NCBI GenBank assembly: GCA_946887045.1
Contig: CAMPKC010000006.1
Location: 1 to 64,000, forward strand
DNA from: an uncultured Sphingobacteriaceae bacterium
GTDB lineage: Bacteria > Bacteroidota > Bacteroidia > Sphingobacteriales > Sphingobacteriaceae
Direction of reading: 5' to 3'
DNA: 64,000 bases
Positions 1-64,000 of the stretch are shown here, in pieces; positions within the stretch are counted from its first letter, which is position 1; every line of letters starts with the position of its first letter. A program made the position numbers and the translations under genes. The notes under the pieces were generated by a model. It worked only from the letters and a program-made list of their open reading frames with translations. It was not told where the DNA came from and did not search any database.

Positions 1-243
1 CAGATTCTGAACCATCCGGATATTGACGTCACATTTAGTGGCCATACACATGGTATGCAATTCGGGGTGAGAACTAAGGAGTTTCAATGGAGCCCGGTAG
101 AATACATTTATAAAGAATGGGCCGGACTATATAAAGAAAAAGAGCAGCAACTGTATGTAAATGTGGGATACGGCTTTTTAGGGTATCCTGGAAGGGTTGG
201 AATTTTACCTGAAATTACGATATTTGAGTTACAGCGCGGCTAA
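1..243 (+). CDS. Metallophosphoesterase, C-terminal part only (5' end outside window)
   Basis: The reading frame is open from base 1, so the Met codon at 55 is internal and not a start. The visible 80 residues begin QILNHPDIDVTFSGHTHG. The GHTHG motif near residue 15 is the last metal-binding motif of calcineurin-like phosphoesterases of the YkuE/YaeI type; one or both His bind the dinuclear metal centre. It is followed by a short C-terminal segment (YVNVGYGFLGYPGRVGILPEI) typical of this family, whose members are membrane-associated phosphodiesterases or lipid-A-precursor hydrolase-like proteins. The substrate cannot be told from this fragment. A UbiA-like gene follows after 23 bp on the same strand, so the two may share a transcript. 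Confidence 0.8.
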   Translation, partial: QILNHPDIDVTFSGHTHGMQFGVRTKEFQWSPVEYIYKEWAGLYKEKEQQLYVNVGYGFLGYPGRVGILPEITIFELQRG

Positions 244-266
244 GCCGCTTGTAAACAAAAACTTAA

Positions 267-1169
267 ATGCCAGAACTCCATTCGAGACTCTTACGTAAAC
301 CCTTTAATAAAGCGCTCGACTTTCTGCTGTTTAGTAATATTTTTATTGCCCTTTGCGCTGTTGCACAGGCTCAAGTCACCTATCATCTTTTAGGCGCCGA
401 ATGCGATAAACATGTTTTAGGCATTTTATTTTTTTCGACGCTCGCATTGTATAATTTCAGCACGTTTATGTCTAAACCTGCTGAACCGAAAAAATCACCG
501 TTCAGAAGAGTTCGCTGGGTGCATGCCAACTATCGGTTGATAATCACCCTAACCCTGATAGCAGTGGTGTCATTGCTGGTAATTATTTTATTTTTGTCAG
601 CAGCGTCGCAGGTATTACTAATGTTTCTAGGTGCTATTGCTGTTTCTTACAACCTGCCATTATTCAGCCTTGGCGATAAAAGGTTTGGATTAAGAAACGT
701 CCCCGGATTAAAACTCTTCCTTATATCTCTTATATGGTCCTTAAGCTGCGTGCTTTTGCCTATTGTTGAACTGGGCAGCAGTCAATCGATCATAATACCC
801 GCAGAGGACACTATTCTATTGATTGCCAAACGTTTTCTTTTTATAACTGCTATTACCATCCCCTTTGATATACGGGATTTATATCAGGATAAAAGTTATG
901 ATCTTAAAACCATCCCTGTTGTTTTTGGAGAACGCAAGTCCTATTTAGTCTGCCAGATTCTTCTAGTTGCTTATCTGACTTTGCTATTTTTATTCACAAA
1001 AAGTTTCGACGCAAACTTTGTCGCACTAACCCTGACCATTCTTCTCACAGGCTGGTTGATCTTCAAATCTGAATGGAAGAAAAACGAATACTATTATTTT
1101 CTCTATTTAGATGGGATGATGATTCTACAATTCATCATTTTATACACCTTTAACCTGATCAAAATGTAA
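267..1169 (+). CDS. UbiA-like prenyltransferase family membrane protein with degenerate first Asp motif
   Basis: A 300-residue, strongly hydrophobic protein with about eight predicted membrane segments. The second aspartate motif of UbiA prenyltransferases is present as PFDIRDLYQDKSYDLKTIPV, with D201, D204 and D208, and the following KTIPVVFGERKS stretch is typical of the family. The first motif (usually NDxxDxxxD) should lie near residue 63, where the sequence is ALYNFSTFMSK: only the Asn is kept and the aspartates are gone. UbiA enzymes need both motifs to hold Mg2+-diphosphate, so activity is uncertain. Family members make menaquinone, heme O or carotenoid-type prenylated products; no substrate can be assigned here. 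The start ATG lies 23 bp after the phosphoesterase stop. Confidence 0.7.
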   Translation: MPELHSRLLRKPFNKALDFLLFSNIFIALCAVAQAQVTYHLLGAECDKHVLGILFFSTLALYNFSTFMSKPAEPKKSPFRRVRWVHANYRLIITLTLIAVVSLLVIILFLSAASQVLLMFLGAIAVSYNLPLFSLGDKRFGLRNVPGLKLFLISLIWSLSCVLLPIVELGSSQSIIIPAEDTILLIAKRFLFITAITIPFDIRDLYQDKSYDLKTIPVVFGERKSYLVCQILLVAYLTLLFLFTKSFDANFVALTLTILLTGWLIFKSEWKKNEYYYFLYLDGMMILQFIILYTFNLIKM

Positions 1170-1477
1170 TTTTCATGTTACATTAATGGTTTTGAATGTC
1201 TATTCCTCCACTGCTTGACATTGCATTTTAAAAGTTATTTTCCCTGAAAGAAATAAACAACAACAACACAAACTTTCAGTTAAATTATTTAACAATGATT
1301 GATGCTCCATTGTGCAAATGTTGCTCCATTTCCCCAATTGGTAGAAAAATATCGCGATAGAATATATTTTATATCTGTGGTAAATTTTTTATTAAGAAGG
1401 TTAAAAACTATAACTTCGCCGCACACAAACGTTTTATTTGTGGAAAGGTTTCAACTATCTGAAAATAATTAAAATTC
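1170..1477. other. Intergenic region with possible promoter and small inverted repeats
   Basis: A gene-free, A/T-rich stretch of 308 bases before the small exported protein. Visible: an inverted repeat CTGAAAG...CTTTCAG (1244-1279, long loop), a CACAAA...TTTGTG hairpin (about 1424-1443), and a -7-like TAACTTCG at 1411-1418 about 60 bases before the next start. No open frame with coding character was found. The role is inferred as promoter and leader of the 1478-5200 pair. Confidence 0.35.
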
Positions 1478-1900
1478 ATGCTAAGCAAACTTATAGTTCC
1501 CCAATTAGCCAGATACATCTTTACTATCTTATTGCTTATCTCTCAATTACCAACCCTTAAAGGCAGCGACTATCCGGTAGACGCTATCAATGCTAAAACA
1601 CGGTTGGGAGCTTGGTTAATACCGATCGATGAAACAATCGCGGTAGCAGCCCCTCATTTACCAGTTATTCGGAAATGGGACGGTTCGGGCGACCCATTTA
1701 AATTCAAAAGGAATACGTACCTGTACGACGAGAAGATCTTAAAAACATGGATCCAAACTTATCCTGATGAATTTACTAAGTATTGCATCGCGATGAAAAC
1801 ACTACTTAAAGACACAAAAGAATCCACACTAACACCAATAATGAAAACTATTTATACTGACCTGAAGGCCCAGTATTTCATGATCAAGAAAACCATCTAA
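1478..1900 (+). CDS. Hypothetical small exported protein
   Basis: A 140-residue protein that I do not recognise. It has a hydrophobic N-terminal segment (residues about 9-28, RYIFTILLLISQLPTLKG) that looks like a signal peptide with a non-classical cleavage region. The mature part is soluble, mixed charge, with a conserved-looking RLGAWLIPIDETIAVAAPHLPVIRKW block near residues 42-68 and a Lys-rich helical C-terminus. It is not Cys-rich and has one Cys. The gene ends 27 bp before the T9SS-secreted HYR protein, so the two are probably co-transcribed and it could be a partner or unrelated passenger. No function is proposed. Confidence 0.6.
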   Translation: MLSKLIVPQLARYIFTILLLISQLPTLKGSDYPVDAINAKTRLGAWLIPIDETIAVAAPHLPVIRKWDGSGDPFKFKRNTYLYDEKILKTWIQTYPDEFTKYCIAMKTLLKDTKESTLTPIMKTIYTDLKAQYFMIKKTI

Positions 1901-1927
1901 TATTTAACTAAATACTTATCTCAATTT

Positions 1928-4900
1928 ATGCAAAATTTTTACAGCACTAATCCGGTTACGGAAACACGTTCTTTTATAAAGAATAGTCTTCCGAAATCGA
2001 GAACATTTAAAAAGGCCAGTTTAAAAGCGGGTCTGACTTTAATGTTTCTATTTCTGATTGGGTTTCAATCAGCATTTGCGCACGCCGTTCAGGTAGGATA
2101 CGCCGTTTTATCAAATGGGTTTATCCGTGTTTACATCGAGCACTGGCATGGAGATTATACAACATCAATGTTGGTAAATAACGGAATGAGCATCACTACC
2201 ACCTATGGCAGCAGCACCGTTACGCAGAATGTCAACCCAACGGGAGCATTTAACAACACTGCGTGGAATAACCTTCCTGGTGCGGGATCAGCGATTACGA
2301 TTTTATCTAAAGGACCCAGTGCTAACCAATACAATGACTGGGCATATTATGATTTCGCACCAGCAGCATGTAATGTACCCGTTCAAATTACATTAAATGG
2401 GGGATTAACAGTAGTACTCACAGAGGAATCAACAAATCTTTGGCCTCAAACCATCACGGGAACCTTTACAGATACTGCGGCTCCGACAATAACAACGTCA
2501 AACACAACTGCTTCAGTTTCTTGCAATACACCTGGAACAACTGTAAACTTCTCAGCTACAGCACTTGATAACTGTACCGCTAATCCAGCTGTTACATTTA
2601 GCATCGCACCAGGATCATTTTTCCCGGTAGGAACAACCAATGTTACCGCTTATTCAACGGATGCCAACGGAAACGCGGGTCAGTTAACTTTTCCGGTAAT
2701 AGTTTCGGTAATTGATAATGTTAAACCAAACTTATCTGTACCAGCTGCTATTATCGTTAATAATACTCCCGGAATATGTGGTGCAACAGTTTCATATTCC
2801 GCTCCCATAGGAACGGATAGTTGCTCTACTCCAACGACAGTACAAACTGCTGGCTTACCTAGTGGATCGGTTTTCCCCGTAGGAACAACCGTCAATACTT
2901 TTAAAACTACGGATGCAGCCGGAAATTTCACTACTGCAAGCTTTTCGGTAACCGTTACTGATAATGAAGCTCCTTTCAATGGAAGCGGTGTAGCAATCGT
3001 TTCTATTCCCGCGGGTCGCACCTACGGATGGTCTCCATATACATTTTCCTTCGCTAATCAGGTTCCTGCAGGCTCGATTATCACAGGTGTAGACCTTGCA
3101 TACTCAGCTGTAGATCAGGGATGGGGAGGAACAGGAGACTGGACAAACATGCAGGTTGCCGGCACCCGTATCGGAGGGAACCAATTATTTCACCATACAC
3201 AATCGTTCAATATAAACTATAATGGAAGCATTCCTAATTATACATATGGTGCGTCAAACAACACATTCGCCATGTACTTTACCGGATATTCAGGCTGGGT
3301 AGGATATTTCCATGGGGGAACAATGACCATCCACTATGAAAAAGACATTCCAACGGTAACTGCAGAATGTTCTGCAAAGGTCACTTCAGCGCCTAGTGCG
3401 AAAGATAATTGTGAAGGACTAATTACCGGAACTACTACCGATCCATTATCGTATTCTGCACAAGGAAATTATGAAATCAACTGGACATTTAAAGACAGCA
3501 AAGGAAATTCCTCAACAGCAAAACAAAAAGTTGTAGTCAAAGACATCACCGCACCAGTTGCTCCGGTACTTGCAGATGTAACAGCAGAATGTTCTGCCAC
3601 AATATCGATCCCTACCGCTATCGATAACTGCGCAGGTACAATTACGGGTACAACAGCTGATTCTCTTACTTATTCAAGTCAGGGTACACATGTAATTACC
3701 TGGAACTTTAACGATGGAAACGGAAATATCTCTACGACTACCCAAAATGTGGTTATAAAAGATATTACAGCACCAGTTGTTCCCGCTCTTACTAATGTAA
3801 TTACTGAATGCTCTGCTACAGTATCTGCTCCAACTACAACAGATAATTGTGCTGGTATCATCACAGGAACAACGTCAGATGCCCTGACCTATACAGCTCA
3901 AGGCTCTAATGTTATCACCTGGAACTTTAACGATGGAAACGGAAACACAACTTCGGCGACCCAGAACGTAATAGTAAAAGATATTACAACTCCTGTCGTG
4001 CCTGTTCTTACTGATGTTATTGCCGAATGTTCTGCTACAGTATCTGTACCAACCACTACTGATAACTGTGCGGGTACAATTACAGGAACCACGTCAGATC
4101 CCCTGACTTATACAACTCAAGGTTCTTACCTTGTTACCTGGAATTTTAACGATGGAAATGGAAATGTAACTACAGCGACTCAAAAAGTAGTGGTAAAAGA
4201 CCTTACCGCTCCCGTTGCTTTAGCGAAAAACATTTCGGTAACACTTGTAAATGGATCCGCGTCAATTACTGCTGCATCTATAGACAATGGCAGCAATGAC
4301 GCTTGCGGTATCCAGTCTTTGTCTATTGACAAATCTAACTTTAATTGCTCAAACCTTGGATACAACACGGTTATACTTACTGTAACTGATGTAAACGGAA
4401 ATGTGTCTTCAGCTTCCGCGATCGTGAATGTAATCGGTGTTACACCGGTTGCTTCCATCACTGAAAGCAGATCTGACAATACGTTCACTGGCCTAGACAG
4501 CAAAACTATCGCTTTAGGTTATGGTGCACAAAAATTAACGCTTACTGCATCCAACAGTACATCTGCGAGCAATGCAACCACTTATGTATGGTCGCCGTCT
4601 GCTGGTTTAAGTAGCACCACAATTGCTAATCCGGTATTTAGTCCAATTGCTGCCGGTTCTTATACATTTAATGTAATTGCAACCAACGAGTTTGGATGTT
4701 CTGCAAGTGCAGCTATAACAATTACTGTTATCGATGTTCGCAGTGGAAATAAAGGCGACAAAGTATTAGTATGCCATAAAGCAAATAACAAATGGACGCA
4801 AATCAGCGTAAGCGGAAATGCAGTGAACGTTCATTTAACAAATGGTGGTTATTTAGGTGCTTGTAATGCTCCGGCTACAACTGCTGCTGCTCCATCAAGT

Positions 4901-5200
4901 GATCTTGCTCTTACCAATAGCTTGACTGTAGGTAACTCAAATACATTATCTGCTTATCCAAATCCATTTGCAGGTCAAACTACGGTAACTTTCAAATTAG
5001 TTTCAGATCAGGCTAATGTATCATTAGATCTATATGATTTGAAGGGAATAAAAGTTAAAAATGTTTACTCGGGTTCTGCGAATGCATTACAAGCGTACTC
5101 ATTTAGTTTTGACGGTTCAACTCTGGCGTCTGGCGTTTATTTCTTCAAGTTAAGTGGAAATAAGTTGGATTTGAATTTCAAAGTTATTGTAAACCAGTAA
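1928..5200 (+). CDS. T9SS-secreted multidomain surface protein with HYR/Ig-like repeats
   Basis: A 1090-residue exported protein. A long basic N-region precedes the hydrophobic signal core at about residues 36-50 (LTLMFLFLIGFQSAFA). An unrecognised domain follows (about 51-180), then two HYR-type modules with VPVGTTNV/FPVGTT-like loops (about 185-345), an unrelated beta-rich segment with GWSPYTFSF and GYFHGGTMTIHYEKD (about 355-475), and four near-identical 73-74-residue HYR-like repeats beginning AECSA (about 476-765). After these come an Ig-like and a PKD-like module, a small KVLVCHKANNKW...HLTNGGYLGAC motif (about 940-975) seen in many secreted proteins, and a C-terminal type A sorting domain (AYPNPFAGQTTVTFKL to the last residue). 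The sorting domain predicts export by type IX secretion, then attachment to the surface or release. Its ligand is unknown. Confidence 0.85.
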   Translation: MQNFYSTNPVTETRSFIKNSLPKSRTFKKASLKAGLTLMFLFLIGFQSAFAHAVQVGYAVLSNGFIRVYIEHWHGDYTTSMLVNNGMSITTTYGSSTVTQNVNPTGAFNNTAWNNLPGAGSAITILSKGPSANQYNDWAYYDFAPAACNVPVQITLNGGLTVVLTEESTNLWPQTITGTFTDTAAPTITTSNTTASVSCNTPGTTVNFSATALDNCTANPAVTFSIAPGSFFPVGTTNVTAYSTDANGNAGQLTFPVIVSVIDNVKPNLSVPAAIIVNNTPGICGATVSYSAPIGTDSCSTPTTVQTAGLPSGSVFPVGTTVNTFKTTDAAGNFTTASFSVTVTDNEAPFNGSGVAIVSIPAGRTYGWSPYTFSFANQVPAGSIITGVDLAYSAVDQGWGGTGDWTNMQVAGTRIGGNQLFHHTQSFNINYNGSIPNYTYGASNNTFAMYFTGYSGWVGYFHGGTMTIHYEKDIPTVTAECSAKVTSAPSAKDNCEGLITGTTTDPLSYSAQGNYEINWTFKDSKGNSSTAKQKVVVKDITAPVAPVLADVTAECSATISIPTAIDNCAGTITGTTADSLTYSSQGTHVITWNFNDGNGNISTTTQNVVIKDITAPVVPALTNVITECSATVSAPTTTDNCAGIITGTTSDALTYTAQGSNVITWNFNDGNGNTTSATQNVIVKDITTPVVPVLTDVIAECSATVSVPTTTDNCAGTITGTTSDPLTYTTQGSYLVTWNFNDGNGNVTTATQKVVVKDLTAPVALAKNISVTLVNGSASITAASIDNGSNDACGIQSLSIDKSNFNCSNLGYNTVILTVTDVNGNVSSASAIVNVIGVTPVASITESRSDNTFTGLDSKTIALGYGAQKLTLTASNSTSASNATTYVWSPSAGLSSTTIANPVFSPIAAGSYTFNVIATNEFGCSASAAITITVIDVRSGNKGDKVLVCHKANNKWTQISVSGNAVNVHLTNGGYLGACNAPATTAAAPSSDLALTNSLTVGNSNTLSAYPNPFAGQTTVTFKLVSDQANVSLDLYDLKGIKVKNVYSGSANALQAYSFSFDGSTLASGVYFFKLSGNKLDLNFKVIVNQ
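3365..4200 (+). repeat. Four tandem 219-222 bp coding repeats
   Basis: Each unit starts at a GAATG(T/C)TCTGC core at 3365, 3587, 3806 and 4025, giving spacings of 222, 219 and 219 bases (74, 73 and 73 codons). The last three units are the most alike at DNA level and share long stretches such as TGGAACTTTAACGATGGAAA. They encode the HYR-like repeats of the surface protein. Such similarity allows copy number change by recombination. Confidence 0.85.
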
Positions 5201-5220
5201 GATAACAATTTAAACATAAA

Positions 5221-5261
5221 ACAAGAAGCCCCGTGTCAACAACACGGGGCTTCTTGTTTTA
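5221..5261. terminator. Strong bidirectional intrinsic terminator
   Basis: A perfect 16-bp stem (ACAAGAAGCCCCGTGT paired with its complement) with a 5-base loop spans 5221-5257. It is followed by TTTT on the plus strand and preceded by an A-rich run, so it has a U-tract in both directions. It sits between the convergent surface-protein gene and response regulator gene and should end both transcripts. Confidence 0.9.
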
Positions 5262-5309
5262 TACATCCCTTAGCTCGATATGTCTTAGGAAAATGCTCCC
5301 CGTACTCGC

Positions 5310-5996
5310 TTAGCAAACAAACTTATATCCTATGCCTCTAACTGTTTGCAGGTAACTTGGAGAATCCGGATTATCCTCAATTTTTTTGCGCAACCTTACA
5401 ATATGCATATCAAGCGTCCGGGTGTTTACGTCAGAATTATATCCCCAAACAACCATCATAAGTTCATCGCGATGAATTACTTTGTTTGCGTTTTTAAGAA
5501 AATAAAGCAAGATGCGATTTTCAAGTATCGTCAATTCAATTTTCTTACCATCCTTCAAAAGAGAATGAGTGTTTGGATGATGCTCTATGTTATTAAATCT
5601 GTGCATCTCAGTTTTCTCATTATTAACAACAAATTTTATCTTGTTTTCAATAAGAGCAACCAGTACATCCATGTTAAATGGTTTAGTTACATAATCGGAC
5701 ACACCAAAGTTGTACGCATCAATTTTATCTACATCCTGAGCTTTGGCAGTCATCATTATAACAACCCCTTCAAAACCCTTTGCCCGGACATTCTTACATA
5801 CCTCAGAGCCTTCTTTCTCGGGCAGCATCCAGTCCAGTAAAACGATGTCAGGATTTTCTCTCATAATCATTTCTTCTGCTTCGGCTCCATTTGAAGCTTC
5901 GATGATTATATAACCCTCGGTCTGCAAACGATGAGAAACAAGGAAACGAAGATTTTCATCATCTTCAACAATTGCAACTTTAATGTCTAAATTCAT
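5310..5996 (-). CDS. OmpR/PhoB-family response regulator
   Basis: A 228-residue regulator. The receiver domain (residues 1-120) has the acidic pair E11/D12-D13, the phosphoacceptor D55 in DIVLLDWMLP, a Thr in VIMMTAK and the Lys of YVTKPF. The C-terminal winged-helix domain (about 130-228) has the usual RTLDMHIVRLRKKIEDNP...LQTVRGIGYKF signature of DNA-binding trans_reg_C domains. The start codon overlaps the stop of the upstream sensor kinase as ATGA, so the pair is translationally coupled and the kinase is its likely phosphodonor. The third gene of the operon, an S9-like lipoprotein, lies further upstream. Target genes cannot be read from this window. Confidence 0.95.
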   Translation of the reverse strand: MNLDIKVAIVEDDENLRFLVSHRLQTEGYIIIEASNGAEAEEMIMRENPDIVLLDWMLPEKEGSEVCKNVRAKGFEGVVIMMTAKAQDVDKIDAYNFGVSDYVTKPFNMDVLVALIENKIKFVVNNEKTEMHRFNNIEHHPNTHSLLKDGKKIELTILENRILLYFLKNANKVIHRDELMMVVWGYNSDVNTRTLDMHIVRLRKKIEDNPDSPSYLQTVRGIGYKFVC

Positions 5997-7666
5997 ATCT
6001 TCTGTTCGTATGGTAAAATTATAGTAAACTCCGATCCAATCCCAACTTTACTTTTAACAAAAATATCCCCCTTCATAAAGTTAACCAGTTCTTTACAAAA
6101 AGCCAACCCAAGGCCGACGCTGCCCTGCTGATTATACTGGTTTTGTATCCTGTAAAACTTTCTGAAAATGTTCTCCATTTCCTCTTTAGGTATTCCGATC
6201 CCCTGATCGGAAAACCTAAAAACAATTTTACCTCTTTCGAGAGATATATCTATATGCTGGTACTTACGCTTGGGCAAAGAGTATTTATATGCATTCTCTA
6301 TCAGATTCTGAAATATACTTGCCATTAACACCGGATCCGATTTAAAAACTTCTACTTTCCTGATGTTATATGTAATTTCAAATTCCGGGTATTTGACATG
6401 ATAAGCATCAATTAGATTCTGCACAAACACTTCGATATTAATTTCCTCGTTCTTTATTTGAATTGACTGATTTTCAATCTGAGTAAAGGAAAGAAGCTTA
6501 TTCATCAAATCATTCAACTTATCTGCTTCTTCATCAAGAATTTTACCATACCTAAAGCGCTCCTGATCGGTTATGGTATTGGCGCTCCTGATGTTATTTC
6601 CGGCGATCTTAATAACACTTAAAGGTGTTTTAAATTCATGTGTAAGATTATTGATGAAATCATATTGTAACTTAAACATTCGGCTATTGATATGAAGATT
6701 TCGATATATTAGATAAGCAATAAAGCCTAAAATGCCGTAAATAATTAAGATTGAAACTGCTACAGGTAAAAACCTCCTGTTTATTTCTTTAGATAAAAAG
6801 CTTCTTGAAGAGCTAAAAAACAGTTTATAATCCGCAAAAGCCCCCGAAAGAGCTAAATCAGTATTTAACAAATCAGGATTTGTATCAACAGATTCAAAAA
6901 CGAGCGGGCGGATACTTATCTCCTGATAAAGTTCCGGATGATTGTTCTTTATAGTCAGTTTAAATGGATTTAAACGAAATGACAAAATATCCTGTTCGTA
7001 TATAGCCGAAGGTTTGAGATCTTTAAACATTAAATCCCTGAATATCCGAACCTCCTCTTCACGAGGGATGTTCATTAAGGTGATTCTGTTGTGTGTTATG
7101 TTGTAGAAAACCTCAAACGATTTATCGCTTGAAAGGCTTTGAGAGGTATCAACCGACTCAATATAGGTCGAAAATTTTATTGCCATCCGGTTAAACTCAT
7201 CAATGGCTCTGATAGCAGGCTTTTTATCCGGACTTTTATATATAACCACCGAATCAGGCGGCACTTCTCTGCCGAGTTGATAAATAGCCTTTGGCACAAT
7301 TGAAAAATTATTTATTCTGAAAGCATTCGGTACAAGCCGATTACTAATTTGAGTGTCGTAAAAAATTATACGACTAACGAAGGCATACTTTCTTAATACG
7401 GTATCGGCGTATTTAATTACTGAAGCAGAATCAAGATAGCCTTGATAAAAAGAGATTTCAGGAATTCTGTTTAGAAAAAAATCATTGTAAGGTTTTACCG
7501 TTTCTTCCAGTACAGAGATCTTTTGGGTGTTAAACTCATTCTCGACATACTTCTCGGTAAAATTTCGGGCTAAAAGGAGAGCAATAACTAACGAAGCGCT
7601 AATAAGTACCAGAAAGCTAACATTAAGAAGGTTATTTTTCCGGTAATATGCCTTAAAGCTTCCCAT
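5993..7666 (-). CDS. Transmembrane sensor histidine kinase with large periplasmic domain
   Basis: A 557-residue kinase. A first membrane helix (about 14-33) and a second (about 300-320, VAVSILIIYGILGFIAYLIY) flank a periplasmic domain of about 265 residues with no recognised fold. The cytoplasmic part has the H-box NNLTHEFKTPLSVIK with the predicted phosphorylated H343, then an ATPase domain with N-box QNLIENAYKYS, G1 box DQGIGIP, F-box and GSVGLGL. There is no clear HAMP domain between TM2 and the H-box. It starts 8 bp after the S9-like lipoprotein gene and overlaps the response regulator gene by 4 bases, so all three form an operon. Signal unknown; the periplasmic domain and the lipoprotein are the obvious sensing parts. 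Confidence 0.93.
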   Translation of the reverse strand: MGSFKAYYRKNNLLNVSFLVLISASLVIALLLARNFTEKYVENEFNTQKISVLEETVKPYNDFFLNRIPEISFYQGYLDSASVIKYADTVLRKYAFVSRIIFYDTQISNRLVPNAFRINNFSIVPKAIYQLGREVPPDSVVIYKSPDKKPAIRAIDEFNRMAIKFSTYIESVDTSQSLSSDKSFEVFYNITHNRITLMNIPREEEVRIFRDLMFKDLKPSAIYEQDILSFRLNPFKLTIKNNHPELYQEISIRPLVFESVDTNPDLLNTDLALSGAFADYKLFFSSSRSFLSKEINRRFLPVAVSILIIYGILGFIAYLIYRNLHINSRMFKLQYDFINNLTHEFKTPLSVIKIAGNNIRSANTITDQERFRYGKILDEEADKLNDLMNKLLSFTQIENQSIQIKNEEINIEVFVQNLIDAYHVKYPEFEITYNIRKVEVFKSDPVLMASIFQNLIENAYKYSLPKRKYQHIDISLERGKIVFRFSDQGIGIPKEEMENIFRKFYRIQNQYNQQGSVGLGLAFCKELVNFMKGDIFVKSKVGIGSEFTIILPYEQKI

Positions 7667-7674
7667 GAACCTCT

Positions 7675-9564
7675 CTACTTAAGATTTGCAGCAAAGAACT
7701 TCTCAAGCTCATTAAAAAACTCTAGTCGCGTCTCGGGATTTCTAAAGTTGTAATCCCTGCTTTCTTTGGTAATATAGGTAATCGGAACTTTGCGTTTCTT
7801 TAATTCCTTAACAAATTGGTTCGTCTCATTAACATTCACTCGAAGGTCCTTTTTGTCCTGCGCTATTAACAAAGGGGCTTTAATTCTGCTTGCATGAAAA
7901 ACCGGCGAAACTGCTCTTAACTGATCCATTTCTTTCTCAGGATTTCCTACCATTTCATAATACATTTGCAATGTAGGCTTAAAGTGGGGTGGAACAGCTT
8001 TGATGTAAGCAAATAGGTTGAGAAATCCGGATTGAGATGCGCCACAGGCATATAAATCAGGTTTAAAAGACAGTGCATGCAAAGCACTATATCCGCCAAA
8101 ACCATACCCGTAAATGCCAATTCTCTTTTTATCAGCAATACCTTCATCGATTAACCATTTTACCCCGTCGGTGATGTCATTCTGAATATCAGTGCCCCAT
8201 TTTTTAAATCCTGCAATCCAAAATTTCTTTCCGTATCCTTTTGACCCCCGATAGTTAACCTGAAAAACAGCATATCCCCTGTTTGCCAGGAACTGAACTT
8301 CAGCGCTAAAACCCCATGAATTTCTGTGCCACGGACCGCTCCCTCCGTGAGGAATTACGATCAGCGGAAGATTTTTTGGCTTACGCCCGAGAGGTAAAGT
8401 CAAATACCCGTCCAGCTTTAACCCATCACGCGATTTAAACGAAACCGGCTTCATGCTACACATTTGATCCTCCGGGATAGAAGGATTTATATCACTTAGC
8501 TTAACTAGCTTTTTTGTTTCCGGCGCATAATGGTAAAAAGCACCTGGTGTTTTATCGGTAAATGTTCTGATAATAAATTGTTGTTCTACCAAATCATTGT
8601 CAGTAACCCTGATTTCGGTATTTGGGATTAGTCCTTCCAACTGTTTGTAAAAAGCCTTGACGGAATCATTGAGATAGATACGCTCCCTTTTCCAGGTTTC
8701 GAAGCCGGCAAATAAAATCTTGTGATCCGACTTTGAATAACCTGCTTCAACGATGTCGACATCCGGATGTGACACAATTACCTTAGTCTCTTTACCAGTA
8801 ACGCAATCAAATTCCACCAATGCTGTTTTATCTCTATCAAAATTAGAAAGCGCATAAATTCGGCTTTTTATAGTCTTGCAAAACCCGACAGGCGAAATCT
8901 TATTCTTAAAATTATTCGTAATTACCGGTTTGAACTTATCCTTTTCAGAGTTTCTGTAAAGCAATGTTTCGTTTACTCCATCACTTGCAAGCGCTAACCT
9001 AAGCATCCCATACTCATCTGCAAACCAATTGATTATATTGCCAGGATTCATTTCGGCAAGGGTTAACGTACCATCATTTATATTTAAACGATAGGCATCA
9101 AAAATAGTCGAGTCACGGTTATTGAGCGCGATCAATATTTGGTTATTAATAACATTGTCGTAGTCGATAAGTCTTACACGTACTGAATCTACCGGCAGCA
9201 AACCTCTGAAATTTTTACCCGTTTTAGATACCGCGTATAAATGAGCACTTTTACTCCGCCCGTTGTCGTTCATAAACAGGAGGTCATCGTTATTTACCCA
9301 ACAATAAAACGTGGTATTGTACTCGGTTTCGTTGGTTACACGCGTTACATTTCTCCCGTCGATGGTCTGAACAAAAATGTTCATCCGATTTTTGTAGGGT
9401 TGCTGATAAGATATATACTTGCCGTCGGGAGAAATTTTGAAGGTCGTTTTTACAGGATTCTTGAAAAAATCTTCAATAGGAATTTTATCCGCACTCCGCT
9501 CAAAAGCACAAGCCGACAACAGGAAAAACCCGATAACACTTAACAACTTCAACTGCTTCTGCAT
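7675..9564 (-). CDS. S9 prolyl-oligopeptidase-like lipoprotein, probable pseudoenzyme
   Basis: A 629-residue protein with an SPII signal (lipobox LLSAC, C19). Residues about 30-380 look like the beta-propeller of S9 peptidases (for example FYCWVNNDDLLFMND). The alpha/beta-hydrolase domain follows from about 385 (LPLIVIPHGGSGPW, FQVNYRGSKGYGKKFW). The nucleophile elbow, normally GxSxGG, reads GYGFGG: the Ser position is G488. The catalytic His, normally EGHGFR, reads RDYNFR with Y605. Only the Asp (D573, in DKKDLRV) remains. Peptidase activity is therefore unlikely although the rest of the fold is well kept. The gene heads an operon with a sensor kinase (8 bp gap) and response regulator, which suggests a binding or sensing role (inference). 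A frameshift is not the cause, since the domain reads through intact. Confidence 0.85.
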   Translation of the reverse strand: MQKQLKLLSVIGFFLLSACAFERSADKIPIEDFFKNPVKTTFKISPDGKYISYQQPYKNRMNIFVQTIDGRNVTRVTNETEYNTTFYCWVNNDDLLFMNDNGRSKSAHLYAVSKTGKNFRGLLPVDSVRVRLIDYDNVINNQILIALNNRDSTIFDAYRLNINDGTLTLAEMNPGNIINWFADEYGMLRLALASDGVNETLLYRNSEKDKFKPVITNNFKNKISPVGFCKTIKSRIYALSNFDRDKTALVEFDCVTGKETKVIVSHPDVDIVEAGYSKSDHKILFAGFETWKRERIYLNDSVKAFYKQLEGLIPNTEIRVTDNDLVEQQFIIRTFTDKTPGAFYHYAPETKKLVKLSDINPSIPEDQMCSMKPVSFKSRDGLKLDGYLTLPLGRKPKNLPLIVIPHGGSGPWHRNSWGFSAEVQFLANRGYAVFQVNYRGSKGYGKKFWIAGFKKWGTDIQNDITDGVKWLIDEGIADKKRIGIYGYGFGGYSALHALSFKPDLYACGASQSGFLNLFAYIKAVPPHFKPTLQMYYEMVGNPEKEMDQLRAVSPVFHASRIKAPLLIAQDKKDLRVNVNETNQFVKELKKRKVPITYITKESRDYNFRNPETRLEFFNELEKFFAANLK

Positions 9565-9794
9565 AAAATTAACGACCCCTTCCCTACTGGAGATACAAAG
9601 AAGGTTTAAAATACTAAAATATGGCTTTTCTAATTTTCAACAAGTAACAATTAGAATACAGCTAGTTTGGAACAGTTTACAATATCTACTATAAGAAAAA
9701 AACATAATAGAAAATGAAAAGTAAGCATTTTCGTTATCTTTATCAATACAGGAACAATAACGCTCTGTTTTAAATTTTTATCTCCTTTACTATC

Positions 9795-11606
9795 ATGAAA
9801 GCACTGATTTTCATCCTCTTTCTGGTGTCTTCATCATTTCTCTGTTTTGCGCAGACAAATGAAGATATGCTTGCCGGACAGTACGTTCAAAGTGGAGAGT
9901 TTGAAAAAGCGCTGAACATTTATCAAAAGTTATTTAATCAGGGAAGAGATCATGCACAGTATTATGATGCATATTTCAACACTCTGATTAAACTAAAAAA
10001 GTACGACGAAGCTGAAAAATTGGCTAAAAAAATGGCTGGAACAAACAAAGGCAATTACAGCTACCAGATAGATATTGGCAGGGTTTTGCGAGAGCGGGGC
10101 CAGCTGGAAAAAACCGCAGAATTGTATAACAACCTCATAAAAAGTCTTCCTAGAGATGAAATGGCTATACGAGACCTTTCAATAACCTTTTACAGAGCAG
10201 ATGCCTATGAGTTTTCGGTTAAAACACTACTAAGCGGCCGTAAACTATTGAATGACGAAACAGCATTTTCTTTTGACCTGCTAGCGCTTTACAGATATCA
10301 GAAAAACAAAGAGATGCTGGTTTATGAATATGTAAACATCTTAGGTAAAGACGCAAACGTGCAATTAGTAAGCCAGGCTAAAAACGTCTTTTCTACTCTC
10401 TTTGAATCTCCAGACGACTATGATGTCTTAAAATCGGCTTTGCTAAGAAAGCTGCAGAAAGACCCTCAAAACATTGCCTACTCTGAATTGCTTGCGTGGC
10501 AATATATTCAGCAGAAAGAGTTCGACATGGCCTTAAAACAGATTATTGCCCTTGACAAACGGCTTAAAGAAGACGGCGACCGGGTTTACGATTTAATTAC
10601 CATTTTCATTAAAAACAAAGCTTACGAACAGGCAGTTGAGGGACTTGAATATTTGTTGACAAAAGGACCTTCCGGTCCTCATTATGTTCCCGCGAAAATC
10701 CAGATTTTGTACACAAAAAATCAACAATTAATCACGGGGAAATTTAGTCAGGAGGAGCTGGTGCAGTTGGAAAAAGACTATTTAAATCTGCTCCAGGAAT
10801 TTGGAAAAACAAGAAACACTGTATTTGCTATCCGGCAATTGGCTTCACTCCAGGCTTCTCATTTAAATAAAGCCAAAACTGCCGAGGTACTTTTGGAAGA
10901 AGCACTGAAAATACCGGGACTGCCGGCAGCTATGGTAGGTGAAATTAAACTGGAACTCGGCGATATTTATATTTTAACCGGAGAAAAATGGGAAGCAGCC
11001 CTCATATACGGACAGGTAGAGAAAGGTTTCGCAAACGAACCCCTGGGCCAGGAAGCAAAGTTTAAAAATGCCAAGCTTTCTTATTATCAGGGAGATTTTA
11101 TCTGGGCGAAAGCTCAACTTGATGTTTTAAAAAGCTCAACATCCCAACTTATTGCTAATGATGCCCTAAACCTTAGTTTGTTGATTGCCGAAAACACCGA
11201 ATCAGAAATCGACACCAACGCCTTAAGAATCTATGCAAGATCTGACTTTTTAATCTTTATTAATCAATACGACAAAGCCCTGAAAACACTCGATAGCATC
11301 AAAATACGTTATCCTGAAAACTCTCTTGAAGATGATATTTTAATGTCAAAGGCCCGGATTTTTCAAAAGCAGAACCTTCCTGATAAGGCGATTGAACAAC
11401 TGAATTTAATTGTAACCAGTCACAGTACTGATTTGTGGGCAGACGATGCGCTCTTTATGCTGGCAGAAATCTATGAAGTCTCGCTAAACGATAAAACGAA
11501 AGCATCTGATTATTATCAAAAAATCATCATAGATTTCCCCGGCAGTCTTTATGTCACTGAGGCGAGAAAGCGTTTCAGACTTCTAAGAGGCGATAATCCT
11601 AGCTAA
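9795..11606 (+). CDS. Exported tetratricopeptide-repeat protein
   Basis: A 603-residue protein with a signal peptide (MKALIFILFLVSSSFLCFAQ, cleavage after about residue 20). The rest is almost entirely helical TPR-like repeats, for example GEFEKALNIYQKLFNQG near residue 32, YDEAEKLAKKMAG near 70, and a C-terminal set with DKAIEQLNLIVTSHS...ADDALFMLAEIYE and DYYQKIIIDFPGSLY that resembles outer-membrane-assembly TPR proteins (YfgM/BamD-like spacing). It probably acts as a periplasmic scaffold; the partner is unknown. A TATCTTTA at 9735-9742 may be its -7 element. A small DUF4286 gene and rfbC follow on the same strand. Confidence 0.8.
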   Translation: MKALIFILFLVSSSFLCFAQTNEDMLAGQYVQSGEFEKALNIYQKLFNQGRDHAQYYDAYFNTLIKLKKYDEAEKLAKKMAGTNKGNYSYQIDIGRVLRERGQLEKTAELYNNLIKSLPRDEMAIRDLSITFYRADAYEFSVKTLLSGRKLLNDETAFSFDLLALYRYQKNKEMLVYEYVNILGKDANVQLVSQAKNVFSTLFESPDDYDVLKSALLRKLQKDPQNIAYSELLAWQYIQQKEFDMALKQIIALDKRLKEDGDRVYDLITIFIKNKAYEQAVEGLEYLLTKGPSGPHYVPAKIQILYTKNQQLITGKFSQEELVQLEKDYLNLLQEFGKTRNTVFAIRQLASLQASHLNKAKTAEVLLEEALKIPGLPAAMVGEIKLELGDIYILTGEKWEAALIYGQVEKGFANEPLGQEAKFKNAKLSYYQGDFIWAKAQLDVLKSSTSQLIANDALNLSLLIAENTESEIDTNALRIYARSDFLIFINQYDKALKTLDSIKIRYPENSLEDDILMSKARIFQKQNLPDKAIEQLNLIVTSHSTDLWADDALFMLAEIYEVSLNDKTKASDYYQKIIIDFPGSLYVTEARKRFRLLRGDNPS

Positions 11607-11623
11607 CAATTAATTGCTTTGCC

Positions 11624-11631
11624 TATCTTCG
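11624..11631 (+). promoter_or_regulatory. Bacteroidota -7 promoter element (TATCTTCG) for the DUF4286 gene
   Basis: TATCTTCG fits the TAnnTTTG -7 consensus of Bacteroidota with one mismatch. It ends only 4 bases before the ATG at 11636, so a transcript from it would have almost no leader. Confidence 0.5.
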
Positions 11632-11635
11632 CAGC

Positions 11636-11938
11636 ATGATTCTTTACAACATTACCGTCATTATAGATGAAGGAATTGAAAGCGAGTGGCTAAATTGGAT
11701 AAATCAAACTTTTATCCCAAACGCGATGTCAACTAACCTTCTGGCATCAAGCCGACTTTTAAAAGTGCTGGATTCACCGAACGAAGGTGTTACCTATTGC
11801 CTTCAATTTATCGCCGATAACATCGGGAACTACAATGACTTTAAAAATCTGCACGCAGCTGAAATTTTAGACGCCCATGCTCTGGAATTTAAAAACAAAT
11901 CTGTTTTCTTCAGCTCTGTAATGGAATTTATTGATTAG
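11636..11938 (+). CDS. DUF4286 family protein
   Basis: A 100-residue soluble protein with the DUF4286 pattern: an N-terminal strand MILYNITVIIDE, the segment EWLNWINQTFIPNAMSTNLLASSRLLKV, and a late YCLQFIADNIGNYNDF...LHAAEILDAHALEF. These small proteins resemble ferredoxin-like/ABM-type folds (antibiotic biosynthesis monooxygenase shape), but no activity is known to me. The gene has its own likely promoter just ahead of the start and is followed after 2 bp by rfbC, so the two are very probably co-transcribed. I cannot assign a role. Confidence 0.85.
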   Translation: MILYNITVIIDEGIESEWLNWINQTFIPNAMSTNLLASSRLLKVLDSPNEGVTYCLQFIADNIGNYNDFKNLHAAEILDAHALEFKNKSVFFSSVMEFID

Positions 11939-11940
11939 AA

Positions 11941-12489
11941 ATGACGTTTAAAGAAACATCCATTCCAGGCTTAATTTTAGTTGAACCCAAAGTATTTAGA
12001 GATGACCGCGGGTATTTTTTAGAAAGCTTCAACCGAAAAGCATTTTTCGAAGCTGGCATTAATGCAGAATTTGTGCAGGATAATCAATCGCTTTCAAATC
12101 GTGGAACCTTACGTGGTTTACATGGACAAGCAGATCCCTCTGCACAAGGAAAACTGGTTCGTGTAATTCAGGGCCGAGTAATAGATATAGCGGTAGACAT
12201 TCGGAAGAATTCTTCAACTTTCGGGCAACATGTAAGCGTTGAATTAACCGGAGATAACTTTAAAATGCTTTGGATTCCACCTGGCTTCTTACACGGTTTT
12301 TCAACATTAGAAGACAATACCATTTTCGCGTATAAAGTAACAAGTCTATACGACCGAGCTTCTGAGATCGGAGTCAAGTGGAACGATCCTGACTTAAATA
12401 TCGATTGGGGTATCGGAGAGAATGAAGTGATGCTTTCAGATAAAGATCTGATTTTGCCTTTATTTAAAGATTTTAAAAGTCCATTTTAA
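11941..12489 (+). CDS. rfbC: dTDP-4-dehydrorhamnose 3,5-epimerase (RmlC)
   Basis: A 182-residue cupin enzyme of the usual RmlC length. It epimerises C3 and C5 of dTDP-4-dehydro-6-deoxyglucose on the path to dTDP-L-rhamnose for surface polysaccharide. Visible signatures: FRDDRGYFLESF, QDNQSLSNRGTLRGLHGQ (catalytic His in RGLH), AQGKLVRVIQGRVIDIAVDIR, LWIPPGFLHGFSTLEDN and the Tyr-containing FAYKVTSLYDRASE. The residue after RGLH is Gly in place of the common Tyr (RGLHYQ). It is not beside rfbA, B or D here; it follows the DUF4286 gene by 2 bp. A hairpin just downstream ends the unit. Confidence 0.93.
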   Translation: MTFKETSIPGLILVEPKVFRDDRGYFLESFNRKAFFEAGINAEFVQDNQSLSNRGTLRGLHGQADPSAQGKLVRVIQGRVIDIAVDIRKNSSTFGQHVSVELTGDNFKMLWIPPGFLHGFSTLEDNTIFAYKVTSLYDRASEIGVKWNDPDLNIDWGIGENEVMLSDKDLILPLFKDFKSPF

Positions 12490-12494
12490 ATATA

Positions 12495-12524
12495 AAGACC
12501 AACGAGAGATTCCTCATTGGTCTT
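12495..12524. terminator. Hairpin between convergent rfbC and OmpA genes
   Basis: AAGACCAA pairs with TTGGTCTT around a partly paired 14-base centre (GAG/CTC). There is no long T run, so it is a weaker intrinsic terminator candidate serving both convergent genes. Confidence 0.55.
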
Positions 12525-12538
12525 ATCATTCCAAACCT

Positions 12539-13372
12539 TTATTGCTTAATTAAATCATATAATTCGTCAAGCTTCGGCGAAAGCACTATTTCTATCCTAC
12601 GGTTCCTGCTTCTTGCATCCGCGGTATTTCCAGCTGCTATCGGCTGATATTCGCCTTTTCCTGTCGCTGTAATTCGATTAGATTCGATTTTTTGTTCATC
12701 TGCTAAATAACGGACAACGGAAGTAGCACGCAATACACTTAAATCCCAGTTATCCTTAATTTGACCAAGACTCACTACTCGCTGATTATCGGTATGTCCT
12801 TCAACAGAGATATTGATCTCAGGCTGAGTCTTTAGTACTTTTCCAAGTTCAGCTAAAGCTTGCCTTCCCTTTTCATCTATCACAATACTTCCACTCGGGA
12901 ACAGCAATTTGTCGGTTAACGAAACGTAAACCTTTCCATTTCTTATATCCACAGCTAAACCGCTCTGTTGAAATCCCAACAGGGCTTTCTGAAGTTTCTC
13001 TTTTAAGGCATTTGTAGCGGCATCGCGCGAACGCAGAATATCTTCAACCTCTTTTAACCTGGCTTCGCGTCGTTGGAGATCTGCCGCCAGCTTCTTGATT
13101 TCTGAAGAACTGTTAGCACGAAGGGAGGCGTAATTAGCATCAAGGCCGGACAACTTAGTCTCGAGATCTGCCATACGTCCATTGATCCGGGAAGTATCAC
13201 CCTTCAATCTTGCGATTTCATCCTCAAGACTTTCAATTTTCACCATCGCATCATCCAATTCCACAGATAATGAATCTTTTTCCGCAATTAAAGTCTGATA
13301 TTTTTTTGTGGACATCACAACGCAAGAGCTTAAAAAGAAAGCTCCAAATAACAAGAAAAGAATTTTATTCAT
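12539..13372 (-). CDS. OmpA-family lipoprotein with coiled coil
   Basis: The ATG at 13372 (MNKILFLLFGAFFLSSC) is preferred over an in-frame TTG two codons upstream. This gives 277 residues with an SPII signal and lipid-anchored Cys at residue 17. Residues about 25-120 form a coiled coil (SLEDEIARLKGD, ADLETKLSGLDANYASL, repeated Glu/Leu/Lys heptads). Residues about 150-270 are an OmpA/MotB peptidoglycan-binding domain with NISVEGHTDNQRV...NWDLSVLRATSVVRYL...ATGKGEYQPIA...NRRIEIVLSP. The protein probably tethers the outer membrane to the cell wall. It is followed upstream (on the minus strand) by the DUF2461 gene with an 8-base gap, which may share its promoter. Confidence 0.9.
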   Translation of the reverse strand: MNKILFLLFGAFFLSSCVVMSTKKYQTLIAEKDSLSVELDDAMVKIESLEDEIARLKGDTSRINGRMADLETKLSGLDANYASLRANSSSEIKKLAADLQRREARLKEVEDILRSRDAATNALKEKLQKALLGFQQSGLAVDIRNGKVYVSLTDKLLFPSGSIVIDEKGRQALAELGKVLKTQPEINISVEGHTDNQRVVSLGQIKDNWDLSVLRATSVVRYLADEQKIESNRITATGKGEYQPIAAGNTADARSRNRRIEIVLSPKLDELYDLIKQ

Positions 13373-13380
13373 ACACAATA

Positions 13381-14043
13381 TTAAGAAATTGCATTACGCA
13401 AAAAAACGATCAAGGGAAATAATCTTTTGAGAATGGAGACAAGCGTATCCGCAGAATTAGCATTTATTAAAACTTTGTCAGAAATATGACTGGTGACCGT
13501 AAAACTTTTAAGCTTTAAATACTCAATATTTTCATGATTTGCACTATAACCTTTAGGTGTCGTTTTAAGCACCCCGTCTCTATCCAGATCGCCAAAAGCT
13601 TCGATGAATGACGGCTCCTTTAAAATGGTCAGTAAATCAGATCCGTTATAATCAATCTCCTGCCGAATAGCCTTTAGTTCATCAGCTTCAGGAAACCACG
13701 AGCCACCAGCCACAAAACACTTCCCCGGTTGAACATGTACATAATAACCCGGGCCTTTAAAATTCTTTCCGTTAGCCGAAATTGCGATTCCAAAATTCGT
13801 CTTGAAGGGCGTCTTATCTTTACTAAAGCGGATATCGCGATAAATACGCATGACACAGTCCTTAGGGTTCAAATCCGCGGGAATTGTCGAATCGAACTTA
13901 GCTAAGCCTGAAATTAGCCTGGAAGTAAACTGAAGTATATTCTCCCGTGCGAGCTCATAATCGCTTTTGTTTTCATTGAACCACTCGCGGTTATTATTCT
14001 CAGAAAGATGTTTAAGGAAGTTGAGAGTCGATGCTTCAATCAT
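13381..14043 (-). CDS. DUF2461 (TIGR02453) family protein
   Basis: A 220-residue cytoplasmic protein with the DUF2461 pattern: FLKHLSENNNREWFNENKSDYELARENI at the start, then KDCVMRIYRDIRFSKDKTPFKTNFGIAIS, GPGYYVHVQPGKCFVAGGSWFPEADELKAIRQEI and a C-terminal LKSFTVTSHISDKVL. The conserved Arg/Asp/Lys pattern (RDIRFSKDKTPFKTN) suggests a nucleotide or nucleic acid ligand, but no function is established to my knowledge. It lies directly before the OmpA lipoprotein gene on the same strand. A normal length and a good start support a full-length gene. Confidence 0.88.
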   Translation of the reverse strand: MIEASTLNFLKHLSENNNREWFNENKSDYELARENILQFTSRLISGLAKFDSTIPADLNPKDCVMRIYRDIRFSKDKTPFKTNFGIAISANGKNFKGPGYYVHVQPGKCFVAGGSWFPEADELKAIRQEIDYNGSDLLTILKEPSFIEAFGDLDRDGVLKTTPKGYSANHENIEYLKLKSFTVTSHISDKVLINANSADTLVSILKRLFPLIVFLRNAIS

Positions 14044-14070
14044 TTGGTCTTGTCAAAGGATCATCCCAAT

Positions 14071-14346
14071 TTAGTTCAAATTAATTTTCTCGTCTTTAAT
14101 GTCAACAAGAATGTCTTTACGCCGATAACGCTTATACCAGATAAATCCAACTACTGCAACTGCCAGATACGGCATTGCCAGAAGATACAGAATACCATCA
14201 TTAAGACCCTCGCCCTGGTGATTTCCGTGCTGCACAGAGTTCTCCGCATTTAATGTACACATAGAACATTGAGCATCGGCATTAAACGAAATACCCGTAA
14301 TAAACGAAAAACAGATTACAACCGCACAATACTTAAAAGTCTTCAT
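14071..14346 (-). CDS. Small exported CxxC membrane protein at the end of the oxidase cluster
   Basis: A 91-residue protein. A cleavable signal peptide (residues about 1-25, ending FNADA) precedes the sequence QCSMCTLNAENSVQHGNHQGEG. A single membrane helix follows (about 52-70, ILYLLAMPYLAVAVVGFIWY) and then a basic tail (KRYRRKD). The CSMC pair with nearby His residues would face the periplasm and could bind copper, heme or act in thiol exchange. It is the last gene after DUF420 and SCO1 of the respiratory block, so a role in oxidase assembly is a reasonable inference. I do not recognise a named family. A hairpin at 14438-14468 separates it from the DUF420 gene. Confidence 0.7.
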   Translation of the reverse strand: MKTFKYCAVVICFSFITGISFNADAQCSMCTLNAENSVQHGNHQGEGLNDGILYLLAMPYLAVAVVGFIWYKRYRRKDILVDIKDEKINLN

Positions 14347-14437
14347 AATGTTTCAGGACATTCACAGCCACAAAGATAACCTAAAATATAAGTGAGCAGG
14401 TTAATTAAAGTGTTAAATTAATGCAAGAAATCCTACC

Positions 14438-14468
14438 TGGCAGCCGTGTTTCGACTTCGAAGCTGCCA
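14438..14468 (-). terminator. Hairpin directly after the DUF420 gene
   Basis: TGGCAGC/GCTGCCA stem with an inner TTCG/CGAA pair, one base past the DUF420 stop on the minus strand. The downstream bases are only moderately T-rich, so it could be an attenuator or mRNA-stabilising hairpin, not a full terminator. Confidence 0.4.
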
Positions 14469-14469
14469 T

Positions 14470-15009
14470 TTAAAATGTGTAATAAGGCGCTATCATCAGA
14501 TAAACTATAACGCCGGTAACAGTCACGTAAAGCCATATAGGGAAGCTCCAGCGTACTAGTTTCCTATGCCTTGGGACATTCATCTTTAACCCGCTATAGA
14601 AACTTAGCAGAACCACAGGCAATACCACAGCAGCAAGAATAATATGGGTAATAAGAATGAAATAATAGATGTATTTTACAATACCCTCTCCTCCATAACT
14701 CGTTCTGATACCTGTAGCATGAAAAATTATATATGACACGAGAAACAGGGATGAAAGAATGAAAGTCGTAATATTTAGAATCTTATGTGTTTGAATATTG
14801 CCGCCTTTAATTTGATACAGAGAAACCAATAACAACACACTACAGGTTCCGTTTATTATTGCATTTAATTTTGGAAGAAAAAACACCCATGCCGGAACTT
14901 CTGAGCCTGCCGGAAAAACAGTGATGACATGACTTTGCAGGATCAAAACAACAAGAAATACTATAACTGAAACTGATGATATTAAACGGACAGCAACTTT
15001 ATCGTTCAT
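14470..15009 (-). CDS. DUF420 membrane protein (CtaM-like oxidase maturation factor)
   Basis: A 179-residue membrane protein with about five predicted helices. It has the DUF420 pattern: PKLNAIINGTCSVLLLVSLYQIKGGNIQTHKILN, FILSSLFLVSYIIFHAT, YYFILITHIILAAVVLPVVLLSFY and a C-terminal RHRKLVRWSFPIWLYVTVTGVIVYLM. Conserved His residues (H80-like in THKI, ITHIILA, RHRKL) could bind heme or metal. In Staphylococcus a DUF420 protein (CtaM) is needed to mature a heme-copper oxidase. The gene starts 2 bp after SCO1 inside the oxidase operon, which fits the same role here. Confidence 0.85.
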   Translation of the reverse strand: MNDKVAVRLISSVSVIVFLVVLILQSHVITVFPAGSEVPAWVFFLPKLNAIINGTCSVLLLVSLYQIKGGNIQTHKILNITTFILSSLFLVSYIIFHATGIRTSYGGEGIVKYIYYFILITHIILAAVVLPVVLLSFYSGLKMNVPRHRKLVRWSFPIWLYVTVTGVIVYLMIAPYYTF

Positions 15010-15011
15010 AC

Positions 15012-15725
15012 TTATTTTTTAGGTTTTAACGAGGTAACCTTGCGCAGCTCTTCTGTAATCTGAACTTTAATTTCGTCAATGAGTTTATCAACTTGTTCCT
15101 TGCTTGTTGAATTGTAATAACCACGTATTCGTTTATCCGGGTCGACAAGAATCAACATCGGGCTATGAACAACATTTTCAGAGTGGTTAGTTTCAGAAAA
15201 TGCGTCTACCAAAAAATCTTTTTTAGCAAGTTCGAAAATAAAATCTTTGTTACCGGTAAGAAAACTCCATCTGATTGGATTTGCATTTAAAGAGTTAGCA
15301 TAAGAATTTAGAACGGCTGGTGTATCATGTTCAGGATCGACCGAAATGGAATAAAACTTAAGCATTTTATTGGCAGGATACTGAGCCACGACACGAGCCA
15401 TCTGGCGATTCATTTCCTTACAAAAAGTCTTGCAATTTGTATAAAAAAAGTTCACCACTGTAATTTGATTACTGTCTGTGGGTATCCCGATGCTATCGCC
15501 GGTATTACTTAACAATTTAAAGTCACGCACAACATGATAAATTGTGTCTGGGATCTTTTCTCCACGTTTAGAGTGAAAAGTAGAAGCAACTTTTTTAGGT
15601 CCGAAGATATCCAGAGGTTTATACCTATTCTGCCCCTTTTCGGTAAGTAAATAATATAAAAATCCTGGCACCGCTAACAGGGATACCAGGATTATGATCT
15701 TTTTAATAGAAATTTTTTTATTCAT
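15012..15725 (-). CDS. SCO1/SenC copper chaperone for cytochrome oxidase
   Basis: A 237-residue membrane-anchored thioredoxin-fold protein. An N-terminal helix (about 9-27) anchors it with the domain in the periplasm. The copper motif CxxxC is C98-K-T-F-C102 in VVNFFYTNCKTFCKEMN; a downstream His-containing segment NHSENVVHSPMLILVDPDKRIRGYY supplies the third ligand and the usual ILVDPDG-like strand. SCO proteins deliver copper to, or reduce the cysteines of, the CuA site in oxidase subunit II. The start overlaps the end of the subunit IV gene by one base and DUF420 follows after 2 bp, so expression is coupled to the oxidase. Confidence 0.93.
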   Translation of the reverse strand: MNKKISIKKIIILVSLLAVPGFLYYLLTEKGQNRYKPLDIFGPKKVASTFHSKRGEKIPDTIYHVVRDFKLLSNTGDSIGIPTDSNQITVVNFFYTNCKTFCKEMNRQMARVVAQYPANKMLKFYSISVDPEHDTPAVLNSYANSLNANPIRWSFLTGNKDFIFELAKKDFLVDAFSETNHSENVVHSPMLILVDPDKRIRGYYNSTSKEQVDKLIDEIKVQITEELRKVTSLKPKK

Positions 15726-16078
15726 TAATTCATGTGCACATTCAGGTATGCCCCTTCGGTAAGCATCAGCACAATCAAATAAACAATAAAGATTAAGGAC
15801 AAAACGATACTGGTTATCAATCCGTACTTCTCAAATTTTAAATGCATAAAATATGCTACTATATAGAAGGCTTTAAGTAAGGTCAATGCGATGTAAATAA
15901 AATTTCCAACGCCCTGGCTCATTATACCTTTTGGAATTAAAACCAATGCAATAATAAATTCAAGAGCGGTAATTCCTAAAAGGTAGAAAAATACTGTCCA
16001 AATCTTTTTCTTGGTCATCCCTGCATGCTCGCCATGCGCCTGTCCTTCTGCTGTATGTGTTGTATGTTCTGACGCCAT
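15725..16078 (-). CDS. ctaF: Cytochrome c oxidase subunit IV-like protein
   Basis: A 117-residue protein with a His-rich soluble N-terminus (HTTHTAEGQAHGEHAG) and three predicted helices (about 28-48, 58-78, 84-106), including NFIYIALTLLKAFYIVAYFMHLKFE, the signature of the COX4/caa3-type small subunit. It belongs to the prokaryotic subunit IV family that stabilises the oxidase core. It sits between subunit III (11 bp upstream) and SCO1 (1-base overlap) in the operon. The His-rich start could bind metal but is common in these short subunits. Confidence 0.88.
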   Translation of the reverse strand: MASEHTTHTAEGQAHGEHAGMTKKKIWTVFFYLLGITALEFIIALVLIPKGIMSQGVGNFIYIALTLLKAFYIVAYFMHLKFEKYGLITSIVLSLIFIVYLIVLMLTEGAYLNVHMN

Positions 16079-16089
16079 ATTAAATTAAA

Positions 16090-16779
16090 TTAAACAAGAT
16101 AAAAGAAAGTAAATACGAATACCCAAACCAGGTCTACAAAGTGCCAGTAAAGACCAACTTTTTCAACCATCAGGTAACTACCTCTCTTGTGAAAAACATT
16201 TCCTACCGTCATCAAAAGAATAATGATATTAATGATTACCCCACTGAAAACGTGAAAACCGTGAAATCCAGTGATGGTAAAAAACAGGTTTGCAAACTGG
16301 GTAGCGCCAACCATATCACCCCCTTTGTAAAACTCCGGGATACTTCCCCACCAATACCCTTCATGATGAAGATGAGACCACTCTGCGGCCTGACATCCTA
16401 AGAATGTTGCGCCACCAATAATAGTCCATATCATCCAGGTAATTACTTCTTTCTTTGAATTTCTGTGGCCTGCTTCAACAGCAAGAACCATCGTTACAGA
16501 ACTCATAATCAGGATAAAAGTCATTATTCCCACAAATACAAGGGGGGCACCATGATCAGTTATTCCGGGGATAGATTGGAAAACTTCATCCGGATCAGGC
16601 CAGGTAAGTTTACTAAAGCGTTGTGCGCCGTAATAAACTAAGAATGCGGAAAATGTAAATGCATCCGAAACAAGAAAAAACCACATCATTATTTTGCCAT
16701 ACTCGACATCAACTGGTGATTTTCCACCGTCCCAAGCACCGGTTTTTACTTCGTCTAATTGTGAAATAGTCGTACTCAT
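16090..16779 (-). CDS. ctaE: Cytochrome c oxidase subunit III
   Basis: A 229-residue membrane protein with five to six helices. Signatures of heme-copper oxidase subunit III are KIMMWFFLVSDAFTFSAFLVYYGAQR near the start, AAEWSHLHHEG, FFTITGFHGFHVFSGVIINI, and the C-terminal GLYWHFVDLVWVFVFTFFYLV. Subunit III stabilises subunit I and binds lipid. A second subunit III homologue (16789-17391) lies 9 bp upstream; together they may make the full seven-helix subunit or be parallel copies. The membership in a subunit I, II, III, III, IV operon makes the call firm. Confidence 0.93.
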   Translation of the reverse strand: MSTTISQLDEVKTGAWDGGKSPVDVEYGKIMMWFFLVSDAFTFSAFLVYYGAQRFSKLTWPDPDEVFQSIPGITDHGAPLVFVGIMTFILIMSSVTMVLAVEAGHRNSKKEVITWMIWTIIGGATFLGCQAAEWSHLHHEGYWWGSIPEFYKGGDMVGATQFANLFFTITGFHGFHVFSGVIINIIILLMTVGNVFHKRGSYLMVEKVGLYWHFVDLVWVFVFTFFYLV

Positions 16780-16788
16780 TACGTTATT

Positions 16789-17391
16789 TTATTGGTTCAA
16801 AAGTAAGAAAACATATAAATAAATCCATAGTATATCTATAAAATGCCAAAATATAGATGTCACTTCCAAACGGAAGGTATTTCGAACCGGAGAAATGCCG
16901 GTAAGCTTTCCGGTAATAGCTTTGAAAAGCAAAGCTAATCCAACGACAATGTGCAGCAAATGGGCGGCTGTAAACACATAGATAAAAGAATGTGATGCGT
17001 TTGGATTGACAAAGGTTACACCCTGATTAAAAAGTGTTACCCAAGCCTGAAACTGAAATAAAAGAAAAGCTATGCCCAGGACAATTGTTATAGCAAGATA
17101 TAAATTTTGCTTACTAAACTGAAGTTTCTTGCCCGCGCTGTAAGCCAGATGCATAGTTACACTACTTAGAAGGATCACTAATGTGCTATATTTAAACACT
17201 TCCGGAAGAAGAGTCTTTATTCCTCTTGATGGATCACCGGCTGTATAAACTATATAACCGCTGGTAAGTCCGGCAAAGAAAATAAATGATGAAACCAAAA
17301 ATAACCACATCATAAACTTGCGTGCTCTCAGGTTTTCTCTGTCCTGATCAATAGGATTCGGAGTCATAATATCTATAGAATTACTTAACAT
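16789..17391 (-). CDS. Cytochrome c oxidase subunit III-like protein (second copy)
   Basis: The ATG at 17391 (MLSNSIDIMTPNPIDQ) overlaps the ctaB stop and is preferred to an in-frame TTG at 17442 lying inside ctaB; 200 residues. There are five predicted helices. The pattern is RARKFMMWLFLVSSFIFFAGLTSGYIVY, STLVILLSSVTMHLAYSAGK, SHSFIYVFTAAHLLHIVVGLALL and a C-terminal SIFWHFIDILWIYLYVFLLL, all typical of subunit III. It is more divergent than its neighbour at 16090-16779. Tandem subunit III genes are common in this phylum. Its likely job is structural in the aa3-type oxidase. Confidence 0.9.
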   Translation of the reverse strand: MLSNSIDIMTPNPIDQDRENLRARKFMMWLFLVSSFIFFAGLTSGYIVYTAGDPSRGIKTLLPEVFKYSTLVILLSSVTMHLAYSAGKKLQFSKQNLYLAITIVLGIAFLLFQFQAWVTLFNQGVTFVNPNASHSFIYVFTAAHLLHIVVGLALLFKAITGKLTGISPVRNTFRLEVTSIFWHFIDILWIYLYVFLLLNQ

Positions 17392-18253
17392 AATCAAACA
17401 ATAATACCAATTGTACCAACGGTAGATAGAAGAAAGAACCAAACATTACTTTTCGGGCAGATTCTATATCTAATTTTTTTAGAAGATTAAAAGCGGACCA
17501 ACAAAATAGTAAACCTGCTATAAGCGAAACTCCGCCGATTATGTAACCACCAAATCCCATGATGGTTGGCAATAAACTAACAGGAATCAAAATAATAGTT
17601 GAAAGAAAGGTTATCATAGCGCTGGTCCTGTCGCGTTTAGTAGTGGGCAACAGCCTGAAACCGGCCTTTTTATAATCATCATCTAACACCCAGGCTATAG
17701 CCCAAAAGTGAGGAAATTGCCATACAAACTGGATAAGGAAAAGAATAATCGGGACCCAGGAGATTTGTGGATGCTCGAATGCAGCAAAGTATCCGATAAG
17801 AGGAGGTAAGGCCCCGGGAAAAGCGCCTATAAAAACTGCGATAGGGGTTCTTCTTTTTGAAGGAGTATAGACAAATGCATACAGGAAAATCGAGAAAACA
17901 GAGAGAACGCCTGTCAAAAAATTCAGCTTTACCAATATCAACGTGCCCGCTATTCCCATAAACAAACTAAGCACCAGTGCTTGTCCTGTGGTCATCCTTC
18001 CCGCGGGAATTGGCCTGTCACTGGTGCGTACCATTAACTTATCAAGATCTTTCTCGATGATTTCATTAAACCCATTTGCTGCCCCTGTAACTAAAAAGCC
18101 ACCAATGGTTAAAATCAGCCAGTTTGTCCAGTTAATAAACTCCTGCTCTTTACTCCCTATCAAAAAGGAAACAGAGGCAGAAAACACCACAAGAAAAGTA
18201 AGTCTTAACTTAATTAACTTTTTAAAATCTGAAATAAAACTTCCTTCTGTCAC
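17381..18253 (-). CDS. ctaB: Heme O synthase (protoheme IX farnesyltransferase)
   Basis: A 290-residue UbiA-family membrane enzyme that adds a farnesyl group to heme B to give heme O. The two Asp/Asn motifs are in GFNEIIEKDLDKLMVRTSDRPIPAGRM (about residues 60-86) and in WVLDDDYKKAGFRLLPTTK (about 188-206). About nine helices are predicted. The start is GTG directly next to the ctaA stop codon (TAA GTG), with no spacing; no nearby ATG explains the conserved N-terminus better. Product heme O passes to CtaA, encoded just upstream. Confidence 0.93.
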   Translation of the reverse strand: MTEGSFISDFKKLIKLRLTFLVVFSASVSFLIGSKEQEFINWTNWLILTIGGFLVTGAANGFNEIIEKDLDKLMVRTSDRPIPAGRMTTGQALVLSLFMGIAGTLILVKLNFLTGVLSVFSIFLYAFVYTPSKRRTPIAVFIGAFPGALPPLIGYFAAFEHPQISWVPIILFLIQFVWQFPHFWAIAWVLDDDYKKAGFRLLPTTKRDRTSAMITFLSTIILIPVSLLPTIMGFGGYIIGGVSLIAGLLFCWSAFNLLKKLDIESARKVMFGSFFYLPLVQLVLLFDYVK

Positions 18254-19324
18254 TTATCTTACAATTCTGGATTTATATAATTTATTCTGCTTCAATAATA
18301 AAAACAGGTAATACTGCGCACCAAATATTAAACTAGCCAGAAACAAATGAACTGTCTGAGCAATAGGTGGCAAAGCAAGGCGGGAGAGAATGATTCCTGT
18401 AACGATTTGGGCAATTATTAACAATGTTATATAGATCATGTACCTAAAATGAAGGGTATTTCCCAAATATTTTCTCCTTATTAATACCAGCAAAACCAAA
18501 TTGAAGATAAAAACAACAATTGCCAGATCGCGGTGCAAATTGAACTGGAAACCGACCTTCTGCATCCATTCAGGCCGTCCCAAATAATTCATCGATTCTG
18601 CAACAGCGTCTATTTCTTCTCTAACTTCTGTACCCAGTGCAATTTGAATGATAGTTAAAAATAATGCGATAACAGTTACCACCCGAATTCCGCCAGCATG
18701 CTGATTCGACAAGAGGCTTCGATCCCTTAAAATTCTGGCCTGGAAGTATGTATAAATGCTAACAGCAACAATCGCCAAGGCCAAGAGCATATGAACGGTA
18801 ACTACCCATGACAGCAAATTTGTCGAAACAACGATAGATCCTAACCAGGCCTGAAAAACAACCAATATTAGGTTGAGCCAACTTAAAAAGAATATACGTT
18901 TCCGCGACTTTAAATAGGTTAAGGATAGAAGAGCACAGCCCAGCAGAAGAAACCCAGTGAGCGCGCCAATCAATCGGTTGACATACTCAGTCCATGTTTT
19001 AGCCGCATTGAATTCTTCTGGATGTAAAATAGTTCTATCCTCCCGAATACGAGAAGCCAATTCACCAAAACCCAAAACGTCAAGACTGCGTGCAAATCGT
19101 TCATTCTTCTTTACACGCTGTTGAACAAATCTCTGCTGATAACCGTGCGGAAGCTGAGATTCATTTGTAGGAGGAACTATTCTGTCAAAACATTTAGGCC
19201 AATCCGGGCATCCCATACCCGATCCGGTACTGCGCACTATGCCGCCTGCAAGAATCAGTACAAAAAGAAATACAATGGCGAGGAAATTGGCCGCCAAAAA
19301 TCTTCTTTCACTTGAGGGATACAT
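18254..19324 (-). CDS. ctaA: Heme A synthase (CtaA/COX15 family)
   Basis: A 356-residue membrane protein with eight helices that oxidises heme O to heme A. Signatures are ILAGGIVRSTGSGMGCPDWPKCFDRIVPP (with the Cys pair C39/C45 region), EYVNRLIGALTGFLLLGCALL, WLGSIVVSTNLLSWVVTVHMLLALAI and the second half RDLAIVVFIF and TVHLFLASLIFGAQYY, carrying the heme-ligand His residues. It shares an operon with ctaB. A stable hairpin lies between it and ctaD upstream, so its expression may be set partly apart from that of subunit I. Confidence 0.92.
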   Translation of the reverse strand: MYPSSERRFLAANFLAIVFLFVLILAGGIVRSTGSGMGCPDWPKCFDRIVPPTNESQLPHGYQQRFVQQRVKKNERFARSLDVLGFGELASRIREDRTILHPEEFNAAKTWTEYVNRLIGALTGFLLLGCALLSLTYLKSRKRIFFLSWLNLILVVFQAWLGSIVVSTNLLSWVVTVHMLLALAIVAVSIYTYFQARILRDRSLLSNQHAGGIRVVTVIALFLTIIQIALGTEVREEIDAVAESMNYLGRPEWMQKVGFQFNLHRDLAIVVFIFNLVLLVLIRRKYLGNTLHFRYMIYITLLIIAQIVTGIILSRLALPPIAQTVHLFLASLIFGAQYYLFLLLKQNKLYKSRIVR

Positions 19325-19338
19325 AGTTTGAAAATAAA

Positions 19339-19382
19339 TTGGGGTATCCCAGTAAGCAATGAACTTACAGCAGATACCCCAA
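19339..19382 (-). terminator. Two-stage hairpin after ctaD
   Basis: TTGGGGTATC pairs with GATACCCCAA (10 bp) and an inner GTAAG/CTTAC pair closes the loop. On the minus strand it is followed by AATTTATTTT. It may be a terminator or attenuator separating act-cox genes from ctaA and downstream assembly genes. Confidence 0.65.
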
Positions 19383-19400
19383 ACCTTATTTAATATATAA

Positions 19401-21293
19401 TTAAACGCCTTGTTCAGCTTCTGCCTGTTGCTTTTTCTGCCATTCTAATTGTATTCTTTCCGCCTCAGGATTTCCTTCAAAGTCGTGAGGCAAGTTTGAA
19501 CTCATAGTTTGAGAGAAAGGAGTTGTCTGCGGAATAAAGTCCTCCGCGTGACCAGGCTTACTGTAATCGTATGGCCAACGGTATACTGTTGGAATCTCGC
19601 CAGGCCAGTTCCCGTGAAGGTGCTCCACAGGAGTTGTCCATTCCATTGTATTTGATTCCCACGGATTTTGAGTAGCCTTTTTACCGTAAAATATTGAATA
19701 GAAAAAATTCCAAAGGAAAGCGACCTGCCCTAAAGCTGCGATGATTGCAGCCCATGAAACAAAGGTATTTACCGTTAACCATTCTTTCATGAATTCGAAT
19801 TCGGTGAAAGCATAATAACGACGAGGTACGCCATCAAGTCCCATAAAGTGCATTGGGAAGAATACCAGGTATGCTCCAATGAATGTAAACCAGAAGTGTA
19901 AATAACCAAGTTTCTCGTCCATTAACCTTCCAAACATCTTAGGATACCAGTGGTACACACCACAAAGCATTCCGCAAATTGCTGCAGACCCCATCACAAG
20001 GTGAAAGTGTGCGACAACGAAATATGTATCATGTAAAGGAATATCTAAAGCTGCATTACCAAGGAAAATACCTGTTAAACCACCAGAGATGAAGAACGAA
20101 ACCAAACCGATTGCAAACATCATAGCCGGAGTGAAACGGATATTTCCGCGCCAGATAGTAGCCAGCCAGTTAAATGATTTCACGGCAGAAGGCACCGCAA
20201 TAATCAAGGTTGTTATCATGAACACCCCGCCTAAAAACGGATTCATCCCGGTAACAAACATATGGTGTCCCCACACAATAAAGGATAATACACTAATTCC
20301 AATTAAAGAGTAAACCATGGCATGATACCCAAAAATTGGTTTACGTGAATTTGTAGCCATTACCTCAGAAGCTATACCCATTGCAGGCATAATCACGATG
20401 TACACTTCGGGGTGGCCAAGGAACCAGAACAAATGCTGAAACAAGATTGGGCTACCACCTTGCTGAGGTAATACCTGACCCTGAACAACAATTTCCGATA
20501 AATAAAAGCTTGTTCCGAAACTACGATCAAATATCAATAATACAACACCGGCAACGAGTACAGGAAATGATAACACACCCAAAATCGCTGTTAAGAAAAA
20601 TGACCAGATTGTTAATGGCATTTTCCACATATCCATCCCTTTTGTACGCATATTAAGCACTGTACTGATGTAATTTAGTGCTCCCATTAATGATGATGCA
20701 ATAAAAAACACCATACTGATCAACCATAAAGTCATACCTGCAGCCGATCCTGATATTGATTGGGGCAACGCAGACAGAGGAGGATAAATAGTCCAACCAG
20801 CACTTGCAGGTCCACTCTCCACAAAGAAAGATGCCATCATTATAACACAAGCTGTAAAGAAGAACCAAAATGATAACATATTTACAAACGGAGATGCCAT
20901 ATCGCGGGCACCAATTTGTAAGGGAATTAATAGGTTACTAAAAGTTCCGCTTAATCCGGCAGTAAGTACAAAGAATACCATAATGGTACCATGTATGGTA
21001 ACTAAAGCCAAATAAAAATCCGGTTTAATCCTGCCACCCTCTGCCCATTTTCCAAGAAAAGTTTCCAACAGAGGGAAGCTTTGATCAGGCCATCCAAGCT
21101 GGATACGGAAAAGTATAGAAAGAAGCATCCCAATAACCGCCATAATAATACCGGTGATAAGGAATTGCTTTGCAATCATTTTATGATCCTGACTAAATAC
21201 ATATTTAGTCAGAAAAGTCTCATGGTGATGACCATGATCATCGTGGCTATGTCCAGAATGCTCTAATGTATGCTGAATCGCTGTGCTTGCCAT
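19401..21293 (-). CDS. ctaD: Cytochrome c oxidase subunit I (heme-copper oxidase, A1-like)
   Basis: A 630-residue core subunit that reduces oxygen at the heme a3-CuB site and pumps protons. The N-terminus is His-rich and about twelve helices follow. Ligand motifs are LVTIHGTIMVFFVLTAG (low-spin heme His), FWFLGHPEVYIVIMPAMGI (GHPEVY with the Glu of the D-channel and the crosslinked His-Tyr), VWGHHMFVTGMNP (CuB His pair) and HDTYFVVAHFHLVMG (heme a3 and heme a His). GHPEV matches the A1 subtype. The C-terminal extension carries TVYRWPYDYSKPG. It follows subunit II by 18 bp. Confidence 0.96.
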   Translation of the reverse strand: MASTAIQHTLEHSGHSHDDHGHHHETFLTKYVFSQDHKMIAKQFLITGIIMAVIGMLLSILFRIQLGWPDQSFPLLETFLGKWAEGGRIKPDFYLALVTIHGTIMVFFVLTAGLSGTFSNLLIPLQIGARDMASPFVNMLSFWFFFTACVIMMASFFVESGPASAGWTIYPPLSALPQSISGSAAGMTLWLISMVFFIASSLMGALNYISTVLNMRTKGMDMWKMPLTIWSFFLTAILGVLSFPVLVAGVVLLIFDRSFGTSFYLSEIVVQGQVLPQQGGSPILFQHLFWFLGHPEVYIVIMPAMGIASEVMATNSRKPIFGYHAMVYSLIGISVLSFIVWGHHMFVTGMNPFLGGVFMITTLIIAVPSAVKSFNWLATIWRGNIRFTPAMMFAIGLVSFFISGGLTGIFLGNAALDIPLHDTYFVVAHFHLVMGSAAICGMLCGVYHWYPKMFGRLMDEKLGYLHFWFTFIGAYLVFFPMHFMGLDGVPRRYYAFTEFEFMKEWLTVNTFVSWAAIIAALGQVAFLWNFFYSIFYGKKATQNPWESNTMEWTTPVEHLHGNWPGEIPTVYRWPYDYSKPGHAEDFIPQTTPFSQTMSSNLPHDFEGNPEAERIQLEWQKKQQAEAEQGV

Positions 21294-21311
21294 ATCTCGC
21301 TGTATCTGAAA

Positions 21312-22622
21312 TTATTTGTTTAATGCTAATTTATTATTTGCTGAAGCTTCGATCTTCTCAGCCGCCTGCAGCTCTTTCTTCATATCATCGTTGAAGAATA
21401 AAGGTTGTTTCGCTATCCACTCTGCGTATTCAGACTCACTAACAACTTTAACAACGTATTGCATGTTATAATGCCCGGCACCACAAATCTTTGCACATAA
21501 TAATGTATAATTAAATGCAGCGTTGCCAGTTTTCTCACGCATCTGCTCCGTTGTCAAAATCGGAGTAATTTGAAAATATGTAGGCATCCCGGGAACTGCG
21601 TTGATTTGAGCTCTAAAGTCAGGAAGGTAAAAGCTATGTAAAACGTCTTTCGAACGAATAGTAAATCGTACCGGCTTTCCAACAGGCAACACAATCTCGC
21701 CACCCAGTTTATCGTCCCAGCTTTTTGGATCTTTAAAATCAATACCCAGAGAGTTTGTCGGGCTGGTAAGTTTATAATTTCTTAGACCCAATTCATTGTT
21801 ATCTCCGGCATATCTCACGTTCCATTTAAATTGCTCGCCAGTTACTTCAATACTCAAAGCGCTTTTTATATCGGCATCAGATGGACTGGTGATTGTCCTC
21901 CAGGTAAAGAATCCGTATAAAACCAAAACAGTAAGGGCAAGAGCAGGGATGATCGTCCAAAGTCGCTCAATGAAATTATTGTGAGGGTAGAAGTATGCCT
22001 TACGATTATCATTTGCGGAATATCTGAAGGCAAATCCAAATAATAAAATTTGAGTAATAACAAAGACAATTGTTGTAATCACAATTGTAGTCATCATCAT
22101 AGAATCTAAAACCAGACCGTGTTCAGAAGCTGAGGCGCCCGAAGACATGTTTCCCCAAACCTTGTACGACCAGTATGTACCGTAAAGACCTAAAACAAGA
22201 GTTATAGCGAAAAGAACACCTTGGATTTTGTTCCAGTTAAGATGTTTCTTCTTACCGTGAATCTCGCTGGTTAACTCGTATACCCTCAATACTTTTCCTA
22301 TAATGGCAATGAAAACGCACAAAAGGAAAAAGGCTAAGAGATAATAAGATACCGATTTATATAACTCTGTATTGTCTTTAACTTCAGCAGTTTCAAGTGT
22401 ACTTGCATCGTCTTCAGCCGTTTCTGTGATTTCTACCGGAGTATCCCCGATTGAACCGATTGAAGAGTTAATTTGCTGTGCTGTATCGGTCGCTGCTGCT
22501 GTATCTGCTGCAACCGTCTGTTCTAATGCGCCTTGTGCGTTAGCAAAACCAGAGACAGCCATCAGGCAAACAAACATTATGATAGAGAATATTCTGCCTT
22601 TTATTGATTTATTAAACCTCAT
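21312..22622 (-). CDS. ctaC: Cytochrome c oxidase subunit II
   Basis: A 436-residue protein, long for the family. It has an N-terminal signal (ending about ANAQ, residue 29), an Ala/Thr-rich linker, an extra helix at about 90-110, then the two usual helices. The cupredoxin domain follows, with VLHSFYLPDFRAQINAVPGMPTYFQ and the CuA site CAKICGAGHYNM (Cys-x3-Cys-x3-His-x2-Met). There is no fused cytochrome c domain, so the electron donor must be a separate heme protein, likely ActE or the N-terminal heme of ActA. It lies between actF and ctaD in the operon. Confidence 0.94.
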   Translation of the reverse strand: MRFNKSIKGRIFSIIMFVCLMAVSGFANAQGALEQTVAADTAAATDTAQQINSSIGSIGDTPVEITETAEDDASTLETAEVKDNTELYKSVSYYLLAFFLLCVFIAIIGKVLRVYELTSEIHGKKKHLNWNKIQGVLFAITLVLGLYGTYWSYKVWGNMSSGASASEHGLVLDSMMMTTIVITTIVFVITQILLFGFAFRYSANDNRKAYFYPHNNFIERLWTIIPALALTVLVLYGFFTWRTITSPSDADIKSALSIEVTGEQFKWNVRYAGDNNELGLRNYKLTSPTNSLGIDFKDPKSWDDKLGGEIVLPVGKPVRFTIRSKDVLHSFYLPDFRAQINAVPGMPTYFQITPILTTEQMREKTGNAAFNYTLLCAKICGAGHYNMQYVVKVVSESEYAEWIAKQPLFFNDDMKKELQAAEKIEASANNKLALNK

Positions 22623-22660
22623 TTTTTTATTTGCAATTCGTTAATAAATAGCTCTGTCTT

Positions 22661-23899
22661 TTAGATCTGATGATGTAAGCTCTCCTCCAGTAATGGATGA
22701 TTCTGCGGCACCAAAGGTTTGCTTGCAAGTTTGGTTAACATGAGGAACGTGAACAGCCCTACAAAACCGATTGCAATTCCAATTTCTGTAATACCAAAAT
22801 CACGATTGCTTTCTAAGCTACCAGGCATAATCATCATATAATAATCCAGCCAATGTCCACACAGCAATAGAATACAAACAAACATCAGTACGTTAATCTG
22901 GCGTTTTGCATCACGTGTCATAAGTATCAGAACCGGAGCCAGGAAATTAATCACGATGTTTAACCAAAACCAGAACTGATATTCAGGCTCCCAACGTTTG
23001 TAGAAATAAACGGTTTCCTCAGGTATGTTAGCATACCAGATCAACAAAAATTGTGAGAACCAAACATATGTCCAGAAGATAGAGAACGCGAAGATAAACT
23101 TCCCTAGATCGTGTAAGTGATTATGATTAACCCATGTTAAATGACCCGCCTTTTTCAACAAAATAATTGTCAGAGTAATTGCGCATAATCCACTAACCCA
23201 CATGGCTGCAAAATTGTACCAGCCGAACATGGTAGAGAACCAGTGAGCCTCTATTGACATGATAGTATCAAATGACCATATAGGAGTTGTGAAACCAAAT
23301 ATCACCAAAAATATAGTGGACATTTTAATACTCTTATTGTGATTTGACAATCCGCCAACTTTATCTTCATTATTAGAGTAGCGTGTTAACAATAAAGCGA
23401 AAATGCTGTAAATACCCAAAAACACCACCTGACGTACCAGGAAAAATGGTACGTTCAAAAAGCTTGCCTTTTCGGCGATTATCGGATCAAAATTCTCATG
23501 TCCTTCTACCGTCAAGCCCTCATGATTCCAGTGATGATATAAGTTGTGGGTAAATAAACCAGCAGTTATAATTGCGATCAATATTACTGCGGAGATAGGC
23601 AATACTTTCGCAAAAGCTTGCGGAATGCGAAGTAAGCCTGCGGACCAACCTGCCTGTGCAACAAATTGAAGAGCAACGAAAAATGCCCCTGCAGCGCATA
23701 CGCAGGTAAAGTAATAACCCATTAAAAGAAGATTTGCGAATGTACGCTCCGCCCTGTGTGCTTCATGGGGATCTAATAAGAATCCATAAGCTATTGCTAA
23801 TACACCAATTAATATTGCAATGAGGCTCCAGGTTTTTGCTTTACCCGAGAATTCGAATTGTTCGCTGAAATTATGTGTAGTATGATTGTGAGTTCCCAT
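22661..23899 (-). CDS. actF: Alternative complex III subunit ActF (NrfD-type membrane protein)
   Basis: A 412-residue protein with about ten helices, a paralogue of ActC in alternative complex III (ACIII). Visible: a short soluble start, KAKTWSLIAILIGVLAIAYGFLLDPHEAHRAERTFANLLLMGYYF, the HNLYHHWNHEGL loop, and QFWFWLNIVINFLAPVLILMTRDAKRQ. ACIII oxidises menaquinol and passes electrons to a cytochrome or directly to the oxidase. ActF packs against the membrane core and may add a proton path. It follows actE by 14 bp and precedes ctaC, matching the known act-cox gene order of Bacteroidota. Confidence 0.92.
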   Translation of the reverse strand: MGTHNHTTHNFSEQFEFSGKAKTWSLIAILIGVLAIAYGFLLDPHEAHRAERTFANLLLMGYYFTCVCAAGAFFVALQFVAQAGWSAGLLRIPQAFAKVLPISAVILIAIITAGLFTHNLYHHWNHEGLTVEGHENFDPIIAEKASFLNVPFFLVRQVVFLGIYSIFALLLTRYSNNEDKVGGLSNHNKSIKMSTIFLVIFGFTTPIWSFDTIMSIEAHWFSTMFGWYNFAAMWVSGLCAITLTIILLKKAGHLTWVNHNHLHDLGKFIFAFSIFWTYVWFSQFLLIWYANIPEETVYFYKRWEPEYQFWFWLNIVINFLAPVLILMTRDAKRQINVLMFVCILLLCGHWLDYYMMIMPGSLESNRDFGITEIGIAIGFVGLFTFLMLTKLASKPLVPQNHPLLEESLHHQI

Positions 23900-23913
23900 T
23901 TTTTGGCTAAAAC

Positions 23914-24504
23914 TTAAAATTGAGCTTTTTGCAATTCATGAACATACATTACGATTTTCCATCGCTCTGTAGGAGAAAGTTGTGTACGATGGGGGCCCAT
24001 AAGGTTTACACCGTAAGTAATTGTGTGGAATATTTTTCCGTCAGTTAAAGCACTCATCGCGCCTCCTCTTGACGAGTTTCCTGTTGAATACGAAGGTGGC
24101 GGAGGAAATTTATCAAGCTTAATAATGCTGCCATCTCCATTTCCTGTTGCACCGTGGCAATGAGAACACATATTACGGTAAAGTGCTCTACCCTCTGCTA
24201 AAGAAGTCGGTGTTACGGGAACAGGATTTTTCAAACCGGTACTTGCCGCATTATAACCTTCCAATGTATTTGGATATTCTTCAACAACCCTGTCAAATCC
24301 AACCGGAGTGGTTCCTTCAGGAGGTAATTGAGCAGTTTGCTTGTTAGCGAAATTTTCATTTGCCTGATCCGGATTATAAGCAATCGGATCGTACATATTA
24401 CGGGCATACTCCCACCCCGGACTTTTGTTATCACCGCATGATGATATAAAAGCCACAGATGCAGCAGTAAAAAAAGTAAGGCTTAATATCCTGAGCTTAT
24501 TCAT
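23914..24504 (-). CDS. actE: Alternative complex III monoheme cytochrome ActE (lipoprotein)
   Basis: The ATG at 24504 (MNKLRIL) makes a compact SPII signal with the lipid Cys at residue 23 (FISSC); an ATG three codons upstream is also possible. The 196-residue product is a class I cytochrome c: the heme motif CSHCH lies at about residues 113-117 after SLAEGRALYRNM and a candidate axial Met is in YGVNLMGPH. ActE carries electrons from the ActA/ActB chain to the oxidase. The start overlaps the end of actD by eight bases, so the two are translationally coupled. Confidence 0.92.
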   Translation of the reverse strand: MNKLRILSLTFFTAASVAFISSCGDNKSPGWEYARNMYDPIAYNPDQANENFANKQTAQLPPEGTTPVGFDRVVEEYPNTLEGYNAASTGLKNPVPVTPTSLAEGRALYRNMCSHCHGATGNGDGSIIKLDKFPPPPSYSTGNSSRGGAMSALTDGKIFHTITYGVNLMGPHRTQLSPTERWKIVMYVHELQKAQF

Positions 24505-25033
24505 AACTAACATATTTCCTTTCGTTGTGCATAACTTCTACAGCACCAGCTTCATTTAATAAATCGACGATTTTATCAGGGTATGGATTTGACTTTGCAT
24601 CAATTGCAATTATAAACCTGTCATTCGTAGCTCTTAGATCCATAACTCTTGGAGCACGTCCGGGGAAAAAATGGTTAGCATAAAAGAAGCATGCCATCAT
24701 TCCAAAGGATGCAAAAAGCACTGTAAGCTCAAAACAAATCGGAACAAAGTTCGGCATTGCGAACGCAGGCTTACCCCCGATATTCATTGGCCAGTCATAA
24801 ACCAGCATATAATAAATCATAGAGAACCCGGTAAGTGTTCCGGTAATACCAAAGCAAAATGCTGCGATGGGTAAACGAGAACGCTTGTGGCCCAACTTCT
24901 GCTCAATACCATGAATAGGTATTGGAGTATAAGCATCGTAAATGCTTATATTATTTTCCTGTAACTTTTCGATCCCGTGCATCATATCATCAGGATCTTC
25001 AAAATGACCTAAAATATATTTCGTGTTGCTCAT
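24497..25033 (-). CDS. actD: Alternative complex III subunit ActD (DUF3341)
   Basis: A 178-residue protein with two predicted helices (about 60-80 and 97-118). The N-terminus YILGHFEDPDDMMHGIEKLQENNISIYDAYTPIPIHGIEQKLG is the DUF3341 signature and forms a cytoplasmic domain. PHxFPGRAPRVMDLRATNDRFIIAIDA closes the protein. ActD clamps the membrane part of ACIII and has no redox cofactor. It lies 2 bp after actC and overlaps actE, as in other act operons. Confidence 0.93.
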   Translation of the reverse strand: MSNTKYILGHFEDPDDMMHGIEKLQENNISIYDAYTPIPIHGIEQKLGHKRSRLPIAAFCFGITGTLTGFSMIYYMLVYDWPMNIGGKPAFAMPNFVPICFELTVLFASFGMMACFFYANHFFPGRAPRVMDLRATNDRFIIAIDAKSNPYPDKIVDLLNEAGAVEVMHNERKYVSYE

Positions 25034-25035
25034 TG

Positions 25036-26499
25036 TTAAACTTTTAGGTAGTCTACACTATCATATTTATCCAAAGACTCCTGATAGAACTCAGCTTCTT
25101 CTTTCTTCACATGTCCTTCACGGATCTGTTTCTGCTTCACCTGATCACTCGCACTCTTAAGAATCAATTTTACCTCAGCTATCGCAATTGCAGGCAAAAC
25201 CCGTAAGAACAATAAGAATAAAGTAAAGAAGAGTCCGATTGAGCCAAGGAATATACAAACATCAACTACCGAAGGATAAAACATTGCCCAACTTGAAGGC
25301 AGGTAATCGCGGTGAAGTGAAGTAACGATAATAACAAAACGCTCAAACCACATACCGATGTTAACTACAATAGATAATATCCACGAAGCAACAATGCTGG
25401 TACGAATTTTCTTGAACCAGAAGAGCTGCGGAGATATAACGTTACAAGTCATCATACTCCAGTAAGCCCACCAGTATGGCCCGCTTACTCGATTCAAAAA
25501 CGCATATTGTTCGTATTCAACACCAGAATACCATGCTATGAATAATTCTGTCAAATAAGCAACACCTACAATTGAACCTGTCACGATAATGATCTTGTTC
25601 ATTGACTCAATATGGAACATTGTAATGTAGTTCTCAAAGTTCATTACTTTCCGTACAACCAATAATAAGGTTTGCACCATGGCGAAACCGGAGAAGATAG
25701 CTCCTGCAACGAAGTATGGAGGGAAAATTGTGGTGTGCCAACCCGGCTCCAATGAAGTCGCGAAGTCCATAGATACAATAGTATGTACCGAAAGTACCAA
25801 CGGAGTAGAAACCCCAGCTAGAATCAGGGAAACCGACTCAAAACGTTGCCAGTTTTTCACTGAACCGGCCCAACCGAAAGAAAGAATAGTATAAATTCTT
25901 TTACGGAAGCCACTTGCTCTGTCGCGGATAGTTGCAATATCAGGAAGTAATCCTGTATACCAGAATACTAATGAGACAGAGAAATAAGTTGAGATCGCAA
26001 ATACGTCCCATACTAATGGCGAGTTAAAGTTTACCCACAGCGAGCCAAACTGATTTGGAAGAGGTAAAGGCCAATATGCTAACCAGGGGCGTCCCATGTG
26101 TGATACAACATAAGTAGCCGCACAGATAACTGCAAATATGGTCATCGCCTCTGCAGAACGGTTGATAGAGTTACGCCAGTTCTGACGGAACAGCAAGAGT
26201 ACTGCAGAAATAAGTGTTCCCGCGTGACCAATACCTACCCACCAAACGAAGCCAGTGATATCCCATGCCCAACCTACTGTTTTGTTTAATCCCCATGCAC
26301 CAATACCTACCCAAAATGTATAACCTACTGATACAACCCACAGCAGAGCAAAAAGTGCCGCTACTGTAAAGCCTATCCACCAGGCTTTATTAGGTTTATT
26401 TTCAACGGGAACCAACACATCTTCGGTAATTTTTGAATACGTAATATTCTCACCCGTGATTAATGGCTCCCTTAATATTGATTCGTTATGTGCTGACAT
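25036..26499 (-). CDS. actC: Alternative complex III subunit ActC (NrfD/PsrC-like quinol-binding subunit)
   Basis: A 487-residue protein with ten predicted helices and long cytoplasmic ends. Conserved parts are WWVGIGHAGTLISAVLLLFRQNWRNSINRSAEAMTIFAVICA, GRPWLAYWPLPLPNQ, VHTIVSMDFATSLEPGWHTTIFPPYFVAGAIFSG and the C-terminal half with YWSMMTCNVISPQLFWFKK. ActC is the NrfD-type subunit that binds menaquinol next to ActB, and His/Asp residues in these loops form the quinone pocket and likely proton path. It follows actB by 28 bp. Confidence 0.95.
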   Translation of the reverse strand: MSAHNESILREPLITGENITYSKITEDVLVPVENKPNKAWWIGFTVAALFALLWVVSVGYTFWVGIGAWGLNKTVGWAWDITGFVWWVGIGHAGTLISAVLLLFRQNWRNSINRSAEAMTIFAVICAATYVVSHMGRPWLAYWPLPLPNQFGSLWVNFNSPLVWDVFAISTYFSVSLVFWYTGLLPDIATIRDRASGFRKRIYTILSFGWAGSVKNWQRFESVSLILAGVSTPLVLSVHTIVSMDFATSLEPGWHTTIFPPYFVAGAIFSGFAMVQTLLLVVRKVMNFENYITMFHIESMNKIIIVTGSIVGVAYLTELFIAWYSGVEYEQYAFLNRVSGPYWWAYWSMMTCNVISPQLFWFKKIRTSIVASWILSIVVNIGMWFERFVIIVTSLHRDYLPSSWAMFYPSVVDVCIFLGSIGLFFTLFLLFLRVLPAIAIAEVKLILKSASDQVKQKQIREGHVKKEEAEFYQESLDKYDSVDYLKV

Positions 26500-26527
26500 A
26501 ATCTTGTAAACTCTTAATATTAATCAA

Positions 26528-29500
26528 TTAAGCTTGTGCTTCCGCTGTATTTCTAACTTTTGTTTGGTAACCTATTCCCGGCTGAACGTTTAGTTCCTGC
26601 AACACATAATAAGTACGTTCGTTGCCCAATGCTTTACTTACTGCTGAGTTCGGATCGTTTTTATCACCGAATATTATTGCATTTGTCGGGCAGGTTTGCT
26701 GACATGCTGTTTGGATCTCAAGATCCCTTAAAGGACGCTTTTCAATCTTAGCCTGCAGTCTTCCACCCTGGATACGTTGGATACACATAGTACATTTCTC
26801 CATTACCCCGCGAGAACGTGTCGTAACATCAGGATTCAATACTAATTGAGTAAACTCGTTATTCATGTAGTTATCGAAACGTGAATCGTTCCAATAGTTG
26901 AACCAGTTAAATCTACGTACTTTGTAAGGACAGTTGTTAGCACAGTAACGAGTACCAACACAACGGTTATAAGCCATATGGTTTAATCCGTCTGATGAGT
27001 GCATGGTTGCGATAACAGGGCAAACTGTTTCGCATGGGGCGTGATCACAATGCTGACACAACATTGGCTGATTAACAACCGTTACATCTTCAAGATTATT
27101 ACGCTCTGCAAGCTCTCCAATCTCACCTTCTTCAGTTAGATTTTTTCCATCTTCCTGGAAACTGTAATAACGATCTATACGAATCCAGTGCATATCACGA
27201 CGACGGATAACCTCATCGCGGCCAACAACAGGAATATTATTTTCAACATTACAAGCTACCACACATGCTCCGCAACCAGTACAAGCATTTAAGTCGATAG
27301 CCATTACCCAGCTATGTCCTAATTGTCTGTGCTCAGGCCATAAATCATATGTTTTATGCTCCATTTCATGTTTTCCGGTTCCTGAGTACGGATCCTGAAC
27401 ATACTTGTCGAAAGTAGTTTCGCGAATAATATTACGCCCCTCGTAAGAGTGATGCGTTTGCGTTTGAGCAAGTTCATACTTCCCTCCTGCTGCTGTTACT
27501 TTAACCGACGCAGTTGTTTGTAATGAACCGTTTGCAAATTTCATGAAAGGGAAAGCATTCTTTCCTTTACCATCACCTACTTTACCAACTTTCTCACGAC
27601 CATAACCTACAGCAATAGAAACTGTACCCATCGCCTGACCCGGCTGGTAAAGAGCAGGAAGAACAACCGAATAGCCGTTCTGAGCCTCAACCTTTAATAA
27701 ATCGAATTCTACAACTTTTAACTCCTCTGCGTATTTAGGGTTAATGGCAACATAGTTATCCCAGGTTACTTTAGAAACCGGATCGGGCAATTCTTGTAAC
27801 CAGGCATTGTTTGCATACTGTCCGCCGCGAATAGCTACAGACTCATATACAGTTAATTCGCTGGCACCTTCTCCGCCTTTTGCTAAGGCAGCAGCTGCGG
27901 CAAGAATAGCCTGAGACGAAGTATTTACATTAGCTGCAACAGACGCAGATGCTGAAACCGGAGCAGACCCCGCAGTGGTACTAACAACGCCTTTTTGTAA
28001 AAGCTCTTTCCAGGTAAGACCTGCAGAAGGAAGAAGATTAGTCTCCCAGTTATTTTTTACAAATTGATAATAGTTCTTTATAGTGTTATCGGACCACAGA
28101 AGCAAACTTTGCTCTGCCTGACGCGTATTGAAAACAGGGTTAATAGTTGGCTGAACGATTGTATAATATCCTGCAACAGCATTTGAATCTCCCCACGTTT
28201 CTAAGAAATGAGGTACTGGTGCTACAACATTACATAAGGCTGCAGTTTCATCCGAGCGATCAGCAAAAGACACTTTTAATTTTACCTTGCTTAAGCCCTC
28301 AGTAAAATCCTTAGAAAGAGCAGAGCTGTATGCAGGGTTGCTGTCCATAAAGAAAACAGCATCAACTTCACCACGCTGCATTTCACCAATTAAGGCAATC
28401 AGGTCAGCATCGTTTCCTAAAAATTGATAGGAAGGATTTGCAATATCAATAGTGGTACCGTAACTACCCAATAAAGTGTTGATACTGTTTACTATTGTTT
28501 GAGTGGCGATATCGTTTGATCCGCTTACTACCAAAGCTCTGCCCTTTGCAGCAAGTAACTCTTTAGAAACTAAAGCTAATGCTGTTTCAGCTTTGGCACT
28601 GCTTAGTTTTTTAGTTGAACCTCCACCGCCAAGGGCTGCATATAAATTTAATAATGCAATTCCTTCTTCGGATGGTTTTAAAGCAACACGAACATCGGCG
28701 TTAGTACCGGTTAGGCTCATTCCTGCCTCAAATTGTACATGGCGAGACATCTTTTTATTTTTCAAAGATGCTATGTTACGGTTAACTATATACTGGCGGT
28801 TAAACTCAAGAGGAGAAATCCACGTTCCCAGAAAATCCGCACCAAAGCTTACGATCACATCAGCTTTGTCAAAATGATAATGAGGTAAAACGGCTCTTCC
28901 AAAACTCGCTTCGTTCGCCTTTAATATCCCGGTATATGAAACCGCATCAACTTGTATGTGTTTTGTGTTCGGATATTTCGAAACGAAATCTGCAATAACT
29001 CTTTGGGATGAAGGGCTGTTAATAGTAGAAGAAACAATTCTGATTTTCTTACCACCAGCCTGCACCTTGTTCAATTCGCCTCTTACAAAAGAATCGACGC
29101 TACTCCAGGAAGCATCATCTCCGTTTAATTTCGGGCCTTTAAGTTTAGAAACGTCATATAAATCAAGGATCGACGCCTGAGTAACTGCATCTAAGCGACC
29201 TCCCCCAAGAATACAAGCTGGATTACCTTCTAATTTGATAGGGCGACCTTCGCGGGTTTTTACTAATATGCCATGGCCCTTGTAGCTTGAAACATAGTAA
29301 TTCGCCACGCCGGGTGTTACCTCTTCCGGTTTAATTAAATAAGGAATTGATTTGTGTACAGGAGCCGGCTGACAAGCTGCAAGGGTAACGGCACCTAAAC
29401 CAAAACCCATCGCTTTTAAAAAATCACGACGTGGAGTTGGAGTTTTCAAACCCGCTTCACTCAATAATTCTTCTATTGGTAATGACTCGGCAAATTCGCC

Positions 29501-29575
29501 TTTATTATTCTCCACAAATTCTGGAGTTGTTTTCAGCTCTTCTAAACCTTTCCAGTATTTTTTATTGCTTTCCAT
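26528..29575 (-). CDS. actB: Alternative complex III iron-sulfur subunit ActB
   Basis: A 1015-residue fusion of a molybdopterin-oxidoreductase-like domain (about 75-700) and an NrfC-type ferredoxin domain (about 745-960). The N-terminus has a twin-arginine motif (R49-R50 in TPRRDFLKAMGFG) and then a lipobox ending at C68, so it is exported folded and probably lipidated. The first domain keeps the fold but lacks the pterin-cofactor site, as in known ActB proteins. Four clusters are bound by CTGCGACVVACNVEN, CQHCDHAPCETVCPV, CVGTRYCANNCPY and CTMCIQRI/CQQTCPTNA. It accepts electrons from menaquinol at ActC and hands them to ActA hemes. Confidence 0.96.
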   Translation of the reverse strand: MESNKKYWKGLEELKTTPEFVENNKGEFAESLPIEELLSEAGLKTPTPRRDFLKAMGFGLGAVTLAACQPAPVHKSIPYLIKPEEVTPGVANYYVSSYKGHGILVKTREGRPIKLEGNPACILGGGRLDAVTQASILDLYDVSKLKGPKLNGDDASWSSVDSFVRGELNKVQAGGKKIRIVSSTINSPSSQRVIADFVSKYPNTKHIQVDAVSYTGILKANEASFGRAVLPHYHFDKADVIVSFGADFLGTWISPLEFNRQYIVNRNIASLKNKKMSRHVQFEAGMSLTGTNADVRVALKPSEEGIALLNLYAALGGGGSTKKLSSAKAETALALVSKELLAAKGRALVVSGSNDIATQTIVNSINTLLGSYGTTIDIANPSYQFLGNDADLIALIGEMQRGEVDAVFFMDSNPAYSSALSKDFTEGLSKVKLKVSFADRSDETAALCNVVAPVPHFLETWGDSNAVAGYYTIVQPTINPVFNTRQAEQSLLLWSDNTIKNYYQFVKNNWETNLLPSAGLTWKELLQKGVVSTTAGSAPVSASASVAANVNTSSQAILAAAAALAKGGEGASELTVYESVAIRGGQYANNAWLQELPDPVSKVTWDNYVAINPKYAEELKVVEFDLLKVEAQNGYSVVLPALYQPGQAMGTVSIAVGYGREKVGKVGDGKGKNAFPFMKFANGSLQTTASVKVTAAGGKYELAQTQTHHSYEGRNIIRETTFDKYVQDPYSGTGKHEMEHKTYDLWPEHRQLGHSWVMAIDLNACTGCGACVVACNVENNIPVVGRDEVIRRRDMHWIRIDRYYSFQEDGKNLTEEGEIGELAERNNLEDVTVVNQPMLCQHCDHAPCETVCPVIATMHSSDGLNHMAYNRCVGTRYCANNCPYKVRRFNWFNYWNDSRFDNYMNNEFTQLVLNPDVTTRSRGVMEKCTMCIQRIQGGRLQAKIEKRPLRDLEIQTACQQTCPTNAIIFGDKNDPNSAVSKALGNERTYYVLQELNVQPGIGYQTKVRNTAEAQA

Positions 29576-29618
29576 TTAAGCTATATAAACTGTTGCGTAA
29601 GTTCTTTTTTCTAATTTA

Positions 29619-30974
29619 TTAATAGTGACATTTACCACATTCGATACCACCCAATAGAGCAGGTGTAATGTGCTGTCCTTTTTTCAACTGATCGTGAGCG
29701 GCAATAATCTTATCGTAGTAAGCATTTCCTTTAAAATTCACGTCTTTAGTCTTGTGACAGTTAATACACCATTTCATTGTTAACGGAGAGTACTGATAAA
29801 CCTCTTGCATTGTCTGAATCGGACCATGACATTCCTGACATTTAATACCAGCCACTTTTACGTGCTGAGAGTGATTGAAGTAAGCCAGATCCGGTAGGTT
29901 ATGAATACGAACCCATTGAATCGGCTTCGGATCATCCCCATATGTTTTGGTATCCGGATCGTAATCTAAGGCCTTATAAATTTTAGCAATCTCAGGAGAA
30001 GTTTCGCCGTTGTATTTATCACTTGCCGTTACGTAATTGTGGCAGTTCATACAAACATTTAATGAAGGGATTGTAGCATTTTTAGATTTGTACGCACCAA
30101 AGTGACAGTACTGACAATCAATTTTCAGGGTGCCTGCGTGTAATTGATGTGAGTACTTAATTGGCTGCTCTGGTTGATAGCCCTGGTGAACTCCTGTATT
30201 CCACATGGTCATCCATCCCAGCGAACCAAGGAAAATAATAATCAGGATTACAGTGAAACCAACAAACTTTTTGTTTTTTGCTAATCTTCTGAAACGGACT
30301 GCGGTACTTTCGCCGGCAACCTCTTCCTCAACAGCAATTCCTTGCTTTTGCATCAATAACCTCTCTAAGGTTTTGATTACGCGGTTTAAAACAAGGATGA
30401 TGAATAATGCAACCAGAACTAAAACAATTAAACCTCCTAGAAGGTAATCGCTTACGCCCTCGTCAGCTTTAGCTTCACCTTCAGCACCTGTTGCCCCTGC
30501 AGCTCCTGCCGCCGGTTTATCGCCCTCTGCTTTGATATAAGCTAAGATATTAGTTATATCTGCATCAGACAATTCAGGAAAAGGTGTCATCACGACTTTG
30601 TTATACTCGTTGAAAACCTTTACAGCTTCAGGATCACCAGAAGCAATTAAAGCCTGTGAATTTTTAATCCACTTATTCAACCAGGCAGCGTCGCGCCGAT
30701 CGGTTATCCCCTTTAAAGCGGGACCTACCACCGCACGTTCTAAACCGTGGCATGCAGTACATTTCTGCTTAAACAGTGCTCCACCAGCTGCAGCATCCCC
30801 CGAAGCAGCGGCAGCAGCAGGAACTTCGGCTGTGGCCGAACCTGCGGTACCTTGTACTGCTGTAGCATTTGTATCAGTGCTATTTTGCGCATAAGACTGA
30901 ATACCAATACATAAGGAAGATACTAAGAATAATGATTTTGCAACACTTCTAAAAAACAATGAGATGCTCCTCAT
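29619..30974 (-). CDS. actA: Alternative complex III multiheme cytochrome ActA with extra N-terminal heme domain
   Basis: The ATG at 30974 (MRSISLFFRSVAKSLFLVSSLCIG, signal ending SYAQ) is chosen over an ATG at 31073, because a -7 promoter element lies at 31046-31053 and the upstream 33 residues look non-coding. The product has 451 residues. An N-terminal class I cytochrome c domain has C72-T-A-C-H76 (heme 1) and an Ala-rich linker, then two helices (about 180-200 and 240-262). The periplasmic pentaheme part has CQYCH, CMNCH, CQECH, CINCH and CGKCH. It is the electron outlet of ACIII toward ActE and the oxidase. First gene of the operon. Confidence 0.94.
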   Translation of the reverse strand: MRSISLFFRSVAKSLFLVSSLCIGIQSYAQNSTDTNATAVQGTAGSATAEVPAAAAASGDAAAGGALFKQKCTACHGLERAVVGPALKGITDRRDAAWLNKWIKNSQALIASGDPEAVKVFNEYNKVVMTPFPELSDADITNILAYIKAEGDKPAAGAAGATGAEGEAKADEGVSDYLLGGLIVLVLVALFIILVLNRVIKTLERLLMQKQGIAVEEEVAGESTAVRFRRLAKNKKFVGFTVILIIIFLGSLGWMTMWNTGVHQGYQPEQPIKYSHQLHAGTLKIDCQYCHFGAYKSKNATIPSLNVCMNCHNYVTASDKYNGETSPEIAKIYKALDYDPDTKTYGDDPKPIQWVRIHNLPDLAYFNHSQHVKVAGIKCQECHGPIQTMQEVYQYSPLTMKWCINCHKTKDVNFKGNAYYDKIIAAHDQLKKGQHITPALLGGIECGKCHY

Positions 30975-31045
30975 ATTATATTTTACACTTAAAATTAGAT
31001 ATGTATTCGAAAGCTGAATGAGATTCCCCCAACATTTTCGGAGGA

Positions 31046-31053
31046 CAAAAGTA
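31046..31053 (-). promoter_or_regulatory. Bacteroidota -7 element (TACTTTTG) for the act-cox operon
   Basis: TACTTTTG matches TAnnTTTG exactly and lies about 72 bases upstream of the actA ATG at 30974. The -33 TTG spacing is poor, so only the -7 element is claimed. It supports the downstream start. Confidence 0.6.
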
Positions 31054-31121
31054 TAATTAATTAAGCGATGCATGACACTACAATGACCTATATTAACAAT
31101 TTATAATCGTTCTAAATAAAT

Positions 31122-31160
31122 AAAAAAACGCCTCAAACATTTCAATTGAGGCGTTTTTAT
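31122..31160 (-). terminator. Intrinsic terminator after the DHS-like gene
   Basis: AAAAACGCCTCAA pairs with TTGAGGCGTTTTT over 13 bp with a 9-base loop. On the minus strand the stem is followed by a T run. It ends the DHS-like transcript before the actA promoter. Confidence 0.88.
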
Positions 31161-31260
31161 TTTGAAAAGAGAAATAGCTGTTTAAACAGATTTTGATTCT
31201 TGATTAAAATTTCCCTTCGACATGACAATTGTCATTGATTCCTAGTTAGTTTATTAGATA

Positions 31261-32235
31261 TTACTGTTTTAATATCCAGGCGAATATCAATGGGACAACT
31301 ATGGTAGCATCCGACTCGACAATGAATTTAGGCGTGTGAATATCTAACTTTCCCCAGGTTATCTTCTCATTGGGCACTGCGCCTGAATATGATCCATAAG
31401 AAGTAGTTGAATCAGAAATCTGGCAGAAATAGCTCCAGAAAGGTATTTCATGCATTTCTAAATCCTGATATAGCATCGGAACTACACAAATAGGAAAATC
31501 GCCTGCAATACCTCCCCCTATTTGGAAAAAGCCAATTCCCTTACCGCTGCTATTCTTTTGATACCAATCAGCAAGCCACGTCATATATTCAATCCCGCTT
31601 TTCATTGTACTGGCTTTCAACTCTCCTTTAATAACATAAGAAGCAAATATATTTCCCATTGTACTGTCTTCCCAACCAGGCACAATAATCGGAAGGTTCT
31701 TCTCAGCAGCGGCGATCATCCAACTGTGCTCTACAGGAATTTCGTAATTCTCTTTCATTACGCCGCTTAACAAAAGCTTATACATATACTCATGCGGAAA
31801 ATATCGTTCACCACTATCCTCAGCATCTTTCCATAACTTATGAATATGCTTTTGAATTCTTCGGAAAGCTTCTTCTTCCGGAATACATGTGTCGGTCACA
31901 CGATTGTATCCCTGCTCTAAAAGATCCCATTCTTCCTGCGGACTTAAATCACGATAGTTTGGAACACGCTTGTAATGCGAATGCGCCACAAGATTCATAA
32001 TATCTTCTTCAAGATTAGCTCCCGTACAAGAAATAATAGCTACTTTATCCTGGCGTATCATCTCTGCCAAAGAAATGCCGAGTTCGGCTGTGCTCATCGC
32101 TCCTGCCAGAGTAATCATCATTTTACCACCTTCTTCTAAGTGAGTTTCATAACCTTTGGCTGCATCAATCAGGGCGGCTGCATTAAAGTGCCGGTAATTG
32201 TGTTCTATAAATTGAGATATAGGTCCTCTTTCCAT
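31261..32235 (-). CDS. Deoxyhypusine synthase family protein lacking the catalytic Lys (possible homospermidine synthase)
   Basis: A 324-residue protein with the DHS fold: AGAMSTAELGISLAEMIRQDKV, ISCTGANLEEDIMNLVAHSHY, IIVPGWEDSTMGN, GGGIAGDFPICVVPML and WGKLDIHTPKFIVESDATIVVPLIFA. Eukaryal DHS has GGGVVKHH, where the Lys forms an imine with the aminobutyl group. Here the matching segment is GGGIAGDF, so the Lys position is G245 and the next His is D246. Bacteria lack eIF5A, so hypusine formation is not expected. Sphingobacteriaceae contain homospermidine, so this could make it from putrescine or spermidine (inference), by a route without that Lys. Terminator immediately downstream. Confidence 0.75.
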   Translation of the reverse strand: MERGPISQFIEHNYRHFNAAALIDAAKGYETHLEEGGKMMITLAGAMSTAELGISLAEMIRQDKVAIISCTGANLEEDIMNLVAHSHYKRVPNYRDLSPQEEWDLLEQGYNRVTDTCIPEEEAFRRIQKHIHKLWKDAEDSGERYFPHEYMYKLLLSGVMKENYEIPVEHSWMIAAAEKNLPIIVPGWEDSTMGNIFASYVIKGELKASTMKSGIEYMTWLADWYQKNSSGKGIGFFQIGGGIAGDFPICVVPMLYQDLEMHEIPFWSYFCQISDSTTSYGSYSGAVPNEKITWGKLDIHTPKFIVESDATIVVPLIFAWILKQ

Positions 32236-32351
32236 TGTAATTTTTTAATCGCTAAAAATACTATTTTTTGTTTTGGAGCTTAATTTACTTTTGCAAACAT
32301 CGGTATTACTTAAAATCTACAGAGAATTGTTTTTCTTTTTTTAACAAGAGT

Positions 32352-32359
32352 TATCTTCG
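32352..32359 (+). promoter_or_regulatory. -7 element (TATCTTCG) next to the barrel protein start
   Basis: TATCTTCG ends 5 bases before the ATG at 32365 and has a TTG at 32327-32329, 22 bases upstream. A second candidate, TACTTTTG at 32286-32293, is an exact consensus further upstream. Confidence 0.5.
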
Positions 32360-32364
32360 CAGCG

Positions 32365-33495
32365 ATGAAAAAGTTCTCTGTTCCGGTTATTCTCATTCTA
32401 AACCTCCTTATCACGCCTGCCTTTGGCCAAAGAAAAATACTAGAACGATTTTTCTCAGACGCGAACGACACCACACGCAAAGGAAGATTTATAATTCTCC
32501 CGGCATTAGGTTATGCGCAAGAAACCGGCTTTGAGTACGGATTAGTTTCCTTAACCTCGTTTTATTCAAATAAAGATTCAATTACCAGGAATTCGAGCAT
32601 TCCCGGACTAATTGCTTTTACCACAAAAAAACAATCAATGCTTACTTTGAAACCGGATGTCTGGTCTAAATATAACCGTTATCATTACGTTGGCGACTTA
32701 AGATATCGAAACTTCCCCTTTAAATTTTACGGTGTGGGAGCCAATACATTTGAAGCGGATGAACAACGAATTACACAGAAACTGACAAGAGTAAGCATAG
32801 AGGCAGAGAAATTGATGCGAAGAGGTTCGTATACCGGCATTACGGCGAGTTATGAGAATCATAGATTTTATAGCGAAGAACCCGGAGGTATTTATGAAAC
32901 AAATTCTTTTATTCGCGACAAAGATGGTGGAGATGTACTTTTTGTCGGACTTTCTAAAATATTTGACGCAAGAAATTCGAATGTCTATACCACAAAAGGA
33001 TCATACATTAAATTAAATTACGCCTACGCTCCTGATTTATTTGGCGGAGAGAACTTTTCGGGCAGTTCGGCAAAACTCGATTTCAGAACATTTAAAGGTT
33101 ATAATATTAAAACTGTGCTTGGTTTTAACATGGCTTATCACACTATCCAGGGAAGCTCAATCCCCTTTTATCTTTTACCCCAACTAGGAAACGATCAAAT
33201 AATGCGCGGATATTATACCGGCCGGTATCGCGACAGAAATTTACTGGCAGCCCAATTAGAATTAAGATATCGGGTAATTCCACGTTTAGGATTTGCAGGT
33301 TTCGCAGGAGCCGGATCCGTTTATAACTCACGGATTGATCTTGGGAATTTTAAACCAACTTATGGAGCTGGCCTACGGTATTTCTTTGATACGATAAGAG
33401 GACTAAGCTTAAGGATGGATTATGCATTTGGCGAGAAAAGAACCGGAGAAGAAAGGCAAAAAGGCTTTTATTTAGCCTTTGGAGAGGCATTTTAA
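32365..33495 (+). CDS. Omp85/BamA-like outer-membrane beta-barrel protein without POTRA domains
   Basis: A 376-residue protein with signal peptide (MKKFSVPVILILNLLITPAFGQ). The rest is alternating beta-strand sequence of a 16-strand-like barrel. The motif MRGYYTGRYRDRNLLAAQLELRYRV matches the (V/L)RG(F/Y)..G(R/F)(Y/F)RD loop-6 motif of surface antigen (D15/BamA) barrels, and a last strand LRMDYAFG...GFYLAFGEAF ends in Phe as outer-membrane proteins do. No POTRA domain is present at the N-terminus, so it is a TamA/BamA relative or a patatin-type outer-membrane partner, not BamA itself. Function unknown. Confidence 0.8.
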   Translation: MKKFSVPVILILNLLITPAFGQRKILERFFSDANDTTRKGRFIILPALGYAQETGFEYGLVSLTSFYSNKDSITRNSSIPGLIAFTTKKQSMLTLKPDVWSKYNRYHYVGDLRYRNFPFKFYGVGANTFEADEQRITQKLTRVSIEAEKLMRRGSYTGITASYENHRFYSEEPGGIYETNSFIRDKDGGDVLFVGLSKIFDARNSNVYTTKGSYIKLNYAYAPDLFGGENFSGSSAKLDFRTFKGYNIKTVLGFNMAYHTIQGSSIPFYLLPQLGNDQIMRGYYTGRYRDRNLLAAQLELRYRVIPRLGFAGFAGAGSVYNSRIDLGNFKPTYGAGLRYFFDTIRGLSLRMDYAFGEKRTGEERQKGFYLAFGEAF

Positions 33496-33512
33496 ATTAG
33501 CCAGAACTATGC

Positions 33513-34892
33513 TTAATCTGTTTTAACAAAGAAAATTTCGACCCTTCTGTTTTTCATTCTGCCTTCATCCGTATCATTTTTAGCTTCAGGCTTTAAAAAA
33601 GCATCTTCAGTAATCTCAATAGGAATATCAATAGTCCGGAGTTTCTGGAAAGCATCTATAACAGATTGGTTCCGCTTTCTGGATAAGTCCATATTATATT
33701 CAAGGTTACCAATGCTATCTGTATGGCCGGCAACACGCATCGTATAATTATTCTTAATGCGATCGTAAATAGCAGCAATACCCTTTAACTTACTAATCTC
33801 TGAAGGAGGTATATCATACTTATCAAATTCAAAATAAATCTTTGCATTGTCCATATAAACGGTATCCGGCAACAAATCCTCGAGCTTTTTACCCGCCAGA
33901 ATTTGCTTAGCATCTATCAATCTGCTTAAATCAGGATAATCTATAAAGTTGGGTTGTGAGGTATCACGTTTTGCGGTGAAACTTTTATCCTGAACAAATA
34001 CTCCCGAATCATAAATATTGTCGGCCACGTCGGCAACAATAATTTTAAAATGGTATTTTTTATAGGGGACAACATATGTTTGAGCGACGAGTTTTTTAGT
34101 TATTCCATCAAATTGAAGAAAACGGTACAGACCAGGTTTTGCCTTTTTGACTAACGCTGGGTCGGTGCGGATATGGCCCGACTCGGAATCTTCTTCAGGT
34201 CTTGAAGAAAAAATTCTTTTTATGCCCTGCCAGATTGAAAAGAACAAGCCTCGCCTTGTTCTTTCCTGAACCAGTGGGGCCTGTCGTTTGGTGACCGCAC
34301 TTGAAAACACATTATTATCAATAAACAACTCCTGATTGGCTTTGTGATTTACCGTATTTATGCTTACGGGCTCATTTTTTCCGGGGAGCAGAGCGATATT
34401 GCGTGTAGTGCTGTCATCTGACACAAAAAAAGCAAATACATCGTTATAGGTTGAGCCGACATATTCCGGATATTCTTCTGAGCCAAATTGATAGTTGAAT
34501 TGCAAGCTGTTCTGTACTGGCACGAAATCGAACTCAATCATACTCACATCATATAGATTGGGCTTTACAAGCTTATTCAGATCCTGGTCTCTCTCGGCAT
34601 CTCCAAAGGCATGGGTTTGGTTGTACTTATTATTTAGGCCGGCAACACTAAATGCAGATCCGGTCGAGAGAACCAAGCCCTTTTGCAGTTCTAAAACATT
34701 GGCAGAACTGGTAAAAGCCCCCATAGATAACACGTTACCGTGAAATTTTACATTTCCAATCACAACCCCCTGTCCGGAAAAATTATCCCTGATCCACTTA
34801 TTAACATCTACGCGTGACACCCGTATTTGAGCATTGCCAGTTAACCCGGCTACTAACGTTAATAACAAGATACTGAAGAGACGTTTGCCCAT
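33513..34892 (-). CDS. Exported choice-of-anchor L / OmpA fusion protein
   Basis: A 459-residue protein with signal peptide (MGKRLFSILLLTLVAGLTGNAQ). Residues about 25-190 match the choice-of-anchor L domain, with GLVLSTGSAFSVAGLNN, MIEFDFVPVQNSLQFNYQFGSEEYPEYV and NDVFAFFVS. A middle region (about 200-330) is Arg/Lys-rich and partly beta. The C-terminal 120 residues are an OmpA domain with AKIYFEFDKYDIPPSEISKL, YTMRVAGHTDSIGNLEYNMDLSRKRNQSVIDA and GRMKNRRVEIFF. The first domain usually sits on secreted surface proteins and the last binds peptidoglycan, so this may hold a surface module to the cell wall. It is convergent with the barrel gene. Confidence 0.85.
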   Translation of the reverse strand: MGKRLFSILLLTLVAGLTGNAQIRVSRVDVNKWIRDNFSGQGVVIGNVKFHGNVLSMGAFTSSANVLELQKGLVLSTGSAFSVAGLNNKYNQTHAFGDAERDQDLNKLVKPNLYDVSMIEFDFVPVQNSLQFNYQFGSEEYPEYVGSTYNDVFAFFVSDDSTTRNIALLPGKNEPVSINTVNHKANQELFIDNNVFSSAVTKRQAPLVQERTRRGLFFSIWQGIKRIFSSRPEEDSESGHIRTDPALVKKAKPGLYRFLQFDGITKKLVAQTYVVPYKKYHFKIIVADVADNIYDSGVFVQDKSFTAKRDTSQPNFIDYPDLSRLIDAKQILAGKKLEDLLPDTVYMDNAKIYFEFDKYDIPPSEISKLKGIAAIYDRIKNNYTMRVAGHTDSIGNLEYNMDLSRKRNQSVIDAFQKLRTIDIPIEITEDAFLKPEAKNDTDEGRMKNRRVEIFFVKTD

Positions 34893-34936
34893 GTTGTGGT
34901 TAGGTTTATGGCTATTTTAAAAATAAATAGAATCCT

Positions 34937-35722
34937 TCAAAATTTAACAAAGAAATGTTCCTTCTCATGACCCTTTCTGAAATAAACCAATCCGATCCAA
35001 AATAAATCCACTGTAAAACTCACCTGAGGATGGCTTTTAATCTCTTCCCATGCTTCCTCCATCCCTTTACTCCAATAAATATCATCGAAAATCAGAATGG
35101 TGTTATTATTTACTTTTGGAAGGCACCACCTAAAATAGTCTAATGTTGCCTCTTTCCTATGGTTTCCATCTACAAACACAAAATCAATCGAATCTGTTTG
35201 ATTTATAATTGCCGGAAATATCGTATCGAAATTCCCGGACAGCAAATTAACGTTTTCAATTTTTAGCTTCTTCAAATTTTCGCCTGCAATGGCGCCCGTT
35301 TGCGGACATCCTTCAATTGAAACTACCTGGGCTCCGGAAGCCGATTTCGCAAGATATGCGGTAGTAAGTCCAAGGCAAGTCCCTAACTCTATAATATTCC
35401 GGGGGCTGTTATCGTTACAGATTCTGTATATTAACTGAGCAAGTTTTTTAGGCTTAAGAGCATTTTTCGCCAATTGTCTTACCTGCTTTTTTTTGTTGTT
35501 GTTTATATGCGAACCTGCGCCAAGATCAGTGATAGTAATTTCCCGCGCATCTGCTAATAAGCTTTTTCGCAATTGTTCTATAGATTCATAATCGATTCGT
35601 GGTTTATAATCATAAATTACCTTATCAACCAAATTGTAAACAAATGGTGAATGTATTCCATGACGTGTTTTGGCTTTAAGCCGATGTTTTATGTAAGATT
35701 TTAATAACTGAAAATTGATCAT
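34937..35722 (-). CDS. Class I SAM-dependent methyltransferase
   Basis: A 261-residue cytoplasmic protein. The SAM-binding Rossmann core is clear: motif I NIIELGTCLGLTTAYLAK, then VVSIEGCPQTGAIAGENLKKLKIENVNLLSGNF and DFVFVDGNHRKEATLDYFRWCLPKV, ending with NTILIFDDIYWSKGMEEAWEEI. This arrangement is that of O-methyltransferase family 3 and of methyltransferase-24 type. A His-rich basic N-terminus (LKSYIKHRLKAKTRHGIHSPFVYNLV) is also typical of the Bacteroidota members. Substrate unknown. It is transcribed in the same direction as the OmpA fusion gene, 44 bp upstream of it. Confidence 0.88.
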   Translation of the reverse strand: MINFQLLKSYIKHRLKAKTRHGIHSPFVYNLVDKVIYDYKPRIDYESIEQLRKSLLADAREITITDLGAGSHINNNKKKQVRQLAKNALKPKKLAQLIYRICNDNSPRNIIELGTCLGLTTAYLAKSASGAQVVSIEGCPQTGAIAGENLKKLKIENVNLLSGNFDTIFPAIINQTDSIDFVFVDGNHRKEATLDYFRWCLPKVNNNTILIFDDIYWSKGMEEAWEEIKSHPQVSFTVDLFWIGLVYFRKGHEKEHFFVKF

Positions 35723-35837
35723 GTGCCGGCAAAATTATACAAACCATCCTTATATCAATGTGATGACTAAAGTTTAGCTCACAAAAATTATATAATTCAT
35801 TAAATAAGTGTCACTCATTTTTATATTTTAGTAAAAC

Positions 35838-36704
35838 ATGACGAATGATAAAGAACTAGAATCTTTAATCAAATTACTTGACGATCCGGATGCAGAAGTT
35901 TCACAACATGTGGAAGAACGCCTGCTGTCTTATGGAAATGAAGTAATAGAATACCTGGAAAATGCATGGGAGCAATCTTTCGATGCGCTTTTACAGGAAA
36001 GGATCGAAAATCTGGTACATAAAATCCAATATAATTCTGTTAAAAAAGAACTGGAACTTTGGTATCATGGCGGAGCTTTTGACTTATTGCAGGGAGTAAT
36101 TATCATCAATAAGTATCAGTATCCTGATATGGATCCTCTGAAAATCATCAATCAAATTGAGGAGATAAAAAGGGAGATCTGGCTGCAAATGGTTTACGAT
36201 ATGAGTGCCATTGAAAAGGTAAAGATCATTAATCATGTTCTATACAGTATTTATAACTTTTCAGGAAATACCACAAATCATCAGGATCCACAAAACTCAT
36301 ACATTAGTCACGTATTGGAGAGTAAAAAAGGGAATCAGATCTCTTTAGCTATAATCTACTCTGCTATCGCTCAAAAGCTGGACATTCCGATCTACGGCGT
36401 AAACTTGCCCCAGCATTTCATTTTAGCCTATATCGATGAAGCGAAGGAGTATATCTCGGAAGAAGGAGTGCTGTTTTATATCAATGCATTCAATAAAGGG
36501 TTCATTTTCAGCAGGCGGGATGTCGATTCATTCTTAAAGCAGCTAAATTTAACCCCCGCCAAAGAGTTTTACGAACCTTGCAGCAACGAGGATATTATCC
36601 GAAGAATTTTACGAAACCTGATCTCTGCTTATACAAAATTAGGCTACGAAGACAAAGTTAAAGAGATAGAAGAACTGCTTTCAGTTGTTGAAGCGGAAAA
36701 ATAA
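35838..36704 (+). CDS. SirB1-type transglutaminase-like protein
   Basis: A 288-residue cytoplasmic protein. Residues 1-70 are HEAT-like helices (ELESLIKLLDDPDAEVSQHVEERLLS). From about 85 it has the transglutaminase-like SirB1 pattern: FDLLQGVIIINKYQYPDMDPLKIINQIEEIKREI, IINHVLYSIYNFSGN, GNQISLAIIYSAIAQKLDIPIYGVNLPQHFILAY. The position of the transglutaminase Cys carries no Cys (ISLAIIYSA), as is usual in SirB1-type proteins, so an enzymatic role is doubtful. The C-terminal helices are TPR-like (IRRILRNLISAYTKLGYEDKVKEIEELL). Function not established. A -7-like TATATTTT lies just upstream of the start. Confidence 0.82.
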   Translation: MTNDKELESLIKLLDDPDAEVSQHVEERLLSYGNEVIEYLENAWEQSFDALLQERIENLVHKIQYNSVKKELELWYHGGAFDLLQGVIIINKYQYPDMDPLKIINQIEEIKREIWLQMVYDMSAIEKVKIINHVLYSIYNFSGNTTNHQDPQNSYISHVLESKKGNQISLAIIYSAIAQKLDIPIYGVNLPQHFILAYIDEAKEYISEEGVLFYINAFNKGFIFSRRDVDSFLKQLNLTPAKEFYEPCSNEDIIRRILRNLISAYTKLGYEDKVKEIEELLSVVEAEK

Positions 36705-36767
36705 GTTGGTAGTTTAGAGATGACAGCGGGACATTGCCATCGGTAACATCTATAAACTACACAACAT

Positions 36768-37842
36768 TTAAAACTCCATTAAATAAGCTTTTATAAAATT
36801 ATTCAGGTCGCCATCTAACACCGCTTGAGGGTTCGACGTTTGGTAATTTGTTCGATGATCTTTAACACGCCGGTCATCTAAAACATAACTTCTGATCTGT
36901 GATCCCCATTCAATCTTCTTCTTACTACCTTCTATCGCTGCAGATGCCTCCTGTCGCTTTCGCATCTCTGCCTCATATAGCTGTGATTTCAGTAAGCGGA
37001 TCGCATTTTCTTTATTTTGGAGCTGTGATCGTGATTCCTGATTCTTTATAATAATTCCGGACGGCTTATGATATAAACGAACAGCTGTTTCAACCTTGTT
37101 TACATTCTGCCCGCCGGCACCACCCGAACGGAAAGTTTCAAATTCTATATCTGCCGGATTTACCTCAATCTCAATAGTGTCATCAACCAGCGGATACACA
37201 TAAACAGAAGCGAATGAAGTATGACGTTTCGCGTTAGCATCGAAAGGTGAAATACGCACCAGACGATGCACACCATTCTCTCCTTTTAAGTATCCATAGG
37301 CAAATTCACCTTCTATCTGTAGGGTAACCGATTTTACTCCGGCCACCTCACCCTCCTGAAAATCCTGCTCGGTTACTTTGTATCCATTTTTTTCAGCCCA
37401 CATAATGTACATCCGCATCAGCATCTGAGCCCAGTCGCAGCTCTCAGTACCTCCTGCTCCGGCTGTAATTTGAAGGACAGCATTCAACTGATCCTCTTCA
37501 GAACTTAACATGTTTTTAAATTCAAGTTCTTCAAGTTTTGTAAGGGCAATTTGATATTGCTCTTTCAGCTCTTCTTCGGTAGCATCGCCTGACTGAAAAA
37601 ACTCATATAGCACCGCAGTATCTTCCACAGCCGAATTAACAGCGACGATTCCGTCGGTCCAGAATTTCTTTGCTTTAATAGAGTGTAATACCTTTTCGGC
37701 GTCTTTGGGACGATCCCAAAAATCAGGTGTAAGTGTTAGTTCTTCTTCAATATGGAGTTCATCAAGTTTCTTGTCGATGTCAAAGATGCCTCCTCAGGGA
37801 CGTTACTCTGTCCCTTAAATCCTGTAGCTGTTCTTTAGTCAT
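36768..37842 (-). CDS. prfB: Peptide chain release factor 2, made by programmed +1 frameshift
   Basis: The true start is ATG at 37840-37842. Twenty codons ([20 protein letters not shown]) lead to an in-frame TGA at 37780-37782. The stop is bypassed by a +1 shift on CTT (CTT TGA C read as CTT T GAC), after which the frame runs to 36768. The full protein has 357 residues, normal for RF2. It holds the stop-codon-reading SPF tripeptide ([15 protein letters not shown]) and the peptidyl-transferase motif GGQ in [21 protein letters not shown]2 ends translation at UGA and UAA; low RF2 raises frameshifting and so its own synthesis. An ORF finder would miss the first 71 residues. Confidence 0.96.
37779..37794 (-). 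promoter_or_regulatory. prfB programmed +1 frameshift element
   Basis: On the minus strand it reads AGGAGG-CAT-CTT-TGA-C: a full SD-like AGGAGG (37789-37794), a 3-base spacer, the slippery CTT and the UGA stop with the C that weakens termination. It is the classical RF2 autoregulatory site. Confidence 0.95.
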
Positions 37843-37893
37843 GAGGCAAAAGTAGAACTTTTAATTATTTTAACTGTTCTTAACAAACAAAAA

Positions 37894-38664
37894 ATGAGAG
37901 CACTCTACACCATTATCATTCTATTTGCCATGCTAAGCTGCAACTCAGATAGGCAAATAGAAACAGTTGAAGATTCTGTTGCTATTGATTCTATGGAATC
38001 AAACGGCACCCTAACCGACACTACTGATATAACTCCGCAGTCAGTGCAAAAAGCTGGAGAAGTTAAAATATTCAAAGGGCTTTATTCGTTCGGCAACGAA
38101 GTGAGCACTTTTCGCGAGTGTGAAAAACCCGGCAAACTTTACTGGCTGGAAGATGAGAGCAATAAACTTTCTTCAGCATATAAAAAAGCTACTGAATTTT
38201 TGTCGTACCCATACGAGAGTGTATATATTGAGGTTAAAGGATATTTAAAAGGCAAGTCGAATATTGGATATGCCGAAGAATATGAAAACGTGCTGATTGT
38301 AACAGATCTGATCTCTTTAAAACCAAAATCCTACCGAACTGAATGTTTTAATTATGAATTTATTTGCTTAGGCAACGAGCCTTTTTGGTCGCTTGACATT
38401 CTTCCGGATGAAAAGTTGATAGCATTAAAAGATGTGGGAAGTGAAAAAACCTACACCTTTCCCTATAGTGCTGGTAAAATTGTCGGCAACACGATAACAT
38501 TTCAGACATCCAATGATAAGAAAGAAACGCTAGAAGCTGTGATTACAAGGGAAAACTGCAGCGATGGCATGTCTGACAGAGTCTATATTCACTCTGCCAA
38601 AGTAACAATTAATGGTAAAACGCTAAAAGGCTGCGCTATTAAACAAGGTGATAGTCTCAAATGA
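37894..38664 (+). CDS. Lipoprotein with a COG3650-like C-terminal domain
   Basis: A 256-residue lipoprotein: the SPII signal MRALYTIIILFAMLSC puts the lipid on C16, followed by a Ser/Thr/Asp-rich linker. Residues about 50-150 form a beta-rich domain that I do not recognise (KIFKGLYSFGNEVSTFRECEKPGKLYWLEDE). The C-terminal part FICLGNEPFWSLDILPDEKLIALKDV...ENCSDGMSDRVYIHSAKVTINGKTLKGCAIKQ matches the pattern of COG3650-type predicted periplasmic proteins, with GNEPFW and CSDGMSD motifs and a terminal Cys pair (likely disulfide). The gene is divergent from prfB. Function unknown. Confidence 0.78.
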   Translation: MRALYTIIILFAMLSCNSDRQIETVEDSVAIDSMESNGTLTDTTDITPQSVQKAGEVKIFKGLYSFGNEVSTFRECEKPGKLYWLEDESNKLSSAYKKATEFLSYPYESVYIEVKGYLKGKSNIGYAEEYENVLIVTDLISLKPKSYRTECFNYEFICLGNEPFWSLDILPDEKLIALKDVGSEKTYTFPYSAGKIVGNTITFQTSNDKKETLEAVITRENCSDGMSDRVYIHSAKVTINGKTLKGCAIKQGDSLK

Positions 38665-38697
38665 CCCCCAAGTACTAAGTTTATTCAACAGGATTTT

Positions 38698-38705
38698 TAT
38701 CTTCG
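38698..38705 (+). promoter_or_regulatory. -7 promoter element (TATCTTCG) for pgi
   Basis: TATCTTCG fits TAnnTTTG with one mismatch and ends 15 bases before the pgi ATG, giving a short leader. Confidence 0.5.
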
Positions 38706-38720
38706 TCCAAATTTAAGTGT

Positions 38721-40370
38721 ATGCTTCCAAAAATAAATTTCACCCAGACCCAGGCTTATCAATATCTAACCGATCATTTTATTGAAATCAACAATCTGCA
38801 TTTGCGCGGATTATTTGCCGATGATACTGAACGATTTAACAAGTTCTCTCTTGAGTGGAACGATATCCTTTTAGATTACTCCAAAAACCGGATCACTGAT
38901 AAAACTATAGCCTTATTAGTCCAATTAGCTAAAGAATGTGGCCTGAAGGATGCGATCGACGCAATGTTTGGAGCTGAACAAATTAATGAAACTGAATCAC
39001 GTGCTGTGTTACATATTGCTTTACGGAATCAAGGCAATGAACGAATTGTGGTGGACGGGGTTGATGTGATGCCTGATGTAAAGGCGGTTCTTGATAAAAT
39101 GGAAATGTTTTGCGATTCTGTAATTTCAGGATCATGGAAAGGATATTCAGGAAAAGCTATCACGGATATTGTAAACATTGGGATCGGTGGTTCTGATCTG
39201 GGACCGGTAATGGTTTACGAATCATTAAAGTCGTACCGCAACCATCTTAAGCTTCATTTTGTATCTAATGTTGATGGAACACACATCGCGGAAGCGTTAA
39301 AAGAAGTTAATCCTGAAACAACCCTATTCCTGATAGCCTCCAAAACATTTACCACTCAGGAGACTATGGCGAACGCTCATAGCGCACGTGATTGGTTTTT
39401 AGCAAACGGCGGTTCCGCTGAAGGCGTTGCCAAGCATTTCGCAGCCCTTTCTACCAATGCAAAAGCAGTTTCAGAATTTGGTATTGACACTAAGAACATG
39501 TTTGGTTTTTGGGATTGGGTTGGAGGAAGATATTCTTTGTGGAGCGCAATCGGCACATCAGTTGCCCTGGGTATTGGCTTTGCCAACTTTAAGGCATTGT
39601 TAACCGGAGCGCACGATATGGATAAACATTTCCGCAAATCCGAATTCGACCAAAACATGCCGGTTATACTCGCCCTTTTAGGAATCTGGTACAATAACTT
39701 TTTTGAAGCAGAAAGTCACGCTATTTTGCCTTACGATCAATATATGCATCGCTTTGCGGCATATTTCCAACAGGGAGATATGGAGAGCAACGGCAAGAAT
39801 GTCGACAGAAATGGCGAGCCTGTAAATTATCAAACCGGACCAGTTATCTGGGGCGAGCCGGGCACCAACGGACAGCATGCGTTTTATCAATTGATTCATC
39901 AGGGAACAAAATTAATCCCCTGCGATTTCATTGCACCGGCACAATCTCATAATAAAATCGGATCTCATCATACCCTGCTATTATCTAATTTCTTTGCTCA
40001 AACCGAGGCGTTGATGAATGGCAAAACCCACGAGGAAGTGGTTGCTGAACTGCAAGCTTCCGGCAAATCTGAAACCGAAATTGAAAAGCTGGCTCCATTC
40101 AAAGTATTTGAAGGCAACCGGCCAACAAATTCAATCCTTGTAAAGAAAATAACTCCGGAAACTTTGGGTGCGCTTATCGCAATGTATGAGCACAAAATAT
40201 TTGTTCAGGGCATTATATGGAATATTTTCAGTTTCGACCAATGGGGAGTGGAGCTAGGTAAGCAATTAGCGAACAAAATTTTACCGGAACTAGAAAGTGA
40301 TGCGCAAATCAGCACACACGATTCTTCGACAAATGGTTTAATTAATCAGTATAAAGAGTGGCGTAAATAA
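38721..40370 (+). CDS. pgi: Glucose-6-phosphate isomerase
   Basis: A 549-residue enzyme of normal length. It interconverts glucose 6-phosphate and fructose 6-phosphate in glycolysis and gluconeogenesis. The PGI signatures are [68 protein letters not shown], the catalytic [13 protein letters not shown] (with the His/Lys-Glu region), and [16 protein letters not shown] near the end. A TATCTTCG promoter element precedes the ATG and an intrinsic terminator follows, so it appears to be a single-gene unit. Confidence 0.98.
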
Positions 40371-40395
40371 TTAGCAAACACTCAATTCAACATTC

Positions 40396-40426
40396 AGGAG
40401 CAGAAAAAAACTGCTCCTTTTTTTTA
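40396..40426 (+). terminator. Intrinsic terminator after pgi
   Basis: AGGAGCAG pairs with CTGCTCCT (8 bp, 7-base A loop) and is followed by eight or more T residues. Confidence 0.92.
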
Positions 40427-40503
40427 TTCTAAAAATTCCGGTTCGACCGAAGCAACCAGAGCTCAAGAAGTTCCGTACATGTGGTATATTGAGTTATTAT
40501 TGA

Positions 40504-41073
40504 ATGAACTCGCCTGATATAAAACATATCTTATCCGGATGTAAATCCCGCGACCGTAAAAGTCAGAAGGAGCTTTACAAGCAATACTTTGGATTTTCGA
40601 TGAAGATATGTTTACGCTATGCGGAACACAAAGAGGAGGCTGTAGAAATAGTAAATGACGGTTTTATGCGCGTGTTTACAAACATCAGCAAATACGACGA
40701 AAGCAGGCCGTTTAAATCCTGGCTTAGTACCATAATGATTAATACCTCAATAGACTATTACAGGAGAAGAATAAGACGTACGAAGATGGAGGAATTAAAC
40801 AGCAATCATGAACTGGAAGAGCATGAACATATTTTATCAAGGATAAATTATGAGGATTTAATAAAACTAGTACAAAAGCTTTCAACCGGCTATCGTACGG
40901 TTTTTAATTTGTTTGTTATTGATGGCTACTCGCACGAAGAAATTTCAGCGATGCTTTCAATATCTGTTGGCGCTTCGAAATCAAACTTATTTAAAGCGAG
41001 GCATAAATTAAGAGAGATGTTAAGCTCCATTGAAACTGACACATCAGGGCCCAGGACTTTTGAAATATCATGA
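40504..41073 (+). CDS. ECF-type RNA polymerase sigma factor
   Basis: A 189-residue sigma-70 family factor. Region 2 is seen as RKSQKELYKQYFGFSMKICLRYAEHKEEAVEIVNDGFMRVFTNISKYDESRPFKSWLSTIMINTSIDYYRR. Region 4 follows after a short linker: EDLIKLVQKLSTGYRTVFNLFVIDGYSHEEISAMLSISVGASKSNLFKARHKLREML, the usual helix-turn-helix. It belongs to the ECF group common in Bacteroidota. Its end overlaps the next gene by 4 bases (ATGA), and that gene encodes a membrane protein that could act as its anti-sigma factor. A four-gene envelope cluster follows and is its probable regulon. Confidence 0.94.
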   Translation: MNSPDIKHILSGCKSRDRKSQKELYKQYFGFSMKICLRYAEHKEEAVEIVNDGFMRVFTNISKYDESRPFKSWLSTIMINTSIDYYRRRIRRTKMEELNSNHELEEHEHILSRINYEDLIKLVQKLSTGYRTVFNLFVIDGYSHEEISAMLSISVGASKSNLFKARHKLREMLSSIETDTSGPRTFEIS

Positions 41074-42284
41074 AAGAATTATCTGACAAAAAGTTTGATG
41101 AGCTACTAAAGCAAAAAGCAGAATCTGCGGATTTTTTCTTTGATGAATCTGCATGGGATAAGATGGAGCAAAAGCTCCGCAGAAGAGACCGTGTGATTTT
41201 TATCAGGAACAGCAGTTTTGTTCTGATGCTTCTTTTTCTTTTTGGTGGAGCTTATTGGCTGTTAAATGGAGATTCTATAAGTGAGAGCAGCAACCAAAAT
41301 GTACAAAAATCTGAAACTTTAAAGCCCGGGAACGAGACTATTTTACATGGGGACAAGAATAAGTCGCCGATTAAAACAAAGGCAGGAGAAAAAGCAATTG
41401 CTGAGGCATCTTTAGGTTCTGAGAAACGATCAGCAATTAAAGCTGCTTCAACTAAGAAAACAAATGAAAAGAGTTTATTGGTCAGGGAGAATGCAATCGA
41501 CAAACCGTCCAGTTTAAGCATGTCAGACAGCTCTGAGTTTATACCTTTTGTACAACTAGACCGTCTAAATGCATCCGATAACAAATTCCCCGAACCAGAA
41601 GAAGATTTAATAATTGCCTCAGCTGAATTTGAAAACGACACGATAAAATCCAAGCCTGAAATAAAGAACTCTCCTAAGAATAGGAAACTGAGCTTTAGTG
41701 TAACAGCCTTAGCCGGGCCGGATTTTAGTTCAGTTGAATCAATTGCCGGAAAAAAAGGCAATTTAAATATAGGATTACTTCTAAATACGACCATATCAAA
41801 AAAGATCACTCTAAGCTCGGGAGTTAAATACGGATTGAAATCTTATGCAGCCAGTGCTTACGATTATAAACTAAAGAACCCATCACGAGCAGATAAAATT
41901 TCAGGGATTGATGCATCCTGTAATATCCTCGAAATTCCGTTGCAGATTTCCTATTCATTGTTCCAAAACAAGAACAATCATATAAAATTATCATCGGGTC
42001 TGTCATCGTACCTCATGCTAAAAGAAGAATATAATTTCAAATACACGCCTCAATCGGGTTACAAAGATTATTTGCTGGTAAAAAACAATGCAAACCAGCA
42101 TTACTTAAGCGTGTTGAACCTGGCGGCCAGTTATCATATAAAACCCAAATCTGCTAACATTCAATGGGCAATAGAACCTTATGTGAAACTACCATTGGGA
42201 GGAGTTGGGGAAGGAAATGTGCGTTTAAAATCAAGTGGAATTTCATTGAATATGACTTATGATATCACTAAGAAAAATAAATAA
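41070..42284 (+). CDS. Sigma-linked membrane protein with C-terminal barrel-like domain
   Basis: A 404-residue protein. Residues 1-45 are cytosolic and helical (SDKKFDELLKQKAESADFFFDESAWDKMEQKLRRRDR), followed by a single helix (about 48-66). A long low-complexity Lys/Ser/Glu linker follows to about 205. The C-terminal 200 residues have the alternating strands of PorT-like outer-membrane beta-barrel domains (KLSFSVTALAGPDFSSVES, GLLLNTTISKKITLSSGVKYGLKSY, NILEIPLQISYSL). The N-terminal end could bind the sigma factor from the operon partner (inference). It is translationally coupled to the sigma gene. Confidence 0.75.
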   Translation: MKELSDKKFDELLKQKAESADFFFDESAWDKMEQKLRRRDRVIFIRNSSFVLMLLFLFGGAYWLLNGDSISESSNQNVQKSETLKPGNETILHGDKNKSPIKTKAGEKAIAEASLGSEKRSAIKAASTKKTNEKSLLVRENAIDKPSSLSMSDSSEFIPFVQLDRLNASDNKFPEPEEDLIIASAEFENDTIKSKPEIKNSPKNRKLSFSVTALAGPDFSSVESIAGKKGNLNIGLLLNTTISKKITLSSGVKYGLKSYAASAYDYKLKNPSRADKISGIDASCNILEIPLQISYSLFQNKNNHIKLSSGLSSYLMLKEEYNFKYTPQSGYKDYLLVKNNANQHYLSVLNLAASYHIKPKSANIQWAIEPYVKLPLGGVGEGNVRLKSSGISLNMTYDITKKNK

Positions 42285-42816
42285 TCTGCTTTTGTTAATT
42301 CTGCTAACCGGAGGATTAAGTCCATCCGCCCTTGCGCAGAACTTCACCTCAAAGGGGGTAAAGGTGAGATTTTTTTCGTCTACCCCTATTGAAGACATCA
42401 GAGCAGCATCTGACAAAGGTGTTGCAGTTTTGATCTCAAAAACCGGCAAAATTGCATTTCAGGTGCCCATTAAAAGCTTTGAGTTTGCTAAAGGCTTGAT
42501 GCAGGAACACTTCAATGAAAATTATATGGAAAGTGATAAATATCCGTATGCAAAATTTGATGGTAAGATAAACCAGGAAATAGATTTCACTAAAGATGGG
42601 GAATACAATGTGAGTGCCACAGGTGCACTGTTAATCCATGGAGTCATTAAACAGCGTACCATTCCCGGCACAATAAAAGTAAAAGATGGCCAGGTACAGA
42701 TACTTTCAGGTTTTGACGTAGCATGTGCTGATCACAAAATCAAAATCCCGAAACTCGTTTTCACCAAGATAGCTGAAGTTATAAAAGTTAATGTTGATGC
42801 CACTCTAAAACCTTAA
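42259..42816 (+). CDS. YceI-family periplasmic protein
   Basis: A 185-residue exported protein: signal MISLRKINNLLLLILLTGGLSPSALAQ, then a lipocalin-like YceI fold with VKVRFFSSTPIEDIRAASDKGVAVL, IAFQVPIKSFEFAKGLMQEHFNENYMESDKYPYAKFDGKI and GALLIHGVIKQRTIPGTIKV. YceI proteins bind polyisoprenoid lipids in some bacteria; the ligand here is not known. The start overlaps the upstream gene by 26 bases, so it is coupled to it. It precedes a DUF5777 barrel and a Rieske protein in the same operon. Confidence 0.92.
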   Translation: MISLRKINNLLLLILLTGGLSPSALAQNFTSKGVKVRFFSSTPIEDIRAASDKGVAVLISKTGKIAFQVPIKSFEFAKGLMQEHFNENYMESDKYPYAKFDGKINQEIDFTKDGEYNVSATGALLIHGVIKQRTIPGTIKVKDGQVQILSGFDVACADHKIKIPKLVFTKIAEVIKVNVDATLKP

Positions 42817-42822
42817 AATAAA

Positions 42823-43752
42823 ATGCAAAAAATCTACACAAGTATAGTCGTACTATTCCTTTTCAATTGCTGCGTCTTTGCGCAGGATACAGATTCGCTG
42901 CTACAGTCGCTTGACTCATCTAAATATGCAGGAGGTAAAACCAGCGCTACGTTTAAGTCGACCAGAATAGTTTTGTCGCATTCGAGCGAAACTCAAAAAA
43001 AACATGATTTGGATTTACGCATCCGTCATCATTTTGGAGATATCGGAGAGGAATTTGGTAGTTCACATACATTGTTTGGACTTGACGGAGCTACAGACCT
43101 TTATATTGGCTTGGACTTCGGACTAACAGATAAATTAACCCTGGGTATCGGCAGAAGTAAACGCGAAGAACTCTATAATTTTTTCATTAAACAAAAAACG
43201 ATTCAACAAAGTCAAAGAATTCCACTTACGATCACACTTCTTGGGCAGGCCGGAATTATTGCCAGAGAAGAAAATTTTAATAATGAATTTAATGGCGACT
43301 CGACCAGGAACAGCTACTTACTTCAGGCAATCATAGCGAAAAAGTTTTCAGAACATCTTTCTTTGCAAATTTCACCAACCTACCTGCTTCGCTCTGAACA
43401 TATCGCTTTTGGCGATCAGCAAAATCTTTTCAGTCTGGGCTTTGCAGGTAGATTCAAATTAAGCAAGCGGCTCTCTTTGATCGGCGACTATCAACTTGTG
43501 AATGCTTTCGGCCGCCCGGACAGCTTTTCTGAAAGCTATTTTAACCCGCTTGGCGTCGGATTAGAAATTGAAACCGGCGGACACGTATTTTCTCTCAACT
43601 TCATGAATTCCGAATATATTATTGAAAACAACTTTCTGCCGGAGACAAAAAAGTCGTGGAATGATGGAGGTGTACGCTTCGGATTCACTATCTCAAGAAA
43701 TTTCAGTCTCGGAAGATCAAGGAATCCGGATACCCAATCAAAAATCTATTAA
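42823..43752 (+). CDS. DUF5777-like outer-membrane beta-barrel protein
   Basis: A 309-residue protein with signal peptide (IYTSIVVLFLFNCCVFAQ). The body is a long series of barrel strands: LRIRHHFGDIGEEFGSSHTLFGLDGATDLYIGLDFGLTDKLTLGIGRSK near the start and GFAGRFKLSKRLSLIGDYQLVNA, GVGLEIETGGHVFSLNFMNSEYIIENNF and GGVRFGFTISRNFSL at the end. This is the DUF5777 pattern, usually found beside YceI and Rieske proteins in Bacteroidota. It follows YceI by 6 bp. Function unknown, with an electron-transfer or transport link inferred from neighbours. Confidence 0.82.
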   Translation: MQKIYTSIVVLFLFNCCVFAQDTDSLLQSLDSSKYAGGKTSATFKSTRIVLSHSSETQKKHDLDLRIRHHFGDIGEEFGSSHTLFGLDGATDLYIGLDFGLTDKLTLGIGRSKREELYNFFIKQKTIQQSQRIPLTITLLGQAGIIAREENFNNEFNGDSTRNSYLLQAIIAKKFSEHLSLQISPTYLLRSEHIAFGDQQNLFSLGFAGRFKLSKRLSLIGDYQLVNAFGRPDSFSESYFNPLGVGLEIETGGHVFSLNFMNSEYIIENNFLPETKKSWNDGGVRFGFTISRNFSLGRSRNPDTQSKIY

Positions 43753-43762
43753 ACAGCACGTT

Positions 43763-44203
43763 ATGGAAAGAGACGAATTTTTAAAAACACTGGGAATCAG
43801 CTTTGCTCTGGCATGTACAGGCACCTGTTTTCAGGCTTGCAGCAAAAGTGGAGATGACGACGACACTGGAACGCCAAACTCCGGCAGCAATACTGTTAAT
43901 GTGGATATTTCGACAATGGGATCGGTTGGGAGTCAGACCACCGTAAACGGAGTACTATTCTTTAGAATTGCTTCAGAAAACACAGCATCATCCTTTGTTG
44001 CTACAGAATCAGCATGCCCGCATCAGGGCAATCCCCTTACATGGCAACAAAATAATAATAGAATCTTTTGCAGCCTACATTCTTCAACGTATACATCCGC
44101 TGGAGCGGTAACAAATCAGCCAGTTGGCGGAGGGAGCACGAGAGCCCTTAAGATTTATTCTGTGACATTAGCAGGCACCACTTTAACAGCGACAAAGACT
44201 TAA
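43763..44203 (+). CDS. Exported Rieske [2Fe-2S] protein
   Basis: The ATG at 43763 (MERDEFLKTLGISFALACTG) is used; an earlier in-frame ATG lies inside the upstream gene. The product has 146 residues. A hydrophobic leader ends in a lipobox-like FQAC, so it is probably lipid-anchored, and a Ser/Gly/Asp linker follows. The Rieske cluster motifs are C85-P-H87 (SACPHQGNPLTW) and C103-SL-H106 (IFCSLHSSTY). Rieske proteins carry single electrons; here one serves a periplasmic or outer-membrane pathway tied to YceI and DUF5777. It is not part of a bc1 complex in this window. Confidence 0.88.
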   Translation: MERDEFLKTLGISFALACTGTCFQACSKSGDDDDTGTPNSGSNTVNVDISTMGSVGSQTTVNGVLFFRIASENTASSFVATESACPHQGNPLTWQQNNNRIFCSLHSSTYTSAGAVTNQPVGGGSTRALKIYSVTLAGTTLTATKT

Positions 44204-44242
44204 TTTTCGGTAAGTTAATGTAGGGGCGATTTTTAATCATCC

Positions 44243-45298
44243 TTACAATATTTTTATTTCGAAAAGCTTATTCCACTTTTTGCCGGTAACAAATAAGCGT
44301 TTGCCTTTAGCGTCCCAAGCGATTCCGTTTAACACAAGGCCCGAATCAAATCTGTCTTCATAAGGGGCTAATGCCTGCAAATTCAGTTCAGCCTCAACCC
44401 CGCCGGTGTAAGGATCAATAATAATTATCCGATCCTGCATATAAACATTGGCGTAGATCTTCCCATTGATATACTCCAGCTCATTCAAATTACTTACAGG
44501 TCCTTTGTTATCGTAAACATCGATAGAGCTTTGCACTTGATACGTATCCTTGTTGAGCTTATAAATTGAGTGAGATCCGTCTGTATTAAGGATGTGAGTA
44601 CCGTCAAAAGCTAATCCCCACCCTTCCCGGGTGCCTGTTGTGTAGGGAAACTCACCGAGTTTTGTCAAGGTATTTTTATCAAATACAAAGCCAACTCCTT
44701 CTTTCCATGTCAGCATAATAATTTTATCTCCTAACAAGGTTATCCCTTCAGCAAAAAACTGTGACCCCAAATCCGTCTTTTGCAAAACCTTGCCCGATTT
44801 AAAATCAACTTTCCGTAAGCTTGAGTGACCATACTCACCATCACTTTCGTATAAAACCCCATCGTGATACTCTAATCCCTGAGTGTAAGAGCTGGTATCA
44901 TGCGGATAAGTGTTTACTACTTTGTAGCTATATTTTACCGGAGCATTCGCGGGAAATAGTTGGATATTAGTATTTATTTCGACAGAATCGCCGGCCGTAT
45001 AAATAATGGCAGTTACTAATCGTCCGCCGAAAGGCAAACCGGTGGTTGGAAATTTCACCGCTTGAGTATCGCTGCGGCTGGTTATATATTTTGAATCAAC
45101 AAAGTATGCAATGGAATCAAATCTCCCAGGTTCTGCGTCGGTTTTTAATGTGATAGTTTCGCCCGAAGTTACTCTGCTTCCCTCAACAGGAGAAATGATA
45201 TAAGTGGATTTATCAAGGGATCTCTTACATGAAAATAAAAACAGAGTTAAAGTTCCGGAAAGAACAACAACCTTATATATTTTTTTACCAAAATGCAT
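44243..45298 (-). CDS. Glutaminyl-peptide cyclotransferase-like lipoprotein
   Basis: The ATG at 45298 (MHFGKKIYKVVVLSGTLTLFLFSCKRS) is preferred to a TTG two codons upstream. The 351-residue product has a lipid Cys at about residue 24. An Ig-like domain (about 30-120, ISPVEGSRVTSGETITLKTDA) precedes the five-bladed propeller of the plant-type glutamine cyclotransferase family: YPHDTSSYTQGLEYHDGVLYESDGEYGHSSLRKVDFKSG, FFAEGITLLGDKIIMLTWKEG, GWGLAFDGTHILNTDGSHSIY, LNELEYINGKIYANVYMQDRIIIIDPYTG and LNGIAWDAKGKRLFVTGKKW. The enzyme forms N-terminal pyroglutamate. It overlaps yraN by 14 bases. Confidence 0.88.
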   Translation of the reverse strand: MHFGKKIYKVVVLSGTLTLFLFSCKRSLDKSTYIISPVEGSRVTSGETITLKTDAEPGRFDSIAYFVDSKYITSRSDTQAVKFPTTGLPFGGRLVTAIIYTAGDSVEINTNIQLFPANAPVKYSYKVVNTYPHDTSSYTQGLEYHDGVLYESDGEYGHSSLRKVDFKSGKVLQKTDLGSQFFAEGITLLGDKIIMLTWKEGVGFVFDKNTLTKLGEFPYTTGTREGWGLAFDGTHILNTDGSHSIYKLNKDTYQVQSSIDVYDNKGPVSNLNELEYINGKIYANVYMQDRIIIIDPYTGGVEAELNLQALAPYEDRFDSGLVLNGIAWDAKGKRLFVTGKKWNKLFEIKIL

Positions 45299-45641
45299 CT
45301 TCAATGTGTTTTAATTTATATGCTCCATCATTTGAAAAAAGTATGGATACGATGTCAAATCGAATTTCACCTTTGAAATCCATGATGTAAAGATATTCTT
45401 CTGCAGCCTTTTGCAAAAGTGTTTGTTTAGCTTCATTTACAAAATCTTCTGGCTGACCAAATCCAGTTGATGTACGGGTTTTTACTTCCACGAAAATGAT
45501 ACGCTTATCGCGATAAGCAATCAAATCTACTTCAGCTTTGCCGAAGCACCAGTTCTCATCAAGAATTTCATAGGCATTTTCCTCAAGATACTTTTTGGCG
45601 ATGGATTCGCCCTGCTGGCCTAAAAGATTGTGGGTAGCCAT
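45285..45641 (-). CDS. yraN: YraN-family endonuclease-like protein (UPF0102)
   Basis: A 118-residue protein of the small Holliday-junction-resolvase-like UPF0102 family. The pattern GESIAKKYLEENAYEILDENWCFGKAEVDLIAYRDKRIIFVEVKTRTSTGFG has the D-E-K nuclease residues (Glu in GKAEVDLIA and the EVK of FVEVKTR). Its start (TAATG) overlaps the dnaG stop by one base, so translation is coupled to primase. The role in DNA repair or recombination is inferred from the fold. Confidence 0.9.
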   Translation of the reverse strand: MATHNLLGQQGESIAKKYLEENAYEILDENWCFGKAEVDLIAYRDKRIIFVEVKTRTSTGFGQPEDFVNEAKQTLLQKAAEEYLYIMDFKGEIRFDIVSILFSNDGAYKLKHIEDAFW

Positions 45642-47569
45642 TACTTCAAAACTACAGATCCTAAAAAGCTGGAAATACCTTTTTCAACCTCCTTCACACG
45701 CAAATAACGTTGCATCAAAATGATTTGATTATCCTCATCGGTTTCCTGCTGAATCTCCAGTCGAATATTTTTAAGAATACGGTCAACCTTACGTTTCTTC
45801 AAGTGAAAAATCCCGCCTAAAATGGTGGCTCGCATATTTTCGGTCTCGTTACGAACATAAATCTTCCGCTTGTTATACCAGTTTTCACTTAAATTATATT
45901 GAGAAGAAATCAGAGAAATTGCAAGCTCGGAAATCCTGGCGTCAGAATGGTTAATAAAATCTTGCACCGTTGGCAGCTCTCCATTCTCAATGCGCTTATT
46001 ATATTCTTCTAAAACACTTTTACACTGCGGATTATCAAAAGTCACATCGGCCAGATTGGAAATAACGTATGGCGCGATGTAGGTATCCGTAATGCCGTCC
46101 CAGTGAACCAGCTCATGTCCATAATTTAAAAGCAAGCGAACAATTTCCTTTTCCTGAAATTCGTCATTGTCGGTATAGGTCTCCGCATCGAAAAATCCTT
46201 CGGGGGGAGGTAACTCCTCAGGTCTTCCGGCAGATGGTTCAGGCCTGTTATTCTCTCTTTTATTTTTATTGAGCCTTAACTTATTTAATTCGGCAATCAG
46301 AACACGCTCTTCAATTTGCAGCAAAGAGCTGCATTCTCGCACAAAGACTGAAGCTTTAATGTCATCGGGAATTTTGGCGATGCTATCAACCACATCATGT
46401 ATAATTCCAGCCTTTTTTATGGGATCATTCCCTGCATCCTTTAGCAGGATAGAGGTTTTATATAAAATAAAATCTTGCTGGTTTTTTTCGAGGAAAGTTT
46501 TGAAAGCGGCGCTTCCAAGCTTTTGAACGTATGAATCGGGGTCATTCCCTTCCGGGAAAAGAACCACTTTCACATTCAGACCCTCTTCCAAAATCATATC
46601 CAAGCCTCTCAGTGAAGCTTTAATTCCGGCGGCATCACCGTCGAAGAGGATCGTTATGTTTTTTGTAAAACGAGAAATGAGCCGGATTTGCTCGACCGTA
46701 AGTGAAGTTCCCGACGAAGCAACCACGTTTTCTATACCCGCCTGTTGGACAGAAAGCACATCTGCGTATCCTTCAACCAGGTAACAATTATCTAAATCGC
46801 GTATCGCTTTCTTGGCAAAGAAAAGTCCGTAGAGAACGTTTGATTTATGATAGATTTCACTCTCCGGAGAGTTTACATATTTGGGTACGTTCTTGTCGGT
46901 TTTAAGAGTTCGCCCGCCAAAGCCGATGATCCTACCTGTAAAGTTGTGGATCGGAAACATCACCCGTCCGCGGAAGCGATCGTATAATCCTCCTTTGTCG
47001 TTCCGGATTGACAGTCCGGTTTCTTCTAAAAATTCTTCCTTATATCCTTCCCGTACAGCTTTTTCGCCTAAAGCGCCCCATTCATCCGGCGAATAGCCGA
47101 GTTCGAACTTCTTAATAATGTCATCCCGGAAGCCTCTCTCTTTAAAATAACCTAAACCTATGGTTTGCCCAGCCTGTGTTTCCCACATGTTGTGGCTGAA
47201 AAACTTGGCCGCCCATGAAGAGATCACAAAAAGACTTTCCCTGCGGCTATCAGCCACCTGTTGTTCGGGCGAGGCTTCAATCTCCGCGATCTCAATATTG
47301 TATTTATTAGCTAAATACTTTAACGCTTCCGGATAAGAGTACTTCTCGTGATCCATGATAAAGCGGGTAGAATCACCGCCTTTACCGCAGCCAAAGCATT
47401 TATAAATTCCCTTATTTACTGATACGTGAAAGGAAGGAGTTTTCTCATTATGAAAGGGGCAATTCCCAATTAAACTAGTACCACGTTTTTTAAGATGCAC
47501 AAAGTCGCCAACCACCTCTTCAATACGAGCGGTTTCCAGGATTTTATCGACGGTTTCTTTGGCAATCAT
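45641..47569 (-). CDS. dnaG: DNA primase
   Basis: A 642-residue primase. The N-terminal CHC2 zinc ribbon has C37, H40, C58 and C61 (NCPFHNEKTPSFHVSVNKG and YKCFGCGKGGD). A primase core follows (RFRGRVMFPIHNFTGRIIGFGGR) with the TOPRIM domain (YLVEGYADVLSVQQAG...NITILFDGDAAGIKAS) that binds Mg2+. The C-terminal helicase-binding domain is less conserved. The enzyme makes RNA primers at the fork. It is the first gene of an operon with yraN and the glutamine cyclotransferase. Confidence 0.96.
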   Translation of the reverse strand: MIAKETVDKILETARIEEVVGDFVHLKKRGTSLIGNCPFHNEKTPSFHVSVNKGIYKCFGCGKGGDSTRFIMDHEKYSYPEALKYLANKYNIEIAEIEASPEQQVADSRRESLFVISSWAAKFFSHNMWETQAGQTIGLGYFKERGFRDDIIKKFELGYSPDEWGALGEKAVREGYKEEFLEETGLSIRNDKGGLYDRFRGRVMFPIHNFTGRIIGFGGRTLKTDKNVPKYVNSPESEIYHKSNVLYGLFFAKKAIRDLDNCYLVEGYADVLSVQQAGIENVVASSGTSLTVEQIRLISRFTKNITILFDGDAAGIKASLRGLDMILEEGLNVKVVLFPEGNDPDSYVQKLGSAAFKTFLEKNQQDFILYKTSILLKDAGNDPIKKAGIIHDVVDSIAKIPDDIKASVFVRECSSLLQIEERVLIAELNKLRLNKNKRENNRPEPSAGRPEELPPPEGFFDAETYTDNDEFQEKEIVRLLLNYGHELVHWDGITDTYIAPYVISNLADVTFDNPQCKSVLEEYNKRIENGELPTVQDFINHSDARISELAISLISSQYNLSENWYNKRKIYVRNETENMRATILGGIFHLKKRKVDRILKNIRLEIQQETDEDNQIILMQRYLRVKEVEKGISSFLGSVVLK

Positions 47570-47620
47570 CAGGAAAAATAAAAGGATTTAATGTACACAG
47601 AATTCCGGACTACATCAAGC

Positions 47621-48568
47621 TTACTTTTTGCCTGGTTTGTAGCCCTTATGCAAGATCAGGAAGCTCGCCTTTTCTTCCTTTTTTAATGGGATATCCCAAT
47701 CACCCTGATAACTTATTTTTGTAGGCAACAATACCTCACCATTATCAAAATAACCCAGCTCTATATTCATCTGCACATCAAAATCAAACGCAATATTATC
47801 GTACTTCATATCCACGTATCGGCCAAGAATCTGGAAGTTTCGCTTATCGAAGATCGTGGTCAGCTCTTTGATCATTAGTCCGTCTTCCGTCCACCGGGTT
47901 ATATCGGGTTTAACTTTAACCGTAAATTTATATACCGGGATGGAATCCAGATATGTGCTGGAAAAAAAAGTATAGTTATAATACTGACGCATGTTGGCAG
48001 TAAAGATTTGAGTTTTTCCGCCAATAATCGGAACCCCTTTAATCGGCCTTCCGGGACTAAAAATCAATGTTTTTAGCTTATCCTTATAGGATTCATTCGT
48101 TCCCCCAGCCTTTCCCGAAGATGGAGCGGCAGACTCAAAATCCGAATTATAAGGGTTCATGAAAATGTAATCAAACATCTCAACAGTGTACAATTGAAAC
48201 TTGCCGTTCTTTTTATAAAGTTTACCACTATCCTGCTTAGCTAAGAACTGCATTTGGTATGGGCCATTGTTATTATGGTAGATCTTACGAAACACTTTCC
48301 CCTCGATCTTATTTTTTTTATCATATGTAAACACCCTGTTTTCAGCTGTGAAACTGTATTTTTTCATGTTGCTGAAAGCTTCGTAAAAGCTGGTATCTTT
48401 TAAGATCTCATTAATAAATGTCTCAACAGTAAGTCTTTTTGCTGTAATATTTATTACCGTATCAAATGTGACAGTGAGAACTGTGTCGGGATTATAACGA
48501 GGAATTTGCTGCGCCTCGGCAAAAAAAGATATTGTTAAGAAAAAGAAGGCTGTTATTATATTTTTCAT
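47621..48568 (-). CDS. Exported protein of unknown function
   Basis: The ATG at 48568 (MKNIITAFFFLTISFFAEAQ) gives a standard signal peptide; an in-frame TTG 11 codons upstream is unlikely. The 315-residue mature protein is beta-rich, with LKDTSFYEAFSNMKKYSFTAENRVFTYDKKNKIEGKVFRK near residue 50 and WTEDGLMIKELTTIFDKRNFQILGRYVDMKYDNIAFDFDVQMNIELGYFDNGEVLLPTKISYQGDWDIP near the end. It resembles outer-membrane-lipoprotein-like folds of the DUF3108/LolA type, but I cannot place it with certainty. It is not clearly linked to its neighbours. Confidence 0.7.
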   Translation of the reverse strand: MKNIITAFFFLTISFFAEAQQIPRYNPDTVLTVTFDTVINITAKRLTVETFINEILKDTSFYEAFSNMKKYSFTAENRVFTYDKKNKIEGKVFRKIYHNNNGPYQMQFLAKQDSGKLYKKNGKFQLYTVEMFDYIFMNPYNSDFESAAPSSGKAGGTNESYKDKLKTLIFSPGRPIKGVPIIGGKTQIFTANMRQYYNYTFFSSTYLDSIPVYKFTVKVKPDITRWTEDGLMIKELTTIFDKRNFQILGRYVDMKYDNIAFDFDVQMNIELGYFDNGEVLLPTKISYQGDWDIPLKKEEKASFLILHKGYKPGKK

Positions 48569-48675
48569 TAGAATATAATTGTTTTTACGGAGATGAAGCA
48601 ATCATCTTATTTAAAGCAGGTGAATAAGTTTGCGACAAACCCGGAAGACATTTCAAAAAAACCGCAAAAATCCGC

Positions 48676-49860
48676 CTAATTTCCTAACTGTTTCAAAGCA
48701 GTGTAAGCCATTAATCCTACGCCTGTTTTTAAAGCGCTTTCATCAATGTTAAATGTCGGTGTATGTACTGAAGATGTAATTCCCTTCGCCTCGTTCCGAA
48801 TTCCTAAACGATAAAAACAAGCGTCGGAAACCTGAGAATAATACGCAAAGTCTTCTGCAGCCATCCATATATCGATATCCAGCACGTTTTCCTCTCCAAG
48901 ATAATCTACCGCGCACTCGCGAACCTTAGCGGTCAGTTTTTCCTCATTTACAAGAAATGGATAACCATTCACAATATTAAAATCGCAGCTTCCACCCATG
49001 CTTTCAGCGATCCCTTCCGCCATTTTTTTCATGCGCTTATGAGCTTCCGCACGCCATGTTTCATCCATGGTTCTGAAAGTGCCTTCCAGTTTCACTTCAT
49101 TAGGTATGATGTTAGTTGCACCGTTTGCAATTACTTTACCAAAAGACAATACTGTAGGGAGCTTTGGATCGGCGACGCGGCTTACGATTTGCTGCAAAGC
49201 GACGATGATGTGCGACGTGATTAAAACGGGATCAATATTTTGCTGAGGCTGTGCACCATGGCCACCTTTTCCTGTAACAGTGACATACAATTCGTCGGTA
49301 GAAGCCATGTATTTCCCCGAGCGGATACCTATTTTACCGGCATCGATCAAAGGCATAACATGCTGGCCGATAACAGCCTGGGGTTTCGGATTCTCCAGCA
49401 CTCCTTCTTTGATCATTACGCTTGCTCCGCCGGGTAGTTTTTCTTCTGCCGGCTGAAAAATAAGTTTTATTGTGCCACCAAATTCGGATTTCAGTTCTGT
49501 AAGAATCCTCGCCACTCCAAGTAAAGATGAAGTGTGCACGTCGTGTCCGCAGGCATGCATTATGCCTTCATTCTTCGATTTATAAGAAACATCGTTAGCC
49601 TCTATAATCGGCAGAGCATCCATGTCTGCACGCAAAGCGATGACAGATTCAGAGGGCTTGTCGCCCCTTAATAATCCTACAACGCCCGTGTCAGCCATTG
49701 GCGACCATTGAATGCCTAAGGCATCAAGCTGAGACTTAACAAATGCGGAGGTTTGATACTCTGCAAATGACAATTCAGGATTCTGATGCAAATGCCTGCG
49801 AATGTCGATCACATCGGAGTGAATACTTTCTGCTAAGGCCCGGACTTTTTCTTTTAACAT
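48676..49860 (-). CDS. M20-family amidohydrolase (hippurate-hydrolase-like)
   Basis: A 394-residue zinc amidohydrolase. The N-terminal DIRRHLHQNPELSFAEYQTS and VIALRADMDALPI, then the metal site MHACGHDVHTSSLLG (C104, H106 region), FQPAEEKLPGGASVMI (Glu pair) and VIGQHV. The dimerisation insert is VTVTGKGGHGAQPQQNIDPVL, and the C-terminal AAEDFAYYSQVSDACFYRLGI carries the last metal-binding region. Such enzymes cut N-acyl amino acids or related amides in the cytosol. There is no signal peptide. Substrate not assigned. It is followed downstream (minus strand) by an unrelated exported protein. Confidence 0.92.
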   Translation of the reverse strand: MLKEKVRALAESIHSDVIDIRRHLHQNPELSFAEYQTSAFVKSQLDALGIQWSPMADTGVVGLLRGDKPSESVIALRADMDALPIIEANDVSYKSKNEGIMHACGHDVHTSSLLGVARILTELKSEFGGTIKLIFQPAEEKLPGGASVMIKEGVLENPKPQAVIGQHVMPLIDAGKIGIRSGKYMASTDELYVTVTGKGGHGAQPQQNIDPVLITSHIIVALQQIVSRVADPKLPTVLSFGKVIANGATNIIPNEVKLEGTFRTMDETWRAEAHKRMKKMAEGIAESMGGSCDFNIVNGYPFLVNEEKLTAKVRECAVDYLGEENVLDIDIWMAAEDFAYYSQVSDACFYRLGIRNEAKGITSSVHTPTFNIDESALKTGVGLMAYTALKQLGN

Positions 49861-49917
49861 TTAGTGCAATTCAAAAATTAAAAAATTAAAAACTGAATGA
49901 ACTTTATAACACTAACC

Positions 49918-52900
49918 TTATTCCAGACCTGCACCATGGCAGTTCTTATATTTTTTCCCGCTTCCGCAAGGACAAGGATCGTTTCTTCCAATTTTAACCT
50001 CTGCTCGTACCGGCATTGTTTTTTGGATTTCACGAGTATCTTCCATTGGAGCGCCACCAGCACTTGCTAATGCAGCAAGCTGTGGTTTAGAAACTTTTAA
50101 TTTAGACAGATCTTGTTTGGGTTGCGGACGAGCCTCTCTTACCTCTTCCGACTGCTGAGATGGAATTCCGCCCTTAAATAAGAAGCTAACCACTTCTTTA
50201 TTCACCGTTACAAGCATTTGTTTAAATAAATTAAACGCTTCCATCTTGTAAATAACCAATGGATCTTTCTGCTCGTAAACCGCATTCTGAACGGATTGCT
50301 TTAACTCATCCATTTCGCGAAGGTGCTCTTTCCATGACTCATCAATCAAGGCAAGAACTACAGTCTTTTCAAAAGATTTAAATACTTCTGTTCCTTTGCT
50401 TTCTACTGCTTTTTTAAGATTTGCAGAAACCTGCATTCCCCTGATTCCATCTGTAAACGGAACAATGATATTTTCTATAAACTCTCCACGTTCTTCAAAA
50501 ACCTGTTTAAGTACCGGGTAAGCTTGCTGAGCAATCACTTCAATTTTACGCTGATAGTAATCAGTTACTTTAGCAAACATACGCTCGGTTAACTTAGCTA
50601 TTGACGAGGCAGTGAACTCATCTTCAGTAATTTCAGGATCGATTGAGAATATCCTTATCAACTCTAATTTAAAGCCTTCAAAGTTTGAGGTTTCCTTGTA
50701 CTCAGTTATAATATCTTCAACCGTATCAAAAAAGGTATTGTTCAGATCCACTTCAAGGCGTTCGCCGAAAAGAGCATTTTTACGTTTAGCATAAATAACT
50801 GATCGCTGCGAGTTCATCACATCATCATACTCAAGCAAACGCTTACGAATACCAAAGTTGTTTTCTTCGACCTTCCGTTGTGCACGTTCAATTGACTTAG
50901 TGATCATTGAATGCTGAATTACCTCACCATCTTCAATCCCCATTCTTAACATGATGTTTGAAATCCTTTCAGAACCAAACAAACGCATTAAATTATCTTC
51001 AAGAGACACGAAGAATTGAGAGGATCCAGGGTCTCCCTGACGACCTGCACGACCGCGTAACTGCCTGTCAACACGACGGGATTCATGACGCTCAGTACCG
51101 ACAATGGCTAAACCTCCGGCTTCTTTAACACCTTCACCTAATTTAATATCCGTACCACGACCAGCCATATTGGTGGCAATGGTAACTGTTCCGGCTTTAC
51201 CCGCTTCGGCAACAATATCTGCTTCTTTCTGGTGAAGTTTCGCATTTAACACATTATGCCTAACACCTCTCAGTTTCAGCATCCGGCTTAATAACTCTGA
51301 AATCTCAACGGAAGTTGTACCAACCAAAACTGGCCTTCCAGCCTGAGTTAATGACGCAATCTCATCCACAACCGCATTGTATTTCTCGCGCATGGTACGA
51401 TAAACCTTATCCTCCATGTCTTTACGTTGCATCGGTACGTTAGTTGGGATTTCAACTACATCCAATTTATAGATCTGCCATAGCTCGCCTGCTTCTGTAG
51501 TGGCCGTACCAGTCATACCGGCTAGCTTATGGTACATTCTGAAATAGTTCTGAAGAGTAATAGTTGCATAGGTTTGAGATGCGTCCTCAACCTTTACATT
51601 CTCTTTAGCTTCAATCGCCTGGTGCAAACCATCAGAATAACGACGACCTTCCATAACACGGCCGGTCTGCTCATCGACGATTTTGATTTTTCCTTCGTCA
51701 ATGATGTATTCAACATCATTTTCGAACAAAGTGTATGCCTTTAACAGCTGATTTACAGAGTGAATCCGTTCTGATTTCACTGAAAAATCACGCATCAAAG
51801 AATCCTTTTTAGCAAGTTTCTCTTCTGTGCTCAGAGTCGATTTTTCTATATCGGCTATTTCGGAACCGACATCCGGCATCACAAAGAAACCAGCATCTTC
51901 GCCTGAAGCAGTAATTAGCTCAATACCTTTCTCAGTAAGTTCTACCTGGTTATGTTTTTCATCAATAATAAAAAACAACTCTTCGTCAACCTTTGGCATT
52001 TCCTTACCCTGATCCTGCATATAGTAGTTTTCAGTTTTGGTAAGAACCTGTTTGACGCCCGATTCACTCAAGAATTTGATTAAAGCCTTACTTTTCGGCA
52101 ATCCGCGATGTGCCCGTAATAAAGCCAGTCCGCCTTCGTTAACACCCGACTTACCATCAGCAATTTGTTTCTTAGCTTCATTTAAGGCTGTGTTGACAAA
52201 ACTTTTCTGAGCATTTACCAAGCGCTCGATGCGAGGTTTCAAATCATAAAATTCGTGTTCATCACCTCTCGGTATCGGACCTGAAATAATTAATGGGGTA
52301 CGTGCATCATCAATTAAAACTGAATCGACCTCATCCACCATAGCAAAATGCAGTTTCCGCTGTACAAGGCTTTCTGGCGATTGCGTCATGTTATCACGCA
52401 GGTAATCGAAACCAAACTCATTATTGGTACCAAAAGTGATGTCGGCTAAATAAGCATTACGCCTGCCTTCAGAATTTGGCTGATGCTTATCAATACAATC
52501 AACGCTTAACTCATGAAATTCGAATAAAGGACCGTTCCACTCGGAGTCACGGCGGGCAAGATAATCGTTAACAGTAACGATATGCACACCCTGACCAGCA
52601 AGCGCGTTCAGATATGCAGGTAAGGTTCCAACAAGAGTTTTACCTTCACCTGTAGTCATCTCAGCAATTTTACCCTGGTGCAATACGATACCACCAATTA
52701 GCTGAACATCATAATGAATCATGTTCCACACAACCTCGGTACCTGCTGCTAACCAGGTATTGTGGTGAATTGCCTTATCGCCTTTTATCTGTACGTTATT
52801 TTTGCGAGCGGCCAATTCGCGGTCGAATTGAGTAGCTGTAACTTCAATAGTTTTATTTTCCGTAAAACGACGGGCAGTTTCTTTCACCACCGCAAATGCC

Positions 52901-53226
52901 TGAGGAAGAATTTCCAATAAAACAACCTCAAGCTGCTTATCGCGGTCTTTACCTAGTTTATCTACTTTATCGTATAGATCCGTTTTATCATGAATGGACA
53001 ATTCAGAATTTTCAGCTTCTTCTTTCAATTGCTGAATTTCCTGATCTATTGCAGCTAAAGCTTCTTTTATTATAGCTTTAAATTCCGCAGTTTTCTGACG
53101 CAATTCATCATCGCTTAGCGAAGCCAGTTTTGGATATTCTGCTTTAATCTGTTCAACCAATGGCTGAATTTGCTTTATATCGCGTTCGGATTTACTTCCG
53201 AATAGTTTATTTAAAAAACCTAACAT
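49918..53226 (-). CDS. secA: Preprotein translocase ATPase SecA
   Basis: The ATG at 53226 ([22 protein letters not shown]) is the conserved SecA start; an in-frame TTG ten codons earlier is not used. The 1102-residue product is long because of a Bacteroidota-type insert (about 335-480, including [18 protein letters not shown] and [12 protein letters not shown]). Signatures are [27 protein letters not shown] (Walker A), [18 protein letters not shown] (DEAD-like), [13 protein letters not shown] and [24 protein letters not shown]. The C-terminal zinc motif is [13 protein letters not shown]. SecA drives export through SecYEG. Confidence 0.97.
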
Positions 53227-53583
53227 GTTGTATCGAATGAACTCTGTTTTAATCAATAACTACGCCATCAATGGCGATAAGCCAATATGACATAATTGCA
53301 AGCAAAATTAATTTTATTTGCTGAATAATTGCTGGGAAAAGCAATCTATTATATAACTGGCAGAGTGAAAAAAAATTGCTTGATAAAAAGCGGAGAAAAT
53401 GAGCTTTAATTCGTTGAATTGATAAAATCACCGCGTTATGGAATATAGTACCCAATGCGAGATTTTCTTACTGATGTTTTTAAACAAGCAAATTTTCAGC
53501 CATCCCTGACCTTATAAGGTTAAATTCCGACGCTAATACATATCTAAATTCCCTTTAACAATATAGAATTTTATCTTTGCGCC
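53227..53583. other. Divergent intergenic region secA/purD
   Basis: A gene-free stretch of 357 bases. On the secA side TAATTTTG (53303-53310, minus) matches TAnnTTTG about 77 bases upstream of the ATG. On the purD side the TATCTTTG element lies at 53572-53579. A perfect 12-base palindrome ACCTTATAAGGT lies at 53509-53520, and a short ATTGCT/AGCAAT repeat at about 53328-53345. No RNA gene or riboswitch pattern was recognised. Confidence 0.4.
53572..53579 (+). promoter_or_regulatory. -7 promoter element (TATCTTTG) for purD
   Basis: TATCTTTG matches TAnnTTTG exactly and ends 4 bases before the purD ATG at 53584; a TTTAA at the -33 distance is the best upstream match. Any transcript would be nearly leaderless. 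Confidence 0.6.
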
Positions 53584-54858
53584 ATGAAAATCCTTTTACT
53601 TGGTTCTGGCGGAAGAGAAAGCACTTTTGCCTGGAAGATATCGCAAAGTCCATTATGTAAAGAATTGTATATTGCTCCGGGTAATGCCGGAACCGGTACT
53701 TATGGAAAAAATATCGATTTATCTGCCACTGATTTTAAAGGCATTCGTCACTTTGTTGTTGATAACGATATTAACCTGGTAATTGTAGGGCCTGAGGAAC
53801 CTCTTGTAAAAGGAATTCATGATTATTTCCTTGCACACGACGAACTTAAAAATATCCCTGTAATAGGACCTCAACAGGAAGGCGCACAACTTGAAGGAAG
53901 TAAAAACTTCTCGAAAGCATTTATGAGGCGTCATAATATCCCAACGGCCGCTTCAGCCTCATTCACGAAAAATTCTTTAAGCCAGGGACTATCATATTTA
54001 GAAACCCATAAATTACCGATAGTACTAAAAGCTGATGGTTTAGCAGCAGGAAAAGGCGTGTTAATTTGCCAGACTTTAGAAGAAGCTCAGACTGAATTAA
54101 TAGCGATGCTTCAAGATGCTAAGTTCGGAGAAGCCAGCAGTACAGTAGTTATCGAAGAATTTCTTACCGGAATCGAACTATCTGTTTTCGTTTTAACAGA
54201 CGGCATCAGCTATAAAATATTACCAGAAGCAAAAGATTATAAGCGCATCGGAGAAGGAGACACGGGATTAAACACCGGAGGAATGGGTTCTATTTCGCCC
54301 GTTCCGTTCGCGGATGCTGCCTTTATGAAGAAGGTAGAGGAAACGATTGTTATCCCTACCATTCATGGACTTAAGGCCGATCACATCCCTTTTAAAGGAT
54401 TTATTTTCATCGGTTTAATGAATGATAACGGGGAGCCTAATGTTATTGAATATAACGTGCGAATGGGCGATCCGGAAACTGAAAGCGTTCTTCCACGCAT
54501 AGAAAGCGACTTTCTGGATTTATTACTGGGGGTCGCGAATGAAAACCTTGCTGAGAAAGAACTAAAAATTTCTTCCAAAACGGCCGCAACCGTGATGCTT
54601 GTAGCGAGCGGTTATCCGGGCGAATACATGAAAGGAAAAGTAATATCAGGCCTTGAAAACATCCGGGAGTCGTATGTATTCCATGCCGGAACCCAGCTTG
54701 ATGATAGTTTAATCAAAACATCAGGGGGACGAGTTCTTGCTATTACCTCTTTACAGGATACGATGTTTGACGCCGTGCAACAAGCTGTCGCAGATGCTGG
54801 AAGGGTTTATTATGACGGTAGGTATTTCAGAACCGACATCGGTTTCGATCTACTATAA
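53584..54858 (+). CDS. purD: Phosphoribosylamine-glycine ligase (GAR synthetase)
   Basis: A 424-residue ATP-grasp enzyme joining glycine to phosphoribosylamine, step 2 of purine synthesis. The N-terminal LLGSGGREST, IYIAPGNAGTGTYG and VIGPEEPLVKGI form the substrate-binding domain. The ATP-grasp part is LPIVLKADGLAAGKGVLI, EEFLTGIELSVFVLTDG, EAKDYKRIGEGDTGLNTGGMGSISP and NVIEYNVRMGDPETESVLPR. The length and motif set are complete. A TATCTTTG promoter element abuts the start and an intrinsic terminator follows, so it is probably transcribed alone. Confidence 0.97.
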   Translation: MKILLLGSGGRESTFAWKISQSPLCKELYIAPGNAGTGTYGKNIDLSATDFKGIRHFVVDNDINLVIVGPEEPLVKGIHDYFLAHDELKNIPVIGPQQEGAQLEGSKNFSKAFMRRHNIPTAASASFTKNSLSQGLSYLETHKLPIVLKADGLAAGKGVLICQTLEEAQTELIAMLQDAKFGEASSTVVIEEFLTGIELSVFVLTDGISYKILPEAKDYKRIGEGDTGLNTGGMGSISPVPFADAAFMKKVEETIVIPTIHGLKADHIPFKGFIFIGLMNDNGEPNVIEYNVRMGDPETESVLPRIESDFLDLLLGVANENLAEKELKISSKTAATVMLVASGYPGEYMKGKVISGLENIRESYVFHAGTQLDDSLIKTSGGRVLAITSLQDTMFDAVQQAVADAGRVYYDGRYFRTDIGFDLL

Positions 54859-54860
54859 TA

Positions 54861-54896
54861 AGGAGAGCTCTGCAAATGCGGAGCTTTCCTCTTTAT
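54861..54896 (+). terminator. Intrinsic terminator after purD
   Basis: A 13-bp stem with two wobble pairs (AGGAGAGCTCTGC with GCGGAGCTTTCCT) and a 4-base loop, followed by CTTTAT. The T tail is short but the stem is stable. Confidence 0.7.
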
Positions 54897-54980
54897 CAAC
54901 ATTTCCCACATCTCTTCGGCTAACGAATTGATACATAGTTTGCTGTCAGATATAAATAGCACAATAAAAAGGATTTTTAA

Positions 54981-54988
54981 TACTTTTG
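54981..54988 (+). promoter_or_regulatory. -7 promoter element (TACTTTTG) for the 198-residue membrane protein
   Basis: TACTTTTG matches the TAnnTTTG consensus exactly and ends 30 bases before the ATG at 55019. It overlaps an in-frame TTG at 54986, which is why that TTG is not taken as the start. Confidence 0.6.
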
Positions 54989-55018
54989 GCATATATTTAT
55001 CCAAACGCTCCTTTGAAA

Positions 55019-55615
55019 ATGCACTCGAAAACCCTAATTATTCTACTGCTGCTTGTCGGAGGGGCGATGCCATCTTTTGCAATTAAGGGCAGAAATAATC
55101 TTCAGGATTCTATAAAACGGGTAACTATAAAAATAACTGCTACAGAAAAACCAAGAGTTTTAAATTTTGACAGCCTTCTTCAGGATTCTCAAACAGCTAA
55201 AACTATCCGAACAGAAAAACCGAAAGGCATCAGAAAATCATTTGCTGGTAACGGCAGTTACTATAAAAAAGAGGCTTCTACAAATCAAACAAAAACAACA
55301 CCAGCCGCACTACAAAAATCAGCTGTAAAGCCAATTCTAAAAGCAGGTCAAAACACAATTGCTGGTAAAACTCAAGCGGTCGATAACAAACCATCTTTTG
55401 CAAAAAATAAACAGCAAATTGAAGAGACGCAGTTGGTTAGTGATCGCACAGAAGTTGATGAATCAACCATAAAAACTTCCAGAACCTACCTCTGGGTAGG
55501 CTTCATGCTCATTATCGTGGGAATTATTTTGGGAATATTATTTGGGAAAAATGCCCTGCTGATATCTCTCGCAGGGCTGGTTTTCGTAGCGATCGGCTAT
55601 TTAATTAACCATTAA
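55019..55615 (+). CDS. Hypothetical exported or membrane protein
   Basis: The ATG at 55019 (MHSKTLIILLLLVGGAMPSFA) is chosen because a promoter element covers the earlier TTG. The 198-residue protein has a cleavable signal, a low-complexity Lys/Thr/Gln/Ala region (about 25-145, for example KTIRTEKPKGIRKSFAGNGSYYKKEASTNQTKTTPAAL), and two C-terminal helices (about 155-173 LWVGFMLIIVGIILGILFG and 178-195). It is not a recognised family. It ends sharing a TTAA with the oppositely transcribed TlpA-like gene. Confidence 0.65.
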   Translation: MHSKTLIILLLLVGGAMPSFAIKGRNNLQDSIKRVTIKITATEKPRVLNFDSLLQDSQTAKTIRTEKPKGIRKSFAGNGSYYKKEASTNQTKTTPAALQKSAVKPILKAGQNTIAGKTQAVDNKPSFAKNKQQIEETQLVSDRTEVDESTIKTSRTYLWVGFMLIIVGIILGILFGKNALLISLAGLVFVAIGYLINH

Positions 55616-56748
55616 TTCTTTCTATTTAAAATCTGATCAAGTGCGGCTTCTAACTGCTCGCCTCGTAAATTTTTTGCCACTATTTTCCCTTCAGGATCAA
55701 GAAGAAAATTTTGCGGTATACCCGTCACATTATACATTACTGCCACCTCGTTCTTCCAGAAATTTAAGTCAGAAACGTGTGTCCAGGTTAACTTATCATC
55801 TTCAATCGCTTTAAGCCAGGCAGATTTAGCGCCGGGTCTGTCGAGCGAAATTCCCAGTACAGTAAAATTTTTGTCTTTAAACTGATTGTAAACCTTAACA
55901 ACGTTTGGATTTTCTTGTCGGCAGGGGCCGCACCACGATGCCCAGAAATCCAGTAAAACGTATTTCCCTCTAAATTCACTAAGTCTTACCTGCCGGCCAT
56001 CGACATTAGCCTGAGAAAATTCAGGTGCGACTGCGCCAATAGAAAGAGTTCTTTCTCTTTGAAATTTGTCGCTGATGATTTTTGCTGAAGGCATCTTTTT
56101 GATGTCGCTACCCAACAAGTTATATATAGAATCTATAAGCTTGTAATTCTGAGAGTACTCTGCAATTTCAGGCAGTAGTAAAAGACTCATAAACGTATTT
56201 GGATTTTTTCTGATAAAGTCTAACCTGATATTGTGTGTTTCTTTCTTATAAATCTCGTATGCATTCTGAAAAACAAGCTGAAGAGAATCACGATTTCCGC
56301 CATTCATCGCCTTCCGTTTCATTAATTCATAAAACTCGTTGAATTCCTGGGTATTTGGCGCTGTTTTACTCAAATAAGCTTTAAAATCCTTGTCAGCCTT
56401 AGAACCTGTTACCTTAGCAGAAGAAAGTCTATCAGCAATAACAACATTTATGTTTCCCTTGTCAATCAAAAAGGAAAGGGCTGTTGTATCGGCCTTAGCT
56501 TCCTGGGTAAAGGACAAGAATGCCTGTTCTGGTTCTTCAATTTCTCCTTTTATTAAAAAAGTGCCATTTGCAACGGTTACAGGAACAGATTCCGGCTTCG
56601 GAGTACCGTACATTTTTATCCGGGTAAAGTATAATTTTTTACCTTGTAACTTCTGATCAATCGTTCCTTTTATCTCGAACTTTTGCTTTTGTGCAAATAC
56701 AACAGAAAAAGACAAACAGAATAAAAGGAATAGAATTTTAAATTTCAT
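55612..56748 (-). CDS. Exported thioredoxin-like (TlpA/ResA-type) protein with DUF4369 domain
   Basis: A 378-residue protein with signal (MKFKILFLLFCLSFSVVFAQ). Residues about 20-120 are a DUF4369 beta domain (FEIKGTIDQKLQGKKLYFTRIKMYGTPKPESVPVTVANGTFLIKGEIEEP). Residues about 240-378 are a TlpA/AhpC-TSA thioredoxin fold with the active site WCGPC (LLDFWASWCGPCRQENPNV) and VTGIPQNFLLDPEGKIVAKNLRG. It reduces periplasmic disulfides, possibly in cytochrome c maturation. It shares its stop TTAA with the convergent membrane protein gene. Confidence 0.9.
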   Translation of the reverse strand: MKFKILFLLFCLSFSVVFAQKQKFEIKGTIDQKLQGKKLYFTRIKMYGTPKPESVPVTVANGTFLIKGEIEEPEQAFLSFTQEAKADTTALSFLIDKGNINVVIADRLSSAKVTGSKADKDFKAYLSKTAPNTQEFNEFYELMKRKAMNGGNRDSLQLVFQNAYEIYKKETHNIRLDFIRKNPNTFMSLLLLPEIAEYSQNYKLIDSIYNLLGSDIKKMPSAKIISDKFQRERTLSIGAVAPEFSQANVDGRQVRLSEFRGKYVLLDFWASWCGPCRQENPNVVKVYNQFKDKNFTVLGISLDRPGAKSAWLKAIEDDKLTWTHVSDLNFWKNEVAVMYNVTGIPQNFLLDPEGKIVAKNLRGEQLEAALDQILNRKN

Positions 56749-56829
56749 AAGAGAATAAATTACTTAATGGCGTAAAGCCTGTATGAGCATTTTTTATTAT
56801 GTTTTGCTGCCGAAGCAGGTTTCACTTTT

Positions 56830-58014
56830 CTAATTCAGCTTTTGATAAGTTCTCCACCACAAGTCAGGCATCTCTCCTGAAACGGCAATTTGGTAATCTT
56901 CGTATCTGCAGGGCACTAAATGATAGCGTTCATTCTTCGAAGTTCCAACCGGATAAGGCACTTGCATCCACCATCGATCAGTTTTTTTACTTTTTACAAA
57001 TACCAGCTCATGTGTATTATCTTTTAATGATGCCCTATAAATAAGGTATTGCGATTTTGGCTGCAAAGGAAAATCCTTTTTACGATGATAAACCCCATCC
57101 ACAAAATACCAGATCATTTGAGCCAGTAGCATCGCCGTTTGCCCGTTGGTATCATACGCAGGATTAAACTCATAAAAACCTATTGAGGTCAGTTTGTCAT
57201 TCAGACCAGCATAGCGACAGATCTGACAAGCCTCCTCTCCATAAAAGCCGTTAGGTCCTGCATTGGCGTTACCTCCGGCATCTGAAGAACGAATGGCCGC
57301 CATATCAAAACTTAAAAGATTGGCATTTCGGATTATAGGTTCGGAAACTGAAATATTACCCGAAAACTCGCCGAGCCGATGAACATCGAACAATAATTTC
57401 TCCATAACTCTTAAACTGTCCTGATTTACATAATAGGTTTGATAACCGATATTGCTGTAGTTAAACAGATAGTTAGGCTGATGAAGTAAAATTTTATTGA
57501 GATAAGATGTTGAACCTGTTTCTATAGTATTATCGTGTACCGAATCATCCAGATCGAACTTAGGATCAACGATAACCAGATCAACTTTCTGCTCTAAAGA
57601 TTCGTATGCGAGATACTGAGCATAGGTCAGATCCTGCCCACCTCCTATAATCAACGGCACGATATCTTTCTTAACCAGTTCGGCTACAACCGTTTTTACC
57701 GCGAAATAAGTATCGGAAACGGTATTTCCGGCCTTAATATTTCCTAAATCGACCATCCGGATATTATATGTTCCCTGGTAAAGGGAGTATAGTTTCTCGC
57801 GAACATAATCCGGCCCCAGAGCACAACCCTGGTTGTCAATGGAATTTCTATCTTCAAGAACGCCTATGATGGCGATATCAAAAGTTTGGGTCTCCAGATC
57901 GGGGAATTCATGTATATAAATCTCGACCTGCGATCCAAGTTGACTTGTAAAAAACACCTCACGAACACTTACTTTATTTGAATCTACAGGTGAAAAAAAA
58001 TCGGCTAAAGACAT
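56830..58014 (-). CDS. Arginase-fold (formimidoylglutamase-like) protein with degenerate metal site
   Basis: The ATG at 58014 (MSLADFFSPVDSNK) is preferred to a TTG 19 codons upstream; 394 residues. The arginase/agmatinase/formimidoylglutamase fold is visible at VPLIIGGGQDLTYAQYL, DLVIVDPKFDLDD and LLSFDMAAIRSSDAGG. In active members these are GGDHS, DAHxD and SFDxDxxDP. Three metal ligands are changed: the first His is Q127, the His of DAHxD is K152 and the second Asp of SFDxD is A239, while D150, D154 and D237 remain. A two-Mn2+ site is unlikely. The family is common in Bacteroidota; the role is unknown. Confidence 0.82.
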   Translation of the reverse strand: MSLADFFSPVDSNKVSVREVFFTSQLGSQVEIYIHEFPDLETQTFDIAIIGVLEDRNSIDNQGCALGPDYVREKLYSLYQGTYNIRMVDLGNIKAGNTVSDTYFAVKTVVAELVKKDIVPLIIGGGQDLTYAQYLAYESLEQKVDLVIVDPKFDLDDSVHDNTIETGSTSYLNKILLHQPNYLFNYSNIGYQTYYVNQDSLRVMEKLLFDVHRLGEFSGNISVSEPIIRNANLLSFDMAAIRSSDAGGNANAGPNGFYGEEACQICRYAGLNDKLTSIGFYEFNPAYDTNGQTAMLLAQMIWYFVDGVYHRKKDFPLQPKSQYLIYRASLKDNTHELVFVKSKKTDRWWMQVPYPVGTSKNERYHLVPCRYEDYQIAVSGEMPDLWWRTYQKLN

Positions 58015-58173
58015 TTGATTTATTTGATATGAAACAGGCCAGGACAAATTGATCCCTGAATCAAAGATCAAATTAAAATGTTAATTTCAGTAATGAAACT
58101 TGTTTTTCATGCGATCCACCTACTGTTTATCCAGCCTTATTAATGATTAAACAAACCTTGCTTAAAAATTATG

Positions 58174-58181
58174 TAAGTTTG
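58174..58181 (+). promoter_or_regulatory. -7-like element (TAAGTTTG) for the epimerase gene
   Basis: TAAGTTTG matches TAnnTTTG and ends 25 bases before the ATG at 58207. The nearest TTG (58158-58160) is closer than the usual -33 distance. Confidence 0.45.
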
Positions 58182-58206
58182 AATCCAATTTCAAAACCCA
58201 TCTTGG

Positions 58207-59178
58207 ATGATATTGGTTACGGGTGCTACCGGATTTTTAGGTTCTGAATTAGTTAGACAATTGCTTGATAAAGGCGAACAGATTCGTGCATTGAAACGGG
58301 CATCTTCCGAAATCCCCGCCATCTTACATAATCAGCCTGCGTTGGAATGGTTTGAAGCCGACATTCTCGATTATTTTGCGCTTGAACAGGCTTTTGAGAA
58401 CATTACTCATGTGTATCATGGTGCAGCTTTACTTTCCTTCGCTGCAGAAGACAAAAAAAAACAATTACGAATTAACAAAGAGGGCACATACCATATAGTA
58501 AATCTGTGTCTGGAAAAAAATATCAAAAAGTTAGTTCACGTAAGTTCGGTTGCAGCGCTTGGGGAATCCAAAGCCGGGCTTCCTGTCACCGAAAACAATC
58601 ACTGGGAATTTAACGGCACACAACAGGGATATTCAATTTCAAAGTATGAAAGCGAAATGGAAGTGTGGAGGGCGATGGCTGAAGGGTTAAATGCCGTTAT
58701 TGTAAACCCGTCGATAATTATAGGCAAGAATGCCGGAACCTCAGGCAGTGGGCAAATTTTTGAATCCGTCAGAAAAGGATTAAAGTTTTATACCTGCGGC
58801 AGCAACGGATTCGTGGATGTGGAGGATGTGGCCCGGGCGATGATCGCACTTATGGAAAGTGATATCTGCGGAGAACGTTTTGTAATAAACGCTAAAAACT
58901 GGAGTTTAAAAGACGTTTTAACTGAAGCTGCCGAAGCTTTTCATGTTAAGCCTCCGCGCATTGAAGCCAAACCATGGATGATGGAACTTGGCTGGCGTGG
59001 CGCAGAATTACTTTCGTTGATAAACGGCAAAAAATACGGCCTTACCAAAGATACCGCCCGCAATGCTTTTAAAAAATCAGCGTACTCTTCCGAGAAATTT
59101 CGCGATTTTTTTCCTGATTTTGAATTCAAACCTATTAAAATCAGCATTAAAGAGGCTTGCGATGCACTAAACAAATAA
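58207..59178 (+). CDS. NAD(P)-dependent epimerase/dehydratase-like reductase
   Basis: A 323-residue short-chain-type Rossmann enzyme. The nucleotide motif is TGATGFLGSELVRQLL (residues about 5-20). The catalytic Tyr-Lys pair is in YSISKYESEM, preceded by the Ser of VHVSSVAALGESK and the EADILDYFALEQAF segment. It resembles dihydroflavonol-4-reductase-like proteins of the extended SDR group. Substrate unknown; the phosphoserine phosphatase fusion is 46 bp downstream on the same strand, but the separate promoter element there argues for independent expression. Confidence 0.88.
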   Translation: MILVTGATGFLGSELVRQLLDKGEQIRALKRASSEIPAILHNQPALEWFEADILDYFALEQAFENITHVYHGAALLSFAAEDKKKQLRINKEGTYHIVNLCLEKNIKKLVHVSSVAALGESKAGLPVTENNHWEFNGTQQGYSISKYESEMEVWRAMAEGLNAVIVNPSIIIGKNAGTSGSGQIFESVRKGLKFYTCGSNGFVDVEDVARAMIALMESDICGERFVINAKNWSLKDVLTEAAEAFHVKPPRIEAKPWMMELGWRGAELLSLINGKKYGLTKDTARNAFKKSAYSSEKFRDFFPDFEFKPIKISIKEACDALNK

Positions 59179-59187
59179 CAGGTTTAC

Positions 59188-59195
59188 TACCTTTG
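59188..59195 (+). promoter_or_regulatory. -7 promoter element (TACCTTTG) for the SerB fusion gene
   Basis: TACCTTTG matches TAnnTTTG exactly and ends 29 bases before the ATG at 59225. No clear -33 element was found. Confidence 0.5.
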
Positions 59196-59224
59196 CAGCA
59201 ATTTAAGGAACCTTCCCAACAATA

Positions 59225-60517
59225 ATGAAGAATTACTACATCATAGATTTCGATAGTACGTTTACCCAGGTTGAAGCATTAGATGAGTTGGCTCGAATTT
59301 CATTAAAAGATAATCCGAACCGCGAAGCTATTTATAAAGAAATTGAAGATCTTACCAATGCCGCCATGGAAGGCAGACTGTCTTTCCGCGAAAGCTTAAC
59401 TCAGCGGGTTAAAGTTCTTCAGGCAAATCGCGATCATTTAAAGTTACTAGTAAGCCGTTTAAAAAAACTTGTCTCTTCATCATTTTCAAGAAACAGGACC
59501 TTTTTTAAAAACCATGCGGATGATGTTTTGATAGTTTCCGGTGGATTCAAAGAGTTTATTACACCCGTAGTTCTTCCCTATCATATTAAAAAAGAAAATA
59601 TTTACGCAAATACCTTTTTGTTCGATGTGGACGGCAATATTGTTGGATACGACGACAGCAATCCTCTTTCTGAAGAAGGCGGAAAAGTTAAGCTCTTAAA
59701 ACAGCTGAAACTTGAAGGAGATATTTTTGGTATTGGTGATGGTTATTCAGATTTTCAGTTAAAAGAATCGGGCTTAATTCAGAAGTTTTATGCATTTACT
59801 GAAAATATAGCCCGTCAGAGCATCCTTGAAAAAGCAGATCATGTTACTCCGAGCTTTGACGAGTTTTTATACATCAATCAATTACCCCGGGCAATTTCTT
59901 ACCCTAAAAACAGAATTCTTTGTCTGATTGTGGGAGATGTCCCGGAAGAAACCATGCAAATCTTGAAAAAAGATGGATTCTCGATCCGTCATAAAACAAG
60001 CTTTGAGGAAAAATACGTCGCCGATGTGGGAATGCTTATATTAGCTAATGGTGAAAAAATTGAAGATGAGCAATTAAAACAAGCTGTTAAGCTGAAAACA
60101 ATAGGCTATTTAGGAAACAGCAAACAAAAACTTTCGCATAAAATTGCGACTGAGATGGGCATTGTTATTTTCGACGACCCTAAACACAATCCGAGAAATG
60201 CGCAGTTCATTTCAAAGCGCGTAGCGGACTTCATAAACAGAGGTGATACTTATTTAAGTTCAAACTTTCCAAATCTGCAATTACCGAAAGTGGCACATGC
60301 TCATCGCCTTATCCACATTCATAAAAACGTACCCGGAATAATGGCCCAGATAAATCAGATCTTCGCCAATCACAAAATAAATATTGTGAGTCAGTTTTTA
60401 ATGACTAATTCACACATCGGTTATGCAATCACCGATGTGAGCGACCAGTACGATAAACAAGTTTTAAAGGAGCTGAAAGAGATTTCAAACACGATTAAAT
60501 TTAGAATATTGTATTAA
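59225..60517 (+). CDS. Phosphoserine phosphatase fused to PGDH-like and ACT domains
   Basis: A 430-residue fusion. Residues 1-210 are a HAD phosphatase of the SerB type: D8-F-D10-S-T nucleophile motif, VSGGFKEFITPVV, the Lys of GGKVKLLKQL and GIGDGYSDFQL. Residues about 225-345 look like the substrate-binding part of 3-phosphoglycerate dehydrogenase, without its NAD Rossmann (for example IVIFDDPKHNPRNAQFISKRVADFI). Residues about 355-430 match the SerA ACT domain almost segment by segment (AHRLIHIHKNVPGIMAQINQIFANHKINIVSQFLMTNSHIGYAITDV...TIKFRILY). The ACT domain binds serine in SerA, so the phosphatase is likely feedback-regulated by serine (inference). It makes serine from phosphoserine. 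Confidence 0.88.
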   Translation: MKNYYIIDFDSTFTQVEALDELARISLKDNPNREAIYKEIEDLTNAAMEGRLSFRESLTQRVKVLQANRDHLKLLVSRLKKLVSSSFSRNRTFFKNHADDVLIVSGGFKEFITPVVLPYHIKKENIYANTFLFDVDGNIVGYDDSNPLSEEGGKVKLLKQLKLEGDIFGIGDGYSDFQLKESGLIQKFYAFTENIARQSILEKADHVTPSFDEFLYINQLPRAISYPKNRILCLIVGDVPEETMQILKKDGFSIRHKTSFEEKYVADVGMLILANGEKIEDEQLKQAVKLKTIGYLGNSKQKLSHKIATEMGIVIFDDPKHNPRNAQFISKRVADFINRGDTYLSSNFPNLQLPKVAHAHRLIHIHKNVPGIMAQINQIFANHKINIVSQFLMTNSHIGYAITDVSDQYDKQVLKELKEISNTIKFRILY

Positions 60518-60577
60518 AATCCAGAATGGAAGGGTTGAAAATAGCTACGAGTGTAATTCTTTTCAGAAATTAATAGG

Positions 60578-61834
60578 ATGTATTCCAGAACTCACCTCCA
60601 CATCCTTTCATTTACACTGAAATGGTTTTTGTTAGCCGGAGTTGTGGGAATTCTATCTGGAAGCGCCTCTGCATTTTTCCTGATAGCATTAGATTGGGTT
60701 ACTAACTACAGAGAAACTACATCTTGGATCTATTATCTTTTACCCGTAATAGGCTTGCTGATAGGGCTTTTGTACCACTACTTCGGTAAAACGGTAGAAA
60801 AAGGGAATAATCAGATAATCGACGAAATCACACAGCCTCAAAAACGGCTTCCCTGGCATATGGCGCCGCTGGTGTTAATCGGTACACTTCTAACACATTT
60901 GGGCGGAGGATCGGCAGGACGCGAAGGCACCGCAGTTCAAATGGGAGGCTCTCTCGCTGATCAGCTGAATCATATATTTCCCTTTAATGCCCGCGACAGA
61001 AAAATACTGCTCATTTGCGGAATCAGCGGAGGCTTCGCATCCGTATTCGGAACACCACTAGCAGGAACAGTTTTCGCACTCGAGGTTTATATCATCGGAA
61101 GGATGCGATATGAAGCCCTGATTCCATCACTATTTGCAGCGATTATTGCCGACATTATTTGCTCAACGTGGGGAGCAACACATCTTCATTATTCCATTCA
61201 ATCGGTAACAGACATCTCATTCCAAAACCTTCTGATTGCAGTACTAGCGGGTGTTATGTTTGCCTTTGCAGGATCGATGTTCAATAAATTGACCCCGTTT
61301 CTCAAAGGATTTTTTGATAAAATCCCTTACCCGCCTTTACGTCCTTTTGTGGGAGGAATTATTGTTTTACTGTTTCTTTTCGGCCTGAACGACTTCAGAC
61401 TTGCCGGCCTTGGAATACCGACTATCGTTGAAAGTTTTACCAGCCCACAGCCGGGTTATCTTTTTTTTCTAAAGATTTTATTGACGGCCATTACTCTTAG
61501 TTCAGGCTTTAAGGGTGGCGAGGTGACTCCGCTCTTCTTTATAGGCGCAACATTAGGAAGTGCACTTTCCATCCTCCTGCCCTTACCAACAGATCTATTA
61601 ACAGCCATGGGCTTTGTCGCTGTGTTTGCTGCTGCAGCAAACACTCCGCTGGCCTGCGTTTTCATGGGCATTGAGTTGTTTGGAAGTCAGCATGCTCTGT
61701 TTATCGCGATTGCATGTTTTATTGCGTATCTGTTTTCCGGACATAGCGGAATCTATAGTTCACAGATTATTGGCTCGCCTAAGCATCTTCTTTGGACCCG
61801 CCACAAGGGGAAAAATCTAAAAGATGTAAAATAA
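60578..61834 (+). CDS. CLC-family anion transporter of the GREGT type (possible fluoride/H+ antiporter)
   Basis: A 418-residue membrane protein with about ten to twelve helices and no CBS domain. The motifs differ from chloride CLCs: the GSGIP site is GNNQIIDEI (G76-N77-N78) and the GREGP site is GREGT (G114-R115-E116-G117 in GSAGREGTAVQMGGSLAD). The gating Glu (E116) is kept and an inner Glu is in VFALEVY. These features are those of the SycA/CLC-F branch, several members of which export fluoride. No fluoride riboswitch was recognised in the 60-base leader, so the substrate remains open. The gene stands alone between the SerB fusion and ilvE. Confidence 0.85.
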   Translation: MYSRTHLHILSFTLKWFLLAGVVGILSGSASAFFLIALDWVTNYRETTSWIYYLLPVIGLLIGLLYHYFGKTVEKGNNQIIDEITQPQKRLPWHMAPLVLIGTLLTHLGGGSAGREGTAVQMGGSLADQLNHIFPFNARDRKILLICGISGGFASVFGTPLAGTVFALEVYIIGRMRYEALIPSLFAAIIADIICSTWGATHLHYSIQSVTDISFQNLLIAVLAGVMFAFAGSMFNKLTPFLKGFFDKIPYPPLRPFVGGIIVLLFLFGLNDFRLAGLGIPTIVESFTSPQPGYLFFLKILLTAITLSSGFKGGEVTPLFFIGATLGSALSILLPLPTDLLTAMGFVAVFAAAANTPLACVFMGIELFGSQHALFIAIACFIAYLFSGHSGIYSSQIIGSPKHLLWTRHKGKNLKDVK

Positions 61835-61925
61835 CACCATTTATTAACGAGATAATCTAAAAAGCTTTATCATTAAATCGCTCAAATTCTGTTTCTTTGT
61901 ATGATTTTTATTAAAGCCTGGCACC

Positions 61926-62990
61926 GTGTCACATACACTTGATATCAAGATTACCAAAACTTCAGCTTCGCGCTTAAAAGAAACAGATTTTAACGACCTG
62001 CCTTTCGGACGTATATTTTCCGATCATATGTTTGTTGCTGATTACGCAGATGGCAAATGGCAGAATTTTCAAATCATGCCTTACGGCGATTTATCGCTAA
62101 GTCCGGCGATAGCATCTTTACACTACGGGCAAACTTTTTTCGAAGGATTGAAGGCATATAAACACCCTGATGGAAAAGTTGTAGTATTTCGTCCGGATAA
62201 AAATGCGGAACGTTTTAATCTTTCTGCCCAGCGCATGTGCATGCCGGAATTACCTGCCGAAATCTTCCTTCAAAGTATTGCATCATTGGTAAATCTAGAT
62301 AAAGACTGGATTCCGACATCACCTGGTACCTCGCTGTACATTCGCCCATACATGTTTGCTACCGATCCTTACCTTGGAGTGCAACCATCAAAGACATACA
62401 AATACATCATTTTAACTTGCCCGGTCGGGGCGTATTTCAGTAAGCCCTTAAAAGTTAAAGTCGAAACTAAATATTCGCGTGCAAGCGAGGGCGGCTTTGG
62501 CTTTGCCAAAACAGGCGGTAATTACGGAGGCTCATTATATCCGGCCCAGGAAGCACTGAAAGAAGGATTCGACCAAATAATATGGACAGACGGCCGCGAC
62601 CATGCCTACATTGAAGAACTTGGGGCTGCGAATGTTATGTTTATGATCGATGGAACGCTTATAACGCCGTCTACACGCGATACTATTTTAAAAGGAGTTA
62701 CACGCGACACCGTGTTGACTTTGGCCCGTAAATGGAGTATTCCAATAGAAGAACGCCGCGTTTCTGTAGCAGAAGTTATTGAAGGACTGAAAAACGGGAA
62801 GTTAACAGAAGCATTCGGCGCAGGAACAGCTGCTACAATCGCTCCGATTGCGAGTATCGGTTACGAGGGGTCGGTGTATACACTGCCGGATCAATCAAAA
62901 GCAGAATTCTCTAATAAGGTGCTTAAAACATTAAACGATATGCGTTATGGCTTGAGCCCGGATGAGTTTGGCTGGAACTACGTTATATAA
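61926..62990 (+). CDS. ilvE: Branched-chain amino acid aminotransferase (GTG start)
   Basis: A 354-residue class IV PLP enzyme, last step of Leu/Ile/Val synthesis and first of their breakdown. Signatures are ASLHYGQTFFEGLKAYKHPDGKVVVFRPDKNAERFNLSAQRMCMP, TSLYIRPYMFATDPYLGVQPS, FAKTGGNYGGSLYPAQEALKEGFDQIIWTDGRDHAYIEELGAANVMF (with the PLP Lys likely in GFAKTGGNY) and EAFGAGTAATIAPI. The start is GTG at 61926 (read as Met, SHTLDIKITK); it is supported by the conserved N-terminus. A hairpin downstream may end the transcript before the convergent pectinesterase. Confidence 0.95.
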   Translation: MSHTLDIKITKTSASRLKETDFNDLPFGRIFSDHMFVADYADGKWQNFQIMPYGDLSLSPAIASLHYGQTFFEGLKAYKHPDGKVVVFRPDKNAERFNLSAQRMCMPELPAEIFLQSIASLVNLDKDWIPTSPGTSLYIRPYMFATDPYLGVQPSKTYKYIILTCPVGAYFSKPLKVKVETKYSRASEGGFGFAKTGGNYGGSLYPAQEALKEGFDQIIWTDGRDHAYIEELGAANVMFMIDGTLITPSTRDTILKGVTRDTVLTLARKWSIPIEERRVSVAEVIEGLKNGKLTEAFGAGTAATIAPIASIGYEGSVYTLPDQSKAEFSNKVLKTLNDMRYGLSPDEFGWNYVI

Positions 62991-63004
62991 TCCGATTACT
63001 TAAA

Positions 63005-63032
63005 CGCAGACAGCAATTAGAAGTTGTCTGCG
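63005..63032. terminator. Hairpin between convergent ilvE and pectinesterase
   Basis: CGCAGACAGC pairs with GTTGTCTGCG (10 bp including one wobble) with an 8-base loop. The tail (CTCTTTCCC) is poor in T, so it is only a candidate terminator. Confidence 0.5.
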
Positions 63033-63061
63033 CTCTTTCCCATCCGACTTTATGGTTAGTA

Positions 63062-64000
63062 TCATTCAAACGGTTTCCAGCCTCTGAAAATATTTTCTAA
63101 AGAATATTCTTTAGCTTCTTCATCACTGAGCTGGTGAGACCAGTCTACACGTTTTTTAGGCTGATAACCTTTCCCTGTGTTTTTATATTCCGCATAGTAA
63201 GCAGTCTGCTTATTCGATTCTCTTCCCCAATGATCCCAACCTTCCGGCTTAATCATATTCCCTAAGTCTGACTTTATAAACACTGTTTTAGCGTACGGGC
63301 GCCATGGCCTGCCTAAATAAAACGAGCTTTTTGAAGCATCGCCCCGTACTTTACAATTAAGAAAGACGTAGCCATATTTCGTTGTATCAGGCGTGGAGGC
63401 GGCTGTAAGATATCCATCGTTCTTTGCGAAGATTTCACATTCATCAAACACGGCAGTGGAAGACCCAAAAATAAAATCGACCGTTCCCTCTATATAGCAA
63501 TTTCTATAATACTGCCTGCTACCTCTTCCGTATGTGTACAGGGTATCCTGAAAACCTAAGAATCTACAGTTCCTGAAAGCCGACATATCGCCAGCCACCC
63601 AAACAGCAACCGCCTGTCCAACAGGACCTGAAGAATTTTCGAATGTTATATCTTCGGCTGTAAAGCCGTCTCCATAAATATAAAAGCTGGAAGAACCGGA
63701 AGTTCCCTTTTCTTCACCGAAAGAATTCTTTTTCTGAGCGAAATCATCATAAGTCAAAATGGTTTTATTTACATCTTCACCTATCAGCGTAACCAATTGC
63801 TTAGAACCCGCAAGTACAAGCTTCTCTTTGTAAACTCCCTTTTTAATCAATATTCTTGTTGGCGTCTTCCGAAAATCAGGTACCGCATTAATTGCTTCCT
63901 GTACAGTTTTGAAATTCCCGCTACCGTCCTGTGCAACGACAAAATCATAGACACGAGCTCTGGCAAAGGTTAAATTTATAACAAGAAAAAATATGGCACA
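63062..64000 (-). CDS. Pectinesterase (pectin methylesterase), N-terminus beyond right edge
   Basis: The frame is open from 63062 to the window edge, giving 312 visible residues; the nearest TTG start (63850) is internal. The visible N-terminus CAIFFLVINLTFARARVYDFVVAQDGSGNFKTVQEAINAVPDF shows a signal-peptide core and the mature start, so only a few residues are missing. Signatures of carbohydrate esterase family 8 are GQAVAVWVAGDMSAFRNCRFLGFQDTLY, GTVDFIFGSSTAVFDECEI (catalytic Asp) and YLGRPWRPYAKTVFI (Arg). It removes methyl groups from pectin outside the cytoplasm. It suggests plant-polysaccharide use by this organism. Confidence 0.95.
   Translation of the reverse strand, partial: CAIFFLVINLTFARARVYDFVVAQDGSGNFKTVQEAINAVPDFRKTPTRILIKKGVYKEKLVLAGSKQLVTLIGEDVNKTILTYDDFAQKKNSFGEEKGTSGSSSFYIYGDGFTAEDITFENSSGPVGQAVAVWVAGDMSAFRNCRFLGFQDTLYTYGRGSRQYYRNCYIEGTVDFIFGSSTAVFDECEIFAKNDGYLTAASTPDTTKYGYVFLNCKVRGDASKSSFYLGRPWRPYAKTVFIKSDLGNMIKPEGWDHWGRESNKQTAYYAEYKNTGKGYQPKKRVDWSHQLSDEEAKEYSLENIFRGWKPFE

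Follow-up and report, generated by a model that had tools for sequence, protein, structure and literature searches.

Near the base of the Sphingobacteriaceae, a histidine kinase with an OmpR-type response regulator probably gained, in a single capture, a lipid-anchored accessory subunit derived from an S9 serine peptidase. Direct support comes from gene order, family-wide linkage, a single clade of linked copies, a lipidation signal, repeated loss of the catalytic triad and purifying selection. Catalysis is best read as having become dispensable after capture, and the data point to a lipoprotein that works for the sensor and not as a protease. Bacteria of this family are common in the communities of soil, plants and fresh water, and almost all of them carry the kinase as a signalling module; a search of open-licence PMC full text found no published study of the kinase.

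The three-gene unit in the window

The window, a stretch of 64,000 nucleotides from an uncultured Sphingobacteriaceae bacterium, carries the genes head to tail on the minus strand in the order S9-fold lipoprotein, kinase, regulator (Table 1). The S9 gene ends 8 bp before the kinase gene (7667-7674), and the kinase and regulator genes share 4 bp (5993-5996, ATGA); the ORF coordinates thus bear out the layout given in an earlier, sequence-only reading of this DNA. That reading had named an unrelated promoter between lipoprotein and kinase as a feature that would refute the operon, and none fits, the 8-bp gap leaving no space for one. A terminator-like hairpin closes the unit. No match to TAnnTTTG, the Bacteroidetes -7 consensus, occurs on either strand of the divergent region upstream of the S9 gene (9565-9794), and the number of promoter-like sites on both strands of 5000-10000 (20, versus 15.5 +/- 4.0 in shuffles) is near chance. 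A promoter may lie within the S9 gene.

Table 1. Features of the three-gene unit and its flanks, in window coordinates
Feature	Position	Strand	Basis or remark
S9-like lipoprotein gene, 629 aa	7675-9564	minus	ORF call
Lipobox cysteine, residue 19 (LSAC)	9508-9510	minus	read from sequence
Propeller part, about residues 30-375			our own division, inferred from S9 architecture
Alpha/beta-hydrolase part, about residues 376-629			our own division
Residue 488, nucleophile position of GxSxG elbow	8101-8103	minus	Gly here (YGYGFGGYS)
Residue 573, triad Asp	7846-7848	minus	retained
Residue 605, triad His position	7750-7752	minus	Tyr here (ESRDYNF)
Histidine kinase gene, 557 aa	5993-7666	minus	ORF call; HisKA + HATPase_c
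Periplasmic sensor domain, about residues 36-298	6773-7561	minus	hydropathy
His343, predicted phospho-acceptor, H-box HEFKTP	6638-6640	minus	role inferred from HisKA match
OmpR-family response regulator gene, 228 aa, receiver + winged helix	5310-5996	minus	ORF call, Pfam
Asp55 of regulator, predicted phospho-acceptor (LLDWM)	5832-5834	minus	LLDW starts at residue 53; role inferred
Terminator-like hairpin, 20 pairs, between regulator and convergent HYR gene	5216-5262	minus strand only
Divergent intergenic region, S9 gene/TPR gene	9565-9794	no strand	ORF calls

The kinase matches HisKA (3.7e-9) and HATPase_c (1.6e-23), and the regulator Response_reg (2.8e-26) and Trans_reg_C (4.3e-26). With an H-box kinase carrying HATPase_c, and a regulator that combines a receiver Asp with a winged helix, the pair is a two-component system of the OmpR type. 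By hydropathy the kinase spans the membrane twice, around residues 11-38 and 297-324, and hence has a periplasmic loop of about 260 residues. The same reading had described a periplasmic domain of no recognised fold, which agrees with our searches: the sensor region of the window matches no Pfam family at E<=1 and the sensor alignment no PDB sequence at E<=5, and a known fold was accordingly rejected. Among 14 sensors scanned, one isolated DUF4646 match at 0.0027 and other weak matches above 0.05 were taken as chance.

The lipoprotein belongs to family S9 by its catalytic domain (Pfam Peptidase_S9, PF00326, E 2.6e-41, residues 417-628); the architecture of this family is an N-terminal propeller followed by a hydrolase domain. 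A signal peptide with a lipobox cysteine (LSAC, Cys19) makes it a predicted lipoprotein. Its relatives in the PDB include acyl-peptide and dipeptidyl peptidases, and residues 232-621 match 5l8s at 2.3e-35. The S9 acylaminoacyl and dipeptidyl peptidases (5l8s, 4hxe) share its catalytic-domain family; they are enzymes, however, whereas the window protein lacks both nucleophile and histidine, its Ser-Asp-His positions reading Gly488, Asp573 and Tyr605. Judged by these residues, it is a non-peptidase homologue and not for filing as an S9 peptidase. Ser487 was considered as a stand-in nucleophile and rejected, the window having Tyr487 and 14 of 89 dead copies without Ser488 having Ser487. Misalignment of the nucleophile was likewise discarded, since the elbow aligns gap-free as YGxSFGG or YGxGFGG in complete copies.

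Triad loss and selection in the linked copies

The linked set comprises 122 distinct S9 proteins: 135 were read, from which three short copies (L106 with a broken frame, L154 with a short open frame and L171 cut by a contig end) and 11 duplicates were removed, and the window protein was added. The full triad is present in 26 of the 122 and lost in 96. The dead peptidase of the earlier reading therefore stands for the window protein, with its Gly488 and Tyr605, but not as a rule, given the 26 intact linked copies. The triad is intact in 43 of 43 unlinked relatives, a sample from the best 80 of 580 loci in which six copies counted as unlinked (L023, L039, L053, L054, L062 and L079) are followed by at most about 1 kb of DNA, L023 and L079 by less than 200 bp, and may be linked. 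Ser is found at position 488 in 33/122 linked copies and His at position 605 in 31/122, each being present in all 43 sampled unlinked ones; Asp573 is kept in 120/122 linked copies, dead ones included.

In an S9 tree built with the triad columns removed and 25 of the 43 unlinked copies, the 122 linked copies form one clade apart from those 25, without exception and with support of 100. Triad state changes 11 times within this clade on the S9 tree and 12 times on a tree of kinase plus regulator; under a model of irreversible loss, the counts are 15 and 14. Shuffled triad states on the kinase-regulator tree require 23-25 changes in the five printed of 50 shuffles. An artefact of the S9 tree itself was rejected, because the triad columns had been dropped and the tree of the other two genes still gives 12 changes. 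As a full triad persists in 26 of the linked copies, its loss is repeated and secondary.

The dead linked copies are under purifying selection. Their dN/dS is 0.025-0.065 in 13 pairs with finite dS, and two live pairs give 0.040 and 0.056; 12 of 27 pairs were unusable owing to saturated S9 dS, and the values are rough in the 7 of 15 usable pairs with dS of at least 1.9. The eight less saturated pairs yield 0.045-0.065 (six dead) and the same two live values. Length stays within 618-647 aa in the linked copies counted. Of the copies with a residue in the lipobox column, all linked ones (100%), dead or live, have Cys there, compared with 31% of the unlinked, and a stricter lipobox pattern is recognised in 109/122 linked versus 14/43 unlinked copies. 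On this dN/dS, the near-constant length and the fixed cysteine, a decaying gene was rejected.

Linkage across the family and a clade without the S9 gene

The kinase was found in 296 of 301 Sphingobacteriaceae genomes, with four candidates scored per genome. Across the class, the sensor is present in 6 of 198 genomes, all six within Sphingobacteriaceae, and absent in the other 192; an order-level search found the kinase in 61/61 genomes, all of which were already in the family draw and make no independent addition. Where up to 23 candidates were scored, 59 of 60 genomes have one match, and the remaining one has two pieces on two contigs.

Conservation of the three-gene order in relatives, a check proposed when the unit was first read, turned out in its favour: of 100 kinase loci fetched, 98 carry an S9 gene (incomplete in three) upstream of the kinase and in the same orientation, and all 100 carry the regulator downstream, the loci having been hand-picked for spread among the kinase places found rather than drawn at random. 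This is the lineage-wide linkage expected of a lipoprotein-kinase-regulator three-component system. With start codons chosen by script, the gap between S9 and kinase genes is -4 to 25 bp in 121/121 distinct copies, and that between kinase and regulator reaches 283 bp, being at least 30 bp in 31/121. The genes around the unit keep their order too: of 37 long linked loci, 36 have a DUF4286 gene and 31 a divergent TPR homologue upstream. Part of the S9-kinase linkage is explained by this stability. The kept gene order, together with the lack of room for a promoter, makes a dedicated lipoprotein partner for the kinase well supported.

Distances among S9 proteins show a partial correlation of 0.53 with those among sensor domains and 0.16 with those among kinase cores. 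The value for S9 and regulator, 0.44, is close to that for S9 and sensor, and the co-evolution signal is therefore weak; the pairs in this mirror-distance test are not independent, and it is mildly informative.

In five genomes of 1.7-2.0 Mb, kinase and regulator remain but a search at E<=1e-40 found no S9 match. Hence the kinase can persist without the lipoprotein. Four of these five kinases were placed on a 40-row tree, where they form one nested clade, sister with support of 100/100 to an S9-bearing, triad-intact lineage; the S9-less arrangement was thus rejected as the ancestral state. In this clade, which represents the only S9 loss found, 5 of 17 near-invariant sensor sites have changed (74, 79, 80, 202 and 281 in window numbering), against a maximum of 4 in 121 S9-bearing kinases. 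The kinase core has changed as well (5 of 84 sites), and fast evolution may therefore account for some of the change in the sensor.

Described systems and competing explanations

We infer that the lipoprotein faces the periplasm, binds the kinase and controls it. Most likely it would be anchored on the periplasmic side of a membrane, in contact with the kinase's periplasmic domain, and its propeller-hydrolase body would set kinase output according to an envelope signal, sensed through a bound peptide-like ligand or through the lipoprotein's own conformation or location. With cutting unneeded for signalling, Ser and His would thus have been lost repeatedly, and fold, anchor and linkage kept. 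It is conceivable, although doubtful, that the ancestral S9 lipoprotein, bound to the kinase, detected its substrate by binding it and switched the signal off by cleavage, and that cleavage was dropped in a dozen-odd lineages, whose copies became receptor subunits and nothing more. In that case a given ligand would elicit signals of opposite duration from live and from dead orthologues, which share their place in the operon, and an enzyme-to-receptor conversion would have been caught midway across one bacterial family.

QseF of the enterobacterial QseG-QseE-QseF system is an NtrC-type regulator and QseG, to our knowledge, is not an S9 fold, whereas the window unit has an OmpR-type regulator and a converted peptidase as partner. 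MtrA of the actinobacterial MtrA-MtrB-LpqB system is OmpR-type, and the window regulator scores well against the MtrA model, below its cut-off. Both systems are published, and the initial view that no system of this shape had been described was too strong (PMC6075780, PMC12691602, PMC5845573, PMC12338722). In the available portions of two of these sources, the Enterobacteriaceae are described as encoding lipoprotein, kinase and regulator in one operon, with QseG binding the periplasmic part of QseE and activating it (PMC6075780, PMC12691602); the likeness to the window unit, set beside QseG by description, is a lipoprotein gene joined to kinase and regulator genes. Regulator, kinase and lipoprotein form a conserved three-component unit in Actinobacteria, where LpqB interacts with MtrB and lowers its activity in M. 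smegmatis, as far as the excerpts of the other two report (PMC5845573, PMC12338722). In the same excerpts LpqB is encoded downstream of mtrB, whereas the window lipoprotein is encoded upstream of its kinase. By analogy, the S9 unit is best read as working like QseG-QseE-QseF or LpqB-MtrB-MtrA; membership of the LpqB family is excluded by Pfam, which at E<=1 gives only matches of S9/alpha-beta-hydrolase type for a near-identical copy of the window protein (P0001). A three-component system built on an S9 fold was not found in open-licence PMC full text.

DPP6/DPP10, a type II membrane protein, is a parallel conversion and not an orthologue, differing in being eukaryotic and in having a channel as partner. 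The parts of the literature available describe DPP6 and DPP10 as S9 relatives that serve as Kv4 channel auxiliary subunits and, in mammals, lack peptidase activity, and a fly orthologue as both ancillary subunit and active peptidase (PMC4350108, PMC4873792). If our reading is true, this conversion of an S9 peptidase into a membrane signalling accessory subunit would extend from animals to bacteria. Catalytic and non-catalytic orthologues occupy this operon in different genomes, a natural series that makes the idea of a pseudo-enzyme as receptor subunit testable by live/dead swaps.

How a captured subunit would signal can be narrowed only in part. One possible sub-mechanism, to be held tentatively, is that put forward in the sequence-only reading: a peptide or piece of cell wall would bind in the dead cleft, and with it in place the lipoprotein would switch the kinase, much as a binding protein may act on a receptor kinase. 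The S9 fold supplies a ready peptide cleft, Asp573 is retained almost throughout, and in dead copies the mean share of the commonest residue is higher in the hydrolase half than in the propeller (0.67 versus 0.52). The hydrolase half is less conserved in linked copies than in unlinked relatives, a pattern that a requirement for the fold alone would produce, as would partly relaxed selection. Positions 510, 511 and 575, of which 575 lies two positions past Asp573, show little or no variation in unlinked and live copies, but dead copies differ among themselves there; hence one shared ligand is not evident.

A second, rather unlikely sub-mechanism of the captured subunit is sensing of envelope status in the manner of QseG or of RcsF, a lipoprotein envelope-status sensor, with the amount, location or folding of the lipoprotein as the signal. 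The lipid anchor is conserved in linked copies. Bacteroidetes lipoproteins have an acidic surface-export signal, and if it applies here, the scarcity of acidic residues at +2 to +6 (of 109 linked copies whose lipobox was recognised, only 11 have at least two) fits a periplasm-facing protein. QseG, a lipoprotein of the outer membrane, offers a precedent, as it is reported to bind QseE and activate it (PMC6075780, PMC12691602). The 629-residue two-domain body, however, exceeds what such a sensor needs.

The S9 protein could alternatively be an output, an envelope peptidase under control of the regulator and sharing the operon so as to be co-regulated. Genes for enzymes frequently adjoin those of their regulators, and the 26 intact triads fit such a role, but we consider it improbable: in the other 96 linked copies Ser, His or both (rarely Asp) are gone, although purifying selection still acts on dead pairs, and triad loss is confined to the linked clade (0/43 sampled unlinked copies). 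A search of 14 S9-bearing genomes with the S9 alignment (E<=1e-40) found, in 13, no homologue besides the linked gene, so an active paralogue of the same subfamily does not explain the loss there. Neutral decay, in which an enzyme locked into the operon by synteny survives as a carrier of the kinase's translation signals, draws on the stable DUF4286 and TPR neighbourhood but is disfavoured and very improbable, given the low dN/dS of dead pairs, the constrained length and the fixed lipobox cysteine, and because one clade keeps kinase and regulator without the S9 gene, which is therefore removable.

The operon and its three proteins

All three genes lie on the minus strand as the sequence-only reading had placed them, with the 8-bp spacing between the S9-like gene and the kinase gene and the kinase/regulator overlap (4 bp) that it had described. 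The S9-like protein starts with MQKQLKLLSVIGFFLLSAC, a predicted lipoprotein signal, and matches peptidases of known structure, the top one being 5l8s (2.3e-35). The kinase's periplasmic domain had been said to lack a recognised fold, and indeed neither a Pfam match for the window's sensor nor a PDB match for the sensor alignment was found. The closest named relative of the S9-like protein is from Pedobacter sp. P351 (85% identity), and a protein of this strain shares 82% identity with the kinase sensor region; the window would accordingly come from a member of the Sphingobacteriaceae.

Features of the operon and its surroundings in the window
Feature	Position	Strand	Remarks
S9-like lipoprotein	7675-9564	minus	Peptidase_S9 match, 2.6e-41
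Histidine kinase	5993-7666	minus	Two predicted membrane helices flank a ~260-residue loop
Response regulator	5310-5996	minus	OmpR-type
Strong terminator-like hairpin	5216-5262		Closes the three-gene unit
TPR-protein gene and two genes that we take to be DUF4286-like and rfbC-like	9795-12489		Divergent from the operon, adjoining it
Large HYR-repeat protein	1928-5200		Carries a C-terminal tail for Por secretion (T9SS) and converges on the operon

The catalytic triad and its loss

The proposal of a dead peptidase holds for the window, where Gly488 and Tyr605 occupy the positions of the catalytic Ser and His and Asp573 is retained, but it fails as a rule: with duplicates and short copies removed, the Ser-Asp-His triad is intact in 26 of 122 copies adjoining a kinase and regulator (linked copies) versus all 43 copies without them (unlinked copies, from the best 80 of at least 580 S9 loci). 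A first homologue set had the triad in 70 of 120 proteins among the matches listed. Across the linked copies, position 488 is Gly in 79, Ser in 33, Arg in 7, Asn in 2, and Glu in 1, whereas at position 605, 31 copies have His and the rest show a gap or any of 14 further residues. Some copies have lost Ser alone (L024, L137, L150, and L152), others His alone (e.g., L086, L087, and L093). Asp573 (7846-7848) persists in 120/122 linked copies, while Ser and His are mostly lost.

A FastTree tree separates the 122 linked copies completely from 25 unlinked ones (support 100). The S9 tree, built with the triad columns removed, implies 11 changes of triad state, and the kinase and regulator tree 12; if loss is assumed to be irreversible, the counts are 15 and 14, respectively. 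The exact number is soft because several inner branches are weakly supported. One genome, G067, has a second, unlinked S9 homologue (G067:C1:2397910-2399769, E 6.4e-148) besides its linked dead copy, the only such case among 14 S9-bearing genomes checked.

The dead S9 gene is being maintained. Among 27 close pairs, 15 of which gave a finite S9 dS, S9 dN/dS was 0.025-0.065 in 13 dead pairs and 0.040 and 0.056 in two live pairs (0.045-0.065 in the six dead pairs of the eight with dS <1.7); finite kinase values ranged from 0.013 to 0.066. The lipobox Cys is found in 100% of linked versus 31% of unlinked copies having a residue in that column, and a stricter lipobox pattern in 109/122 versus 14/43. 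Positions conserved in live and unlinked copies and variable in dead ones (478, 510, 511, 527, 575, 581, 605, 620, and 327) fall mostly in the hydrolase half, 327 being the exception, as expected upon release of active-site constraints.

Distribution and gene order

Kinase and regulator are present at 37 of the best 80 S9 loci (of at least 580 from a scan of species genomes); at the other 43, neither an orthologous kinase nor regulator was found in the DNA covered around the locus, which for two (L023 and L079) includes <200 bp downstream. The linked loci are labelled Pedobacter, Mucilaginibacter, Arcticibacter, Daejeonella, Parapedobacter, Hufsiella, Paradesertivirga, or Sphingobacterium, all genera of the Sphingobacteriaceae, or just Sphingobacteriaceae, Sphingobacteriales, or Bacteroidetes, and the unlinked loci are labelled with other groups or just Bacteroidetes.

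Within the family of Paradesertivirga mongoliensis (genome G001, locus L001), 296/301 genomes match the kinase model (E<=1e-60), 295 of them once with four candidates scored per genome; rescoring with up to 23 candidates gave a single match in 59/60. In the five genomes without a kinase match, S9 was also not found; these are small (1.3-2.4 Mb) and may be incomplete. The sensor model matches 6/198 genomes in a class-wide draw, all six already in the family list, and an order-wide draw matches in 61/61, which is no separate test because the family draw had contained every one of these genomes.

The three-gene order, a check proposed from the sequence alone, is conserved in relatives. At 98 of 100 kinase loci fetched, an S9 gene is found upstream in the same orientation; three of these genes are incomplete, with the frame broken in L106, a short open frame in L154, and a contig end truncating L171. 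The regulator follows downstream at all 100. The split of the L106 gene (genome G143) into two overlapping frames is either a sequencing error or recent decay. In 121 distinct linked copies, the S9 and kinase genes are separated by -4 to 25 bp (median 6), and the kinase and regulator genes by -1 to 283 bp (median 9; >=30 bp in 31). Judged by these gaps, the kinase gene is linked to the lipoprotein gene no less closely than to the regulator gene.

General synteny contributes to this linkage, because the divergent upstream TPR gene recurs at 31 and a nearby DUF4286 gene at 36 of 37 long linked loci (rfbC at 24); it does not account for triad loss under purifying selection. A control region common to the S9 gene and its divergent neighbours is possible. 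A homologue of the HYR-repeat protein occurs near 1/37 long loci, which makes that gene a local neighbour.

The probable link between lipoprotein and kinase

We think it probable that the S9 lipoprotein is an accessory subunit of the kinase. Lipoprotein-kinase-regulator units like this gene set are already established: QseG binds and activates QseE (PMC6075780, PMC12691602), and LpqB interacts with MtrB and lowers its activity (PMC5845573, PMC12338722). Conversion of S9 proteins to accessory subunits is likewise established in animals, for DPP6/DPP10 (PMC4350108, PMC4873792). In the open-licence literature searched, we did not find the two combined in a bacterium, with an S9-fold subunit within such a unit that is near-universal in a family and repeatedly stripped of catalysis.

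An accessory lipoprotein would read either a ligand or its own placement. Capture of a peptide or cell-wall fragment for presentation to the kinase, as the sequence-only reading had it, is one of these two main sub-mechanisms. Because catalytic variants exist, cutting, where present, is suggested to tune the signal instead of making it.

The cleaner lead on the kinase link is a natural loss. In a group of five genomes 1.7-2.0 Mb in size (L120, L122, L193, L194, and L195), kinase and regulator are kept but no S9 match reaches E<=1e-40; TPR, DUF4286, and rfbC still adjoin the kinase in the four with sufficient contig, the L194 locus stopping at a contig edge. On the tree, which includes four of the five, their kinases form a nested group whose sister is the triad-intact lineage L101 (100/100). 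The absence is therefore a loss, which makes this reduced-genome clade a natural knockout of the lipoprotein. All five kinases have changed 5 of 17 near-invariant sensor sites and 5 of 84 near-invariant core sites, a single event on a long branch; S9-bearing kinases (n=121) have at most four sensor sites changed (mean 0.41, and 0.94 for the core). The five sensor sites, Y74, D79, S80, R202, and K281, are thereby nominated, not proven, as a candidate contact patch. Distance correlations may also favour an S9-sensor link and are supportive, not strong: the partial correlation is 0.53 with kinase core and regulator controlled, and, with matching controls, 0.16 for S9-core and 0.44 for S9-regulator.
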